Positions 1 to 64,000 of a stretch of DNA of 64,000 bases are shown here, in pieces; the first letter of the stretch is position 1; each line of letters starts with the position of its first letter. This stretch comes from Nicotiana tabacum (Eukaryota; Streptophyta; Magnoliopsida; Solanales; Solanaceae), in contig NC_134082.1 of assembly GCF_000715075.1 (NCBI RefSeq), forward strand, positions 138,248,948 through 138,312,947. Direction: 5' to 3'. The notes under the pieces were generated by a model, which did no database searches, was not told the DNA's origin, and saw nothing but the letters and a program-made list of their open reading frames with translations. Both the position numbers and the translations under genes were made by a program.

Positions 1-132
1 GTGGATTTAAGGAGGAAAATTTGGAAAAGTTATGGGGGGGTTTTGGTAGAAAGCCTAGAATATGTATTTTTGGATTTTGACTATGAATTTGGGTATGGAA
101 TTGATAACAAATCATATATTTGAGTTCATAAG
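1..132 (+). repeat. Element B1 5' LTR, upstream fragment
   Basis: These bases continue at 8056 once A1 and one copy of its ATAAG target duplication are removed. They therefore belong to the LTR that ends at 9458. The start of this LTR lies outside the window. I see no coding potential. Confidence 0.7.
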
Positions 133-1872
133 TGTAACGACCCGGATGGTCATTTTAAGAATTAACGCCCCGTTCCCCTATTATCTGCATTCCCCGTGTT
201 TGTTTTTGCTATTGTGAGTTGTCGGAATGATTCATTTTGAGTTTCGGAGTGTTTTGGGACACTTAGTCCCTAAATGAGAGCATAAGCTTTAGAATTTTGA
301 CCGTAGTAGGAGAAGTGTGAATACGGCCTCAGAATGAAATTTTGTTTTTTCCGTTAGCTCTGTTGGGTGATTTAAGGCTTAGGGGCGTGTCCAGATTGTG
401 TTTTGGAGGTCCGTAGCTTAATTATCTTTGAAATGCCGAAGGTCAAATTTTTAAAGTTTCCGGTTCGATAGTGAGATTTTGATATCGGGGTTGGAATGGA
501 ATTCCGGAAGTTGGAGTAGGTCCGTTGTGTAATTTGGGACGTGTGTGCGAAAGTTTAGGTCATTCGGACAAGGTTTATTAGACTTTTGATCGAAAGCGGA
601 AATTGGATGTTTTGGAAATCCTTAGGCTTGGATTGGGGAGTGATTTGTGGTTTTAGTGTTGTTTGATGTGATTTGAGGGTTGAAATAAGTTCGTATGATG
701 TTTTGGAATTGGTTGGCATGTTTGGTTGAGGTCCCCGGGCCTCGGGTGAGTTTCGGGTACTTAACAGAAGTTGATTTTGGACTTAGGCAAAAATCTGAGT
801 GATGAACCTGTCATAACCGCACCTACGTGTGTGGGACCATAGGTGCGGCACCGTAGAAGTGGCTTGTCAGTGCAGAAGGGGAATTGGCCAGGCTCCAGGA
901 AACCGCAGGTGCGGCTGGGTGACCCCAGATGCGGACACAGCCTGCGATGCCTTCTCTACAGGTGCGGGACCGCATGTGCGGTAATTGAACCGCAGAAGCA
1001 GATTCGATGGTCAGAAAAAGGGAAGAAACGAGGGTTCAAAATCAAAACTTGGAAATATGATTTGGAGCTCGATTGAGGGCAATTCCTCGAGGGTTTTTGA
1101 AGGAGAAGCATTGGGTAATGATTTCTATCATAATTTTGATCCTAGAACTATAATCTAATCTTAGTTTTGTCATTTAATTTCGGATTTGGGATGAGAATTA
1201 GGGAAAAGTTGAAGAAAGTTCTGAGGCCTAATTTTGGGGTTTTGATCGAGGTTTTGGTATCGGATTTGAGGGATTTTGGTATGGTTTGACCCTTGAGTGA
1301 ATGGGTGTTCATAATCTGTGATTTTTACAGGATTCCAAGATGTGGGCCCGAGGGACTTTTTGAGCGATTTTCTTAATTTCGCGTGTTAGCTTCGAATTAA
1401 TTAGTTAAATTACTTACTTGAAGTTATATTTACATTATGCAATTAATTTGAATAGATTTGGGCCATTTGGAGTCGGGTACTCATTGCAATAACGTGATTT
1501 CAAGTTGATTCAGCTGGTTCAAGGTAAGTAGGTTGTGTAACCTTGCGTGGGGGATCTCCCTTTAGGATTTGGTATTGTTGATATATGAAATGCCTTGTAT
1601 GTGAGGCGACGAGTGCGTACATATGCTAATTGTTGAAAATTCTATTTTCATTAAGTAACTATAACTGTGTTTTTCTTCCCTGTTTATACTACTTGCAATT
1701 TAAGCCTACTATTAGCTTAGGAAAGCATGTCTAAGTGATTTATTGTTTTACTTGTTCAAACTGCTTTATTTGAATTCTGTGCAGCATGCTAGGCTAGAAA
1801 TACCCATTTTACCTTGGTATGAAATTGGATTGAATTGAGTATTCTTCGTGTTGCTGTTGTGTGTTTACTTTG

Positions 1873-2256
1873 GGACTATGGGCAATATCCCGGTAGATCC
1901 CTCTTGCCTGTTTATTTGGGACTACGGATTGATATTCCAATAGATCCCCCCTACACATTCATATTGGAACTACGGAACTGCACCTAGTAGATTCCCCCAA
2001 TACTAGGTATATACATTGGGGGACTACGGATCGATATTCCGGTAGATCCCTCGCGCATTATGAGTTGGACTGCAGGATGACACCCGGGAGATCCACTAGA
2101 TATTTACATTGGGGACTACAGGACAGTATCCTGGTAGATTCCCGGTTATTGGATATTTACATTTGGGGACTACAGGACGGTATCCTGGTAGATCCTCGGT
2201 TGCTGGATATTTACATTTGGGGACTACAGGACGGTATCCTGGAAGATCCCCAGTTG
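1873..2256 (+). repeat. LTR-internal degenerate tandem repeats, each a CTAC...GTAG hairpin
   Basis: About seven degenerate units, the last three spaced about 51-57 bp, carry an outer stem CTAC/GTAG and an inner three-base stem before a bulged G. The inner stem changes in a paired way: GGG/CCC (1876 unit), GGA/TCC (2024 unit), AGG/CCT (2116 and 2173 units). The same array lies at 7010-7340, 17158-17540 and 24288-24610 in the other LTRs of this family. Confidence 0.75.
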
Positions 2257-2471
2257 TTATCGCTGTGTGGAGTTACATTCCTTCTGTGATTTTTCTCTCC
2301 GTTGTAATTGTTGTTATCCTTATTATCAAGTGTTACTTCATTCTGTTTCATTTCCTTATATATATATATATTTTATTTAATCCATTAGGTCTCTGACCTT
2401 CTTCATCACTACCCGACCGAGGTTAGGCTTGGCACTTACTAGGTACTATTGTGGTGTACTCATACCCTTTC

Positions 2472-2493
2472 CTGCACATGTTTTCATGTGCAG
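2472..2493 (+). other. Perfect 9-bp hairpin in chromovirus LTR
   Basis: CTGCACATG (2472-2480) pairs with CATGTGCAG (2485-2493) across a TTTT loop. It lies just after a TACTCAT word that is also present in the LTRs of elements B and C, each of which has a hairpin of different sequence at the same place (9032-9050; 34420-34436). Its role is unknown; the shared position suggests a function in the transcript. Confidence 0.7.
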
Positions 2494-2859
2494 ATCCAAG
2501 TTCTTCGGCTCAACCCTACTATCTTTTAGGCGAGGCGATTCTTCAGAGACTTCGAGGTATATCTTCCGCGTCCGCAGACCGAGGAGTTCCGCTCCATTCT
2601 CTCTTGTAGCTATAGCCCTTATGTATTTCCTTTGATTTAGACATTCTGAAGTTAGAGCACTATGTAGTATACATAGCTTGTGATTTCACGAGATTCCAGG
2701 TTTTGGGAAATCTTTTTAGGTGATAGTGTGTATTTGTATATGACGAGCGGCATCTTAAATGTTTTCATTATGTTTATTCATAGTTTCTACTAGTTTTTAT
2801 CTTTTGTTTCCTTTTTCAGCAAGTTGTTAGGTTTACCTAGCCGTAGAGACTAGGTGCCA

Positions 2860-2912
2860 TCACGATAGTTCACGGAGGGTGAATTGAGGTCGTGAGAAGT
2901 TTGTATCAAAGC
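2860..2912 (+). other. LTR-end stem and initiator-Met-type primer binding site, A1
   Basis: TCACGA (2860-2865) pairs with TCGTGA (2890-2895) at the LTR end and encloses TTCAC/GTGAA (2869-2873/2879-2883). The primer site follows at 2901-2912 and reads TTGTATCAAAGC, a decayed form of TGGTATCAGAGC, the usual complement of the 3' end of initiator Met tRNA in plant gypsy elements. Confidence 0.78.
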
Positions 2913-3094
2913 TCTAGGTTCATATAAGTCATGAATCACAAGCCGGTTTATTATAGTCTCGCGGATCGGTACGGAAATGTATGTACTTATTTACGAGAGG
3001 CTATGTAACTGTTAGGAAAATTCCACTTCATTTGATTTCCTTGTCGTGCGAGATTATTTGTATCACAATTCTAAACTTCTGTCTTCTATTCTCT

Positions 3095-4035
3095 CGTAGA
3101 TAGTGAGGACACGTGATACCAGAGATGATCAGGAACCCGCGCCCCCTATTAGAGCTATAAGAGGTCGGGCCCAGGGTAGAGGCCGAGGAAGCGCATGCGG
3201 TACAGCCATAGCACCCGCGCGAGCTACCATCTAGGAGCCACCAGCAATTCCGTCGGAGCCCAAGCACCTGATATGCCCACTACTACTACTACTCCAGCTC
3301 TTCAGGAGACTCTTGCACAGTTCATGAGCATGTACACCACTCTGGCACAGGCAGGGTTGCTTTCCCTTGTTGCAGCCACATTTCAGGCTGGGGGAGGAGC
3401 ATAGATTCCCGCCGCCCGCACTCTTGAGCAGCGAGTGCATGTTGATCAGGTCCCAGAAATTATTTCTGTTTAGCCTATAGCCCCAGTTCAACCCGAGGAT
3501 AGGGCAGTAGCTTTCGAGGATGAGCATCAGAGGCTTGAGAGGTTCAAGAAGTACAAGCCTCCTGTATTCAGTGGTTTAGCATAAGATGATGCCCTGGGAT
3601 TTCTGGAGGAGTGCTACTGTATCCTCCTCACTATGGGTATATCAGGATCGAGTAGGGTTTCTTTCACTACTTTCCAGTTTCAAGCGGCAGCCTATCAGTG
3701 GTGGCGCACTTATGAGTTGGACAGTCCAGATGAGGCAACTTCCTGACTTGGACTCAGTTTTCGGATATGTTCTTGAGAGAGTTTGTCCCTCAAAGCCTTA
3801 GGGAATGGCGCGCAGAGTTTGAGCATTTGCGCCAAGGTGCTATGACTATGTTAGAGTATGTTGTCCGTTTCGCCGATTTGGCTAGGCATGCACCAACCTT
3901 GGTTCCTATAGTTCGCGATAGAGTTCACTGGTTTATTGAGGAGCTCATTCCCAACATCAAGTCTAGCATGGCTTGGGAGATGGAGGTGAATATTTCTTAT
4001 CAGCATGTGGTAAGCATTGCTAGAAGAGTGGAGGG
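3095..4035 (+). pseudogene. gag: Chromovirus gag remnant (A1)
   Basis: This is the capsid/nucleocapsid precursor of the Tekay/Del group. The capsid core is recognisable across 3530-4035, with words such as ALGF, AYQWW, REFVPQSL and VSIARRVEG. In-frame stops lie at 3402, 3471, 3582 and 3744. Those at 3402, 3471 and 3744 are also in the A2 copy and therefore predate the segmental duplication; 3582 is private. No start codon is identifiable. The reading frame is cut near 4035 and joined to integrase sequence, which removes the zinc knuckle, protease, RT and RNase H. Confidence 0.85.
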
Positions 4036-4620
4036 TTGCTCGGTGCCTCAATTGTCAGCAAGTGTAATATGAGCACCAGAGACTAGGTGGGTTGCTTCAG
4101 AAGATAGAGATTTCAGAGTGGAAGTGGGAAAGGATCACCATGGACTTCGTAGTTAGACTTCCCCGGACATTGAGGAAGTTCGATGCCATTTGGATAATTG
4201 TGGATCGGCTGACCAAGTCTGTGCATTTCATTTTTGTGTGTACTACCTATTCTTCGGAGCGTTTAGCGGAGATTTATATCCGGGATATTATTCATCTGCA
4301 TGGTATTCCAGTTTCCATCATTTCAGATAGAGGTACTCAGTTCACTCACGGTTTTGGAGGGTCGTATAGCATGAGTTAGGTACTCGGGTGTAGTTGAGTA
4401 CAACATTTCACCCCCAAATGGACGGACAGTCTGAGTGCACTATTCAGATTCTTGAGGATATGCACCGTGTGTGTGTGATGGAGTTTGAAGGTTCTTGGGA
4501 TCAGTTTTTGCCATTGGTAGAGTTTCCCTACAACAACAGTTATTAGTCCAGAATTTAGATGGCGTATATGAGGCATTGTATGGTAGAGTGTGTAGATCCC
4601 CGGTGGGTTGGTTTTAGCCG
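4036..4620 (+). pseudogene. Integrase zinc-site end and catalytic core remnant (A1)
   Basis: The segment enters at the second cysteine pair of the HHCC domain (CLNCQQ), which is fused to the end of gag. The core shows the first catalytic Asp in MDFVV (about 4141), the second in SDRGTQF (about 4326) and, after a frame change and stops near 4378-4390, the DGQSE word with the catalytic Glu (about 4420-4435). It is non-functional. The equivalent A2 sequence stops near 22490, so only A1 preserves the third catalytic residue. Confidence 0.85.
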
Positions 4621-5223
4621 GGTAAGACTATATTATTGGGCACAAACTTGGTATAGGATGTTTTGGAGAAGGATAAGGTAATTCAGGATAGACTCCATAC
4701 AGCCTAGTCTAGACAGAAGAGTTATGCAGACCAGAAGGTTCATGATGTTTCCTACATGGTCGTAGAACGAGTCTTGCTTCGGGTTTCACCTATGAAGGGC
4801 GTTATGAGATTTGGGAAGAAGGGGAAATTGAGTCCGAGGATTATTGGTCCCTTTGAGATATTGAGGCATGTTGGGGAGGTTGCTTTTGAGCTTGCCTTAC
4901 CTCCCAGCTTGGTAGGAGTTCATCCGGTATTTCATGTTTTGATGCGCCGGAGGTATCACGGTGATCCGTCACACGTGTTGGATTTCAGTTTAGTCCAGTT
5001 GGACAAGGATCTATGTTATGTTTACGAGCCAGTGGCGATATTGGACAAGCAGGATCGAAAGTTGAGGTCAAAGAACATTTCATTGGTGAAGGTTCAGTGG
5101 CGGGGTCAGCCGATCGAGGAGGCGACTTGGGAGACCGAGCTGGATATGCACAGTCGTTACCCTCATCTTTTCACTACTTCAGGTATGTCTCTATGCTCGT
5201 TCAAGGACGAACAAATGTTTTAA
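4621..5223 (+). pseudogene. Integrase C-terminus with GPF motif and chromodomain-like tail (A1)
   Basis: An open frame runs 4756-5223. The integrase C-terminal domain shows a GPFEIL word (GPY/F module), followed by PPSLVGVHPVFHVLMRRR. A tail of about 45 residues (PVAILD... VQWRGQP..EATWE) matches the type of chromodomain found at the integrase end of Tekay/Del chromoviruses, which is thought to target integration to heterochromatin. Stops upstream of 4756 separate it from the core. The stop codon directly abuts the polypurine tract and 3' LTR, as is usual for this clade. Confidence 0.87.
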
Positions 5224-5234
5224 GATGGGGAGGA
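5223..5234 (+). other. Polypurine tract, A1
   Basis: AGATGGGGAGGA lies immediately before the 3' LTR start (TGTAACGAC). This is the expected place and composition for the plus-strand primer of a Ty3/gypsy element. Confidence 0.85.
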
Positions 5235-7456
5235 TGTAACGACGCGACCAGTCATTTTAAGAATTAAAGCCCCGTTCCCCTGTTAACTGTATTCCCCGTG
5301 TTTGTTTTTGCTATTGTGAGTGGTCGGGAGGATTTGTTTTATGTTTTAGAGTGTTTTGGGACACGTAGTCCCTAAATGAGAGCTTAAGCTTTAGAATTTG
5401 GACCGTATTTGGAGTTGTATGCAGACGGCCTCGGAATGGAATTTCATTGGTTCCATTAGCTCCATTGGGTGATTTAGGGCTTAGGGGGCATGTCTGGATT
5501 GTGTTTTGGAGGTCCGTAGCTTAATTGTGCTTGAAATGCCAAAAATTGAATTATTAAAGTTTCTGGTTCGATAGTGAGATTTTGATATCGGGGTCGGAAT
5601 GGAATTCCGGAAGTTGGAGTAGGTCAGTTGTGTAATTTGGGACATGTGTACAAAATTTCAAGTCATTCGGATGAGGTTTGATAGACTTTTGATCGAAAGC
5701 GGAAATTAGAAGTTTTGTAAATCCATAGGCTTGGATTGGGGAGTGGTTTCTGGTTTTAGCATTGTTTTTTGTGATTTGAGGGTTGGAATAAGTTTGTATG
5801 ATATTTTGGGATTGGTTGGCATGTTTGGTTGAGGTCCCGGGGGCCTCGAGTGAGTTTCGGGTGCTTAACGCAAGTTGATTTTGGACTTAGGCAAAAATCT
5901 AAGTGTTGAACCTGTCATAAGCGCACCTGCGTATGTGGGACTGCAGGTGCGGCGCCATAAAAGCGGCTTCGTAAGCGTAGAAGCAGGATTGTCCAGGCTC
6001 TAGGAAACTGCAGGTGCAACTAGGTGACCGCAAATGCGGGACCGCAGATGCGGACCCAACCAATTAAGTGATTTTTTGCACCTGTGATGCCTTTTCCGCA
6101 GGTGCAGGACCGTAGGTGCAGTAATTGAGCCGCTGAAGTGGATTCGCTGGTCAGAAAGAGGGAAGAAATGAGGGTTTGAAATCAAAATATGGAAAAACGA
6201 TTTGGATCTCGGTTGAGGGCGATTTATCGAGGTTTTTTTAAGGAGAAGCATTGGGTAACGATTTTTATATTCATTTTGATCCTATAACTTTAATCAATCT
6301 TAGTTTTGTTATTTAATTTCAGATTTGGGATGGGAATTGGGGAAAAAGTTGAGGAAAAATCTTAGGCCTAATTTTGGGGTTTCGATCGAGGTTTTGGTAT
6401 CGGATTTGAGGGATTTTGGTATGGTTAGACTCGTGAGTGAATGGGTGATCATAATTTGTAATTTTTACATGATTCCGAGACGTGGGCTCGGGGGACTTTT
6501 TGGGCGATTTTATTAATTTCATGTGTTAGCTTCGAATTAATTAGTTAAATTAGTTACTTGAAGTTATATTTATATTATGCAATTAATTTGAGTACATTTG
6601 GGCCATTTGGAGTCGGTACTCGCGGCAAGAACGTGATTTCAAGTTGATTGAGCTGGTTTCAGGTAGGTGGCATGTCTAACCTTGTGTGGGGGAACTCCCC
6701 TTGGGATTTGGTATTGTTGATATATGAAATGCCTTGTACGTGAGGTAACGCGTGCATACATGTTTTAATTGTTGAAAATCGTGTTTTCATTAAGTAACTA
6801 TAATTGTGTTTTTCTTTCGTGTTTATACTACTTGCAATTTAAGCCTACTATTAGCTTAGGGAAACATGTCTATGTGACTTAATTGCTTTACTTGTTCAAA
6901 CTGCTTTATTTGAATTTTCTGCAGCATGCTATGTTTGAAATACCGTTTTACCTAGGGTTTGAAATTGGATTGAACTGAATATTCTTCATGTTGCTACTAT
7001 GTGTTTACTTTGGGACTACGGGCGATATCCCGGTAGATCCCCGTTTCATGTTTATTTGGGACTACAGATTGATATTTCGGTGGATCCCCCTGCACAGTTA
7101 TATTGGAACTACGGGACTGTGCCCGGTAGATTCCCCCGGTACTGGGTATTTACATTTTAGGACTATGGATCGGGATTCCGGTAGATCCCCTGTGCACTAT
7201 GATTGGACTACGGGATGACACCCAGGAGATCTACTGGATATTTACATTAGGGACTACAAGACGGTATCCTGGTAGATCCCCGATTGCTGGATATTTATAT
7301 TTGGGGACTACAGAACGGGATCCCGGTAGATCCCCGGTTTCTATTGCTGTGTGGAGTTACATTCCTTCTGTGATTTTTCTCTTTGTTGTAATTATTGTTA
7401 TCCTTATTATCCTGTGTTACTTTATACCGTCTCATTTCCTTATATATATATATATG

Positions 7457-7528
<72 letters not shown>

Positions 7529-8050
7529 TATCAGTAGGGCCCTGACCTTCCTCGTCATTACCCAACCGAGGTTAGGCCTGGCACTTATTGGGTACAGTTG
7601 TGGTGTACTCATGCCCTTTACTGCACATATTTTCATGTGTAGATCGAGGTTCTTCGGCTTAGCCCTATTATCCTTGAGGCGAGGCGATTCTTCAGAAACT
7701 TCGACGTATATCTACCACGTCCGCAGACCAAGGAGTCCCTCTCCATTCTCTCTTGTAGCTATAACCCATTTGTATTTCCTTTGATTTAGACATTCTGAAG
7801 TTAGAGCAATATGTAGTATCCATAGCTTGTGATTTCATGAGATTTCGGGTTTTAGAAAGAAAAAAAAATCAGTTGAGAGTGTGGATTTGTATATGCCGAG
7901 TGGCATCTTAAACGTTTTAATTATGTCTGTCCATAGTTTCTACTAGTTTTTATATGTTGTTTCCTTTTTTCAAAAATTGTTAGGCTTACCTGGTCGTAAA
8001 GACTACGTGCCAGCAAGATAGTTCACGGAGGGTGAATTGGCTTCGTGATA
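5235..8050 (+). repeat. A1 3' LTR (2816 bp)
   Basis: It is collinear with 133-2897 but clearly diverged from it, and nearly identical to the A2 3' LTR (22708-25252). It contains the GC-rich CCGCAGGTGC-type block (5910-6120), the hairpin repeats (7010-7340), an expanded TA microsatellite (7440-7530) and a weakened copy of the LTR hairpin (7621-7642, with a wobble pair). It ends at TCGTGATA and is followed by the target duplication ATAAG. Confidence 0.88.
7440..7530. repeat. TA dinucleotide microsatellite in A1 3' LTR
   Basis: An almost pure (TA)n run is interrupted by TATGTATG near its start and TATGTACATA at its end. The same LTR site has about 17 bp of TA in two sister LTRs (2357, 24714) and about 60 bp in another (17641). 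The Tyr-Ile ORFs here are artefacts of the repeat. Confidence 0.95.
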
Positions 8051-8055
8051 ATAAG

Positions 8056-9458
8056 GTTATGGGTAATGTTTATCTTCAAAAATTTTCGAAATCCGGGCAT
8101 GTGGGCCTGGGGGTGAATTTTAGAAATTCTTCAAATTGGGTTAGGAAATGACCTTGATGGTTAGGATGTGAACTCTTGAGCATGCATTGATTCATTCATA
8201 TATCATTTGTCTAGTTTCGGGTCGTTTGGCACCTATTGGAGAATTGAAAGCACAATTTTGGACCGGGAAGTGAGCTTTGAGATGAGGTAAGTCTCCTTTA
8301 TAACCTTGTGAGAGGGAATTAACCCCGTAAGTGAGTTAAATAAATGTGTGTACCTATTTATGGGGGCTATGTACGTACGAGGTGACGAGAGTCCGTATGT
8401 AGCTACTATAATGCCATTGTACGGGTAGTTTAGGACATGTATCATGCTTTACTTGAAGTGTTTGTGCCCTTACTTGCTAATTCAATTACTTAAGTCATCG
8501 GAATTTGATAAAAAAGTGTAAAAGTTTAAACTCATTTACTCTAAAGAATTAATTTAATACTTGACTGTAAATGTGAAATTTGCGTTTCCTTTGAATATAA
8601 ATTGCTATTTGTGGATCGGCCCGAACGTCTCGGTAGTAAATAGATGCATCTATGGTTCGCGCCGTTCCACCCTTCAGTAGTGCACAATTAAATATTATTT
8701 TGGATCGGGACGTACGAACCTCAGCATGATATGCGCATGACTTGATTGATTGTTTTGGGATTATTGATGATCGATGTTGCCTCATTGGCCGCAGATATAA
8801 ATTGTTAAAATAGGAAAATAAATTTAGAAATCTCCTACTAACAAAAGAATTGTTTACCTCCTTCATTTTATTGAGTTTATAGTCATCTTATAAAACCCAT
8901 GATTTATCATATTATCGATATATTATTTCTTGCCAAAGTAAGTGTTGGATTCGACCTATCGTCACTACATCTTCGAGATTAGACTTGATACTTACAGGGT
9001 ACTCATTTTTTTCGTACTCATACTAGACTTGTTGTAAAACATTTTTACAAGCACATGCATGGCTAGTGGCCTAGTGGGTGCAGCGGCATGGTTGACATGC
9101 GGACTTAGGTGAGCTGCATCTTATGTACGATCCGCAGCCAGCAGAGTATCTTTCAGAGTTATTGTATTTTCTTTTTCTGTCCAACTTTGTAATCTAGACA
9201 ATTATTGTATTTCATTTATTTCCTAATAAATTCTCATGCACTTGTGATACCTGGTTCTAGGGGGATTATGGGATATTTAGTACTGAATTGGAAAACATTA
9301 TTATTAATCTTTAAAGTTCTTCTTTACTAGTTAAATTGAAGAAAATTTATGGTTTTAGAAATATAAAAAATGAGAATTTATTTAACTATTTAGTGTTGGC
9401 TTGCCTGATAGTGGTGTCTAGCGCCATCACGACCTTTATCGTATTTTAGGTCGTGACA
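8056..9458 (+). repeat. Element B1 5' LTR, downstream part
   Basis: This is the continuation of 1-132 after the A1 insertion, ending at TCGTGACA (9451-9458). It carries an 8-bp hairpin (TTGTAAAA 9032-9039 with TTTTACAA 9043-9050) at the place where the other LTR families have theirs, after GTACTCATAC. The copy at 25258-26658 is about 4% different. No coding region is recognised. Confidence 0.8.
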
Positions 9459-9473
9459 ACATGGTATCAGAGT
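9428..9473 (+). other. LTR-end stem and primer binding site, B1
   Basis: CACGACC (9428-9434) pairs with GGTCGTG (9449-9455), closing the LTR end. The primer site TGGTATCAGAGT (9462-9473) follows after three bases and is of initiator Met tRNA type. The same stem with an unrelated loop recurs at 34773-34798. Confidence 0.85.
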
Positions 9474-12400
9474 ACTAGGTTCACTTAGGTCTCACGAGTC
9501 ATGATCAAGTCTAGTAGAGTCTTCCGGATTATTACGGAGACGTCTGTACTTATCTTCGAGAGGCTACAGGGCTATTAGGGGCACTTTTCTTTTTGATTCC
9601 TCATCGTGTGAATTGATCCTTTTGAGGCCTGTACATTTATTTCTTTCATATTCAATATTATGCGATGTGAAGTGCTTGTTATGGATTAGGAATCAAGGAA
9701 TTGTCATGGTACTATAGATATGGTGCAGGATGTTTCTGCATGCATATTTGATTGGGCTATTACCATCGTATTTCGGAAGGTCGTCTTATCGTTTCAGCTC
9801 AGTATCCGTATAACCTAAGGTTTTGAGATTTTGCATTGATTATTATGATGATTCTCGCATTGATATCGCACATTATTTTGTGTAATGATAGGAGGCTTGT
9901 TTCGGCGTCGGGCATTGAATAACCTGAAAGGAGGTTTTACACAGTGCATGATTCAGAGATTCAGTATTCTATTTCTGGTGGAGGAAAGGCGATCAGACTA
10001 GGAATGTTTAGATTTTGGTTGATTGAGTAACGAGGCTTTGTATTTTCGAGCGTGGTAGCATTCTCAATTGTGATGTGGTGTCATCAATCTTGTTGAACGA
10101 GTTAAGGTTCGTCGATGTTACGACCTTCTTCAATTTGCCTTCGGGAAGGGTATTGTGAAATAATGCCAGAGGAGTGGCTATCATAGATCATGGTATGTGG
10201 TGGTTCAGGATTGAATCGACGTTCTTAGTGTAGATGGCTTGAGAAAGATGATTCTTATAAAGGTTTAAAGTTAGTAGTGATCTAGTGGTGCAAGTGCTAC
10301 AGAGATAGATTCTGATTTAAGCCAACAACTGGGCGGCGAAGGATGGGGAAGTACATGTGCGAGGTGTCTTGCAGTGGTTAAATATCTAGAAGGCCAGATG
10401 GAAGAAGCACAAGTCGAGTAGTTTCTTAAAGGAGAGGGTTTAACCTAAGTGGGAGAGTGTCAGAGTAGCATATGGGTTCTGCGATAGGATAGCTACGCCT
10501 TGAGAATAGTTTAGAGCAATTTTGGATTTATGGTGGACAGTGACTAGGTCTACGGACTTAATTTGAAATATTGTATATTATACAGCGGGGGATTGGATAC
10601 AACAGAAATGAGTTGCTTGATACGAAGAAGGATACATCATGACTTTGGATTTGAAGCTATTGTCGCACCTTTAGTTGATGTCCATGTGGAGTGAACCGAC
10701 TTGTATAGCTGATCGTAGTATTTGTACCCAGTGCAGCGACATTGGAATATGTGAGCATGTAATTTCCACATGTGGGTTATCCCCTATGAGCAGGTCAGCG
10801 GTCACGTGGTTAATGAAGCTTCTACGAAGAATTCTACTCGCTATCCGGTGAGAGGTCGAATATGTAAATGTAGCTAGTAATTCAGAGTGTTCATGAAATG
10901 GTTAACAGAAGGATTTCGAGGAATTTGGAAATTTGATTGTGCAAGATCATGTCAACAATGAAAAAAGAATCTTGGTGGGTTCCAGGTTTATGCAAAAGTA
11001 GCTCCAAGCTAAGCGGGAGAGCCCTACCGTCTACGAATTTGGATTTACATGGTTGTCTACTTGTGAAGTTTCTGGTTATCAACATGTTATGGGTTATTAC
11101 GACTGAGGAAAGAGAACATCAGTGTTTAATTTGAGTAAAGTATTTGAGAAATATGCGCTATAATTGGCCTTATCGATCCATGTTTAGGCTTCGGGAAGGC
11201 TCAAGATTTGTGTTTCGTATAGAGGTGATTTACAAGGAAAGTGATTCAGTCGAGTGCTTCTTTGAGAGGGTGTTCATGTGATAGCACAGCCTTGGAGTTG
11301 ATTATATTCGGGACCAAGTCAGAGTGGGTGACTCTCAATAACTGTCCAAGGGGATTCAAAAGTTAAAGTGCGGTGCTTGGGGATTTCGAGTCCGTAGTAT
11401 GGGTGAGTGTCGAGCTTTTGCAATGGATTATGAAAAGGGGCTTGGAGTGTTCTATGTTATGTTCGGTCTGTAGGGTAACATGAGAGGAATGGAGAGAATG
11501 AATTTGGATTTATAGAAGAATTTCCAAAATGGGTGTACCATTTGAAGATGCAAATGTGCGCACAAGGAGGGTATGAGATGATTCGTGGGGTTTGGGACAA
11601 CTTGGTCTCATGAAATGGGATCACTCAGTATGAGTACGAATTGATTTCATTATATTTGGAATTGATCCATTGTTATTTATAAGGAAAGTCTAGAGTAAAT
11701 TAGAAGAAGTTGGTTCAGTTAGCAATGGTTGAATTGACATGGTGGTGGCAATGATCATTTCCTTCAGCATGTTAGGGTATGCATATGATTGGTGGCAATA
11801 CGTGCGAGGCTTGGGGGCCGCTGTAGTTTGATTTATTTAGAAATATTCAATTATAATGGTTTGATAAATGTAGACGGACCCCGGAAGAGTTATCGTGGCT
11901 TAGACCCCTACTTGAGGATTGTATTTTTTGCGTTTATGGGAATTGAGTCGCGTGTTGCAATGGTTCTCCTAAAATGAGTTAAGTGAAAGGTTTCTATATG
12001 ATGAAGTGTGTATCCTATTAGTGGTTCAGGAGTTATGATGGAATTCTTGTGCTCTCACGCATTGGTAGGATATGTGCGGTAAGCGACATGAAATTTGAAA
12101 GTTGAGTATCGAGGTTGCAGTTTGGTTTTGACAAGAATGTCATGAGCTCGGATGAGCAAGAAAGGATTCAGATGTTTAGAGTAAGCTATTGTCTTTAGTG
12201 TCACCTGAGGTCGGTGTCATGTGTAAGAGGCTTTGTATACTGATATGCGGAGCCTTGATTTGCTTTACAACATTAATATGGCTGGTGGTATAGATGTGTA
12301 GACTTGTTACCTGGTGTGGAACGTCCTGGGAGCGTGACCATGGGAAGATTGTATAAGTGTGACATGTAGTCACTTGATTAATCGAATATTGGAACCAAGT

Positions 12401-13832
12401 ATAGAGATTTTGGTAGTATCGTTCATGTGAGAATTTATGCTTGAAGGGCGCTCAGTTCATTTGGTTGTGGACTGTGGAAGTTTTTCCCGGATCGACGGTT
12501 GTTCTTGTGTGTTATGGGAGAAAGGTTATTGCGGATCATTGAAATGTTATTAGCATAGTGCGATACAATCAGAATCAACTTGGATGGATCTAAATGTGAA
12601 CGTGGAATCTATTTTAGGCTGGTTGTATTCATTTTAGCATAGCACTCCTTGTAGAGGAGTATTTAGACGTTGGATGTTGTTTCGTCATCGGCTATTTCAT
12701 GTAATACTATATTATCCCATGTGAGTTGTGAAACAACATGATAAATTTCATACGTGTTGAGGTCCGATGTAGCGATGGTATTATGTGAGCATGATAGCTC
12801 TCGAGATTTAGATCATATATCGCACCTTAGTTGTTCTTGAGTTTTGTATCGTATGGCGCTATCCGTCTCCGCAGGGATGGTATTATGCACTTGGAGTGCT
12901 TGTGGCCAATATTCGGGTATTTTGTAGTCATGATCATTCTAGCTCGTTAAGTATCTCCTTATATAGATTTTATGTGTGGATCGGGTTGCACGCCACAACA
13001 GTGTGATGTTGAGTACAATCCCTTATATTTATTCTTATGTGTGTTTTGTTTCCCATTTTCTGAGGAAGGTTCATAACACCTTTTCGGTTGTCTAATTAGT
13101 TATGTAGGTTGAGTAGTCCATTCCAGAGTTCATCTTCCTTATGTATCACATTTGAGTTGGTAGCTTGTTGGCACATTGTGGAAACATATGAGACCTTTGG
13201 TCGTGTCTGAAGTGGCTTATTGCCTGAGCATCTCGTACTGGGTGAGGAGAGATTATTGGACCTAGGATCAGTGCGATCGAATTTATATGAAGTATATTAA
13301 AGAGAAAATATAGTTATTTGGTTCATGATGAGGCAATGGATCTTGTCAAGAGAATAAACTTAGTGAATTATTGACTCAGCAGTTGGTCATAAATTTCTAC
13401 ATATATTTTTCGTCGTGGCAGTATTGCAAGAATTGGAAAAAGACTTATATATATCAGAGGGTGCATTGTGAGCATCGAATTCGTGAAATTTTGGCTATTG
13501 TTATTAGAAGATATTATTATGGTCATGTGAGTTATGCGGTGCATGGTGTGGATTCGGCAATGGTATGCGATCATGTATTGGGCATCGTGTAGTGATTGAT
13601 ATGTTGTTCGTATGGTGGAAGCAGGCCTGGCAGGGAATTTCAGATGTTTGAATTGGGCCCCAAGATTATTTGACTAAATAAAAGGGATAATCTTCAGATT
13701 AGCTCAAGCTAATGTGCCCAACTGAGTTGTGATAGAACATGTAGGTGCACAAGTGTTTAATAGTGATTACAGGCAACTCCAAAGCAGTTCTTAGCACGTT
13801 CGAGGATGAACGTATGTATAAGTCAGAAAGAA
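9459..13832 (+). mobile_element. Element B1 internal region with no recognisable gag-pol (LARD-like)
   Basis: This is the 4.4 kb between the primer site and the 3' LTR. I looked for gag, protease, RT, RNase H and integrase words in all frames and saw none; open frames stay below about 75 codons. The last 50 bases (ACGTTCGAGGATGAACGT, then a purine-rich stretch) resemble the end of the chromovirus integrase-to-PPT region, so B may be a non-autonomous derivative mobilised by chromoviruses. A sister core lies at 26659-30740. Large retrotransposon derivatives of this design are known in plants; the name is my inference. Confidence 0.65.
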
Positions 13833-15972
13833 TGTAACGACCCAACCGGTCATTTTGAGATCTAGCATGTTTAAATCCACATTTAAACCATGTATTTAAC
13901 TTGTAATAGGTGGGAGTCACATACCTTGTGTTTCTTGATGAAAATATCCCCTTGAAGCTCTCCAAAATCGCCCAAACCAAGAGATAAAATGAGTGAAATG
14001 GGCAAAATCTCGACTTAAAATAATTTGCCCAGGCCCGTCCTTATTCACGATCGCGGAAAGACCATTGCGATCGCAAAGGACAAAAAATGCATTGCCTCTA
14101 ATTTCCTCTTTGCATTCGTATCAGCTAGGCTGCATTCTTGATGCCTTTAGATCCTACCGCTTCGCGTTCGCGGTAGAAGCTCCGCATCCGCGAAGGCTTA
14201 AAAGCTCCAGGTTCCCCAGTCCCCTTCCTTCTTCGCGATCGCAACCCCTGTGTCGCGTTCGCGTAGGCATGCTCCAGTTCTCCTCTGTGTTGGCGACCTA
14301 TGTGTCGCATTCGCGTTGTGTAAAATCCTCAGCCCAAAGTATCCTTCGCGAATGCGAGAGACCCTTCGCGTTTGTGAAGGAGGAAACAAGATATCAACAC
14401 CAACAACTTAGCCAAATCATACCAAACCATTCTAAAAAATAACACGAACCTACTCGAGGCCTCAAATCATACCAAATAATATCAAACATACGAATTGCAC
14501 CTCAATTCAAGCCTAATGAACTATTAAACTTCTAAAATCCACATCCGATGCCGGAACCTATCAAATCACGTCTGATTGACCTCAAATTTTCACCCAAGTC
14601 ACGTTTGACATTATGGACCTTCTCTAACTTCCAGAATTGGAATCCGAACCTGATATCAAAAAGTCCATCACTTGTCAAACTTCCCAAAAACCATAAATTT
14701 TCTAACTTTAGCCAAATGACCCCGAAATGACCTACGGACCACCAAATCCACATCCAGACACGCTCCTAAGACCTGAATCACCATACAGATCTATTCCCAA
14801 TCTCGAAATCCCAAATAGATATCGATAACATTGAAGTACATTTCAACCCAAATTCATGAAATTATTCCAAAATGCCAACTTTCCACAATAAGCATCATAA
14901 CGCTCCCAGTTCATCCAAAAGTTGATCCGGACGTACGTCTAAGTCATTTACTCAAAAGTCAAACTTTAGTCAATTCTTCCAACTTAAAGCTTCCGAAATT
15001 AGAGATTTCTTTCCAAATCAACTCCAAACTCCCTAAAAATCCAATTCTGACCATATTTACAAGTCATAATACATTAAGTGGAGCTACTCATGGCCTCAAA
15101 CCACCAAACAACATGCTATAGCTCATAAAGACCGGTCGCGTGGTCAAAATTGAAATTCGGGAAGTTCAAAGTTGATTGGGAAACAGAATTCTCATTTCGG
15201 AAGCTTTAAGTTGAAAGATTCTAACTAATGTTGGATTTTGAGTAAGCGACCTTGAAATCGGGATATGAAGGTTCTAGCAGGTTCGTATGATGATTTTGGA
15301 CTCAACCGTATGTCCAGATCTGGTTTTGGATAACCCGAGAACTTTCGGCTCCTAATGTGGAAGTTAGCATTTTGGAAAAAATTCATAAATTTGGTTTAAA
15401 GTGCATTTCAATGTTATCGATGTTCGTTTGGGGTTTTGAGTCTGTAATAGCTCCGTATGGTGATTCTAGTGTTTGGAGCACATCTGGAAGTGGATCTGGA
15501 GGTCCGTAGGTCAATTTGGGGTAATTTGACGAAAGTTAGAAATTTCAAGGTTTTTAAAGAGTTTGACCGGAAGTGGACTTTTGATATAGGGGTCGGATCC
15601 TGATTTTAGAAGTTGGAGTAGGTCTATAATGTTATATTTTACTTGTGTGCATAATTTGTGGTCAATCAAACGTAATTTGATAGGTTTTGGCATCAAATGT
15701 AGAAGTTTGAAGTTTTAAAATTATTAAGCTTGAATTGGAGTGTGATTCATGGTTTTAGCGATGTTTGATATTATTTGAAATCTCGACTAAGTTAGTAATG
15801 TGTTTTGGGACATGTTTGTACATTTGATTAAGGTTTTAGGGGCCTTGGGTGGGTCCTAGATGGTTAACGAATCAAGTTTCAAAGGATGCTAAAGTGCACC
15901 AGTTTTTGTGTAATCGCACCTGCGCAAGTTTGACCGCAGGTGCGTGACCATAGAAGCCGGGAAATGGTCGCA
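13833..15972 (+). repeat. B1 3' LTR, interrupted and truncated
   Basis: It begins TGTAACGACCCAACCGGTC at 13833, matching 30741. About 38 bp in, it is interrupted by an inverted LTR fragment, resumes at 15141 and follows the sister LTR to 15972. There it stops and runs into the A-type LTR of unit 2. About 65 bp of the original LTR (equivalent to 30776-30835) is replaced by the inverted piece. Confidence 0.8.
13871..15140 (-). repeat. Inverted LTR fragment of a related family
   Basis: Read on the minus strand, this begins CGCGACCGGTC at 15140 (an LTR head missing about its first 8 bases) and is collinear with the B LTR: for example 14530-14750 reversed aligns with 31195-31400. It has its own GC-rich block with repeated CGCGTTCGCG-like words (14040-14370). 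It lies head-to-head with the host LTR. The 149-codon frame at 13993-14442 is antisense to this LTR and shows no protein family. Confidence 0.8.
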
Positions 15973-15984
15973 TGTTTGGTTGAG

Positions 15985-17638
15985 GTTTTGGAATTGGTTG
16001 GCATGTTTGGTTGGGGTCCCCGGGCCTCGGGTGAGTTTCGGGTACTTAACAGAAGCTGATTTAGGACTTAGGCAAAAATCTAAGTGATGAACCTGTCATA
16101 ACCGCACCTACGTGTGTGGGACCATAGGTGCGGCACTGTAGAAGTGGATTGTTAGCTCAGAATTGGAATTGGCCAGGCTCTAGGAAACCGCAGGTGCGGC
16201 TGGGTGACCCTAGATGCGGACACAGCCTGCGATGCCTTTTCTACAGGTGCGGGACCGCGTGTGCGGTAATTGAACCGCAGAAGCGGAATCGATGGTTAGA
16301 AAAAGGGAAGAAACGAGGGTTCAAAATCAAAACTTGGAAATATGATTTGGAGCTCGATTGAGGGCAATTTCTCGAGGGTTTTTGAAGGAGAAGCATTGGG
16401 TAATGATTTCTATCATAATTTTGATCCTAGAACTATAATCTAATCTTAGTTTTGTCATTTAATTTCGGATTTGGGATGAGAATTGGGGAAAAGTTGAAGA
16501 AAGTTTTGAGGCCTAATTTTTGGGTTTTGATCGAGGTTTTGGTATAGGATTTGAGGGATTTTGGTATGGTTTGACCCTTGAGTGAATGGGTGTTCATAAT
16601 TTGTGATTTTTATAGGATTCTGAGATGTGGGCCCGAGGGACTTTTTGAGCGATTTTCTTAATTTCGCATGTTAGCTTCGAATTAATTAGTTAAATTACTT
16701 ATTTGAAGTTATACTTACATTATGCAATTAATTTGAATAGATTTGGGCCATTTGGAGTCGGGTACTCACTGCAAGAACGTGATTTCCAGTTGATTCAGCT
16801 GGTTCAAGGTAAGTAGCTTGTCTAACCTTACGTGGGGGATCTCCCTGTAGGATTTGGTATTGTTGATATATGAAATGCCTTGTATGTGAGGTGACGAGTG
16901 CGTACATGTGCTAATTGTTGAAAATTCTATTTTCATTAAGTAACTATAACTGTGTTTTTCTTCCCTATTTATACTACTTGCAATTTAAGCCTACTATTAG
17001 CTTAGGGAAGCATGTCTAAGTGATTTATTGCTTTACTTGTTCAAACTGCTTTATTTGAATTCTGTGCAACATGCTAGGTTAGAAATACCCATTTTACCTT
17101 GTTATGAAATTGGATTGAATTGAGTATTCTTCGTGTTGCTATTGTGTGTTTACTTTGGGACTATGGGCAATATCCCGGTAGATCCCTCTTGCCTGTTTAT
17201 TTGGGACTACGGATTGATATTCCGGTAGATCCCCCCTACACAGTCATATTGGAACTACGGAACTGCACCTAGTAGATTCCCCCAGTACTAGGTATATACA
17301 TTGGGGGACTACGGATCGAGATTCCGGTAGATCCCTCGCGCATTATGAGTTGGACTACGGGATGACACTCGGGAGATCCACTAGATATTTACATTGGGGA
17401 CTATATGACAGTATCCTGGTAGATCCCCGATTGTTGGATATTTACATTTGGGGACTACAGGACGATATCCTGGTAGACCCTCGGTTGCTGGATATTTACA
17501 TTTGGGGACTACAGGATTGTATCCTGGTAGATCCCCAGTTGTTATCGCTGTGTGGAGTTACATTTCTTCTGTGATTTTTCTCTCCGTTGTAATTGTTGTT
17601 ATTCTTATTATCCTGTGTTACTTCATACTGTTTCATTT

Positions 17639-17696
<58 letters not shown>

Positions 17697-18219
17697 GTAT
17701 ATGACCATTAGGTCTCTGACCTTCTTCATCACTACCCGACCGAGGTTAGGCTTGGCACTTACTAGGTACTATTGTGGTGTACTCATACCCTTTCCTGCAC
17801 ATGTTTTCATGTGCATATCCAAGTTCTTCGGCTCAACCCTACTATCTTTTAGGCGAGGCGATTTTCAGAGACTTCGAGGTATATCTGCCGCGTCCGCAGA
17901 CTGAGGAGTTCCGCTCCATTCTCTCTTGTAACTATAGCCCTTATGTATTTCCTTTGATTTAGACATTCTGAAGTTAGAGTACTATGTAGTATACATAGCT
18001 TGTGATTTCACGAGATTCCAGGTTTTAGGAAATCTTTTTAGGTGATCGTGTGTATTTGTATATGACGAACGACATCTTAAATGTTTTCATTATGTTTATT
18101 CGTAGTTTCTACTAGTTTTTATCTTTTGTTTCCTTTTTCAGCAAATTGTTAGGTTTACCTAGCCGTAGAGACTAGGTGTCATCACGATAGTTCACGCAGG
18201 GTGAATTGAGGTCGTGAGA
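15985..18219 (+). repeat. A2 5' LTR, left-truncated
   Basis: It is collinear with 700-2897 of A1. Hairpin repeats lie at 17158-17540, a TA run at 17641-17702 and the LTR hairpin at 17795-17816 (outermost pair broken by G to T). It ends TCGTGAGA, sharing with the A1 5' LTR the C to G change in the terminal TCGTGACA. Confidence 0.87.
17641..17702. repeat. TA/TATG microsatellite in A2 5' LTR
   Basis: A (TA)n run is followed by four TATG units. It occupies the same LTR position as the runs at 2357, 7440 and 24714. Confidence 0.93.
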
Positions 18220-18222
18220 AGT

Positions 18223-18234
18223 TGGTATCAAACC
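18223..18234 (+). other. Primer binding site, A2
   Basis: TGGTATCAAACC, an initiator Met tRNA-type site with two changes from TGGTATCAGAGC, starts four bases after the LTR end. Confidence 0.8.
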
Positions 18235-18429
18235 TCTAGGTTCATATAAGTCATGAATTACAAGTCGGTTTATTAGAATCTCGCGGATCGGTACAGAGAT
18301 GTATGTACTTATTTACGAGAGGCTATGTAACTGTTAGGAAAATTCCACTTCATTTGATTTCCTTGTCGTGCGAGATTATTTGTATCACAATTCTAAACTT
18401 CTGTCTTCTATTCTCTCGTAGATAGTGAG

Positions 18430-19740
18430 GACACGTGATACCAGAGATGATCAGGCACCCGCGCCCCCTACTAGAGCCGTCAGAGGTCGGGCCTAGGGTA
18501 GAGGCCGAGGATGCGCATGCGGTACAGTCATAGCACCCGCGCGAGCTACCACCAAGGAGCCACCAGCAGCTTCCGTTGGAGCCCAAGATCCTGATATGCC
18601 CACTACTACTACTACTCCAGCTCTTCAGGAGACTCTTGCATAGTTCATGAGCATGTACACCTCTCTGGCTCAGGCAGGGTTGCTTTCCCTTATTGCAGCC
18701 ACATCTCAGGCTGGGGGAGGAGCATAGATTCCCGCCGCCCGCACTCCTGAGCAGCGAGTGCATGTTGATCAGGTCCCAGAAATTATTTCTGTTTAGCCTA
18801 TAGCCCCAGTTCAACCCGAGGATAGGGCAGTGGCTTTCGAGGATGAGCATCAGAGGCTTGAGAGGTTCAAGAAGTACAAGCCTCGTGTATTCAGTGGTTT
18901 AGCATCAGATGATGCCCTGGGATTTCTGGAGGAGTGCTACTGTATCCTCCTCACTATGGGTATATCAGGATCGAGTAGGGTTTCTTTCACTACTTTCCAG
19001 TTTCAAGCGGCAGCCTATCAGTGGTGGCGCACTTATGAGTTGGACAGTCCAGATGAGGCAACTTCCTGACTTGGACTCAGTTTTCGGATATGTTCTTGAG
19101 AGAGTTTGTCCCTCAAAGCCTTAGGGAATGGCGCGCAGAGTTTGAGCATTTGCGCCAAGGTGCTATGACTATGTTAGAGTATGTTGTCCGTTTCACCGAT
19201 TTGGCTAGGCATGAACCAGCCTTGGTTCCTATAGTTCACGATAGAGTTCACTGGTTTATTGAGGAGCTCATTCCCAACATCAGGTCTAGCATGGCTTGGG
19301 AGCTGGAGATGAATATTTCTTATCAGCATGTGGTAAGCATTGCTAGAAGAGTGGAGGGTTTGCATGCTCGAGATAGAGATGAGAGGGAGGCTAAGAGGTC
19401 TCAAGAGTCAGGCCATTATTCTGGTGTCCGTGCTCCAGCTACGGTTCATCATGGTAAGGGTTATATGAGTTGCCCCGTTCATTAAGCTCTCTAGCAGCCA
19501 GTGGTATTCTAGCTCCTCCAAGGCCTCAGGAGCCTTATTATGCACATATAGTATCTAGTGCACCTCCTGTGCGGGGTGCTTTCAGTGGTCAGTCCAGTAG
19601 ACCTGGCCTGATCTAGTCACAGCCGCCACGTCCTCCTAGATCTTATTTTGAGTGTGGTGACAAATACCATATGGTGAGGGATTGCCCCAGACTTAAGAGG
19701 GGTGCACCTCCACAGACTTCTCATCCATAGCACGCTCCGC
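18430..19740 (+). pseudogene. gag: Chromovirus gag remnant (A2)
   Basis: This is a longer gag than in A1, with an N-terminal low-complexity region, the capsid core (18830-19380) and the nucleocapsid. The zinc knuckle at 19641-19690 reads YFECGDKYHMVRDC: the first Cys of CX2CX4HX4C is replaced by Tyr, so the knuckle is incomplete. In-frame stops lie at 18494 and 18641 (private) and at 18725, 18794 and 19067 (shared with A1), with further breaks after 19482. No start codon is evident. The product would be a structural polyprotein that packages element RNA. Confidence 0.88.
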
Positions 19741-20280
19741 AGAATAATTAGGCTATGATCATAGCACCAGTTGCTACCCTACCTGCTCAGTCAGCTAGAG
19801 GTGGAGGTCGGGGTGGTAGAGGTCGCCCTAGAAAGGGAGGCCAGGCCAGATATTATGCCTTTCCTACCCATACCGAGGTTGTCGCCTCTGATTCTGTCAT
19901 CACAAGTATTGTCCTGGTTTGTCATAGAGATGCATCAGTTTTATTCGATCCAAGATCCACCTATTCTTATTTGTCTTCTTATTTTGCCCCGTATTTGGGT
20001 GTGTCTCAGATTCTTTGAGTTCCTCTGTTTATGTTTCTACTCCTGTGGGAGATTCTCTCATTGTGGACTGTGTTTATCGGTCATGTTTGCTTTCTCTTAG
20101 TGGTTTTGAGACCAGAGTCGATTTATTATTCCTTAGCATGGTAGATTTTGATGTTATCTTGGACATGGACTGGTTGTCTCCCCATTATGCTATTCTCGAT
20201 TGTCACACCAAAACCGTAACGCTGGATATGCCAGGTGTACCACGAGTAGAGTGAAGGGGTACCTTAGATCACACTCCAAA
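19741..20280 (+). pseudogene. Aspartic protease remnant (A2)
   Basis: After a Gly/Arg-rich linker (ARGGGRGGRGRPRKGG, about 19795-19845), the retropepsin-like domain shows LFDPRSTYSY at 19940-19970. The family sequence has DPGS here, so the active-site Gly is changed to Arg. A stop at about 20018 breaks the frame. The downstream ILDMDWLSPHYA (about 20155-20195) is the conserved block after the catalytic domain in this clade. Confidence 0.82.
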
Positions 20281-20339
20281 TTGAGTTATTTCTTTCCTTA
20301 AAGCTCAGTGAATGGTTGAGAAGGGGTGTGATGCGTAAT

Positions 20340-21700
20340 TGGCCTATATGAGAGATGTTAGTGTTGATACCCCTATAATTGATTCAGTCCTAGTAGTACG
20401 GGATTTCTTTTATGTGTTTCCATATGATCTTCCAAGCATGTCACCGATAGAGATATAGATTTTGGCATTGATCTGTTGTCGGGCACTCAGCACATTTCTA
20501 TTCCTCCGTATCGTATGGCTTCTCCTAAGTTGCTGGAGTTGAAGGATCAATTATAGGAATTTCTTGATAAGGGTTTTATTCTGCCTAGTGTATCACCTTG
20601 GGGTGCTCCTGTCTTGTTTGTGAAGAAAAAGTATGGTTCTATGCGTATGTGCATTGATTATCACTAGTGGAACAAAGTTACAATGAAGAACCATTATCCT
20701 TTACCTCGTATCGATGATTTGTTTGACCAACTACAGGGTGCACAAGTGTTTTCTAAGATTGACTTACGTTCAGGTTACCATCAGTTGAAGATTCGGGAGC
20801 CAGATATCACGAAAACTGCTTTTAGAACTCAGTATGGTCATTACGAGTTTCTTGTTATGTCATTTGGATTGACCAATGCCCCAACAACCTTCATGCATTT
20901 GATGCAAAGTGTATTTTGGCCATATCTTGACTCGTTCGTCATTGTTTTTATTGATGATATTCTAGTATACTCTCGGAGTTTGGAAGATCATGAGCAAAAC
21001 CTGTCTCGAAATGTGAGTTTTCGTTGGATTCCATGGCATTCTTGGGTCATATGGTATCGAGTGAGGGGGTAAAGCTGGACCCGAAGAAGGTGGAAGCAGT
21101 GCAGAGTTGGCCTAGACCGTCCTCAGCTATAGAGATTCGTAGTTTTCTTGGCTTGGCAGGTTATTATCATCAATTTATTGAGGGATTTTCATCTATTGCA
21201 GTGCCTATGAGCAGACTGACCTAGAAGGGTGCTCTGTTCCAGTGGACGGAAGAGTGTAGGGAGAGCTTCCAAAAGCTCAAGACGGCTTTGACTACAACCA
21301 GTGTTTTGATATTTCTTACAGGTTCGGGGTCATATATTGTGTATTGTGATGCCTTGAGGATTGGCCTTAGTGCGATATTGATGTAGGACTGTAGGGTGAT
21401 TGCCTACACATCCAGACAGTTGAAGGTACATGAGAAGAATTATCATGTCCATGATTTTAAGTTAGCTGCTATTGTTCACGCCCTGAAGATATGGCGTCCA
21501 TACTTGTACGGTGTGCCTTGTGAGATTTATACTGATCGCCGGAGTTTGCAGCACATGTTCAAGCAGAAGGATCTTAATTTGCACCAGAGGAGGTGGTTAG
21601 AGCTTCTGAAGGACTAAGATATCACTATTTTATATCACCCAGGCAAGGTCAATGTGGTGGCTGATGCTTTGAGTCACCGGACGGAGAGTTTGGGGAGTTT
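20340..21700 (+). pseudogene. Reverse transcriptase and RNase H remnant (A2)
   Basis: RT blocks appear in order: PYRMASPKL (about 20503), [13 protein letters not shown] (20594), CIDY (20651), [15 protein letters not shown] (20686), [12 protein letters not shown] (20750), [21 protein letters not shown] (20820) and the catalytic FIDDILVYS (about 20947). A deletion of about 100 bp at 21000 removes the segment before [10 protein letters not shown]. RNase H shows YCDA (21343), YTDRRSLQHMF (21528) and VVADALSHR (21656). Frameshifts near 20460 and stops at 20556, 20667, 21222, 21384 and 21615 kill it. Confidence 0.9.
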
Positions 21701-22490
21701 GGCTTATTTACCAGCAGCGGAGATGCCCATGGCGATGGATGTTCAGGCTTTAGCCAATAAGTTTTTGAGATTGGATCTTTTGGAGCCCAGTCGGATTCTA
21801 GCTTGCGTGGTTTCATGGTCTTCTTTATTTGATCGTATCAGGGAGGGTCAGTATGATAACCCTCATTTCCTTGTCCTCAAGGACAAAGTTCTGCACGGTG
21901 ATGCCAGAGATGTGACTGTTGGTGATGACGGAGTATTGAGGATGCAGGGTTAGGTATGTGTACCCAATGTTGATGGACTTCGGGAGTTGATTTTAGAGGA
22001 GGCCCATAGTTCACGTTATTCTGTCCACCTGGTTGTCACGAAGATGTACCAGGATTTGAGATAGTACTATTGGTGGAGGCATATGAAGAAAGATATAGTT
22101 GGGTTTGTTGATCGGTGCCTCAATTGTCAGCAAGTATAATATGAGCACCAGAGACTAGGTGGGTTGCTTCAGAAGATAAAGATTTCGGAGTGGAAGTGGG
22201 AAAGGATCACCATGGACTTCGTAGTTGGACTTCCTCGGACATTGAGGAAGTTCGATGCCATTTGGATAATTGTGGATCGGCTGACCAAGTCTGTGCATTT
22301 CATTCTTGTGTGTACTACCTATTCTTCGAAGCGTTTAGTGGAGATTTATATCCGGGATATTATTTGTCTGCATGGTATTCCAATTTCCATCATTTTAGAT
22401 AGAGGTACTCAGTTCACATCACGGTTTTGGAGGGCCATATAGCATGAGTTAGGTACTCGAGTGTAGTTGAGTACAACATTTCACCCCTAA
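21701..22490 (+). pseudogene. Integrase remnant, C-terminally truncated (A2)
   Basis: A linker after RNase H leads to the HHCC zinc domain (H..YSVH, then CLNC near 22116). The catalytic core follows, with Asp in TMDFVVGLP (about 22211) and Asp in LDRGTQFTSRFW (about 22399). The sequence breaks at 22490, before the catalytic Glu. Stops occur at 21951, 22061, 22137 and 22440. The 22110-22490 stretch is the counterpart of 4036-4420 in A1. Confidence 0.87.
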
Positions 22491-22707
22491 AATCACATCT
22501 AGGGGTTCCGAGGGATTTCAAGGTTTCAATGCCTCTAAAACTTAAAACAAATCCTCCCGACCACTCACAATAGTAAAAACAAACACGGGGAACACAGTTA
22601 ACAGGGGAACGAGGCATTAATTCTTAAAATGACCGGTCGCGTCGTTACATCCTCCCCTAGATGTGAGTGGAGTTGAGTACAACATTTCACCCCTAAAACC
22701 TAGTTCA
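22490..22707. other. Scrambled filler insert with inverted LTR head and polypurine tract
   Basis: Between integrase and the 3' LTR lies a patchwork. Bases from about 22530 to 22660 are the reverse complement of the A LTR head plus its polypurine tract (compare 5226-5360). The string TTGAGTACAACATTTCACCC occurs on both sides (22465 and 22674), and CACATCTAGG occurs near 22494, inverted near 22660 and again at 22708. Templated patches of this kind are typical of synthesis-dependent break repair. The insert replaces about 0.75 kb of integrase end plus 210 bp of LTR. Confidence 0.78.
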
Positions 22708-25252
22708 CATCTAGGGTTTCATTAGTTCTATTAGCTCCATTGGGTGATTTAGGGCTTAGGGGGCATGTCTGGATTGTGTTTTGGAGGTCCGTAGCTTAAT
22801 TGTGCTTAAAATGCCAAAAATTGAATTATTAAAGTTTCTGGTTCGGTAGTGAGATTTTGATATCGGGGTCGGAATGGAATTCCGGAAGTTGGAGTAGGTC
22901 ATTTGTGTAATTTGGGACATGTGTGCGAAATTTCAGGTCATTCGGATGAGGTTTGATAGACTTTTGATCGAAAGCGGAAATTGGAAGTTTTGTAAATCCT
23001 TAGGCTTGAATTGGGGAGTGGTTTGTGGTGTTAGCATTGTTTGTTGTGATTTAAGGGTTGGAATAAGTTCGTATGATATTTTGGGATTGGTTGGCATGTT
23101 TGGTTGAGGTCCTGGGGGCCTCGAGTGAGTTTCGGGTGCTTAACACAAGTTGATTTTGGACTTAGGCAAAAATATGAGTGTTGACCCTGTCATAAGCGCA
23201 CCTGCGTGTGTGGAACTGCAGGTGCGGCGCCATAAAAGTGGCTTGGTAAGCGTAGAAGCGGAATTGTCCAGGCTCTAGAAAACTGCAGGAGCAATTGGGT
23301 GACCGCAAATGCGAGACCGCAGATGCGGACCCAACCAATTAAGTGATTTTTTGCACCTGTGATGCCTTTTCCGCAGGTGCAGGAACGTAGGTGCAGTAAT
23401 TGAACCGCTGAAGCGGATTCGCTGGTCAGAAAGAGGGAAAAAACGAGGGTTTGAAATCAAAACTTGGAAAAATGATTTGGATCTCGGTTTAGGGCGATTT
23501 ATCGAGGGTTTTTTAAGGAGAAGCATTGGGTAACGATTTCTATCTTCATTTTGATCCTAGAACTTTAATCAATCTTAGTTTTGTCATTTAATTTCAGATT
23601 TGGGATGGGAATTGGGGAAAAGTTGAGGAAAAATCTTAGGCCTAATTTTGGGGTTTCGATCGAGGTTCTGGTATAAGATTTGAGAGTTTTTGGTATGGTT
23701 AGAATCGTGAGTGAATGGGTGATCATAATTTGTGATTTTTACCTGATTTCGAGACGTGGGCCCGGGGGAATTTTTGGGCGATTTTATTAATTTCATGTGT
23801 TAGCTTCAAATTAATTAGTTAAATTAGTTACATGAAGTTATATTTATATTTTGCAATTAATTTGAGTACATTTGGGCCATTTGGAGTCGGTACTCGCGGC
23901 AAGAACGTGATTTCAAGTTGATTGAGCTGGTTTCAGGTAGGTGGCATGTCTAACCTTGTGTGGGGGAACTCCCCTTAGGATTTGGTATTATTGATATATG
24001 AAATGTCTTGTACGTGAGGTGACGCGTGCGTACATGTTTTAATTGTTGAAAATCGTGTTTTCATTAAGTAAATATAATTGTGTTTTTCTTTCGTGTTTAT
24101 ACTACTTGCAATTTAAGCCTACTTTTAGCTTAGGGAAGCATGTCTATGTGACTTAATTGCTTTACTTGTTCAAACTGCTTTATTTGAATTTTGTGCAGCA
24201 TGCTAGGTTTGAAATACTGTTTTACCTAGGGTTTGAAATTGGATTGAATTGAATATTCTTCATGTTGCTACTATATGTTTACTTTGGGACTACGGGCGAT
24301 ATCCCGGTAGATCCCCGTTGCATGTTTATTTGGGACTGCAGATTGATATTTCGGTGGATCCCCCTGCACAGTTATATTGGAACTACGGGACTGTGCCCGG
24401 TAGATTCCCCCGGTACTGGGTATTTACATTTTAGGACTATGGATCGGGATTCCGGTAGATCCCCTGTGCACTATGATTGGACTACGGGATGACACCCAGG
24501 AGATCTACTGGATATTTACATTAGGGACTACAAGACGGTATCCTGGTAGATCCCCGATTGCTGGATATTTATATTTGGGGACTACAGAACGGATCCCGGT
24601 AGATCCCCGGTTTCTATTGCTGTGTGGAGTTACATTCCTTCTGTGATTTTTCTCTTTGTTGTAATTATTGTTATCCTTATTATCCTGTGTTACTTTATAC
24701 CGTCTCATTTCCTTATATATATATATATGTACATGACCGGTAGGTCCTTGACCTTCCTCGTCATTACCCAACCGAGGTTAGGCCTGACACTTATTGGGTA
24801 CCGCTGTGGTGTACTCATGCTCTTTCCTGCACATATTTTCATGTGTAGATCGAGGTTCTTTAGCTTAGCCCTATTACCCTTGAGGTGAGGCGATTCTTCA
24901 GAATCTTCGAGGTATATCTACCACGTCCGCAGACCAAGGAGTCCCTCTCCATTCTCTATTGTAGCTATAGCCCATCTCTATTTCCTTTGATTTAGACATT
25001 CTGAAGTTAGAGCACTATGTAGTATCCATAGCTTGTGATTTCATGAGATTTCGGGTTTTAGAAAAAAAAATCAGTTGAGAGTGTGTATTTGTATATGTCG
25101 AGCGGCATCTTAAACGTTTTAATTATGTTTGTCCATAGTTTCTACTAGTTTTTATATGTTGTTTCCTTTTTTCAAAAATTGTTAGGCTTACCTGGTCGTA
25201 ATGACTAGGTGCCAACAAGATAGTTCACGGAGGGTGAATTGGCTTCGTGATA
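22708..25252 (+). repeat. A2 3' LTR, head missing
   Basis: It is collinear with 5448-8050, with differences of only a few percent. Hairpin repeats lie at 24288-24610, a short TA run at 24714-24731 and the weakened LTR hairpin at about 24828-24849. It ends TCGTGATA at 25252. Confidence 0.87.
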
Positions 25253-25257
25253 ATAAC

Positions 25258-26658
25258 ATTATGGGTAATGTTTATCTTCAAAAATTTTCGAAATCCGGGC
25301 ATGTGGGCCCGGGGTGAATTTTAGAAATTCTTCAAATTGGGTTAGGAAATGACCTTGATGGTTAGGATGTGAACTCTTGAGCATGCATTGATTATTCATA
25401 TATCATTTGTCTAGCTTCGGGTCGTTTGGCACCTAGTGGAGAATTTAAAGCACAATTTTGGATCGGGAAGTGAGCTTTGAGATGAGGTAAGTCTCCTTTA
25501 TAACCTTGTGAGAGGGAATTAACCTCGTAAGTGAATTAAATAAATGTGTGTACCTATTTGTGGGGGCTATGTACGTACGGGGTGACGAGAGTTCGTATGT
25601 AGCTACTATTATGCTATTGTACGGGTAGTTTAGGACATGTATCATGCTTTACTTGAAGTGTTTGCGCCCTTACTTGCTAATTCAATTACTTAAGGCGTCA
25701 GAACTTGATAAAAAAGTGTAAAAGTTTAAACTCATTTACTCTAAATAATTAATTTAATACTTGACTGTAAATGTGAAATTTGTGTTTCCTTTGAATATAA
25801 ATTGCTATTTGTGGATTGGGCAGAACGTCTCGGTAGTAAATAGATGCATCTATGGTTCACGCTGTTCCACCCTCCAGTAGTGCGCAATTAAATATTATTT
25901 TGGATCGGGCCGTACGAACCTCAGCATGATGTGCGCATGACTTGATTGATTGTTTTGGGATTATTGATGATCGATGTTGCCTCATTGGCCGCAGATATAA
26001 ATTGTTAAAATAGGAAAATAAATTTAGAAATCTCCTACTAACAAAAGAATTGTTTACCTGCTTCATTTTATTGAGTTTATAGTCATCTTATAAAACCCAT
26101 GATTTATCATATTATCGATATATTATTTCTTGCCAAAGTAAGTGTCGGATTCGACCTATCGTCACTACTTCTTCGAGTTTAGACTTGATACTTATAGGGT
26201 ACTCATTGTTTTCGTACTCATACTACACTTGTTGTAAAACATTTTTACAAGCACATGCATGGCTAGTGGCCTAGTGGGCGCAGCGGCATGGTTGACATGC
26301 GGAGTTAGGTGAGCTGCATCTTATGTACGATACGCGGCCAGCAGAGTATCTTTCAGAGTTATTGTATTTTCTTTTTCTGTCCAAATTTGTAATCTAGACA
26401 ATTATTGTATTTCATTTATTTCCTAGTAAATTCTCATGCACTTGTGATACCGGATTCTAGGGGGATTATGGGATATTTAGTATTGAATTGGAAAACATTA
26501 TTATTAATATTTAAAGTTCTTCTTTACTAGTTAAATTGAAGGAAATCTATGGCTTTATAAATATAAAAAATGAGAATTTATTTAACTATTTAGTGTTGGG
26601 TTGCCTGATAGTGGTGTCCAGCACCATCACGACCTTCATCGTATTTTAGGTCGTGACA
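25258..26658 (+). repeat. Element B2 5' LTR, downstream part
   Basis: This is the duplicate of 8056-9458, with the same TTGTAAAA/TTTTACAA hairpin (about 26236-26254) and the same end TCGTGACA (26651-26658). The upstream part of this LTR is absent because the duplication junction falls inside the A2 LTR. Confidence 0.8.
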
Positions 26659-29600
26659 ATATGGTATCAGAGTACTAGGTTCACTTAGGTCTCACGAGTC
26701 ATGATCAAGTCTAGTAGAGTCTTCCGGATCATTACGGAGACGTCTGTACTTATCTTCGAGAGGCTACAGGGCTATTAGGGGCACTTTCCTTTTTGATTCC
26801 TCATCGTGTGAATTGATCCTTTTGAGGCTTGTACATTTATTTCTTTCATATTCAATATTATACGATGTGAAGTGCTTGTTATGGATTAGGAATCAAGGAA
26901 TTGTCATGGTACTATAGGTGCAGGATGTTTCTGCATGCATATTTGATTGGGCTATTACCATTGTATTTCGGAAGGTCGTCTTATCGTTTCAGCTCAGTAT
27001 CAGTATAACCTAAGGTTTTGAGATTTTGCATTGATTATTATGATGATTCTTGCATTGATATCGCACATTATTTTGTGTAATGGTAGGAGGCTTGTTTAGG
27101 CGTCGAGGCATTGAATAACCTGAAAGGAGGTTTTACACAGTGCATGATTCAGAGATTCAGTATTCTATTTCCGGTGGAGGAAAGGCGATCAGACTAGGAA
27201 TGTTTAAATTTTGGTTGATTGAGTAACGAGGCTTGGTATTTTCGAGCGTGGTAGCATTCTCAATTGTGATGTGGTGTCATCAACCTTGTTGAACGCGTTA
27301 AGGTTCGTCGATGTTATGACCTTCTTCAATTTGCCTTCGGGAAGGGTATTGTGAAATAATGCCAGAGGAGTGGCTATCATAGATCATGGTATGTAGTGGT
27401 TCAGGATATCGACGTTCCTAGTGTAGATGTCTTGAGAAAGATGATTCTTATAAAAGTTTAAAGTTAGTAGTGATCTAGTGGTGCAAGTGCTATAGAGATA
27501 GATTCTGATTTAAGCCAACAACTGGGCGGCGAAGGATGGGGAAGGACATGTGCGAGGTGTCTTGTTGTGGTTAAATATCTAGAAGGCAGTGTGGAAGAAG
27601 CACAAGTCGAATAGTTTCTTAAAGGAGAGGGTTTAACCTAAGTGGGAGAGTGTCAGAGTAACATATGGGTTCTGCGATAGGATAGTTACGCCTTGAGAAT
27701 AGTTTAGAGCAATTTTGGATTTATGGTGGACAGTGACTAGGTCTACGGACTTAATTTGAAATATTGTATATTATACAGCGGGGGATTGGATACAACAGAA
27801 ATAAGTTGCTTGATACGAAGAAGGATACATCATGACTTTGGATTTGAAGCTATTGTTGCACCTTTAGTTGATGTCCATGTGGAGTGAACCGACTTGTATA
27901 GCTGATCGTAGTATTTGTACCCAGTGCAGCGACGTTGGAATATGTCAGCATGTAATTTCCGCATGTGGGTTATCCCCTATGAGCAGGTCAATGGTCACGT
28001 GGTTGATGAAGCTTCTACGAAGAATTCTACTCGCTATCCGGTGAGAGGTCGATTATGTAAATGTAGCTAGTAATTCAGAGTGTTCATGAAATGGTTAACA
28101 GAAGGATTTCGAGGAATTTGGCAATTTGATTGTGCAAGATCATGTCAAAAGTAGCTCCAAGCTAAGCGGGAGAGCCCTACCGTCTACGAATTTGGATTTA
28201 CATGGTTGTCTACTTGTGAAGTTTCTGGTTATCAGCATGTTATGGGTTATTACGACTAAGGAAAGAGAATATCAGTGTTAATTTGAGTAAAGTATTTGAT
28301 AAATATGCGCTATAATTGGCCTTATCGATCCATCTTTAGGCTTCGGGAAGGCTCAGGATTTGTGTTTCGTGTAGAGGTGATTTACAAGGAAAGTGATTCA
28401 GCCGAGTGCTTCTTTGAGAGGGTGTTCATGTGATAGCACAGCCTTGGAGTTGATTATATTCGGGACCAAGTCAGAGTGGGTGACTCTCAATAACTATCCA
28501 AGGGGATTCAAAAGTTAAAGTGTGGTGCTTGGGGATTTCGAGTCCGTAGTATGGGTGAGTGTCGAGCTTTTGCAATGGATTATGAAAAGGGGCTTGGAGT
28601 GTTCTATGTTATCTTCCATCTGTAGGGTAACATGAGAGGAATGGAGAGAATGAATTTGGATTTATAGAAGAATTTCCAAAATGGGTGTACCATTTGAAGA
28701 TGCAAATGTGCGCACAAGGAGGGTATGAGATGATTCGTGGGGTTTGGGACAACTTGGTCTCATGAAATGGGATCACTCAGTATGAGTACGAATTGATTTC
28801 ATTATATTTTGAATTGATCCATTGTTATTTCTAAGGAAAGTCTAGAGTAAATTAGAAGAAGTTGGTTCAGTTAGCAATGGTTGAATCGACATGGTGGTGG
28901 CAATGATCATTTCCTTTAGCATGTTAGGGTATGCATATGATTGGTGGCAATACGTGCGAGGATTGGGGGCCACTGTAGTTTGATTTATTTAGAGATATTC
29001 AATTATAATGGTCTGATAAATGTAGACGGACCCCGGTAGAGTTACCGTGGCTTAGACCCCTACTTGAGGATTGTATTTTTTGCTTTTATGGGAATTGAGT
29101 CGCGTGTTGCAATGGTTCTCCTAAAATGAGTTAAGTGAAAGGTTTCTATATGATGAAGTGTGTATCTTTTTAGTGGTTCAGGAGTTATGATGGAATTCTT
29201 GTGCTCTCACGCATTGGTAGGATAGGTGCGGTAAGCGGCATAAAATTTGAAGGTTGAGTATCGAGGTTGCAGTTTGGTTTTGACAAGAATGTCACGAGCT
29301 CGGATGAAAAGGAAAGGATTTAGATGTTTAGAGTAAACTATTGTCTTTAGTGTCACCTGAGGTCGGTGTCATGTGTAAGAGGCTTTGTATACTGATATGC
29401 GGAGCCTTGATTTGCTTTACAGCATTAATATGGCTGGAGGTATGGATGTGTAGACTTGTTACCTGGTGTGTAAGGTCCTGGGAGCGTGACCATGGGAAGA
29501 TTGTATAAGTGTGACATGTATTCACTTGATTAATTGAATATTGGAACCAAGTATAGAGATTTTTGTAGTATCGTTCAAGTGAGAATTTATGTTTGAGGGG

Positions 29601-30740
29601 CGCTCAGTTCATTTGGATGTGGACTATGGAAGTTTTTTCTGGATCGACGGTTGTTCTTGTGTGTTATGGGAGAAAGGTTACTAGCATAGTGCGATACGAT
29701 CAGAATCAACTTGAATGGATCTAAATGTGAACGTGGAATCTATTTTAGGCCGGTTGTATTCATTTTAGCATAGCACTCCTTGTAAAGGAGTATTTAGACG
29801 TTGGATGTTGTTTTGTCATCGGCTATTTCATGTAATACTATATTATATACCATGTGAGTTGTGAAACAACATGATAAATTTCATACGTGTTGAGGTCCCA
29901 TGTAGCGATGGTATTATGTGAGCATGATAGCTCTCGAGATTTAGATCATATATCGCACCTTAGTTGTGCTTGAGTTTTGTAGCGTATGGCGCTATCCGTC
30001 TCCGCAGGGATGGTATTATGCACTTGGCGTGCTTGTGGCCAATATTCGGGTATTTTGTAGTCATGATCATTCTAGCTCGTTAAGTATCTCCTTATATATA
30101 TTTTATGTGTGGATCGGGTTGCACGCCACAATAGTGTGATGTTGAGTACAATCCCCTATATTTATTCTTATGTGTGTTTTGTTTCCCATTTTCTGAGGAA
30201 GGTTCATAACACCTTTTCGGTTGTGTAATTAGTTATGTAGGTTGAGTAGTCTTTTCCAGAGTTCATCTTCCTTATGTATCACATTTGAGTTGGTAGCTTG
30301 TTGGCATATTGTGGAAACATATGAGACCTTTGGTCGTGTCTGAAGTGGCTTATTGCCTGAGCATCTCGTACTGGGTGAGGCGAGATTATTGGACCTAGGA
30401 TCAGTGCGATCGAATTTATATGAAGTATATTAAAGAGCAAATATAGTTATTTGGTTCATGATGAGGCAATGGATCTTGTCAAGAGAATAAACTCAGTGAA
30501 TTATTGACTCAGCAGTTGGTCATAAATTTCTACATATATTTTCCATCGTGGCAGTATTGCAAGAATTGGAATAAGACTTATATATGTCAGAGGGTGCATT
30601 GTGAGCATCGAATTCGTGAAATTTTGGCTATTGTTATTAGAAGATATTATTATGGTCATGTGAGTTATGCGGTGCACGGTGTGGATCCAGAGCAGTTCTT
30701 AGCACGTTCGAAGATGAACGTATGTATAAGTCAGAAAGAA
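26659..30740 (+). mobile_element. Element B2 internal region with no recognisable gag-pol (LARD-like)
   Basis: It is collinear with 9459-13832. It is shorter through several deletions, for example the counterpart of about 10949-10997 is missing at 28147 and about 150 bp is missing before 30688. Differences are scattered single bases and small indels in all frame positions, as expected for non-coding sequence. No gag, protease, RT or integrase words were found. The end carries ACGTTCGAAGATGAACGT and a purine-rich AGTCAGAAAGAA before the LTR. Confidence 0.65.
26662..26673 (+). other. Primer binding site, B2
   Basis: TGGTATCAGAGT is identical to the B1 site and lies three bases after the LTR end. 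Confidence 0.85.
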
Positions 30741-31872
30741 TGTAACGACCCAACCGGTCATTTTGAGATATAGCATGTCATTTGGCGGGTTGAGGTCATG
30801 AGCAACTTCAGTTCAAGTATTATAACTTATACGCATGGTCGGAGTTGAAATTCGGGAAGTTCAGAGTTGACTGGGAAAGAGAATTCTCATTTCGGAAGCT
30901 TTAAGTTGGAAGATTCTGATTAATATTGGATTTTGAGTAAAGGACCCTGGAATAGGGATTTGAAAGTTTTAACAGGTTTGTATGATGCTTTTGGACTTGG
31001 GTGTATGTCCGGACCAGGTTTTTGATGACACCGGAATGTTTCAACACCTAATGTGGAAGTTAGCATTTTGGAAGAATTTCATATATTTGGGTCGAAGTGC
31101 ATTCATTGTTATCGATGTCCGTTTGGGATTGTGAGTCTTGAAATAGCTCTGTATGGTGAATCTAGTGTTCGGAGTGCGTCCGGACATTGTTTCGGAGGTG
31201 CATAGGTCATTTTGGGGTCATTTGGCTAAAGTTAGAAATTTGAAGGGTTTTTTGGAGTTTCAACGGAAGTGGACTTTTGTTATCGGGGTTGGATTCTGAT
31301 TCCGGAAGTTGGAGTAGGTCCTTAATATCAAATGTGACTTGTGTGCATAATTTGAGGTCAATCAGACATGATTTGATAGTTTTCGGCATCGAATATAGAA
31401 GTTTAAAGTTTTAAAGTTATTAAGCTTGAATTGGAGTGTGATTCATTGTTTTAGCATTGTTTAATGTGATTTGAAGGCTCGACTAAGTTGTAATGTATTT
31501 TGGGACATATTTGTATATTTAGTTAGGGTTTTGGGGGCCTCGGGTGGGTCCTGGTGGTTAACGGTTCAAGCTTCAAAGGATGGCTGTAGTGCATCAGTTC
31601 TGTTCTAATCGTCACCTGCGCAAGTTTGACCATAGGTGCATGACCGCAGAAGCAGGAAAATGGTCGCAGGTATGGTCTGGGAGAAAATGGGCAGTGATCG
31701 GAGGTGCCAAGAGTTGTCCACACCTGCGAGATTGGGAGAGAAAGCCTAGGGGCGCATTTTGCGGGAGTACATCCGCATATGCGGATGCGCATCTGCGCAT
31801 GGGTGACTGCAAATGTAGAAATGGGCTGGAGGCCCTGGATCGCAGAAGCGATGGGAGATCTACAGAAGCGCT
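30741..31872 (+). repeat. B2 3' LTR, uninterrupted but right-truncated
   Basis: It begins TGTAACGACCCAACCGGTC and gives the unbroken version of the LTR that is split in B1. The GC-rich block at 31600-31870 contains a perfect 16-bp palindrome, ATCCGCATATGCGGAT (31771-31786), next to GCGCATCTGCGC. It ends near 31872, where the head of another LTR (element C) begins. Small overlapping frames on both strands here (31523-31930) show no family. Confidence 0.75.
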
Positions 31873-32530
31873 ACTATCCCGACCGGTCGTTTTGAACTTT
31901 TGCACTTTGATCGCCAATTCCCGGGCATGACTTGCCCCGTGTAATGTATTATGACTGATGTAGATCGTTGGTTCTGGTTTTCAGGAAAAATCAGAATGAA
32001 TTTGAAGGAACAATCTCAGTTGAAAGCTTTGAATTTGAAAGGTTTGATTAAGAGTTGACTTATTTGTATATGAGATTGGATCTGAAATTTTATGATATTG
32101 ATAGCTTAGTTGGGTGATTTATGATTTAGTAGCGTGATCGAAATGCATTTTGGAAGTCTGTGGAAGGATTTGGCTTGAATTGACAAAGTTAATATTTTGG
32201 CGAATTCCGGTTGATAGGTGAAATTTTTATCCGAGGGTCGGAATGGAATTCCGAGAGTTGCTGTAGCTTCGTTATGTCATTTGTGATATGTGTGCAAAAT
32301 TTCAGGTCATTTGGACGTCGTTTGGTCGATTTTTTGATCGAATTCAGATTTCAGAAGTTTTGGAATTCTTAGGCTTGAATCTGAGGGTGATTTGATGTTT
32401 TGATGTTGTTTTGAGCGTTCCGAAGGTTGGAACAAGTTTGAATTATGTTATGGGGTGTGTTGGCATGTTTGGTCGGGGTCCCATGAGTCTCGGATAAGTT
32501 TTGGAAGAGTTTTTGGAAGATTTTGTCTTT
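31873..32530 (+). repeat. Element C 5' LTR, upstream part
   Basis: From CCCGACCGGTCG (31878) to about 32515 it matches 57270-57903, the LTR at the other end of element C. The first bases, expected as TGTAACGA, read CTACTAT, so the head is decayed or cut at the junction with the B2 LTR. Confidence 0.72.
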
Positions 32531-32543
32531 TTGAGCATAAGAA

Positions 32544-34801
32544 TGTAATGATCCAAAGATCCATTTTTAGTTCTAGAGATCGAAATTTGATTTTGAGACT
32601 TCCGGAATTTTGATAATGAATTATAGGACATATGGAAAGTTTGGTCTAATTTAATCAAGTCGCAATTTGGTTTTTGACACGAAACATGAGTTAATTGTTT
32701 AACGAGCGAAATGGGTATTGAACTGATCAAATGAGCTCGACTGAAGGGCTATGTTTGTATTATTATTTGTGCTTATAGGAACAAGAATCATTGAGTTCCA
32801 AGTTCGTATGATGGAGTTAGAGCCTTTTTAGTGAAAAGAAAAGCTGCTGCAGTTTTCTGGGCAGTTTCTGCATTTTTTCGCACGTGTGAACAGTGACCGC
32901 ACCTGCGTTGGACACGTGGTTGGATGAAGTTTCATATTCCTTAATTTTTGTTGGGTTCCAAGATGTGGGCCCCACGGGCGAATTTTGAGTGCAATTTCGG
33001 AGGTGATTTGAAACCCTGGATTATATGTCGTTGTGTTACTTTAAGTTGATTTGCACGCTGGATGACGAGCGTGGGGTAGAGAACTGATGGGGATTGTGAC
33101 CTAGTCCATCCCGAACGAATATTTTAATGCATATTTGATAGTTAATTGTCTGACATTATTATATTTTTGGGTTGTATGCCTTGTTTGGGGCCTTGTGCCA
33201 ACTTGTTGTGACCCTTAGGGGCATTTTTACTATCTTTCCTCACTCTATTTGTTTGAAAGCATATTTTCAGTCATGTTTTACCTGTTTATTGCTCAAATCT
33301 GGCTTTATCACTATATTCTTAACATTTGGAAATTATTTTGGGCTGAGTTCCCTGTTTTACTGAGATAGACCGAGGGTCTGATTGTGAGATTGATGACTGA
33401 GATAGACTGAGAGTCTGATGGTGAGGTTAATGACTGAGAGAGGCCGAGGGCCTAGTTGTGAGGATTATATATCTATGGATCGGGTTGCACGCCGCAGCAA
33501 TGTATATATATATATATATGGATCAGGTTGCACGCCGCAACGATACTTATATGGATCGGGCTGCGTGCCGCAGCAATATAGCGCTTGGGCTGTAGGAGCC
33601 CCTCCGGAGTCTGCACACCCCCAGTAAGCGTAGTCGACTATTTATATGGATCGGGCTATGCGCCACAGCGATGCATGGATCGGGCTGCACGCCATAGCGG
33701 TTACTTTGATTTCAGTTATTGTGAGAGATATACGGATCGGGCTGCACGCCGCAGCGGTTACTATATGGTACCAATTGAGCGTGAATGCTGAGTGCGAGTA
33801 CTGATTGGTAAGAGTTGAGTCACGAGTGACAGAGAGGCTATCCCAAGGGGCGATAGATATATACATGCATATGAGTGGTGTTTTACCTGAGAGGCCTGTT
33901 TATGGACTTATTGATTTCACTCCTCTTAAAATGAGTTTCTATCGAATATATTGATTTATTGACTGTTTTCACTCATCTTTATATTGAGCCTCTGTCGAAA
34001 AGTTGCACAAATGTTTTAAAACAACTTTTATTTAAACTGCGCTTTATGAGATGTTCAAAAATTAATCACTGATTTGACATTGGTTATTTCCACTGAGATT
34101 TTCAAGTTATGAAGTGTTTGTGATTACTGTTTTTCCCGAGGGGCTATTTTACGAACTATGCTTTGCCCGAGGGGCTGATTATGACTTTAATCTCTATTAT
34201 TATTTTAAATGGTATTGAACCCATCTTGAAATTGTTGGAAGGTATTTCAAAGATGATTTTTACTAAAAGCTGGATTTTTAAAGGGAAGATTGACTCGTAT
34301 TATGATTTGAAAGCCTGTTGTGTTTATTGAACCCAGTGTAAATTTGGATTCATTGTTTCCTATTGCTCAGCCTTTATTTACTCTTATTACTTACTGGGTT
34401 GGAGTACTCACATTACTCCCTGCACCTCGTGTGCAGATTCAGGTATATCGAAACCCGGTAGCGGGTGTTGATAGCTCAGTCGCGGAGTCATCAAAGTTAG
34501 CAAGGTGGCTGCGTGACGTTCGCAACACCGCTTCCTTCCCATCATTGTTGTTACTGTACTTAGTACATTTTTAGACTTTTGTTGTATTCAGACATTTATA
34601 GTTGCTCATGACTAGTGACACCCCGATGTCGGGCTGGTATTTTATTCCGCATTGTTATTCCAGGATTTTATTATGAAACATTGTTTAATTTAAGGACTAA
34701 AAATGACTCTTCATGCTTAAAGGGTAAGGTGAGTGTTGTGTCGGCTGGCCTTGCCTTTACGAGAGGTGCCATCACGACCAGGCCGGTTTGGGGTCGTGAC
34801 A
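32544..34801 (+). repeat. Second LTR-like segment, possibly a different LTR in or fused to C
   Basis: A new LTR-type start, TGTAATGATCC, occurs at 32544, and the segment ends with the standard TCGTGACA (34794-34801) before the primer site. It has hairpin repeats (33470-33760), two GA-rich repeats (33361-33460) and the CTGCAC/GTGCAG hairpin at 34420-34436. The 3' LTR of C is truncated before this part, so I cannot tell whether 31873-34801 is one LTR, an LTR with another inserted, or a recombinant. Open frames here have no recognisable product. Confidence 0.6.
33470..33760 (+). repeat. LTR repeats of the ATGGATCGGGTTGCACGCC type, each a short hairpin
   Basis: Six or seven irregular copies, separated by 5-60 bp, of a GGATCGGG-(T/C)TGC-...-GCA(A/G)-C word. 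The short stem changes in a paired way: TTGC/GCAA in some copies, CTGC/GCAG in others, GCT/AGC in weaker ones. Confidence 0.65.
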
Positions 34802-34816
34802 AGTTGGTATCAGAGC
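34773..34816 (+). other. LTR-end stem and primer binding site, element C
   Basis: CACGACC (34773-34779) pairs with GGTCGTG (34792-34798). The primer site TGGTATCAGAGC (34805-34816) is an exact initiator Met tRNA-type match. Confidence 0.88.
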
Positions 34817-35226
34817 CTAGGTTACATAGGTCTCACGAGTCATGCGTAGGTTTGGTAGAGTCTTGCGGATTGGTACGGAGACGTCTGTATTTATCGTAGA
34901 GAGGCTGCAGAACCTTTAGGAAAACTTCACATTCTTGAATTCTTATCGTGCGTCCTATGATTCAGCTTGAAATGTAACTCTTTGAATTCCTTCCATGCAT
35001 TCGTATGCGTGCATGATTGCTCAGTATCAGATGTGCCTTGATGGTTTTTGATTTCCCGATCGAGGGGCGAGGTGTGATCTCTGTAAGTTGATGTTGGTCC
35101 AGTCTGAAGGACTTGAGGCCGAATCTTTGCCTATGGCTTGAGCACCAAGGTGCTGATTGTGTGAGCAAGTGTTTTGAACTTATATGTTCGGTATTGTCCC
35201 TATTAGTGGAAGTGACGGTTGAGTAA
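34802..35226 (+). mobile_element. Element C internal region, left part
   Basis: This is sequence after the C primer site. It resumes at 54365 once the Ogre-type insertion and its CTATG target duplication are removed. I recognise no gag or pol words. Confidence 0.65.
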
Positions 35227-37720
35227 CTATGTGTAAGCACGTGATTTTTGCCCAATATGAGAATTACTCCCGAAAAATTCAAAAATAAAATGATTTTTTT
35301 TTGGTGTGCAATTTTGTGATATTTTGAATAATTATTTGTATTTGTCTGTGCATGTTTATTTGCTAAATTAATAAAACAAAAATACAAAAATATGTCGCAT
35401 TTGCATGTAGGATTTAATTCTATAATTGTTACTAATTAAATTTGTTTACAAAAAATTAAAAATTACAAAAATAGGCATCGTTTGCATTTTTAGCATTTAA
35501 TGTCCAAATATACAATTTTATGCTTAATTATTACTTAATTGTGCGTTAATTATTATTGGGAGTTAATTTGCGCTTTTATAACTTAATTTAGTTCTTAATA
35601 ATTGTTTAAGTATTTTTTATAATTTAGTTTTAGAGAAATAAAAGAAGAAAAGAGAGCGAAAATATAAAGAAAGTCGGAATTGGGCCTCTTCTTCGATTTC
35701 GAGCCACCGGCCCAAAACATGGCCCAATCTTTCCTACGACCCAGTCCATTTCGAACTGGGTCGACCCAGTCCATAATCCAAAAGACCCAAACCCCTTTGT
35801 CTTACATTTTACAACACAAAACAAAAGAAAAAAGAAGAAAAAACCCTAAAAAAGACTAAGAAGTCATTCGCCCCCCCTCCTATCTTCTTCTTCTTCCTCA
35901 AGTTTCTCCAAGGTCATCCATGGCTTCCCCCTCAAAGATCAACCATGGTTGCCCAACGTCACACTCACACGCACACACACACGTCACCCTCACGACCCCG
36001 GCTCAACCAAACGACCTCCAAACGCGACCGAACCAACAACCAATCCGTCGAGCTCCACCATGAAAGCTCACAGTTGAGATTTCCGCGACTACTTCTGTCT
36101 CCGAGCTGCTGCATCGCGCTCATCATCTTCAACACCAAGCTCCTTGCGACTGCCCGTCACAGCTTCTGCCATCGTCATCCATGGTGGTTGCTTTCATCTT
36201 CTCCGTTCTTCGTCAAAGCTCGAGCTTTGACCTCCATCCATGGCTGCCGTAGATGCGTCTTCTTCGCTAATCGAGCTGCTGCTGCCTTCTGCTTGTGACG
36301 GGCTGCCATTTTTCGTTTTTAAACGATGCCAAACGACCACCTTCTTTTGTCGTCCGTTCGTGGTCGTCTTCGGTGTCAAGTTATCTTGGTGCGAGATTCG
36401 TTTCCGGACAGATTGTTTCCATCCAAGTTCATCGTCATTCGCTCGATGCTTGGGTCATCAAAACAGTCCGTACGTATGTCGTTCGATCCGGTTAGTAGAT
36501 TTTGAGTTTTATGTTTGTCCGTATTTTGTTTTGATATTTTTCAAATCTAAAATCGGCGAATGTTTGTTTTGTTCATGTCTATGCTTAGATATTTGATTTT
36601 TGGTTTTGTTCATGTTCATGTTGTTTGTTAAATTAATTTTCAGATTTCAAAATAGAAGTTTAATTAGTTGTTTTCATATTCATTTCATGTTTGTATTATT
36701 GTTTAAGTAAATATTTGTTAGTTTGATGTTTGTTAGATTCAAATTGAAATTTAATTAACTATTTCTTCAATTTGTTTCATGTGTTTATGTATTGTTAGAA
36801 ATTGTTAATATTGTTAAGTTCAAGTTTAAGTTCATAATTGTTTCTTCGTCGATCTTGTTATTTGTCTAAAGAATTTAGTTGTAATAAGGGAAGTATGTTG
36901 GTTTTAATCATTTGAATCCATTGTTTTTACTTTTAGATTTAATTCATGTTCATATTATGTTTGTTTGTTCTTGAATCCGAAATTTGTATAGCTTGATTTC
37001 TTGTTTACCATTTGTGATTATTTCTTGAATTTATCTCATAAAGTTTAATATAGGAATTGTTGGTTGTAATGTTGTTAGAATTGATTTTAAGTTCAATATG
37101 ATTGAAGTTAGAAATCTAAATATACTTGTTTGTTGTAGTTGTTGAATCCGAAAATAGGATTGTTTGTTGCTAAAATATTGTTCAATCAAATTTTAGTTGT
37201 TCTTTGTTGTTCAATTTGTGTTCATGTGATTTGTTGTTGAAATATTGTTAAAATCGTGTTCATGTGATATTGTTGTTATGATGTTCATCCGTGTTCATAT
37301 TGTTGTTTGAACATTGTTAGAAATTGATCATATTGTCTATATTTTGGTTAAGTTTGATTAATTGATGTGTTATAGCTGATGGGTAGTTTGGTAAATTTGT
37401 AGTACGTTCAGGGGTAGTTTGGTAATTTCAGTAAGGTCGTGAGGGGTAGTTTAGGAATTGTACATTTTGAAATTGTTTATTTGAAGCATGGGGGACAAAA
37501 TGAAATGGGGTGGGTTGTGATATAGTTGTTTAATATAAAGGGGGGACAAGATTTAATTTAAAGGGGGAATCTTGCATTATTTTAAATGAAGCATGGGGGA
37601 CAAAATATAATGGGGTGGTGTGATATGTTTATTTAATGTAATGGGGATGAGTGGAAAGATAATGGGTTGGGTAGAGAAAAAGTATTAATTTAATTGATTA
37701 AAAGATTTATGGGATGGGAT

Positions 37721-37729
37721 TATATATAT
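37721..37729 (+). promoter_or_regulatory. Candidate TATA box of the Ogre-type 5' LTR
   Basis: TATATATAT is followed after about 25-30 bp by a purine-rich leader-like stretch (GAGAGAGATACG). The same arrangement is kept in the 3' LTR at 52258-52266. It is the best promoter candidate in the LTR; the start site is inferred only. Confidence 0.5.
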
Positions 37730-39561
37730 GAAGTCTTGAACACAAGACAAGAACAAAAATAGGGAGAGAGATACGAAAAAAATACACACACAGATAGAGA
37801 GAGAAAAACGGACAGAGAATAGAAGAGAGAAAAATTCCGAAAAATATTTAAGCTTTCAAAATAAAATAAAACTAAAAAAAAGTCTACTGCTTTCTTTCTT
37901 TGCTTGAAATTAGTATTAATGGTTGTTGTTTCATTTAAAGCTTAAAGCTTTTGTTTTTGGGATTACTACTCCACCGGTCTGTTACTGGGTTGTTACTGTT
38001 GCTGGGCAGTTGTTGCTATTGTACTGTTATTACTGCTGCTGATTCTCATCATCATTTTCTTTTGCTTCCAATATTAGGTATATATTTTAAATTCATGGCA
38101 TGAAAAGCTTCAACATGGCAAGTAAATGAAGTTTGGAATTATAAGGATGTCTTCTACTCATTTAAATTTTATTAGTTTAAGTTTCAGTTTTGTTTTAGTT
38201 GGTTAATATAGTATTATACTTGACATGATAAACTGTTAACTAATTAACCTTCTGGAGTAGTAAATTCCACGATAATCTTATATGTTTTGAGGACTAGTGA
38301 TGACATTTACTGTTTAAATTGTTGAGATAGGGAACATTGCAGAAAATTGGCCATTAATTAAATCTTGTGATATTGTTAGCTAAGTAAAGAATAGTACGGA
38401 AATACCCAGAAATTACATTACTAGATTATTTTGTCAAATATCCAATTTTGTTTAAAGCTAGATGATGTCGTCTTATTAAATCAATTGGTAGATTAGTTCT
38501 CTTTCTTAATAACAAATGGCATAGTTATTTTAGGAACACGATCAACTCATTTCTTTTAATGTATGAAATAATGTCGATGATTTTTTTTACAAAATATAGA
38601 GTTAGTGTTTGTAAATATTCGCATAGGCAGAGTTAGTGTTTATCTCAAACTCAATCTTCGTAATCAAAAATTAACTAAATAATTATAACCTCGGACTAAA
38701 AACAAGTGTTGTAAAAGAAAGATGAGATTTATAAATTGTAACATTTTAAGTCAAAAATGTGTAAATAGCGTTTGCTACAAATAGAATAATGAAAATTCTT
38801 CAAAAATATCACTTCCTTTCTTACATCCATTCTTTCCCAATTTTTATACGTAATTTGCACGTTGTTTATTTGGGTAGGCAAATATTGTATTCACTAAAAG
38901 GTAGTATTAATCACACGTTGTTTATTTTACTCCTCAAATTCGAATGGTTTGAGGAATATAATTCATACGCGAAAAAATATAAATTGCGATCGACGTCCAA
39001 TAAATTGTAAATTCTTTTTAAGGAATTTAGAGACTAGAAGAATATTTATTTCTCATGACTTTCACATAAAAATGTATGGATGTAATAAACAATTTGTGGA
39101 AAATTTATACTACCATCAAGAATATTTTTGTGATTAGGGATACGTTCGCGTAACCTAATTATATTTCTAAAAGCAATTCGGATTATGCGTTCGCGTGACA
39201 TCGATCGAATATTTAATAAAAGGGATTTCTCGGAGAATATCATTATTAATTTCATAAAAACCCGAGATGTGAGGTTCACTACTTAATTATACCAAAAGGG
39301 CGAATGTTTTTGATTTTATTTAAAGCATAATTTCGAAAATGATTATTTTAATAAAAATATTATCTATATTATTGTGTACACGTGCGCGTGACACAACTCC
39401 GCATGTTTTAAAAAATATAATTTATAACACGAATATACGTACGCGTGATTCGATTCAAAGAAGGGTCTTTAAATCTAAATAAAAGCGGTAACAATAAAAT
39501 CATGCAATAAAAATGTATTTAACAAATCAAAATAATCAAGCCGAATATAACAGTTGAGCGA

Positions 39562-39735
39562 CCGTGCTAGAACCACGGAACTCGGGAATGCCTAACACCT
39601 TCTCCCGGGTTAACAGAATTCCTTATCCGGATTTCTGGTGCGCGGACTGTTAAATAGACAGAGTCTTATTCTCCTCGATTCAGGGATTAAAACCGGTGAC
39701 TTGGGATGCCTTAAAATTCCCAAGTGGCGACTCTG
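39562..39735 (+). other. Structured U5 end with an 11-nt copy of the primer site
   Basis: Four consecutive stems are visible: CCGTG/CACGG (39562/39574), AACTCGGGA/TCCCGGGTT (39579/39603, one wobble), CAGAATTCC/GGATTTCTG (39614/39629, one mismatch) and CAGAGTC/GACTCTG (39659/39729), the last enclosing the perfect ACTTGGGA/TCCCAAGT (39699/39718). TGGCGACTCTG at 39725-39735 repeats the first 11 bases of the primer site at 39829. All are retained in the 3' LTR (about 54095-54270). Confidence 0.72.
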
Positions 39736-39828
39736 AAACAAACAAACAAATCCCGTTTCGATTATCCTTTAATTGGAGAAAACTCCCTTGCACCCTTGCG
39801 GGGGCGGAAAAAGGAGGTGCGACAGCTC

Positions 39829-39846
39829 TGGCGACTCTGCTGGGGA
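39829..39846 (+). other. Primer binding site, Ogre/Tat type
   Basis: TGGCGACTCTGCTGGGGA lies four bases after the LTR end. This is the class of primer site reported for Ogre/Tat elements (tRNA-Arg); I recognise it from the family and have not matched it to a tRNA. Confidence 0.85.
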
Positions 39847-40849
39847 GTTTGTTGGACTTCCAGAATCTCTGGTTCAGGGTTCAAGAATTCGAGCTTAAAA
39901 TAACTGTTATAGTTGGCTTTATTTATTATCTGATTTTTACATGATATATGCTTAATGTGCTAAATGATGCTTTTACAGCTTTAATATTATCTGAATTGTG
40001 TATATAAAACTGCTACGAAACCCTTCTTCTTTCTGAGTCTTCTAAATTTATGGTGTACACGTGCGCGTTGCCCACCTTTCTGTTAGAAGTCATACCAAAT
40101 AAGACGAAGTTGGGACAAGTAACTAGGCCGGGCAGACTTTCGTGCTCCCGGTACGTTGCCCCCATTTCGGCTCAAGCTGTCCACTTGGGTAAGCCAGGGC
40201 TAGAACAACATGCCTCAGGTTTTTCACTTAGAATAACTCAGCTACATGCCGGATCCCTAGTAGGAACGTTTGTTTGCATCACGTGCATTTGACTTTGGAG
40301 GCTCAACACAGGGGTTGGGTCTGTCTAGGACAGGTGTACCAAAAAATGAAAATGACCATCCTGATGCATCTTACTTGCTGCTATTTGCGCATTTATTTGA
40401 TTCGGACTTGTGTGTTGACTGACTTTTGAATATCAGGAATAATATTTTGAAATTGAAAAAAAAAAAGAAATAGCGGTTAGGGAATTGATTATTTATTTTT
40501 GAAAAAAAACCAATGCCTAAATATTGTCAAAACTCTGCCGAAATTTCGAGAAAATGAAAAAAAAATGTTTTATTAGTTTGTTTTACTAAAAAGCAAAGAA
40601 AAAAAAATCGTTGTTCTGTCTTATTTTTTAAAAAAATATATATATAAAAAATATATAAAAAGGAAAATAGTTTGTCTTCCCCTGAAAATGACAATGAAAA
40701 AGAGTCTTACTTTTAAAATAGTTTTATTTATTTGTTTCTGAAAAATTCAAAATGAAAATGAAAAGAGTCGTGCTTTGAAAGTGGTTTTGTTATTTGTTGC
40801 TGAAAAAGAAAAAAAAATCATGTTTTAAAATAGTTCGGTTAATTGGCCC

Positions 40850-40916
40850 GAACTACGCGGGTTTGATTCTCACCGGATGTGAGATACGTAGGCAACCCTC
40901 ATCGGGTCCAACCCCC
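40850..40916 (+). other. Four-helix pseudoknot RNA motif, copy a
   Basis: P1 is CTACG 40853-40857 with CGTAG 40887-40891. P2 hairpin is TCTCAC 40868-40873 with GTGAGA 40879-40884. P3, crossing P1, is GGGTT 40859-40863 with AACCC 40910-40914. P4 hairpin is ACCC 40895-40898 with GGGT 40904-40907. The order is P1a, P3a, P2, P1b, P4, P3b. Confidence 0.75.
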
Positions 40917-41699
40917 CATTTTTGCTAAAATAGCCAAAAACCAATAAATAAATAAATAAATAAAAAACGTGTCAAAATTTTAATCTTGTCATAAATAAGT
41001 CGGGTGGTGTCCAACCTCCCCTTTTGCTAAAATATAGCCAAAAATAATATGTCAATTTTTAATTTTGTCATAAAGAAGTCGGGTGACGCTGTTTTATCAA
41101 GACATAGCCGAATGTTCCCGAAAGGGACGCCGGAAGGCTGACTTTGCATAAATAACCACCTTTGGGTCATTTTTTAAGATTTGGTCCAATCGACCCACAC
41201 AGCCTTAAAAATCTTCGTCCCCGAGGCGCTGAAGGGCCGTGTTTGCAACACCCGATTTTTATTGTAATTTGAAAAAAAAAAGAGTTAGTGGTCAGGTGAA
41301 TACCGTTTGGATTTTTGGTCAAAATAAGTCGAGCCAGCTTCGACCGCGTCTTAAACGGTTCTTGCCGAAATAGCCTTAGAGTATCTTTCAGTTGTCGAAA
41401 GGTTATTTTCGTAAAAGAACAGACAAGTTTGTAAAGTGTCAAAATAATCCTCCCCGACCTCAAAATTCATGTGAGATTTGGAAGGGGCCACATTTGCAAA
41501 AATAGCCGTTTGGTTGCATTTGTCAAACGGGGAAAGGAAGCTGGCCTTTTTTGTTTTGAGAGTATAAATCTTTTGATTAAAATATGTGGGTTGTTTGATT
41601 TTCAAGTTTGTAGGTAATCTTCAAACCATTGAAACCCAGTTTGTTTTAATATGAAAATTGAAAAAAAAATGATTAGTATTGTTCATCTTTTATTGGTCC

Positions 41700-41766
41700 G
41701 AACTACGCAAGGTCTGATTCATGCGGGGTCATGATACGTAGGCAATCTCCATAAGATTCGACCACC
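41700..41766 (+). other. Four-helix pseudoknot RNA motif, copy b
   Basis: P1 is CTACG 41703-41707 with CGTAG 41737-41741. P2 is TCATG 41719-41723 with CATGA 41730-41734. P3 is GGTC 41711-41714 with GACC 41760-41763. P4 is AATCT 41744-41748 with AGATT 41754-41758. It stands about 280 bp before gag, in the same place as copy e of the second element. Confidence 0.75.
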
Positions 41767-41992
41767 ACAATAAAATATATATAATAAAATAAAATAAAAT
41801 AAAATATAAGTGAATAAAATTTTCAAGAAAACTGGGACGACACAAGCAGTCGAGCAAATGCATAATAGAAAGGGGATATTTGTCTAGGAGCATTGCATCT
41901 CAACGTGTAATTATATATGTGTTAAATTCTCAAAACTAACAAGTTTGTTCATTTCCAGAATTCAAGCAGTTAGTTTCTCTAAAGAGTATACT

Positions 41993-43980
41993 GGCATATT
42001 ATCATTATCACACGAGATCAAAAGGACGAATACCCGAAAGTATGTCTATCCCAGATGTTGACACAGGTATTGAGCTAGAGGAGATGGATGTCGGGAAAAT
42101 GAAAGAAGAGATGTTTAAACTCAAACAGCAAATGGCTGAAATGTACCAGGCTTGGTCTACAGGGCAGTTACCCCTATCTTACCCAACTAACCCTGCTCCA
42201 TCAATGACCCAAACTCAGGATAATATTACCACTAAATTATCCCCAAATTTCCCCATTTACCAACACTACCGAGGAACCACCTCTCAAACACCGCAGTCTC
42301 CACCTCCAAAACCAGTTTCATACTTTCCTCCACCTGTGACTCCTGTTTTCGTAGCACCTCCCCCGGCTACATTCCACAAATCTCCTAGTGAGCCTACATT
42401 CCAGGCCCAGGACAACCAATATTACCCCCTGAGCCCACCCTCAAAGCCTCCGAAATCCATTCAACTACTCCTCGTTTTGATATCCCAACCGAAATTGACA
42501 AGCCAGCCAAAAATGCTGAACAAGAAGAAATGTTCAGGAAGGTCAAAAGTCTAGAACAATCATTCCGAGACATGCGGGGATTAGGTGGGCAAGTCAGTGT
42601 AGGTTACAAGGATTTGTGCTTGTTCCCAAATGTACAATTACCAGTTGGTTTCAAGATGCCTAAATTTGACCTATACAATGGGCACGGCGACCCAGTAACC
42701 CACTTAAGGGGTTTCTGCAGCAAGATGCGAGGAGCTGGGGGAAAGGACGAATTATTGATGGCTTACTTCAGTCAAAGTTTAAGCGGATCAGCTTTGGAGT
42801 GGTATACACGCCAGGACCATGGGAGATGGTACACCTGGGATGACCTAGCACAGGCATTCGCACACCATTTCCAATACAATCTGGAAATCATCCCAGATCG
42901 ACTATCTTTGACAAAATTTGAGAAGAAACACAATGAAAGTTTCAGAGAGTATGGCTTCCGGTGGAGAGAACAGGCAGCAAGAGTGGATCCTCCTATGAAG
43001 AAGAGTGAAATGGTAGACTACTTCCTCCAAGCCTTGGAACCAACTTACTATGTCCATTTGGTTTCAGCGGTAGGGAAATCATTCAACGAGGTAGTGAAGA
43101 TGGGAGGTATGGTGGAAGAAGGCCTCAAAACAAATAAAATTATGAGTTATTCAGCAATTAAGGCAGCTACTCAAGCTATTCAAGGCGGGGTAGGAGAAAT
43201 CGGAAGAAAGAAGAGAGAGGAAGCAGCGGTAGTTGATTCAGGAATTTGGTCGGGACCCAGAGGTTCACCGCCTTACTATAATCAACAACGACCTCGCCAA
43301 TCAACTTACCACCACAATTCATCCCAACACTACTATCACCCTTCAGAGCCCCATTCTTCCATTAACCAAGCCCAAACATATACTCAGCCTCCGGTTCGCT
43401 CGCAATGGCGCGCACCGGCTCCCCAGAACACACATACACCACTGCAAAACACCTATTCACCACCAAGAGCCTACAAGAACCCTCCAGGGGCAGGTTTCCG
43501 GGGAAATCAGGCTTTCAGAAATGAAAAAATACAAAGAACATTCACTGAGTTGGGGAAACCTATACTGCCGTGTTCCACAAATTAAGGCAGTTAGGCTTGT
43601 TGAGTCCTGTTGAGCCCAGATTGCCAAATCCCTTTCCCAAAAATATGGACCACTCGGAAAGCTGTGAGTATTGTTCGGGGGCCCTCGGACATGATACCGA
43701 GAAATGTTGGAAGTTGAAACATGCAGTACAAAATCTTATTGACACCAACAAGATTGAGGTTCAGACACCAGAGGCACCCAACATCAATCAGAACCCGTTG
43801 CCGGCACACCTTGAAACCCACATGATTGAGCTAATTCACGAAGGAGGGAAGCTAAAGAAACCCTCACAAACAGTGATGATGATCCGTGTCGGTTCAAAAT
43901 AAATGTTAACCAGTGGGAAAACGGTGGTATAGTTGGAAAAGGTGGATAACAAGCCAGTTATGGTGTTGGGAAAAGGGTCC
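41993..43980 (+). pseudogene. gag: Ogre-type gag remnant, with protease deleted
   Basis: The original start appears changed from ATG to CTG (about 41993; the codons after it match those after the ATG at 60106), so the first ATG is 42042. There is a coiled-coil-like start (EEMFKLKQQMAEMY), a Pro-rich linker and a frameshift near 42440. The capsid core is in 42530-43585, with KFDLYNGHGDPVTHLRGF, ALEWYTRQ and FQYNLEIIPDRL. A second frameshift occurs near 43550. A zinc-knuckle-like CEYCSGALGHDTEKC (CX2CX5HX4C) lies at 43660-43705. Near 43890-43980 the sequence jumps to the end of the protease region, deleting about 1.2 kb. Confidence 0.88.
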
Positions 43981-44066
43981 AATGAGGCAGATGTACAGTT
44001 TATGGGGTTGAAAGCAAAAATCAACAATTGAATGGCTACTCCTCTTCCTATACGAAGGGAGTCGTG

Positions 44067-44245
44067 GTAGTGGGCTCTGATTTTCTTTTTTGTTGACTGG
44101 ATTATTCCAGGGTTGTAATCCAGATCTTTCTTGTGCTCGCCAAAGTGTGAAACCTTGCTATCCCGTATTTTAATAAAGTGAAAGTTTTTTTTCCTCATTC
44201 CTTATTTTGTTTTAATTTTTCTTCTTATTTTTCTCTTCTAAACAG
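44067..44245 (+). other. Conserved intron between protease and RT (Ogre hallmark)
   Basis: Donor G|GTAGTG at 44067, then a T-rich tract and acceptor AACAG|TTCTC at 44245. It aligns with the intron at 63242-63443. Ogre elements are known for an intron at this position that must be removed to express RT-RH-integrase. An AATAAA word lies inside (about 44172). Confidence 0.75.
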
Positions 44246-44880
44246 TTCTCTTTCTACTGGTTCTAATGACATGGAATGCACGACGGATCTTCAACCTAGT
44301 CTAAAAAAAGAAATCAATCAATCTGATTTCGAACTTATAGTACAAGATTGTGATGATAAGTCGGAATACGATAAGGATGAAGCCTTCAGAAAAATTAACA
44401 GAGAGTTGAGCCAATTTGAAAAAAAGAAAGAGCCCAACTCAAATGACACGGAAGCCGTCAATCTAGGGGATGCGGATGGCATCAGGGAAGCTAAGATAAG
44501 CATCCACATGGAACCAAACATCAGGGAAGAACTAATCAAAGCACTTACTGAATTCAAAACATTTTGCATGGTCATACGACGACATGCCAGGCTTAAGCAC
44601 CAATATAGTGGTTCAAAAATTGCCCATTGACCCGGCATTACCCCCCGTCCAGCAAAATTCAGGAAGATCAAAACCAACGTGAGTGGGAAGATTAAGGAAG
44701 AAGTGACCAAACAGCTGAATACTAAGGTTATTCGGGCCGCTTGATATCCTGATTGGTGGGCTAATGTGGTTCCAAAAAAAAAAAACGGAAAATCCGAGGT
44801 ATGTGTTGATCATCGCAATCAAAACAGAGCAAGCCCGATGACGCTTTATGATCCACAGATATCGAAGGGAAATGCGTCGA
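44246..44880 (+). pseudogene. Reverse transcriptase N-terminal remnant
   Basis: After the intron an acidic linker (NDMECTTDLQPSLKK...) leads to REELIKALTEFKTF, the block before RT, and then, with frameshifts and a stop at 44628, to NVVPKKKNGKSEVCVDHRN (44760-44825). The second element has PVPKKDGK at the matching site. Sequence similarity stops near 44870, so the catalytic palm, RNase H and integrase are absent. Confidence 0.85.
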
Positions 44881-45139
44881 CATGGCTATCAATTCTGACG
44901 CAGTTAAGAGATATTATGATTTCTGGTAATTGTAATTGTTGTTTGTTTGTACTTAGCATTTATCAGAGAATGAAATGACGGAGGCAATTCTTTCTTCTAT
45001 CCAAACACTTTGACCTTTGCTTCCCCTTTTGAGTCTTATTTACTCTTTCATACCCCTCTTTTGGAATCAGTAATGAAAACGAAAAAAGTAATGATAATAA
45101 GAACAAAAGATAAGTCAAGAAAAAAAACAAAGGAATGGG

Positions 45140-45199
45140 AACTACGTTTGACCTGATTCCTCAAAGAAGGATACGTAGGCGCCTCACGGCTCGGTCATA
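45140..45199 (+). other. Four-helix pseudoknot RNA motif, copy c
   Basis: P1 is CTACGT 45142-45147 with ACGTAG 45173-45178. P2 is TCCT 45158-45161 with AGGA 45168-45171. P3 is TGACC 45149-45153 with GGTCA 45193-45197. P4 is GCC 45181-45183 with GGC 45188-45190. It is the shortest copy and lies in the 3' region. Confidence 0.7.
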
Positions 45200-45598
45200 G
45201 TGTAACATAGTGTGCATAAGGTAACATATTGTGACAAAATAAAAATCCCCAAGCAAGAAAAACTGGGGCAGAAGTTGGAACTTGTAATTTTGGAAAGAAA
45301 GTTTGATTCCAAGAGTTGTACTATTTTACCCCTAAAAATTATTTTTGAACTTTTGATATCTCCTTCTCCTTTCAGCCATACACAAAAATCCCTATTGATA
45401 TCCAAAAAAGACCTCCCGATCAGTATCTGAGAAGTGCTAAGTCAATGCAAATGGAAGTCGGGAATAACACTCTGATCCCCAGCAAAGAAGAAGATCATAA
45501 GCTGGAACTAAATTGATAGCCGAAAGAATCCCCAACAGAGATAGTCATATCGGCAACACTCCAATTCCCAGCTGAAAAATAAAATAAAATGAGAGAGT

Positions 45599-45695
45599 CT
45601 TATCGGTGAAAACCTTCACAGGCACCATAAGGCGACGGGAGTTGAGAGAAATGAGAGAGTCTTATTAGTTAAAACCCCTCGAAGGGCACTATGAG
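45599..45695 (+). other. Two adjacent covarying hairpins with shared flanks
   Basis: Hairpin 1 (45599-45631) has CTTAT/ATAAG, GGTG/CACC and CCT/AGG. Hairpin 2 (45661-45695) has CTTAT/ATGAG (one wobble), AGT/ACT and CCC/GGG. Both are preceded by GAGAGAGT and followed by GCGAC. Stem bases differ between the two but pairing is kept. Confidence 0.6.
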
Positions 45696-46812
45696 GCGAC
45701 AAAACAAGATTGGCGGGAAGGATCCGCAAAGAGTTGAGTGCCTGTTTATCCCCAGCAACATGAGGCCGTCTGGAAGGTTGATTGATACAAATAGACTGGG
45801 TTGATTAATCCGGAATGCGCGACATGATCGTTGGAATCAGTTATATCATTCAGATAAGTTCTTTTCTTTCCTTTTCCCTAGCATTTGTTCAGAAAGACTT
45901 CTTCTTTTTTCTATTTTTTGAAATCATCACTTTTTCATTTCTTGGTTTAAAAGACTTACCTTCCTAGCAGTTTGTTTTTGAAAAGGATTTTCAGAGCTTA
46001 CTACCAGTTGCCAAAATGATGCAAAGCAAAATGTGAATAGGACACGCCAAAGATAAGGCGATAAAGAGAAAAGAAGTTGGTCGCAAGACCAAATGATGAA
46101 AGGGGCCTAGATCCCAATAGGACCAAATTTCCAGGGGAAGTTGGAGAAAAACAGGAAAACAACAGTTGAGAAAATTGTGGACCTAATTCCAAGAGGGCCC
46201 CCGGCAGATCATCGAGATGTAGGAGCATCCCCGACAGATTTTCGACCAAGTTCCAAGAGGGTCGGACAACATAGAGTGGGGAAGGGAGAAAGGGAAAAAA
46301 CCATCACAGTAGGAGTATCATAACCAACCACCGGGTTTTTAAACTAACAAATTTTGTTTGGTTTGAAACAGGTAAAGGGAATGGCAGTGAAGACCATAAG
46401 GGAAAATGCAAACTGGGGCAGAAAATTTTCTTTTCAGTTAGAAAATTTTCTGGAAATCAGGTACCCATTTGGGGAAGAATAAAGATAGCACCAAGGAAGT
46501 GGTCTTTGAACCAGGGTTTCCCCCAACATAATAAGCTTCCAATGGAGGAAGTTGATCCCCAGCAGATAGAACAAAGAGATGACATTTGTGCTCAGAAAAG
46601 CAAAGAACCATTATCCTCCCCAGCAGCTTCCAGAAGAATGAAGCATCGATTTGAAGGGATAAAATTCCCCAGCAGCGTTATCCTCAACAACGTTATCCCA
46701 AGAAGATAACACTTTTATCCCCAGCAGTGTTAAGAAAGAAAAAAAAAAGAAAAAAAATTTGAATTTGAAGGAAGGAAAGAAAGGAGACTCCCCTAGTGGT
46801 ATTATCCCCAGC

Positions 46813-47270
46813 AATCAGGCGTCCACCTGGAGAACAAGGAAGAGCAACGGAAGTATTAGAAGTCAGGCGTCCACCTGGAGAACAAGGATGAGTAATGGAA
46901 GTATTAGCAATCAGGCGTCCACCTGGAGAACAAGGAAGAGCAATGAAAGAAACAGCAATCAGGCATCCACCTGGAGAACAAGGATGAGTAGTTGAAGTAT
47001 TAGTAATCAGGCATCCACCTGGAGAACAAGGAAGAGCAATGAAATATCAGAAATCAGGCGTCCACCTGGAGAACAAGGAAGAGCAATGAAAGAAACAGCA
47101 ATCAGGCGTCCACCTGGAGAACAAGGATAAAGAAAAGAAATAGCAATCAGGCGTCCACCTGGAGAACAAGGATGAAGAATTGAATTAGTAGTCAGGCGTC
47201 CACGTGGAGAACAAGGAAGAACAGTTGAAATATCAGAAGTCAGGCGTCCACCTGGAGAACAAGGAAAAAC
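46813..47270 (+). repeat. About 47-bp tandem array (10 copies) in the Ogre-type 3' region
   Basis: Ten copies of a unit containing CAGGCGTCCACCTGGAGAAC and a more variable A/G-rich spacer. Each unit has a CAGG/CCTG stem with a CGTCCA loop; one copy (about 47200) has CACGTGG instead. Apparent frames such as 46759-46995 are by-products. Confidence 0.88.
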
Positions 47271-47418
47271 ATCAAAACTGGGGCAGAAGATTTTCTGCCA
47301 TGGTCGAAAATTTTCTCAGAAGAACGAGGAAATCAATTCAAGTTTTAAAAGATAGCAAGACGACAAGATTTGGAGAAAAACAGTCGGAGGTAAGACAATT
47401 CCAAGATGTTGAAAATGG

Positions 47419-49008
47419 GATCATCCGCCCTCGAATAGGATATTTGGGTTCATCCACCCTCGAATAGGATATTTTGGGATCATCCGCCCTCGAATAGGAT
47501 ATTCTGGGTTCATCCGCCCTCGAATAGGATATTATGGGTTTATCCGCCCTCGAATAGGATAAGATGGGTTCATCCGCCCTCGAATAGGATATTTTGGGTT
47601 CATCCGCCCTCGAATAGGATATATTGGGTTCATCCGCCCTCGAATAGGATATATTGGGTTCATCCGCCCTCGAATAGGATATTATGGGTTCATCCGCCCT
47701 CGAATAGGATATTTTGGGTTCATCCGCCCTCGAATAGGATATTTTGGGTTCATCCGCCCTCGAATAGGATATAATGGGATCATCCGCCCTCGAATAGGAT
47801 ATTTTGGGTTCATCCGCCCTCGAATAGGATATTTTTGGGTTCATCCGCCCTCGAATAGGATATAATGGGTTCATCCGCCCTCGAATAGGATATTTTGGGT
47901 TCATCCGCCCTCGAATAGGATATTGTTGGGTTCATCCGCCCTCGAATAGGATATTTTGGGTTCATCCGCCCTCGAATAGGATATAATGGGTTCATCCGCC
48001 CTCGAATAGGATATTTTGGGATCATCCGCCCTCGAATAGGATATAATGGGTTCATCCGACCTCGAATAGGATATTTTGGGTTCATCCGCCATCGAATAGG
48101 ATATTTTGGGTTCATCCGCCCTCGAATAGGATATAATGGGATCATCCGCCCTCGAATAGGATATTTTGGGTTCATCCGCCCTCGAATAGGATATTTTGGG
48201 TTCATCCGCCCTCGAATAGGATATATTGGGTTCATCCGCCCTCGAATAGGATATTATGGGTTCATCCGCCCTCGAATAGGATATTTTGGGTTCATCCGCC
48301 CTCGAATAGGATATTGTTGGGTTCATCCGCCCTCGAATAGGATATAATGGGATCATCCGCCCTCGAATAGGATATTTTGGGTTCATCCGCCCTCGAATAG
48401 GATATTTTTGGGTTCATCCGCCCTCGAATAGGATATTTTGGGTTCATCCGCCCTCGAATAGGATATTTTGGGTTCATCCGCCCTCGAATAGGATATTTTG
48501 GGTTCATCCGCCCTCGAATAGGATATTTTGGGTTCATCCGCCCTCGAATAGGATATTGTTGGGTTCATCCGCCCTCGAATAGGATATTGTTGGGTTCATC
48601 CGCCCTCGAATAGGATATAATGGGTTCATCCGCCCTCGAATAGGATATTTTGGGTTCATCCGCCCTCGAATAGGATATAATGGGTTCATCCGCCCTCGAA
48701 TAGGATATTTTGGGTTCATCCGCCCTCGAATAGGATATTTTGGGTTCATCCGCCCTCGAATAGGATATAATGGGATCATCCGCCCTCGAATAGGATATTT
48801 TGGGTTCATCCGCCCTCGAATAGGATATTTTTGGGTTCATCCGCCCTCGAATAGGATATAATGGGTTCATCCGCCCTCGAATAGGATATTTTGGGTTCAT
48901 CCGCCCTCGAATAGGATATTGTTGGGTTCATCCGCCCTCGAATAGGATATTTTGGGTTCATCCGCCCTCGAATAGGATATTTCGGGTTCATCCGCCCTCG
49001 AATAGGAT
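47419..49008 (+). repeat. 30-bp minisatellite, about 53 copies, in the Ogre-type 3' region
   Basis: The unit is GGGTTCATCCGCCCTCGAAT followed by AGGATATTTT. I count 53 copies, a few of 31 bp (extra T or G before GGG). Variation is concentrated in the four bases before GGG (TTTT, TAAT, TATT, TTAT, TGTT) and at GTTC/GATC. An eight-unit run of variants (11-18, about 47740-47970) recurs in the same order as units 44-51 (about 48720-48960). Because 30 is a multiple of 3, the minus strand reads open as ten-residue repeats (RADEPKISYS); this is not a gene. Tandem arrays in Ogre 3' regions are a known source of satellites. Confidence 0.93.
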
Positions 49009-49018
49009 TTTATTTTAA

Positions 49019-49300
49019 AAGTTGTTGAAGTCAGGAGCCCGCCTGAAAAGAGTAATGGCGATTATTTTCAAAGTTGTTGTTGAAATCAGGAGCCCGCCTG
49101 AAGAGAGGAAAGGCATTTTATTTTAGAAGTTGTTGTTGAAGTCAGGAGCCCGCTTGAAGAAAGGAATGACGTTTATTTCAAAAGTTGTTTATTTGAAGTT
49201 GGGAGCCCGCCCAGATAACAGAGGCATACATTTCAGTCTTTAAATATTCAAGTATTGAAGTTGGGAGCCCGCCCATACAACAGAGGCATACATTTCAAGA
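49019..49300 (+). repeat. About 62-bp tandem array (5 copies) with AGCCCG-loop hairpins
   Basis: Three copies carry TCAGG-AGCCCG-CCTGA (one weakened to GCTTGA) and two carry TTGGG-AGCCCG-CCCA. The loop is constant while both stem strands change together. The spacers differ (TTATTTTAGAAGTTGTT-like, then GAGGCATACATTTCA). Confidence 0.82.
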
Positions 49301-49618
49301 TCAAGTCAGAGGACAATAAAATAGAGGGTTAAAATAGGAATCCCCAGCAGGAAACAATAAAATTCCCCGGCACCGGGAAGCAGAAGGTTGCAACAAGAGG
49401 TCACAGCACAAACTCAAGTGCATGTGTCAAAAAGAAGAAAAGCACCGGAAAAAATGCAAGCAGACAAGAAAGCAAGGCAACAAGAAAAATTGCAGTATAG
49501 CTTAACTTCTTGTTTTCTTTTAAGCATGGTGTAACAAGGAGATCGGTAAGCAGTAGTAATAGCATGCAACAACAGTAACAGTGCAGTCCAACGGTAGTCC
49601 CAGCTACCAAAGTTTCCG

Positions 49619-49690
49619 AACTACATTGACCTAATTCCTGTTTAGCCCAGGATGTGTAGGAAACCTTTGAAGCAAAGGTCCGGTCAAATC
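49619..49690 (+). other. Four-helix pseudoknot RNA motif, copy d
   Basis: P1 is CTACA 49621-49625 with TGTAG 49655-49659, a compensatory change from CTACG/CGTAG. P2 is TCCTG 49636-49640 with CAGGA 49648-49652. P3 is TTGACC 49626-49631 with GGTCAA 49682-49687. P4 is ACCTTT 49663-49668 with AAAGGT 49674-49679. It lies about 110 bp before the 3' LTR. Confidence 0.78.
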
Positions 49691-49784
49691 TTTTTCAAAA
49701 AAAAAAAATGCTTCAACGGAGTACTCGGATGGACAAAAAATCGCTCGCTTTATCTTTGCACGAAAACCCTTCGTGTCTTCGGGC

Positions 49785-49793
49785 AAAGAGGGG
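49785..49793 (+). other. Polypurine tract, Ogre-type element
   Basis: AAAGAGGGG is followed by CAGC and then the 3' LTR start at 49798. Confidence 0.8.
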
Positions 49794-49797
49794 CAGC

Positions 49798-52700
49798 TGT
49801 AAGCACGTGAGTTTTGTCCAATATGAGAATTACTCCCAAAAAATTCAAAAATAAAATGATTTTTCTTTGGTGTGCAATTTTGTGATATTTTGAATAATTA
49901 TTTGTATTTGTCTGTGCGTGTTTATTTGCTAAATTAATAAAAACAAATACAAAAATATGTCGCATTTTCATGTAGGATTTAATTCTATAATTGTTACTAA
50001 TTAAATTTGTTTACAAAAAATTAAAAATTACAAAAATAAGCATCTTTTGCATTTTTAGCATTTATTGTCCAAATATACAATTTTATGCTTAATTATTAGT
50101 TAATTGTGCGTTAATTGTTATTGGGAGTTAATTTGCACTTTTATAACTTAATTTAGTTCTTAATAATAGTTTAAGTATTTTTTATAATTTAGTTTTAGAG
50201 AAATAAAAGAAGAAAAGAGAGCGAAAATAGAAAGAAAGTCGGAATTGAGCCTCTTCTTCGATTTAGAGCCACCGGCCCAAAAAATGGCCCAATCTTGGGT
50301 CGACCCAGTCCATAATCCAAAAGACCCAAACCCCTTTGTCTTACATTTTACAACACAAAACAAAAGAAAAAAGAAGAAAAAACCCTAAAAAAGACTAAGA
50401 AGTCATCCGCCCCCCTCCTATCTTCTTCTTCTTCCTCAAGTTTCTCCAAGGTCATCCATGGCTTCCCCCTCAAAGCTCAACCATGGCTGCCCAACGTCAC
50501 ACTCACACACATACACGCACGTCACCCTCACGACCCCGGCTCAACCAAACGACCTCCAAACGCGACCGAACCAACAACCAATCCGTCGAGCTCCACCATG
50601 AAAGCTCACAGTTGAGATTTCCGCGACTACTTCTGTCTCCGAGCTGCTGCATCGCGCTCATCATCTTCAACACCAAGCTCCCCGCGACTGCCCGTCACAG
50701 CTTCTGCCATCGTCATCCATGGTGGTTGCTTTCATCTTCTCCGTTCTTCGTCAAAGCTCGAGCTTCGACCTCCATCCATGGCTGCCGTAGATGCATCTTC
50801 TTCGCTAATCGAGTTGCTGCTGCCTTCTGCTTGTGACGGGCTGCCATTTTTCGTTTTTAAACGATGCCAAACGACCACCTTCTTTGGTCGTCCGTTCTTG
50901 GTCGTCTTCGGCGTCAAGTTATCTTGGTGCGAGATTCGTTTCCGGACAGATTGTTTCCATCCAAGTTCATCATCATTCGCTCGATGCTTGGGTCATCAAA
51001 ACAGTCCGTACGTATGTCGTTCGATCCGGTTAGTAGATTTTGAGTTTTATGTTTGTCCGTATTTTGTTTTGATATTTTTCGAATCTAAAATCGGCGAATG
51101 TTTGTTTTGTTCATGTCTATGCTTAGATATTTGATTTTTGGTTTTGTTCATGTTCATGTTGTTTGTTAAATTAATTTTCAAATTTCAAAATAGAAGTTTA
51201 ATTAGTTGTTTTCATATTCATTTCATGTTTGTATTATTGTTTAAGTGAATATTTGTTAGTTTGATGTTTGTTAGATTCAAATTGAAATTTAATTAACTAT
51301 TTCTTCAATTTGTTTCATGTGTTTATGTATTGTTAGAAATTGTTAATATTGTTAAGTTCAAGTTTAAGTTCATAATTGTTTCTTCGTCGATCTTGTTATT
51401 TGTCTAAAGAATTTAGTTGTAATAAGGGAAGTATGTTGGTTTTAATCATTTGAATCCATCGTTTTTATTTTTAGATTTAATTCATGTTCATATTATGTTT
51501 GTTTGTTCTTGAATCCGAAATTTGTATAGCTTGATTTCTTGTTTACCATTTGTGATTATTTCTTGAATTTATCTCATAAAGTTTAATATAGGAATTGTTG
51601 GTTGTAATGTTGTTCGAATTGATTTTAAGTTCAATATGATTGAAGTTAGAAATCTAAATATACTTGTTTGTTGTAGTTGTTGAATCCGAAAATAGGATTG
51701 TTTGCTGCTAAAATATTGTTCAATCAAATTTTAGTTGTTCTTTGTTGTTCAATTTGTGTTCAAGTGATTTGTTGTTGAAATATTTTTAAAATCGTGTTCA
51801 TGTGATATTGTTGTTATGATGTTCATCCGTGTTCATATTGTTGTTTGAACATTGTTAGAAATTGATCATATTGTCTATATTTTGATTAAGTTTGATTAAT
51901 TGATGTGTTATAGCTGATAGGTAGTTTGGTAAATTTGTAGTACGTTCAGGGGTAGTTTGGTAATTTCAGTAAGGTCGTGAGGGGTAGTTTAGGAATTGTA
52001 CATTTTGAAATTGTTTATTTCAAGCATGGGGGACAAAATGAAATGGGTGGGTTATGATATAGTTGTTTAATATAAAGGGGGGACAAGATTTAATTTAAAG
52101 GGGGAATCTTGCATTATTTTAAATGAAGCATGGGGGACAAAATATAATGGGGTGGTGTGATATGTTTATTTAATGTAATGGGGATGAGTGGAAAGATAAT
52201 GGGTTGGGTAGAGAAAAAGTATTAATTTAATTGATTAAAAGATTTATGGGATGAGATTATATATATGAAGTCTTGAACACAAGACAAGAACAGAAATAGC
52301 AACAGAAATACAGAGAGAGAAATAGGGAGAGAGATACGAAAAATAATACACACACAGATAGAGAGAAAAATTCCGAAAAATATTTAAGCTTTCAAAATAA
52401 AAATAAAACTAAAAAAATTTACTGCTTTCTTTCTTTGTTTGAAATTAGTATTAATGGTTGTTGTTTCATTTAAAGCTTAAAGCTTTTGTTTTTGGGATTA
52501 CTACTCCACCGGTCTGTTACTGGGTTGTTACTGTTGCTGGGCAGTTGTTGCTATTGTACTGTTATTACTGCTGCTGATTCTCATCATCATTTTCTTTTGC
52601 TTCCAATATCAGGTATATATTTTAAATTCATGGCATGAAAAGCTTCAACATGGCAAGTAAATGAAGTTTGGAATTATAAGGATGTCTTCTACTCATTTAA

Positions 52701-54359
52701 ATTTTATTAGTTTAAGTTTCAGTTTTGTTTTAGTTGGTTAATATAGTATTATACTTGACATGATAAACTGTTAACTAATTAACCTTCTGGAGTAGTAAAT
52801 TCCACGATAATCTTATATGTTTTGAGAACTAGTGATGACATTTACTGTTTAAATTGTTGAGACAGGGAACATTGAAGAAAATTGGCCATTAATTAAATCT
52901 TGTGATATTGTTAGCTAAGTAAAGAATAGTACGGAAATACCCAGAAATTACATTACTAGATTATTTTGTCAAATATCCAATTTTGTTTAAAGCTAGATGA
53001 TGTCGTCTTATTAAATCAATTGGTAGATTAGTTCTCTTTCTTAATAACAAATGACATAGTTATTTTAGGAACGCGATCAACTCATTTTTTTTAATGTATG
53101 AAATAATGTCGATGATTTTTTTTACAAAATATAGAGTTAGTGTTTGTAAATATTCGCATAGGCAGAGTTAGTGTTTATCTCAAACTCAATCTTCGTAATC
53201 AAAAATTAACTAAATAATTATAACCTCGAACTAAAAACAAGTGGTGTAAAAGAAAGATGAGATTTTTAAATTGTAACATTTTAAGTCAAAAATGTGTAAA
53301 TAGCGTTTGCTACAAATAGAATAATGAAAATTCTTCAAAAATATCACTTCCTTTCTTACATCCATTCTTTCCCAATTTTTATATGTAATTTGCACGTTGT
53401 TTATTTGGGTAGGCAAATATTGTATTCACTAAATGGTAGTATTAATCACACGTTGTTTATTTTACTCCTCAAATTCGAATGGTTTGAGGAATATAATTCA
53501 TACGCAAAAAAATATAAATTGCGATCAACGTCCAATAAATTGTAAATCCTTTTGAAGGAATTTAGAGACTAGAAGAATATTTATTTCTCATGACTTTCAC
53601 ATAAAAATGTATGGATGTAATAAACAATTTGTGGAAAATTTATACTACCATCAAGAATATTTTTGTGATTAGGGATACGTTCGCGTAACCTAATTATATT
53701 TCTAAAAGCAATTCGGATTATGCGTTCGCGTGACTTCGATCGAATATTTAATAAAAGGGATTTCTCAGAGAATATCATTATTAATTTCATAAAAACCCGA
53801 GATGTGAGGTTCACTACTTAATTATACCAAAAGGGCGAATGTTTTTGATTTTATTTAAAGCATAATTTCAAAAATGATTATTTTAATAAAAATATTATCT
53901 ATATTATTGTGTACACGTGCGCGTGACACAACTCCGCATGTTTTAAAAAATATAATTTATAACACGAATATACGTACGCGTGATTCGATTCAAAGAAGGG
54001 TCTTTAAATCTAAATAGAAGCGGTAACAATAAAATCATGCAATAAAAATGTATTTAACAAATCAAAATAATCAAGCCGAATATAACAGTTGAGCGACCGT
54101 GCTAGAACCACGGAACTCGGGAATGCCTAACACCTTCTCCCGGGTTAACAGAATTCCTTATCAGGATTTCTGGTGCGCAGACTGTTATATAGACAGAGTC
54201 ATATTCTCCTCGATTCAGGGATTAAAACCGGTGACTTGGGACGCCTTAAAATTCCCAAGTGGCGACTCTGAAACAAACAAACAAATCCCGTTTCGACTGT
54301 CCTTTAATTGGAGAAAACTCCCTTGCACCCTCGCGGGGGCGGAAAAAGGAGGTGCGACA
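49798..54359 (+). repeat. Ogre-type 3' LTR (4562 bp)
   Basis: It is collinear with 35232-39824. Differences are sparse over most of its length (a few per 600 bases around 52640-53300) and denser in the first 300 bases. The U5 stem cluster, the 11-nt primer-site copy and the TATATATAT word are all kept. Confidence 0.92.
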
Positions 54360-54364
54360 CTATG

Positions 54365-57261
54365 TGATGAGTATGTTATTACTGCGAGATGTATTCATAT
54401 GATTTGGAAACGACAAGAAGGGTCTGCTGGAGGATAGAAGAACTATTAGGTGCTTGAATTCCATCTTTATTCGAGGTATAGCCCCAAGTTATAGGCATGT
54501 GAAGAATCTTTTCATGTTTCCCAGTTGTGAGTGAATTAAAAAAAAATCATGTTGCGGTATGAGTACAGACTCAAGAAGACTAAGTGACTGCGTACAGTTA
54601 TGATGGTGGAAGGTATACATAAATGTTAGTTAAGACGGAGCAGGTGGGTTATCTCCTGCAAAGTGTTCTGGAGTTGTGTGATCTTTATGTTGTCTGTTAG
54701 AAGATCCCATTTACAAGTGAAATATATATGTGAATTTAATTTCGGTCGCTTAAGAGAGTGGGTTTAATTGTTATGAGAGTAAATACGAGATTTGTAGAAG
54801 ATATGAAGTACCAGATGGTTTGTGTTCCACGAGCTTATGAAGGATTGAGTTAATCTCACTATGGTATTATGGCAGCAATAAAGCATATGCGTTATGAGTT
54901 ATGGTGCATGTTTGACCTATGGCTTTGAGCCAAGTGGGGGAGTCCACTATTGAATAGTTGATTGCACGGTTATATGCTCTAATGGTCCCAGTTCAAGGCA
55001 CATAGGCGAATCAGTTATGGCTCGAGTAAAGGAAATTTCAATAAAGGCTATGTTATGTTTTATGGGTATACGAGAATCGGGGAATGACTTGAGTTGTGGT
55101 TGTTAATGAATGCTCGATGCATAGAGCAGGAAGTTGCTTGGTTATATTGGAATGAGGTCACATTCTGCAGTGTCGGAGTGCTAATGAAGCACAGGTTGTT
55201 CGGTTCGTTTAATCAATCTAACTACAGTTTGAGTAGTGTGGATGACTCTAGAGAATGGTCCTATTGTGTTCAAAACTCTACATGCAATAATTGGAGGCTT
55301 CTAAGTTGTACTTATGGATAGAAACTGAGTTTTCAGTAGAAGATGGCAAGACTTGTGGTATTTTCTATATTAATTATGGGATTCTATATATCAGTATTGG
55401 GAAGGTAAAGGTAATGGCTTTGGGGAACACTTAAAGAGTATTCAGCGGCTTAGGAGCCTTAGACAGTGTAGCTTTATGCTTGGGTTTCACGTGATAAGCC
55501 TAGGTTGAGGAAATTGTGGTGCTACAACAAGAAGGAATATCAAGTTAAAGATGAATCAGAAGGAATTTAGATAGATGGGGTATATTGATAGTAGACCAAA
55601 TCGGTATGGTAAGGATATGATTAATTCCTTGTGTGTGTTCGAGGTAATGAGTTCCTACAACTATTTTGCAACAATGCTCTTGAGTTTTGATGGCTTGCTT
55701 AGCTTGGTCTATTTAGAAGGATTCAGTCCTGGCAGTTGAATTTGTGCAAATGGAATTGGGAGAGTTCTTATTGATTTCTACCGTGGTTGGAGAGGTGCAA
55801 TTTCTCCGAGTTTGAGAAGCATAGGATATGTAATGATTTTTCTTCTAGATGGGATCAATGGAAGTTCTTGGCTAAATGAGTTACAGTTCAGTTCTGAAAG
55901 GAAGTTCTTAAAACTCTTAGGCAACGGGTAGCCTCAGATGATTAAGGAAATGGTACTGCTATTTGGAAATGATTTGATGAGAGTCTATGTTTTAGTAAAA
56001 GGGCAATGTTATTATGTTGATAGCACTTCGGTAGTATTGCGACACCTTCTTTTTAGATCGACTGGTGATATTCGGGTTTGCTTGGTGGCATAGGGAAATT
56101 TTAGAGTGTCTATAGTAGAATGATTGGGTATTAGAGGTTGTGAGATGATACGATCTGTTTGTTATAGGCACCTATAGTGCGGTTCTATCGGAGTTTCATA
56201 ATGGAAGTCGAGCGGGAAGAGTAATTTGGTGTTGCTCGGTGAATGGCATATCGGTCATGTCCTATCAGGTGTGCGTGGTATATGTTATTTTCTTCACAGT
56301 GAGTATGATGAATTGCTTTGGTTCCAGATATCAAGTTGTGCGTGGTTGTCGATTTCGAGCATAGTGACATAAGGTGGTTCCATGTGGAGCAGTGCTTAAA
56401 TAAGGTCTCGCATTGCAGTGAATATATGTGGAGGTATGACCTTGCAGGTTAGATTCGTGTGTTTTGTTCCTATGATGTGAGACGGGTTCTTAGTCTTGTG
56501 TTGTGGTGGTACTAGTGAACTTGAGGTTCAGCTCTTTTATTTGAGTCATTTTCATGATTTGAGTATGTTCGGATTGTTGCGTATTGATGCATGTATTGTG
56601 TAAGTTGTGGCTTAGGTCTGTACGGATGTGTCATGTCACTAGAGTATTGTCTTGGATTAGAGGAGATCGTTAGGGATCATTAAGAAATACTAACGGATTC
56701 GATTTCATCATGTTTGATGGGTAAATATCAAGGTTCGGTTCAGAAATTTGCTATGGTCCTTGCCAAAGGAGAAGTAACCTTATGGATGACTTATCTGAGA
56801 GATGGTTATTACTTATTGCATGTTTCATTTATCAATGGCAGTATATGGAAGTGTTGGAATGAGACTTTAGTTGATAATAGGTTTCTACCGGTATTCGGGT
56901 GTTATGTGCAGCTGCTGTGAATGGAAGTTATCGCTACATGTGTTTGAGTTACGTGGTATATTGGATAACTGCACTTGAGGTTGCAGGCATGGGTTACTAT
57001 AGCTAGTTCAGGTCTATTCAAAGTATAGGTGTGAGGTTCTGATCGTATTAAGGATTTTAGAAGCAGAAATGTGGTTCTATGATTTATGGACTAGGATGGA
57101 TTGTGAAATTTCAGTTATATTGTGTTATCAAACCTATATGAGGTAGGGTAATGTGGGATCACCCCCGGGTATATGCATGGTAAAGTTATTCAGCGATTGG
57201 TTGGCTTCTGGAACAACTCTGGGAACGTTCGAGGACAAACGTGTGTTTAAGTGGGGAAGGA
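54365..57261 (+). mobile_element. Element C internal region, right part, non-coding
   Basis: It continues 34802-35226. Over 2.9 kb I see no gag or pol words; open frames are short (55094-55321, 56714-56920). The end (ACGTTCGAGGACAAACGTGT, then AAGTGGGGAAGGA as polypurine tract) is that of a chromovirus-like element, as in B. C is therefore another element without recognisable genes. Confidence 0.65.
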
Positions 57262-57903
57262 TATAACGACCCGACCGGTCGTTTTGAACTTTTGCACTTT
57301 GATCGCCAGTTCCCGGACATGACTTGCCCCATGTAATGTATTATGACTAATGTAGATCGTTGGTTTTGGTTTTCAGGAAAAATCGGAATGAATTTGAAGG
57401 AACAGTCTCAGTTGAAAGCTTTGAATTAGAAAGGTTTGACTAAGAGTTGACTTATTTGTATATGAGCTCGGATCGGAAATTTTATGATTTGGAAAGCTTA
57501 GTTGGGTGATTTATGACTTAGGAGCGCGATCGGAATGCATTTTGGAAGTCTGTGGAAAGATTTGGCTTGAATTGACAAAGTTAATATTTTGGCGAATTCT
57601 GGTTGATAGATGAGATTTTTATCCGAGGGTCGGAATGGAATTCCGAGAGTTGATGTAGCTTTGTTATGTCATTTGTGATGTGTGTGCAAAATTTCAAGTC
57701 ATTTGGACGTTGTTTGGTCGATATTTTGATCGAATTCGGATTTCGGAAGTTTTGGAATTCTTAGGCTTGAATCTGAGGGTGATTTGATGTTTTGATGTTG
57801 TTTTGAGTGTTCCTAAGGTTGGAACAAGTTTGAATTATTTTATGGGGTGTGTTGGCATGTTTGGTCGGGGTCCCATGAGTGTCGGATAAGTTTTGGAAGA
57901 GTT
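57262..57903 (+). repeat. Element C 3' LTR, right-truncated
   Basis: It starts TATAACGACCCGACCGGTCG (TG changed to TA) after the polypurine tract. It is collinear with 31878-32515 and stops at about 57903, where Ogre-type ORF1 sequence begins. Confidence 0.8.
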
Positions 57904-57906
57904 CAT

Positions 57907-59632
57907 GGATCTACTCAAGATAAGCAAGGGAGTCCCGTACTCTGAGGTGGATAGAGGTTTTTCTACTCTGCAGTTCATATACTAGAGGTATGGGCATATA
58001 GGAGGGTTCGACGATCTGGAAAGCAGGGTTTGCAGCAGAGGGAATCGGACAAAATAGGATGAACATAGGCGGTTCGCCTTCATGGTAGCATTCTTGGGCA
58101 TTGTGGTGTTTCCTTGGAAAGACAAAATATTGATTTGAATGTGGTTGGAGTCGTCAAGGTCCTAATTACCAACAACAAAAGCACGTTTGCCCCTATGATA
58201 GTGTCCGAGATATACCGAGCTCTCACAGTCTGTAAAGCCGGGGCAGATTTTTTCGAAGGATGCAATTTGTTATTACAGATGTGGATGATCGAGCACTTGT
58301 GTCATCATCCTTAGTATATGAGCTATAGATCTACAAACGAAGGTTGAATTGAAGGATATAACACGAGGGTTTCAGGGCTCAAATTGCCAGAAGGGTCTGA
58401 AAACTGGGTATCTTGCCTTCGCGCCATCACTGCAGCACAAATAGGGTGAACATTGGGTTGGCTTCTTGTTGAAGAAATTGTGTACATGCCCGCCACGGGT
58501 CCTTACTTCCTCTTAATGGGACTCCGAGGCATTCAGCCTTATGCACCTTGTCGGGTGATGAGACAGTTAGGGAGGTGTCAGGTGGTACACCCAAACGAAG
58601 ATCTCAGTGTTTATGCAATCGAGGTTAGCACCAATGGCCAATTTCATGAAGAAACCGTTCATTCTATATGGAATGAATGCCAATACTTAACGGTAAACAC
58701 TCGAGTGCACGACCTATCAAGATGCGAAGTCTCACCTACTTATATTGCCTGGTACATGAAGAGAGACGTTGTAAGAGACGAGCCAGAACGGCCAACCAAA
58801 AAACCTCACATTCAAGAGTTCGTCGAGGCATCACAAGAACCGTGGGACTGGTTGGCCAAAGAGCGCGAATACCGGGCCGAAGTAGGCAAGCTGAAACAAC
58901 AGATTAAGGATCTGAAATTTGAGAACAGGGTGCAAGTTGCTGCCGATGAAGGAGAAAAGAACAAATTAGCCCAAGAAAATGAGGCTCTCAAGTCTTAGAT
59001 CCGACAAATGAGGATAGATGATGACAACCAGCAAAGGAGTCGGTCGGATGATAGATTGATTAATGGACTAAAGAAGGAAATCATTGAGCGCCGGGATGAC
59101 CTGAAGAAATCTGAGGGTGCCATAGCACAGCTCCGGGCACAATGGGAAAAAAGAACAAAAGAGTGCACACAGTACTTGCAGCAGGCGAAGAAGGAATATG
59201 AAAAAACCATCGCCAAACTAAAAGGAAAAATGACCACCCTTGAGGACAAGGCAGCTAAGCAAGCTGAAGCTTATGAAATCGAAAGTGGACACTGTTACGA
59301 TTTACTGGCTCAAATGGAAGATAAAATACTGTAGTTGCAGAGGCAGCATCTCCAGGATTCTCAGGTTTTGGGTGGCCGTAGTGATCAGATAGGGCACCTG
59401 CTCATAGAATAAGGTCGAACCAGAAACAAGATTGGGACTATTGCCCATGACATCATTAGGAGATGCCGAATGTGTAAAGACATGACCCGCACTACCTTCT
59501 TATCAGCAGTAATGATTTTTGTCAAGCGGACAATGTACGAACTGGAGCAACTTGAAAGGGATCTCGCACCTAAGCCCGCGGCAAGGCCGAATGATGCCTC
59601 GCGAGCACCAACTTTTGGAGCTTTAATGTAAT
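57907..59632 (+). pseudogene. Ogre-type ORF1 remnant (plant-mobile-domain-like, coiled-coil tail)
   Basis: Ogre elements carry an extra ORF before gag whose N-terminal part resembles plant mobile-domain proteins; its role is unknown. Here the pieces read ADFFEGCNLLLQMWMIEHL (58240-58300), then GWLLVEEIVYMPATGPYF, RVMRQLG and WNECQYLTV (58455-58700). The C-terminal part, in 58860-59335, is a long charged coiled coil (KLKQQIKDLKFENRV, KKEIIERRDDLKKSEGAIAQL). Stops at 58312, 58449, 58996, 59332 and 59409 and a frameshift near 58440 break it. The natural start is uncertain; the left end is cut. Confidence 0.75.
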
Positions 59633-60105
59633 TATAGTTCAAGTTAGTGTTTTTGTTTTTAGAGTCTGTTGTCTGTCTGTATGTTCCCTTTTGCATCAAA
59701 ATGTGTCAGTAGTTTTTTTTAGTCCGTAATTGGTTTTACTTTGGGTTTGTTCTCCTTTCCAAAAAATGTTTAGTTTGTATTATAATGTTTCAGTAAAGAA
59801 AATGGAAAATTCCCAAAATTTACTTTCGCATTTATGTGGCAGAACTACGCCCGGTCTGATTCATGTGGGGACATGATACGTAGGCAATCCGCATAAGATT
59901 CGACCACCACTAAAAAGGAAAGTTTGGAGGCACTTAAAAAAAGTCGGAATGACACATGCAGTCAGAACAAAGACATGATAGAAATGGTTAAACTTCTTAG
60001 GAACATTGCATCCCCAACGTGAAATTGCAATATGTGTTAAACTCTAACGCTAACAAGTTTGTTGTTGATCCAGAGATTTCGAAACAGTTAGCTCGTTAGA
60101 ACATT
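59633..60105 (+). other. Spacer between ORF1 and gag
   Basis: Non-coding, about 470 bp. It contains copy e of the four-helix motif (59843-59907) and a stretch (59940-60060) collinear with the gag leader of the first Ogre-type element (41820-41940). Confidence 0.7.
59843..59907 (+). other. Four-helix pseudoknot RNA motif, copy e
   Basis: P1 is CTACG 59845-59849 with CGTAG 59879-59883. P2 is TCATGT 59861-59866 with ACATGA 59871-59876, GGGG loop. P3 is GGTC 59853-59856 with GACC 59902-59905. P4 is AATC 59886-59889 with GATT 59897-59900. It is in the same relative position as copy b of the other element. Confidence 0.75.
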
Positions 60106-61894
60106 ATGGCAGATTACCATTACCACACAAGATCTAAAGGGCCCATTCCGAAAAGTATGTCTGGTTCGGACAAAAGTGTTTAGGAGGAAAAGACGGAGAT
60201 GCAAATGATGAAGGAGGAAGTAGACAGGTTGAGACAAGAGATAGCTGGGATGCACCTAGCCTAGGCTAGGGGACAAACCTCACCAATACCTCCCCCTACT
60301 CCTACCCTCTCACCGGCTCGGACTCCGGAACACCCTCTCGCTGGTCCATCAACGAGCTTCCCCATTGCCCAATACTATCAGGGGTTCCTATAATCCCCAA
60401 GCTCCACCACCCAAACAAAACCCTCTTCCACCAACTGTTCCTGTTTTCGTGGCACACGCCACATTGCAAAAATCATCGGATGATCCAGTGTTTCAGGTTC
60501 ACGACAACCAATACTATCCTCCCAAACTCACCTTCAAAGCACCCGAGCCATGCACTTACACCCCTCACCTTCTGCTCCCGGTAGAAACTGAGAGGCCGGC
60601 TAAGAATCTGGAGCAGAACGAAGTGCTTCGTAAAGTGAAAAGTCTAGAGCAATCCTTCAGGAATATGCATGGATTGGGCAGCCAAGTTAGTGTGGCCTAC
60701 AAAGATCTGTGTCCCTTCCCCGATGTTCAATTGTCGGCAGGTTTTAAGATGCCAAAGTTTGATCTATATGAGGGACATGGTGATCCCATGGCACATCTAT
60801 GAGGTTTCTGTAGTAAGATGAGAGGGGCAGGTAGAAAGGATGAGCTGTTGATAGCTTATTTTGGTCAAAGTTTAAGCGAGTCCGCACTGGAATGGTATAC
60901 GAGGCAGGATCCTAGCAGGTGGTATACCTGGGACGATCTAGCACAAGCATTTGCAGGTCACTTCCAGTATAACCTTGAGATCGTCCCTGACCGTCTCACA
61001 CTGTTGAAACTTGAGAAAACGCCTGGAGAGAGCTTCAGGGAATTCGGATTCCGTTGGAGAGAACAAGCAGCAAGAGTCGATCCACCAATGAGGCAAGGTG
61101 AAATGGTGGACTACTTCTTACAAACTTTGGAGTCAACTTACTTTGGTCACCTGGTGACGTCAGTTGGTTAATCTTTCAACGAAGTAGTAAAAATGGGTGG
61201 TATGGTTGAAGAGGGACTCAGGTCCAACAAGATAATGAGCTATTTGGCAATCAAGGCCACAACTCAGGATATCCAAAGAGGCACGGGAGGTGCGCTCGAG
61301 AAAAAGAAGAGAGAGGAGGTCGCAATAGTTGAAGCAGTTACTTGGTCCAGATCCAGAGGTCCTTTCACTCACTACCAACCCAGACCCCATCACCCAAATT
61401 ATCCACACACTTCATACAACCCTCCACAGCCCTATTATCCACCACAAGAACCACATTTCTCCGTCCATCACGCCCAAACTTACACCCAGCCTCCGGCACG
61501 CCCACAATGGCGTGCGTTGTTTCCCCAGAACACATATCCACCTCCACAAAACACATACCCACCTCCGCAAAGCACATATCCACCACCAAGGGCCTACAGG
61601 AATCCTTCAGGGCTAGGCTTCCGCGGAAATCAGGCTTTCAGGAGTGAAAGGGTGCACAGGCAGAGAACATTCACTCTGCTGGGAGAAACCTATACTACTC
61701 TGTTCCACAAATTGAGGCAATTAGGCCTATTGAGTCTTGTTGAGCCCAAATTGCCAAATCCCCTTCCCAAAAATCTGGACCACTTGGTAAGCTATGAATA
61801 TTGTTCGGGGGCTCCCGGACATGATACTGAGAAGTGTTGGAAGTTGAAGACTGCCGTACAAGATCTTATTGAAACAAATAGGATCGAGGTTTAG
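60106..61894 (+). pseudogene. gag: Ogre-type gag remnant (second element)
   Basis: It starts MADYHYHTRSKG at 60106. There are stops at 60181 and 60262 and a frameshift near 60390. One frame then runs to 61894 with only two nonsense changes (60800, 61169). Capsid words are GFKMPKFDLYEGHGDPMAHL, ALEWYTRQDPSRWYTWDDL and FQYNLEIVPDRL. A Pro/Tyr-rich linker contains short TYPPPQN repeats (61515-61590). The zinc-knuckle-like CSGAPGHDTEKC is at 61800-61840. Confidence 0.88.
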
Positions 61895-63241
61895 GCACTA
61901 GAGGCAAAATTGCGAGGCCCAGGGGTTAACTCGTTCGGGAAGGTGTTTTGCTCCCGCAAAATTCAGAAGGGACAATCCTATAACAATAAAGAAGCCAGTG
62001 ACGGAGGAAGAAGCAGGGGAGTTTTTAAAGAAGATGAAGGCATAGGACTACTCCATTGTAGAGCAGTTGAGGAAGACCCCGGCCCAGATTTCATTGCTAT
62101 CCTTGTTGATCCATTCAAGCGATCATTGTCGGACCTTAATGAAGATTCTGAAATAAGCCCATGTTCCGGAAAAGCTCTCAGTGAACCATTTGGAGAAAAT
62201 AGTGCAAAAAATCTTCGAGGTAAACCGAGTGACATTTTCTGACGATGAATTGCCGACAGAAGGTACAGAACACAACAAAGCCCTCTACTTGACCGTGAAA
62301 TGCGAAGACTCGGTGGTCACCCGGGTATTGATTGATAATGGGTCAAGCGCCAACATCTGTACTTTGAGTACTCTGAAAAAGCTGAAGGTTGATCATGACC
62401 GGATTCACAAGAACATCGTCTGCCTCCGAGGTTTTGATGGGGGTGGTACCGACACAGTAGGTGATATCATGCTAGAATTGACAATTGGTCCGGTCGAGTT
62501 CACCATGGAATTTCAAGTGATAGACGTGGCGGCGTCATACAATCTTCTGTTGGGGCGACCTTGGATCCACGCAGCCAAAGCAGTGCCTTCTACACTACAT
62601 CAGATGGTAAAATTTGAATGGGATAGACAAGAGATTGTGGTACACGGGGATGACGGTACAGGAGCCGTTAGTGATGCCATTGTGCCCTTCATAGAAACCG
62701 ATGATGATAAGGGCCCATGGGTTTATCAGATTTTTGACACAGTCTTAGTGGACAAAATTCCTGAGGGCGGGGGCCTTCCACTTCCCAGAATAGCAGCTGC
62801 AACCTTCATGATAGCCTCAGAAATGTTAAACAGCGGGTTTGTACCAGGAAAAGGTTTGGGGGTTGATCTGCAGGGTACTGTCCAGCCAGTTTCTTTGCCC
62901 AAGAACCTGGATACTTTCGGGCTAGGATTCAAGCCTACGACAGCAGATGTAAGGCGGGCCCAAAAATTGAAAAAGAAAGTTTGGATTCTTCCCAAGCCAG
63001 TTCCGCCTCTTTCCAGATCCTTTACCAGAGCAGGTAGTGGAAGGTTGTCAGTCCCCAAAATTCCCGGCCCCGTGATTGGGCCAGATGGAGATTTGAATGA
63101 GGGCTTTGAAAGGCTGTTCGCCGAAGTGAACATGATAGAAGCTGGAGAAGGTTCCAGTAAGGCAGACATACAGTTTGTGGGGCCTAGAGCCAATGTCAAC
63201 AATTGGACAGCTACTCATCTTCCTACTCGGAGGGAGTCTTG
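61895..63241 (+). CDS. Ogre-type protease with C-terminal G-patch, ends at the intron donor
   Basis: After a frame-shifted linker (61910-62242), the frame from 62181 is open to 63245. Around residues 48-60 it has VLIDNGSSANICTL, the retropepsin active-site triad D-x-G, and at about residue 120 the LLLGRPWIHAA block. Residues about 217-255 hold NSGFVPGKGLGVDLQGTV and FGLGFKPT, a G-patch-like Gly-rich motif; G-patches follow the protease in some retroviruses and bind RNA. The frame closes at TAG only if the intron is retained (WTATHLPTRRESW, stop); splicing at 63242 continues it into RT. The linker frameshift makes gag-pro expression doubtful. Confidence 0.8.
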
Positions 63242-63443
63242 GTAGTTAGCTCTGATTTTCCTTCCTGTTTTCTGGATTATTCCAGGGTTGTAATCCAGAT
63301 TTCTTTTTATTTTTATTGTGTTCATCAAAGTGTGAAACCTTGTTATCTCGTAATTCAATAAAATAAAAAATTTATTCTTTATTCCTTATTTTATTTTTTA
63401 TTTTTTTTTTAATTTTGTTTTCTTCTTTTCTTTTTCTGTACAG
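63242..63443 (+). other. Conserved intron between protease and RT (202 bp)
   Basis: Donor TTG|GTAGTT, a T-rich body and acceptor TGTACAG|TTCTC. Removing 63242-63443 joins TG+T and keeps the frame open from 62181 to the window end. The first Ogre-type element has the same intron (44067-44245). The body includes CAATAAAATAAA (about 63356), a possible polyadenylation signal. An intron here is an established Ogre trait. Confidence 0.8.
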
Positions 63444-64000
63444 TTCTCTTTATACTGGTCTTAATGACATGACGTGCATAAGGAATCCTCAGCCCAGTCT
63501 TAAAAATCAATCTAATCCCGAAATGATAGTTCAAGAAGTAGATTGTGGTTACGAATCAGAATATGATGATGAGGATGAAGCCTTCGAAGAAATTAGTAAG
63601 GAGTTAATTCACTTCGAAGAAAAACCCAAACCTAATTTGAATGACACAGAAGCCGTAAATTTAGGGGACACAGACAATGTCCGAGAGACTAAGATAAGTG
63701 TCCACCTCGAGCCAGAAATCAGGGAAGAACTTGTCAAAGCACTCATTGAATTCAAAGATATTTTTGCATGGTCGTACGATGACATGCCGGGCTTAAGCAC
63801 CGATCTAGTGGTTCACAAATTGCCCACTGACCCGACATGCCCTCCCATCAAACAGAAATTGAGGAAGTTCAAGACAAATATGAGTGTGAAGATTAAGGAA
63901 GAAGTAACCAAGCAGCTGCAAGCAAAGGTTATTCGGGTCACTCGATATCCTGATTGGTTGGCTAATGTGGTGCCAGTGCCGAAGAAAGATGGGAAGATCA
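63444..64000 (+). CDS. Ogre-type pol exon 2: linker and start of reverse transcriptase (partial)
   Basis: The frame set by the spliced junction is open through the window edge (about 185 codons). An acidic linker (YESEYDDEDEAFEE) is followed by REELVKALIEFKDIFAWSYD, MPGLSTDLVVHKLPTDP and, in the RT fingers, WLANVVPVPKKDGKI at the edge. The catalytic YxDD lies beyond 64000. With exon 1 it would encode the pro-RT-RH-integrase polyprotein. Confidence 0.87.

Follow-up and report, generated by a model that had tools for sequence, protein, structure and literature searches.

To our knowledge, few cis-acting RNA folds have been described in plant transposons besides the ENE, a fold whose U-rich internal loop takes up the poly(A) tail. 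In a report on this triple helix of the Evade/Copia93 3' UTR, the ENE is described as protecting the RNA from deadenylation and raising mobility, and ENE motifs as being strongly associated with LTR retrotransposons (PMC12501189). The exoribonuclease-resistant RNAs named xrRNA-D are known from dianthoviruses, Tombusviridae and Luteoviridae, where they occupy intergenic and 3' untranslated places; the model reported to have detected them lacked the pseudoknot, for which covariation then became evident (PMC6299227). Another plant virus xrRNA, Coremin, has a core ending in AAACUAC and a pair of hairpins, of which the first carries a YGAD loop (PMC10520033).

The motif analyzed here belongs to a known kind, the cis-acting RNA fold of a plant transposon. 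What appears to be new is the fold itself, the layout in four places and the possibility that different classes of transposon share it. It is 56-70 bases long and can be described as a predicted H-type pseudoknot with two extra hairpins. Read 5' to 3', it starts with GAA and the first strand of helix P1 (CTACG), followed by 1-4 bases, the first pseudoknot strand (mostly GRYY), TGAT and the hairpin P2, which has TC at its start, GA at its end and a loop of variable length. Then come TA, the second strand of P1 (CGTAG), usually GCA, the hairpin P4, usually YC, and the last pseudoknot strand. In our larger alignment of 127 copies (see below) hardly any change is seen in the unpaired TGAT, TA and the G that follows P1', a constancy inflated partly by pattern-based sampling, and the G, A and A located 5' of P1 are kept in 124, 127 and 124 copies, numbers biased upward by a sample partly chosen by GAACTAC. 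The pseudoknot is built from 41 different strand pairs in the same copies, with all four pairs formed in 100.

Both the ENE and this motif are structured RNA in the untranslated part of a plant transposon RNA. However, no U-rich internal loop is seen by eye in the motif itself, which is a pseudoknot and occupies four places, the 3' end being just one of them. With xrRNA-D it shares a compact pseudoknot in intergenic and 3' places, found by a pseudoknot-free model. In xrRNA-D the pseudoknot is formed by the P2 hairpin loop with the 3' strand, whereas here the 5' pseudoknot strand sits in the P1-P2 junction, and not in a hairpin loop, and the hairpin P4 precedes the 3' strand. The AAACUAC of Coremin is by eye close to GAACUAC, a likeness of a few letters only, and no counterpart of P1 or of the pseudoknot was seen in Coremin. 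A literature search, with few subscription papers in its scope, gave no description of the motif, and the letters GATACGTAGG returned unrelated titles.

The five copies that the initial annotation had reported in the window (the whole 64,000-nt stretch of DNA) all exist, on the forward strand, and their four helices pair as described (Table 1). Two of the starts were exact (40850 and 41700) and the other three, given as 45140, 49619 and 59843, were off by one, the real ones being 45139, 49618 and 59842. The nested folding energies of these copies are ordinary (z +0.02 to -1.45), as judged by an energy model that is blind to the pseudoknot.

Table 1. Positions of the motif copies and of the surrounding transposon features in the window.
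Feature	Position	Strand	Details
5' LTR of the element with copies A-D	35232..39824	+	97.0% identity to 49798-54359 over 4597 aligned positions
Probable primer binding site	39829..39846	+	TGGCGACTCTGCTGGGGA; presumably fits arginine tRNA
Motif copy A, leader, about 1 kb past the 5' LTR	40850..40914	+	R1 62.6 bits, E 6e-17; P1 CTACG/CGTAG, P2 TCTCAC/GTGAGA, P4 ACCC/GGGT, pseudoknot GGGTT/AACCC
Motif copy B, before gag	41700..41764	+	R1 75.7 bits, E 4e-21; P1 CTACG/CGTAG, P2 TCATG/CATGA, P4 AATCT/AGATT, pseudoknot GGTC/GACC
gag remnant	42392..43585	+	Pfam Retrotrans_gag 6.2e-9
Motif copy C, past gag and RT remnants	45139..45197	+	R1 62.9 bits, E 5e-17; P1 CTACG/CGTAG, P2 TCCT/AGGA, P4 GCC/GGC, pseudoknot TGACC/GGTCA
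Motif copy D, end 111 bases 5' of the 3' LTR	49618..49686	+	R1 62.1 bits, E 9e-17; P1 CTACA/TGTAG, P2 TCCTG/CAGGA, P4 ACCTTT/AAAGGT, pseudoknot TTGACC/GGTCAA
3' LTR of the same element	49798..54359	+	Purine tract AAAGAGGGGCAGC just before
ORF upstream of copy B of the second element	58450..58998	+	Pfam PMD 2.5e-4, weak, below cut-off
Motif copy B of the second element, before its gag	59842..59906	+	R1 75.3 bits, E 5e-21

The motif is abundant far beyond chance. Its core pattern, TGATTCN{3,33}GATACGTAGGC, has 61,290 exact matches in the 4.0-Gb host genome (31,133 and 30,157 by strand), compared to 2 and 0 for the pattern read backwards. A covariance model (R1) that includes P1, P2 and P4 and omits the pseudoknot was made from 25 copies and scanned over the window and 28 loci picked around core-pattern matches. 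In these 288 kb it gave 73 matches at 46-78 bits, equivalent to 68 distinct genome places due to the overlap of four loci (L018, L019, L020 and L025), and the next best match had 13.8 bits. In the window, R1 at E<=1 retrieved exactly the five copies, although its E-values are over-optimistic for AT-rich DNA, as illustrated by the chance match L127 discussed below. The larger alignment, A4, excludes L019 and L025 and includes a further 60 short stretches chosen by eye from pattern listings for variety, all 60 of which matched; its 127 matches correspond to 122 distinct rows, and its P1 counts are lowered by some stretches having been chosen for a mismatched P1. The absence of a named family, anticipated by the initial annotation, was borne out: Rfam 15 gave six matches over the whole window at E<=1, none on a motif copy, and no match over 41680-41790 (copy B) at E<=10. 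The motif would be a new RNA family for Rfam.

The alignment was made by a model without the pseudoknot, and since the copies are related we used as null independent columns simulated on the copies' own tree. Standard pairs fill 93.1% of the pair cells of the 25 copies, versus 83.0% after shuffling and 19.5-35.5% with the partners slid; for the 127 matches (122 rows) the corresponding values are 92.4%, 81.8% and 16-37%. The top seven of 2080 column pairs in the 122 distinct copies all belong to the proposed structure: three to P2, one to P4 and three to the pseudoknot (PK). In rank order these are P2 24-43, P4 62-78, P2 23-45, PK 14-84, PK 16-82, P2 25-42 and PK 12-86, and the equally good pairs per null are 0.000, 0.000, 0.013, 0.080, 0.087, 0.540 and 0.553 (mean of 150 nulls). 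Other pairs of the structure score low, with null counts of 2.0 (P4 61-79), 21 (PK 15-83), 104 (PK 13-85), 142 (P4 63-77), 183 (P1 8-53) and more than 2000 (P4 60-80). Per-pair tests by independent contrasts reached no significance, the supported pairs being too few.

Paired change had been claimed for all four helices, and the cells in which both partners change indicate where this holds. They number 142 in P2 and 108 in the pseudoknot (the helix initially named P3) in the 122 rows, with maxima of 83 and 68 in 300 nulls, and 76 and 57 in the 63 distinct rows of the 73 R1 matches, with maxima of 47 and 31. For P4 the signal is weaker: 53 cells, reached by 3 of 300 nulls, and 25 in the 63 rows, reached by 6. 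The claim fails to reach significance only for P1, with 19 cells (reached by 37 of 300 simulations) and 8 in the smaller set (33 of 300). The fraction of cells paired gave weaker results, with only P2 exceeding every null; the nulls that reach the observed value, of 300, are 0 for P2, 16 for the pseudoknot, 55 for P4 and 60 for P1 in the 122 rows, and 0, 9, 36 and 97, respectively, in the 63 rows. Thus, P2 and the pseudoknot are well supported and P4 fairly so, and P1 amounts to invariance plus one base-pair swap. A selected RNA fold with a pseudoknot, as initially proposed, is in our judgment nearly certain.

The changes announced for P1 are concentrated in its last pair, the only one to vary much in a near-invariant helix. 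This pair is G-C in most copies and A-T in the D copies. Genome-wide we counted 54,116 G..C, 24,211 A..T, 3,170 G..T (a few of the G..T matches listed are spurious and end at a later TGTAGG) and 2,527 A..C. The near-equal numbers of the two single mismatches would fit CpG decay in dead copies. The 100 A..T places listed look like D copies, and for this reason the swap may be a single event.

The carriers had been assigned to the Ogre/Tat type, and we found the order and dimensions expected from that assignment, with Ty3-type gag-pro-RT-RH-INT between long LTRs (gene order in L033; the LTRs of the window are 4.6 kb). We take "Ogre" to be the probable label. In these Ogre-like elements the motif is found in the leader (A), before gag (B), after pol (C) and just before the 3' LTR (D). 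Seven sources could be read from A to D (L023, L024, L025, L027, L031, L034 and the window element); L031 and L034 have an additional fifth copy near A, and the others have four. The pattern listings give the same order for L026 and L033, which have a full gag-pol. In L033, copy B precedes by some 300 bases a frame of 1177 codons, after which come RT/RNase H, integrase and copy C; the first part of this frame matches the gag stretch of the window, and the only Pfam match there is a G-patch below cut-off. All copies of any one source, in the window and the 28 loci, lie on one strand, which for the five in the window is that of gag. Copy B is upstream of the gag match in the 16 loci and two window places that showed both, including the second element, whose gag-like match begins at 60106, 3' of its copy B. 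The distance from D to the 3' LTR is 106-111 bases in the three elements measured. Another Tat-type element carries five motif-like copies (22-55 bits) in a row behind its integrase (L128:1290-1721, minus strand).

Two of the seven elements read from A to D, L024 and L027, retain all four copies and have no ORF longer than 157 codons from B to D, nor any match at E<=1e-8 to the gag, protease, RT or integrase pieces of L033, a threshold that a very diverged gag could escape. The two are 84.9% identical to each other over 3.9 kb that include B and C. Since elements without detectable coding sequence keep all their copies, the motif likely acts in cis, and we regard action in cis on the transposon RNA as very probable. 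With labels given by order only, identity is 84.7% for copies that share a place in different elements (84 pairs), compared to 66.9% for different places in one element (42 pairs) and 67.1% for different places in different elements (252 pairs). The greater likeness of same-place copies indicates that the places have been inherited from long ago, with no refreshing of one from another. In a test of the motif as a conserved island, its mean identities were 79-83% versus 62-70% for the flanks in 665 same-class pairs and 73-75% versus 50-59% in 169 pairs chosen for diverged flanks (mean <60%), a within-class comparison that is partly circular, for the class labels use motif letters and mislabel some copies (e.g., L036 and L039). 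Shuffled flanks gave 57-63%, about the level of the real diverged ones.

A test across plant genomes had been suggested, and a single copy from another plant was obtained. This four-helix copy is on contig JAFUBK010000065.1 (L104 and L106), deposited as part of a Bacilli genome from the gut of roe deer. It starts, in the sense strand, 52 bases past the stop of a 656-codon hAT transposase frame (Pfam Dimer_Tnp_hAT 1.9e-21 in L106); among named relatives of this transposase, the closest come from Dipteronia and Acer. A bacterial origin of L104 was considered and rejected: SpoIID, MreB and ssb are on the contig, but the remainder is the plant hAT transposase. The bacterial genes extend up to a partial ssb that is devoid of its first part and matches only the profile end, and the contig probably arose by the false joining of a bacterial fragment to DNA from a tree on which the deer had fed. 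The helices of the hAT-linked copy are P1 CTACG/CGTAG, P2 TCCTC/GAGGA, P4 CTTAATT/AATTAAG and pseudoknot GGCCTT/AAGGCC. Its 35.3 bits are moderately above a chance match and are not decisive alone, because an AT-rich coding stretch (L127) reached 29.4. Its case is made instead by the pseudoknot of 6 bases, which is not in the model, the P4 of 7 bases, and the recovery of P1, P2 and P4 by folding alone (z -3.16). From these features of the sequence we infer that this single copy is a true member of the motif. At E<=10, Rfam 15 over L104 gave no match at the motif on its strand; one weak match (E 6.8) on the opposite strand overlaps the first six bases.

Other searches for relatives gave little. 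There was no motif copy at 20 hAT 3' ends of the host genome (among 116 hAT-like matches listed, with <=33% identity to the query), and no exact match there to a hAT-type variant of the pattern. The core pattern had 14 matches in viral contigs, none with the remaining motif (best R1 score 16.7 bits), and no relative of the L033 RT was found in these contigs. Stricter patterns gave 0 matches in viral contigs and, in prokaryote genome contigs, 0 and then 2, L104 and L103, of which the latter looks like chance (13.4 bits) and was discarded. R1, run with strict filters over 385 (E<=1e-4) and 392 (E<=1e-6) genomes related to the JAFUBK source, itself included, produced one further match, L127:1501-1571. 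This was rejected as well, being an AT-rich bacterial coding stretch without the pseudoknot.

The reading we prefer, with a probability of roughly 0.4, is that of a cis-acting RNA element of Ogre-like retrotransposons that likely protects the transposon RNA from host decay. Its placement in leader, intercistronic and 3' positions means that the motif would belong to the RNA and not to a protein, and the copy behind the hAT transposase, if representative, indicates that packaging or reverse transcription alone cannot be its function. If the function is not tied to Gag or reverse transcriptase and the motif belongs to the RNA, what would remain is the host RNA machinery, i.e., decay, export or translation. 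Presumably the RNA folds in cells as the model predicts and the motif meets this machinery there. P1 and the pseudoknot helix would stack, with the hairpins P2 and P4 projecting, and the nearly invariant unpaired GAA, TGAT, TA and GG would make up a compact block or a protein site. Located in untranslated parts of a long RNA targeted by silencing, such a structure would halt or delay decay, and with several copies every segment of the RNA would be shielded. Protection from decay, taken by itself as the function, is a tentative assignment, which we favor over nuclear export, the second choice, by analogy with the ENE in Evade and the exoribonuclease-resistant pseudoknots of plant viruses. It is likewise possible, although we would not call it probable, that unrelated classes, LTR retrotransposons and hAT elements, share one RNA pseudoknot against host RNA surveillance, a modular anti-decay or anti-silencing element.

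In the case of nuclear export, the fold would recruit an export factor and so let unspliced transposon RNA, with its intron still present, out of the nucleus, in the manner of the constitutive transport elements of simple retroviruses. The retention of copies by elements without detectable coding sequence is compatible with this, several copies and a 3' untranslated position suit it, and copy B lies upstream of a branch-point-like CTAAC that is seen by eye in 9 of 12 aligned rows and is often followed by CAG. However, export elements usually occur singly, and four fixed places seem more than needed, so that we consider this reading unlikely. The motif could also be a signal for packaging or reverse transcription, recognized by Gag or reverse transcriptase of the element itself. 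Its retention where no gag or pol is detectable speaks for this, since such elements have to obtain both proteins from others, and so does the spacing between D and the 3' LTR. Nevertheless, a hAT transposon, which uses neither protein, appears to have the motif (one copy), and we hold this to be a still less probable function. Translation is the weakest of the three functions considered so far, and improbable: plant viral RNAs rely on structured elements in comparable positions, and an internal entry site or 3' enhancer could serve ORF1 and gag-pol on one long RNA, which fits the location of B ahead of gag, but C and D were not seen preceding any sense gene and all four copies are kept where no gag or pol is detectable.

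Hepatitis delta-like ribozymes have the order P1, P2 (the pseudoknot), P3 hairpin, P1', P4 hairpin and P2', and the motif has this helix order (P1-PK-P2-P1'-P4-PK') and crossing. The active-site C of these ribozymes lies between P4 and P2; the motif base just before the last pseudoknot strand, a possible counterpart, is C in 121 of the 127 copies, T in 5 and A in 1. Their P1 has about 7 pairs, no conserved bases are needed 5' of the cut, and in P1.1 the P3 hairpin loop pairs with a stretch after P1. That the motif is a self-cleaving ribozyme cutting the RNA into pieces is nonetheless very improbable, as its P1 has only 5 pairs, the GAA directly 5' of it is conserved, the P2 loop varies freely by eye in length and letters (GAAA included), which makes a second nested helix such as P1.1 unlikely, and cutting at four places would leave no intact template for reverse transcription.

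The motif is thus abundant, covarying and unusually regular in its placement. Should it protect or export transposon RNA, the huge copy numbers that very long retrotransposons reach despite silencing would become easier to understand, and if hAT elements have it too, unrelated transposons would have a trick in common.

Other features were seen nearby. The first half of the window contains two pairs of direct repeats (696-4037/15981-19360 and 7509-13553/24714-30686) of about 95% identity, without the motif. Between A and B (41107-41262) lies a segment some 155 bases long, which includes a conserved TTCCCGAAAGGGA hairpin and is also found in nine other loci (L023, L024, L027, L030, L031, L032, L034, L037 and L038), in some as tandems with a spacing of about 214 bases; 18 copies, with 81% mean identity, were folded and had almost no paired changes, leaving its structure unproven. 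Between C and D, the window has a tandem array of roughly 30-base repeats (47412-49014), and in two other loci long open frames of up to 530 codons run opposite to the element, on the minus strand of L031:7047-8639 and L034:7048-8259. None of those scanned has a Pfam match at cut-off, and these frames may be a by-product of repeats. Finally, at 41900-41960 in the window and at the equivalent place in other B copies, before gag, there is a CTAAC, often followed by CAG. They look like a branch point and a splice acceptor, and copy B may be in an intron.
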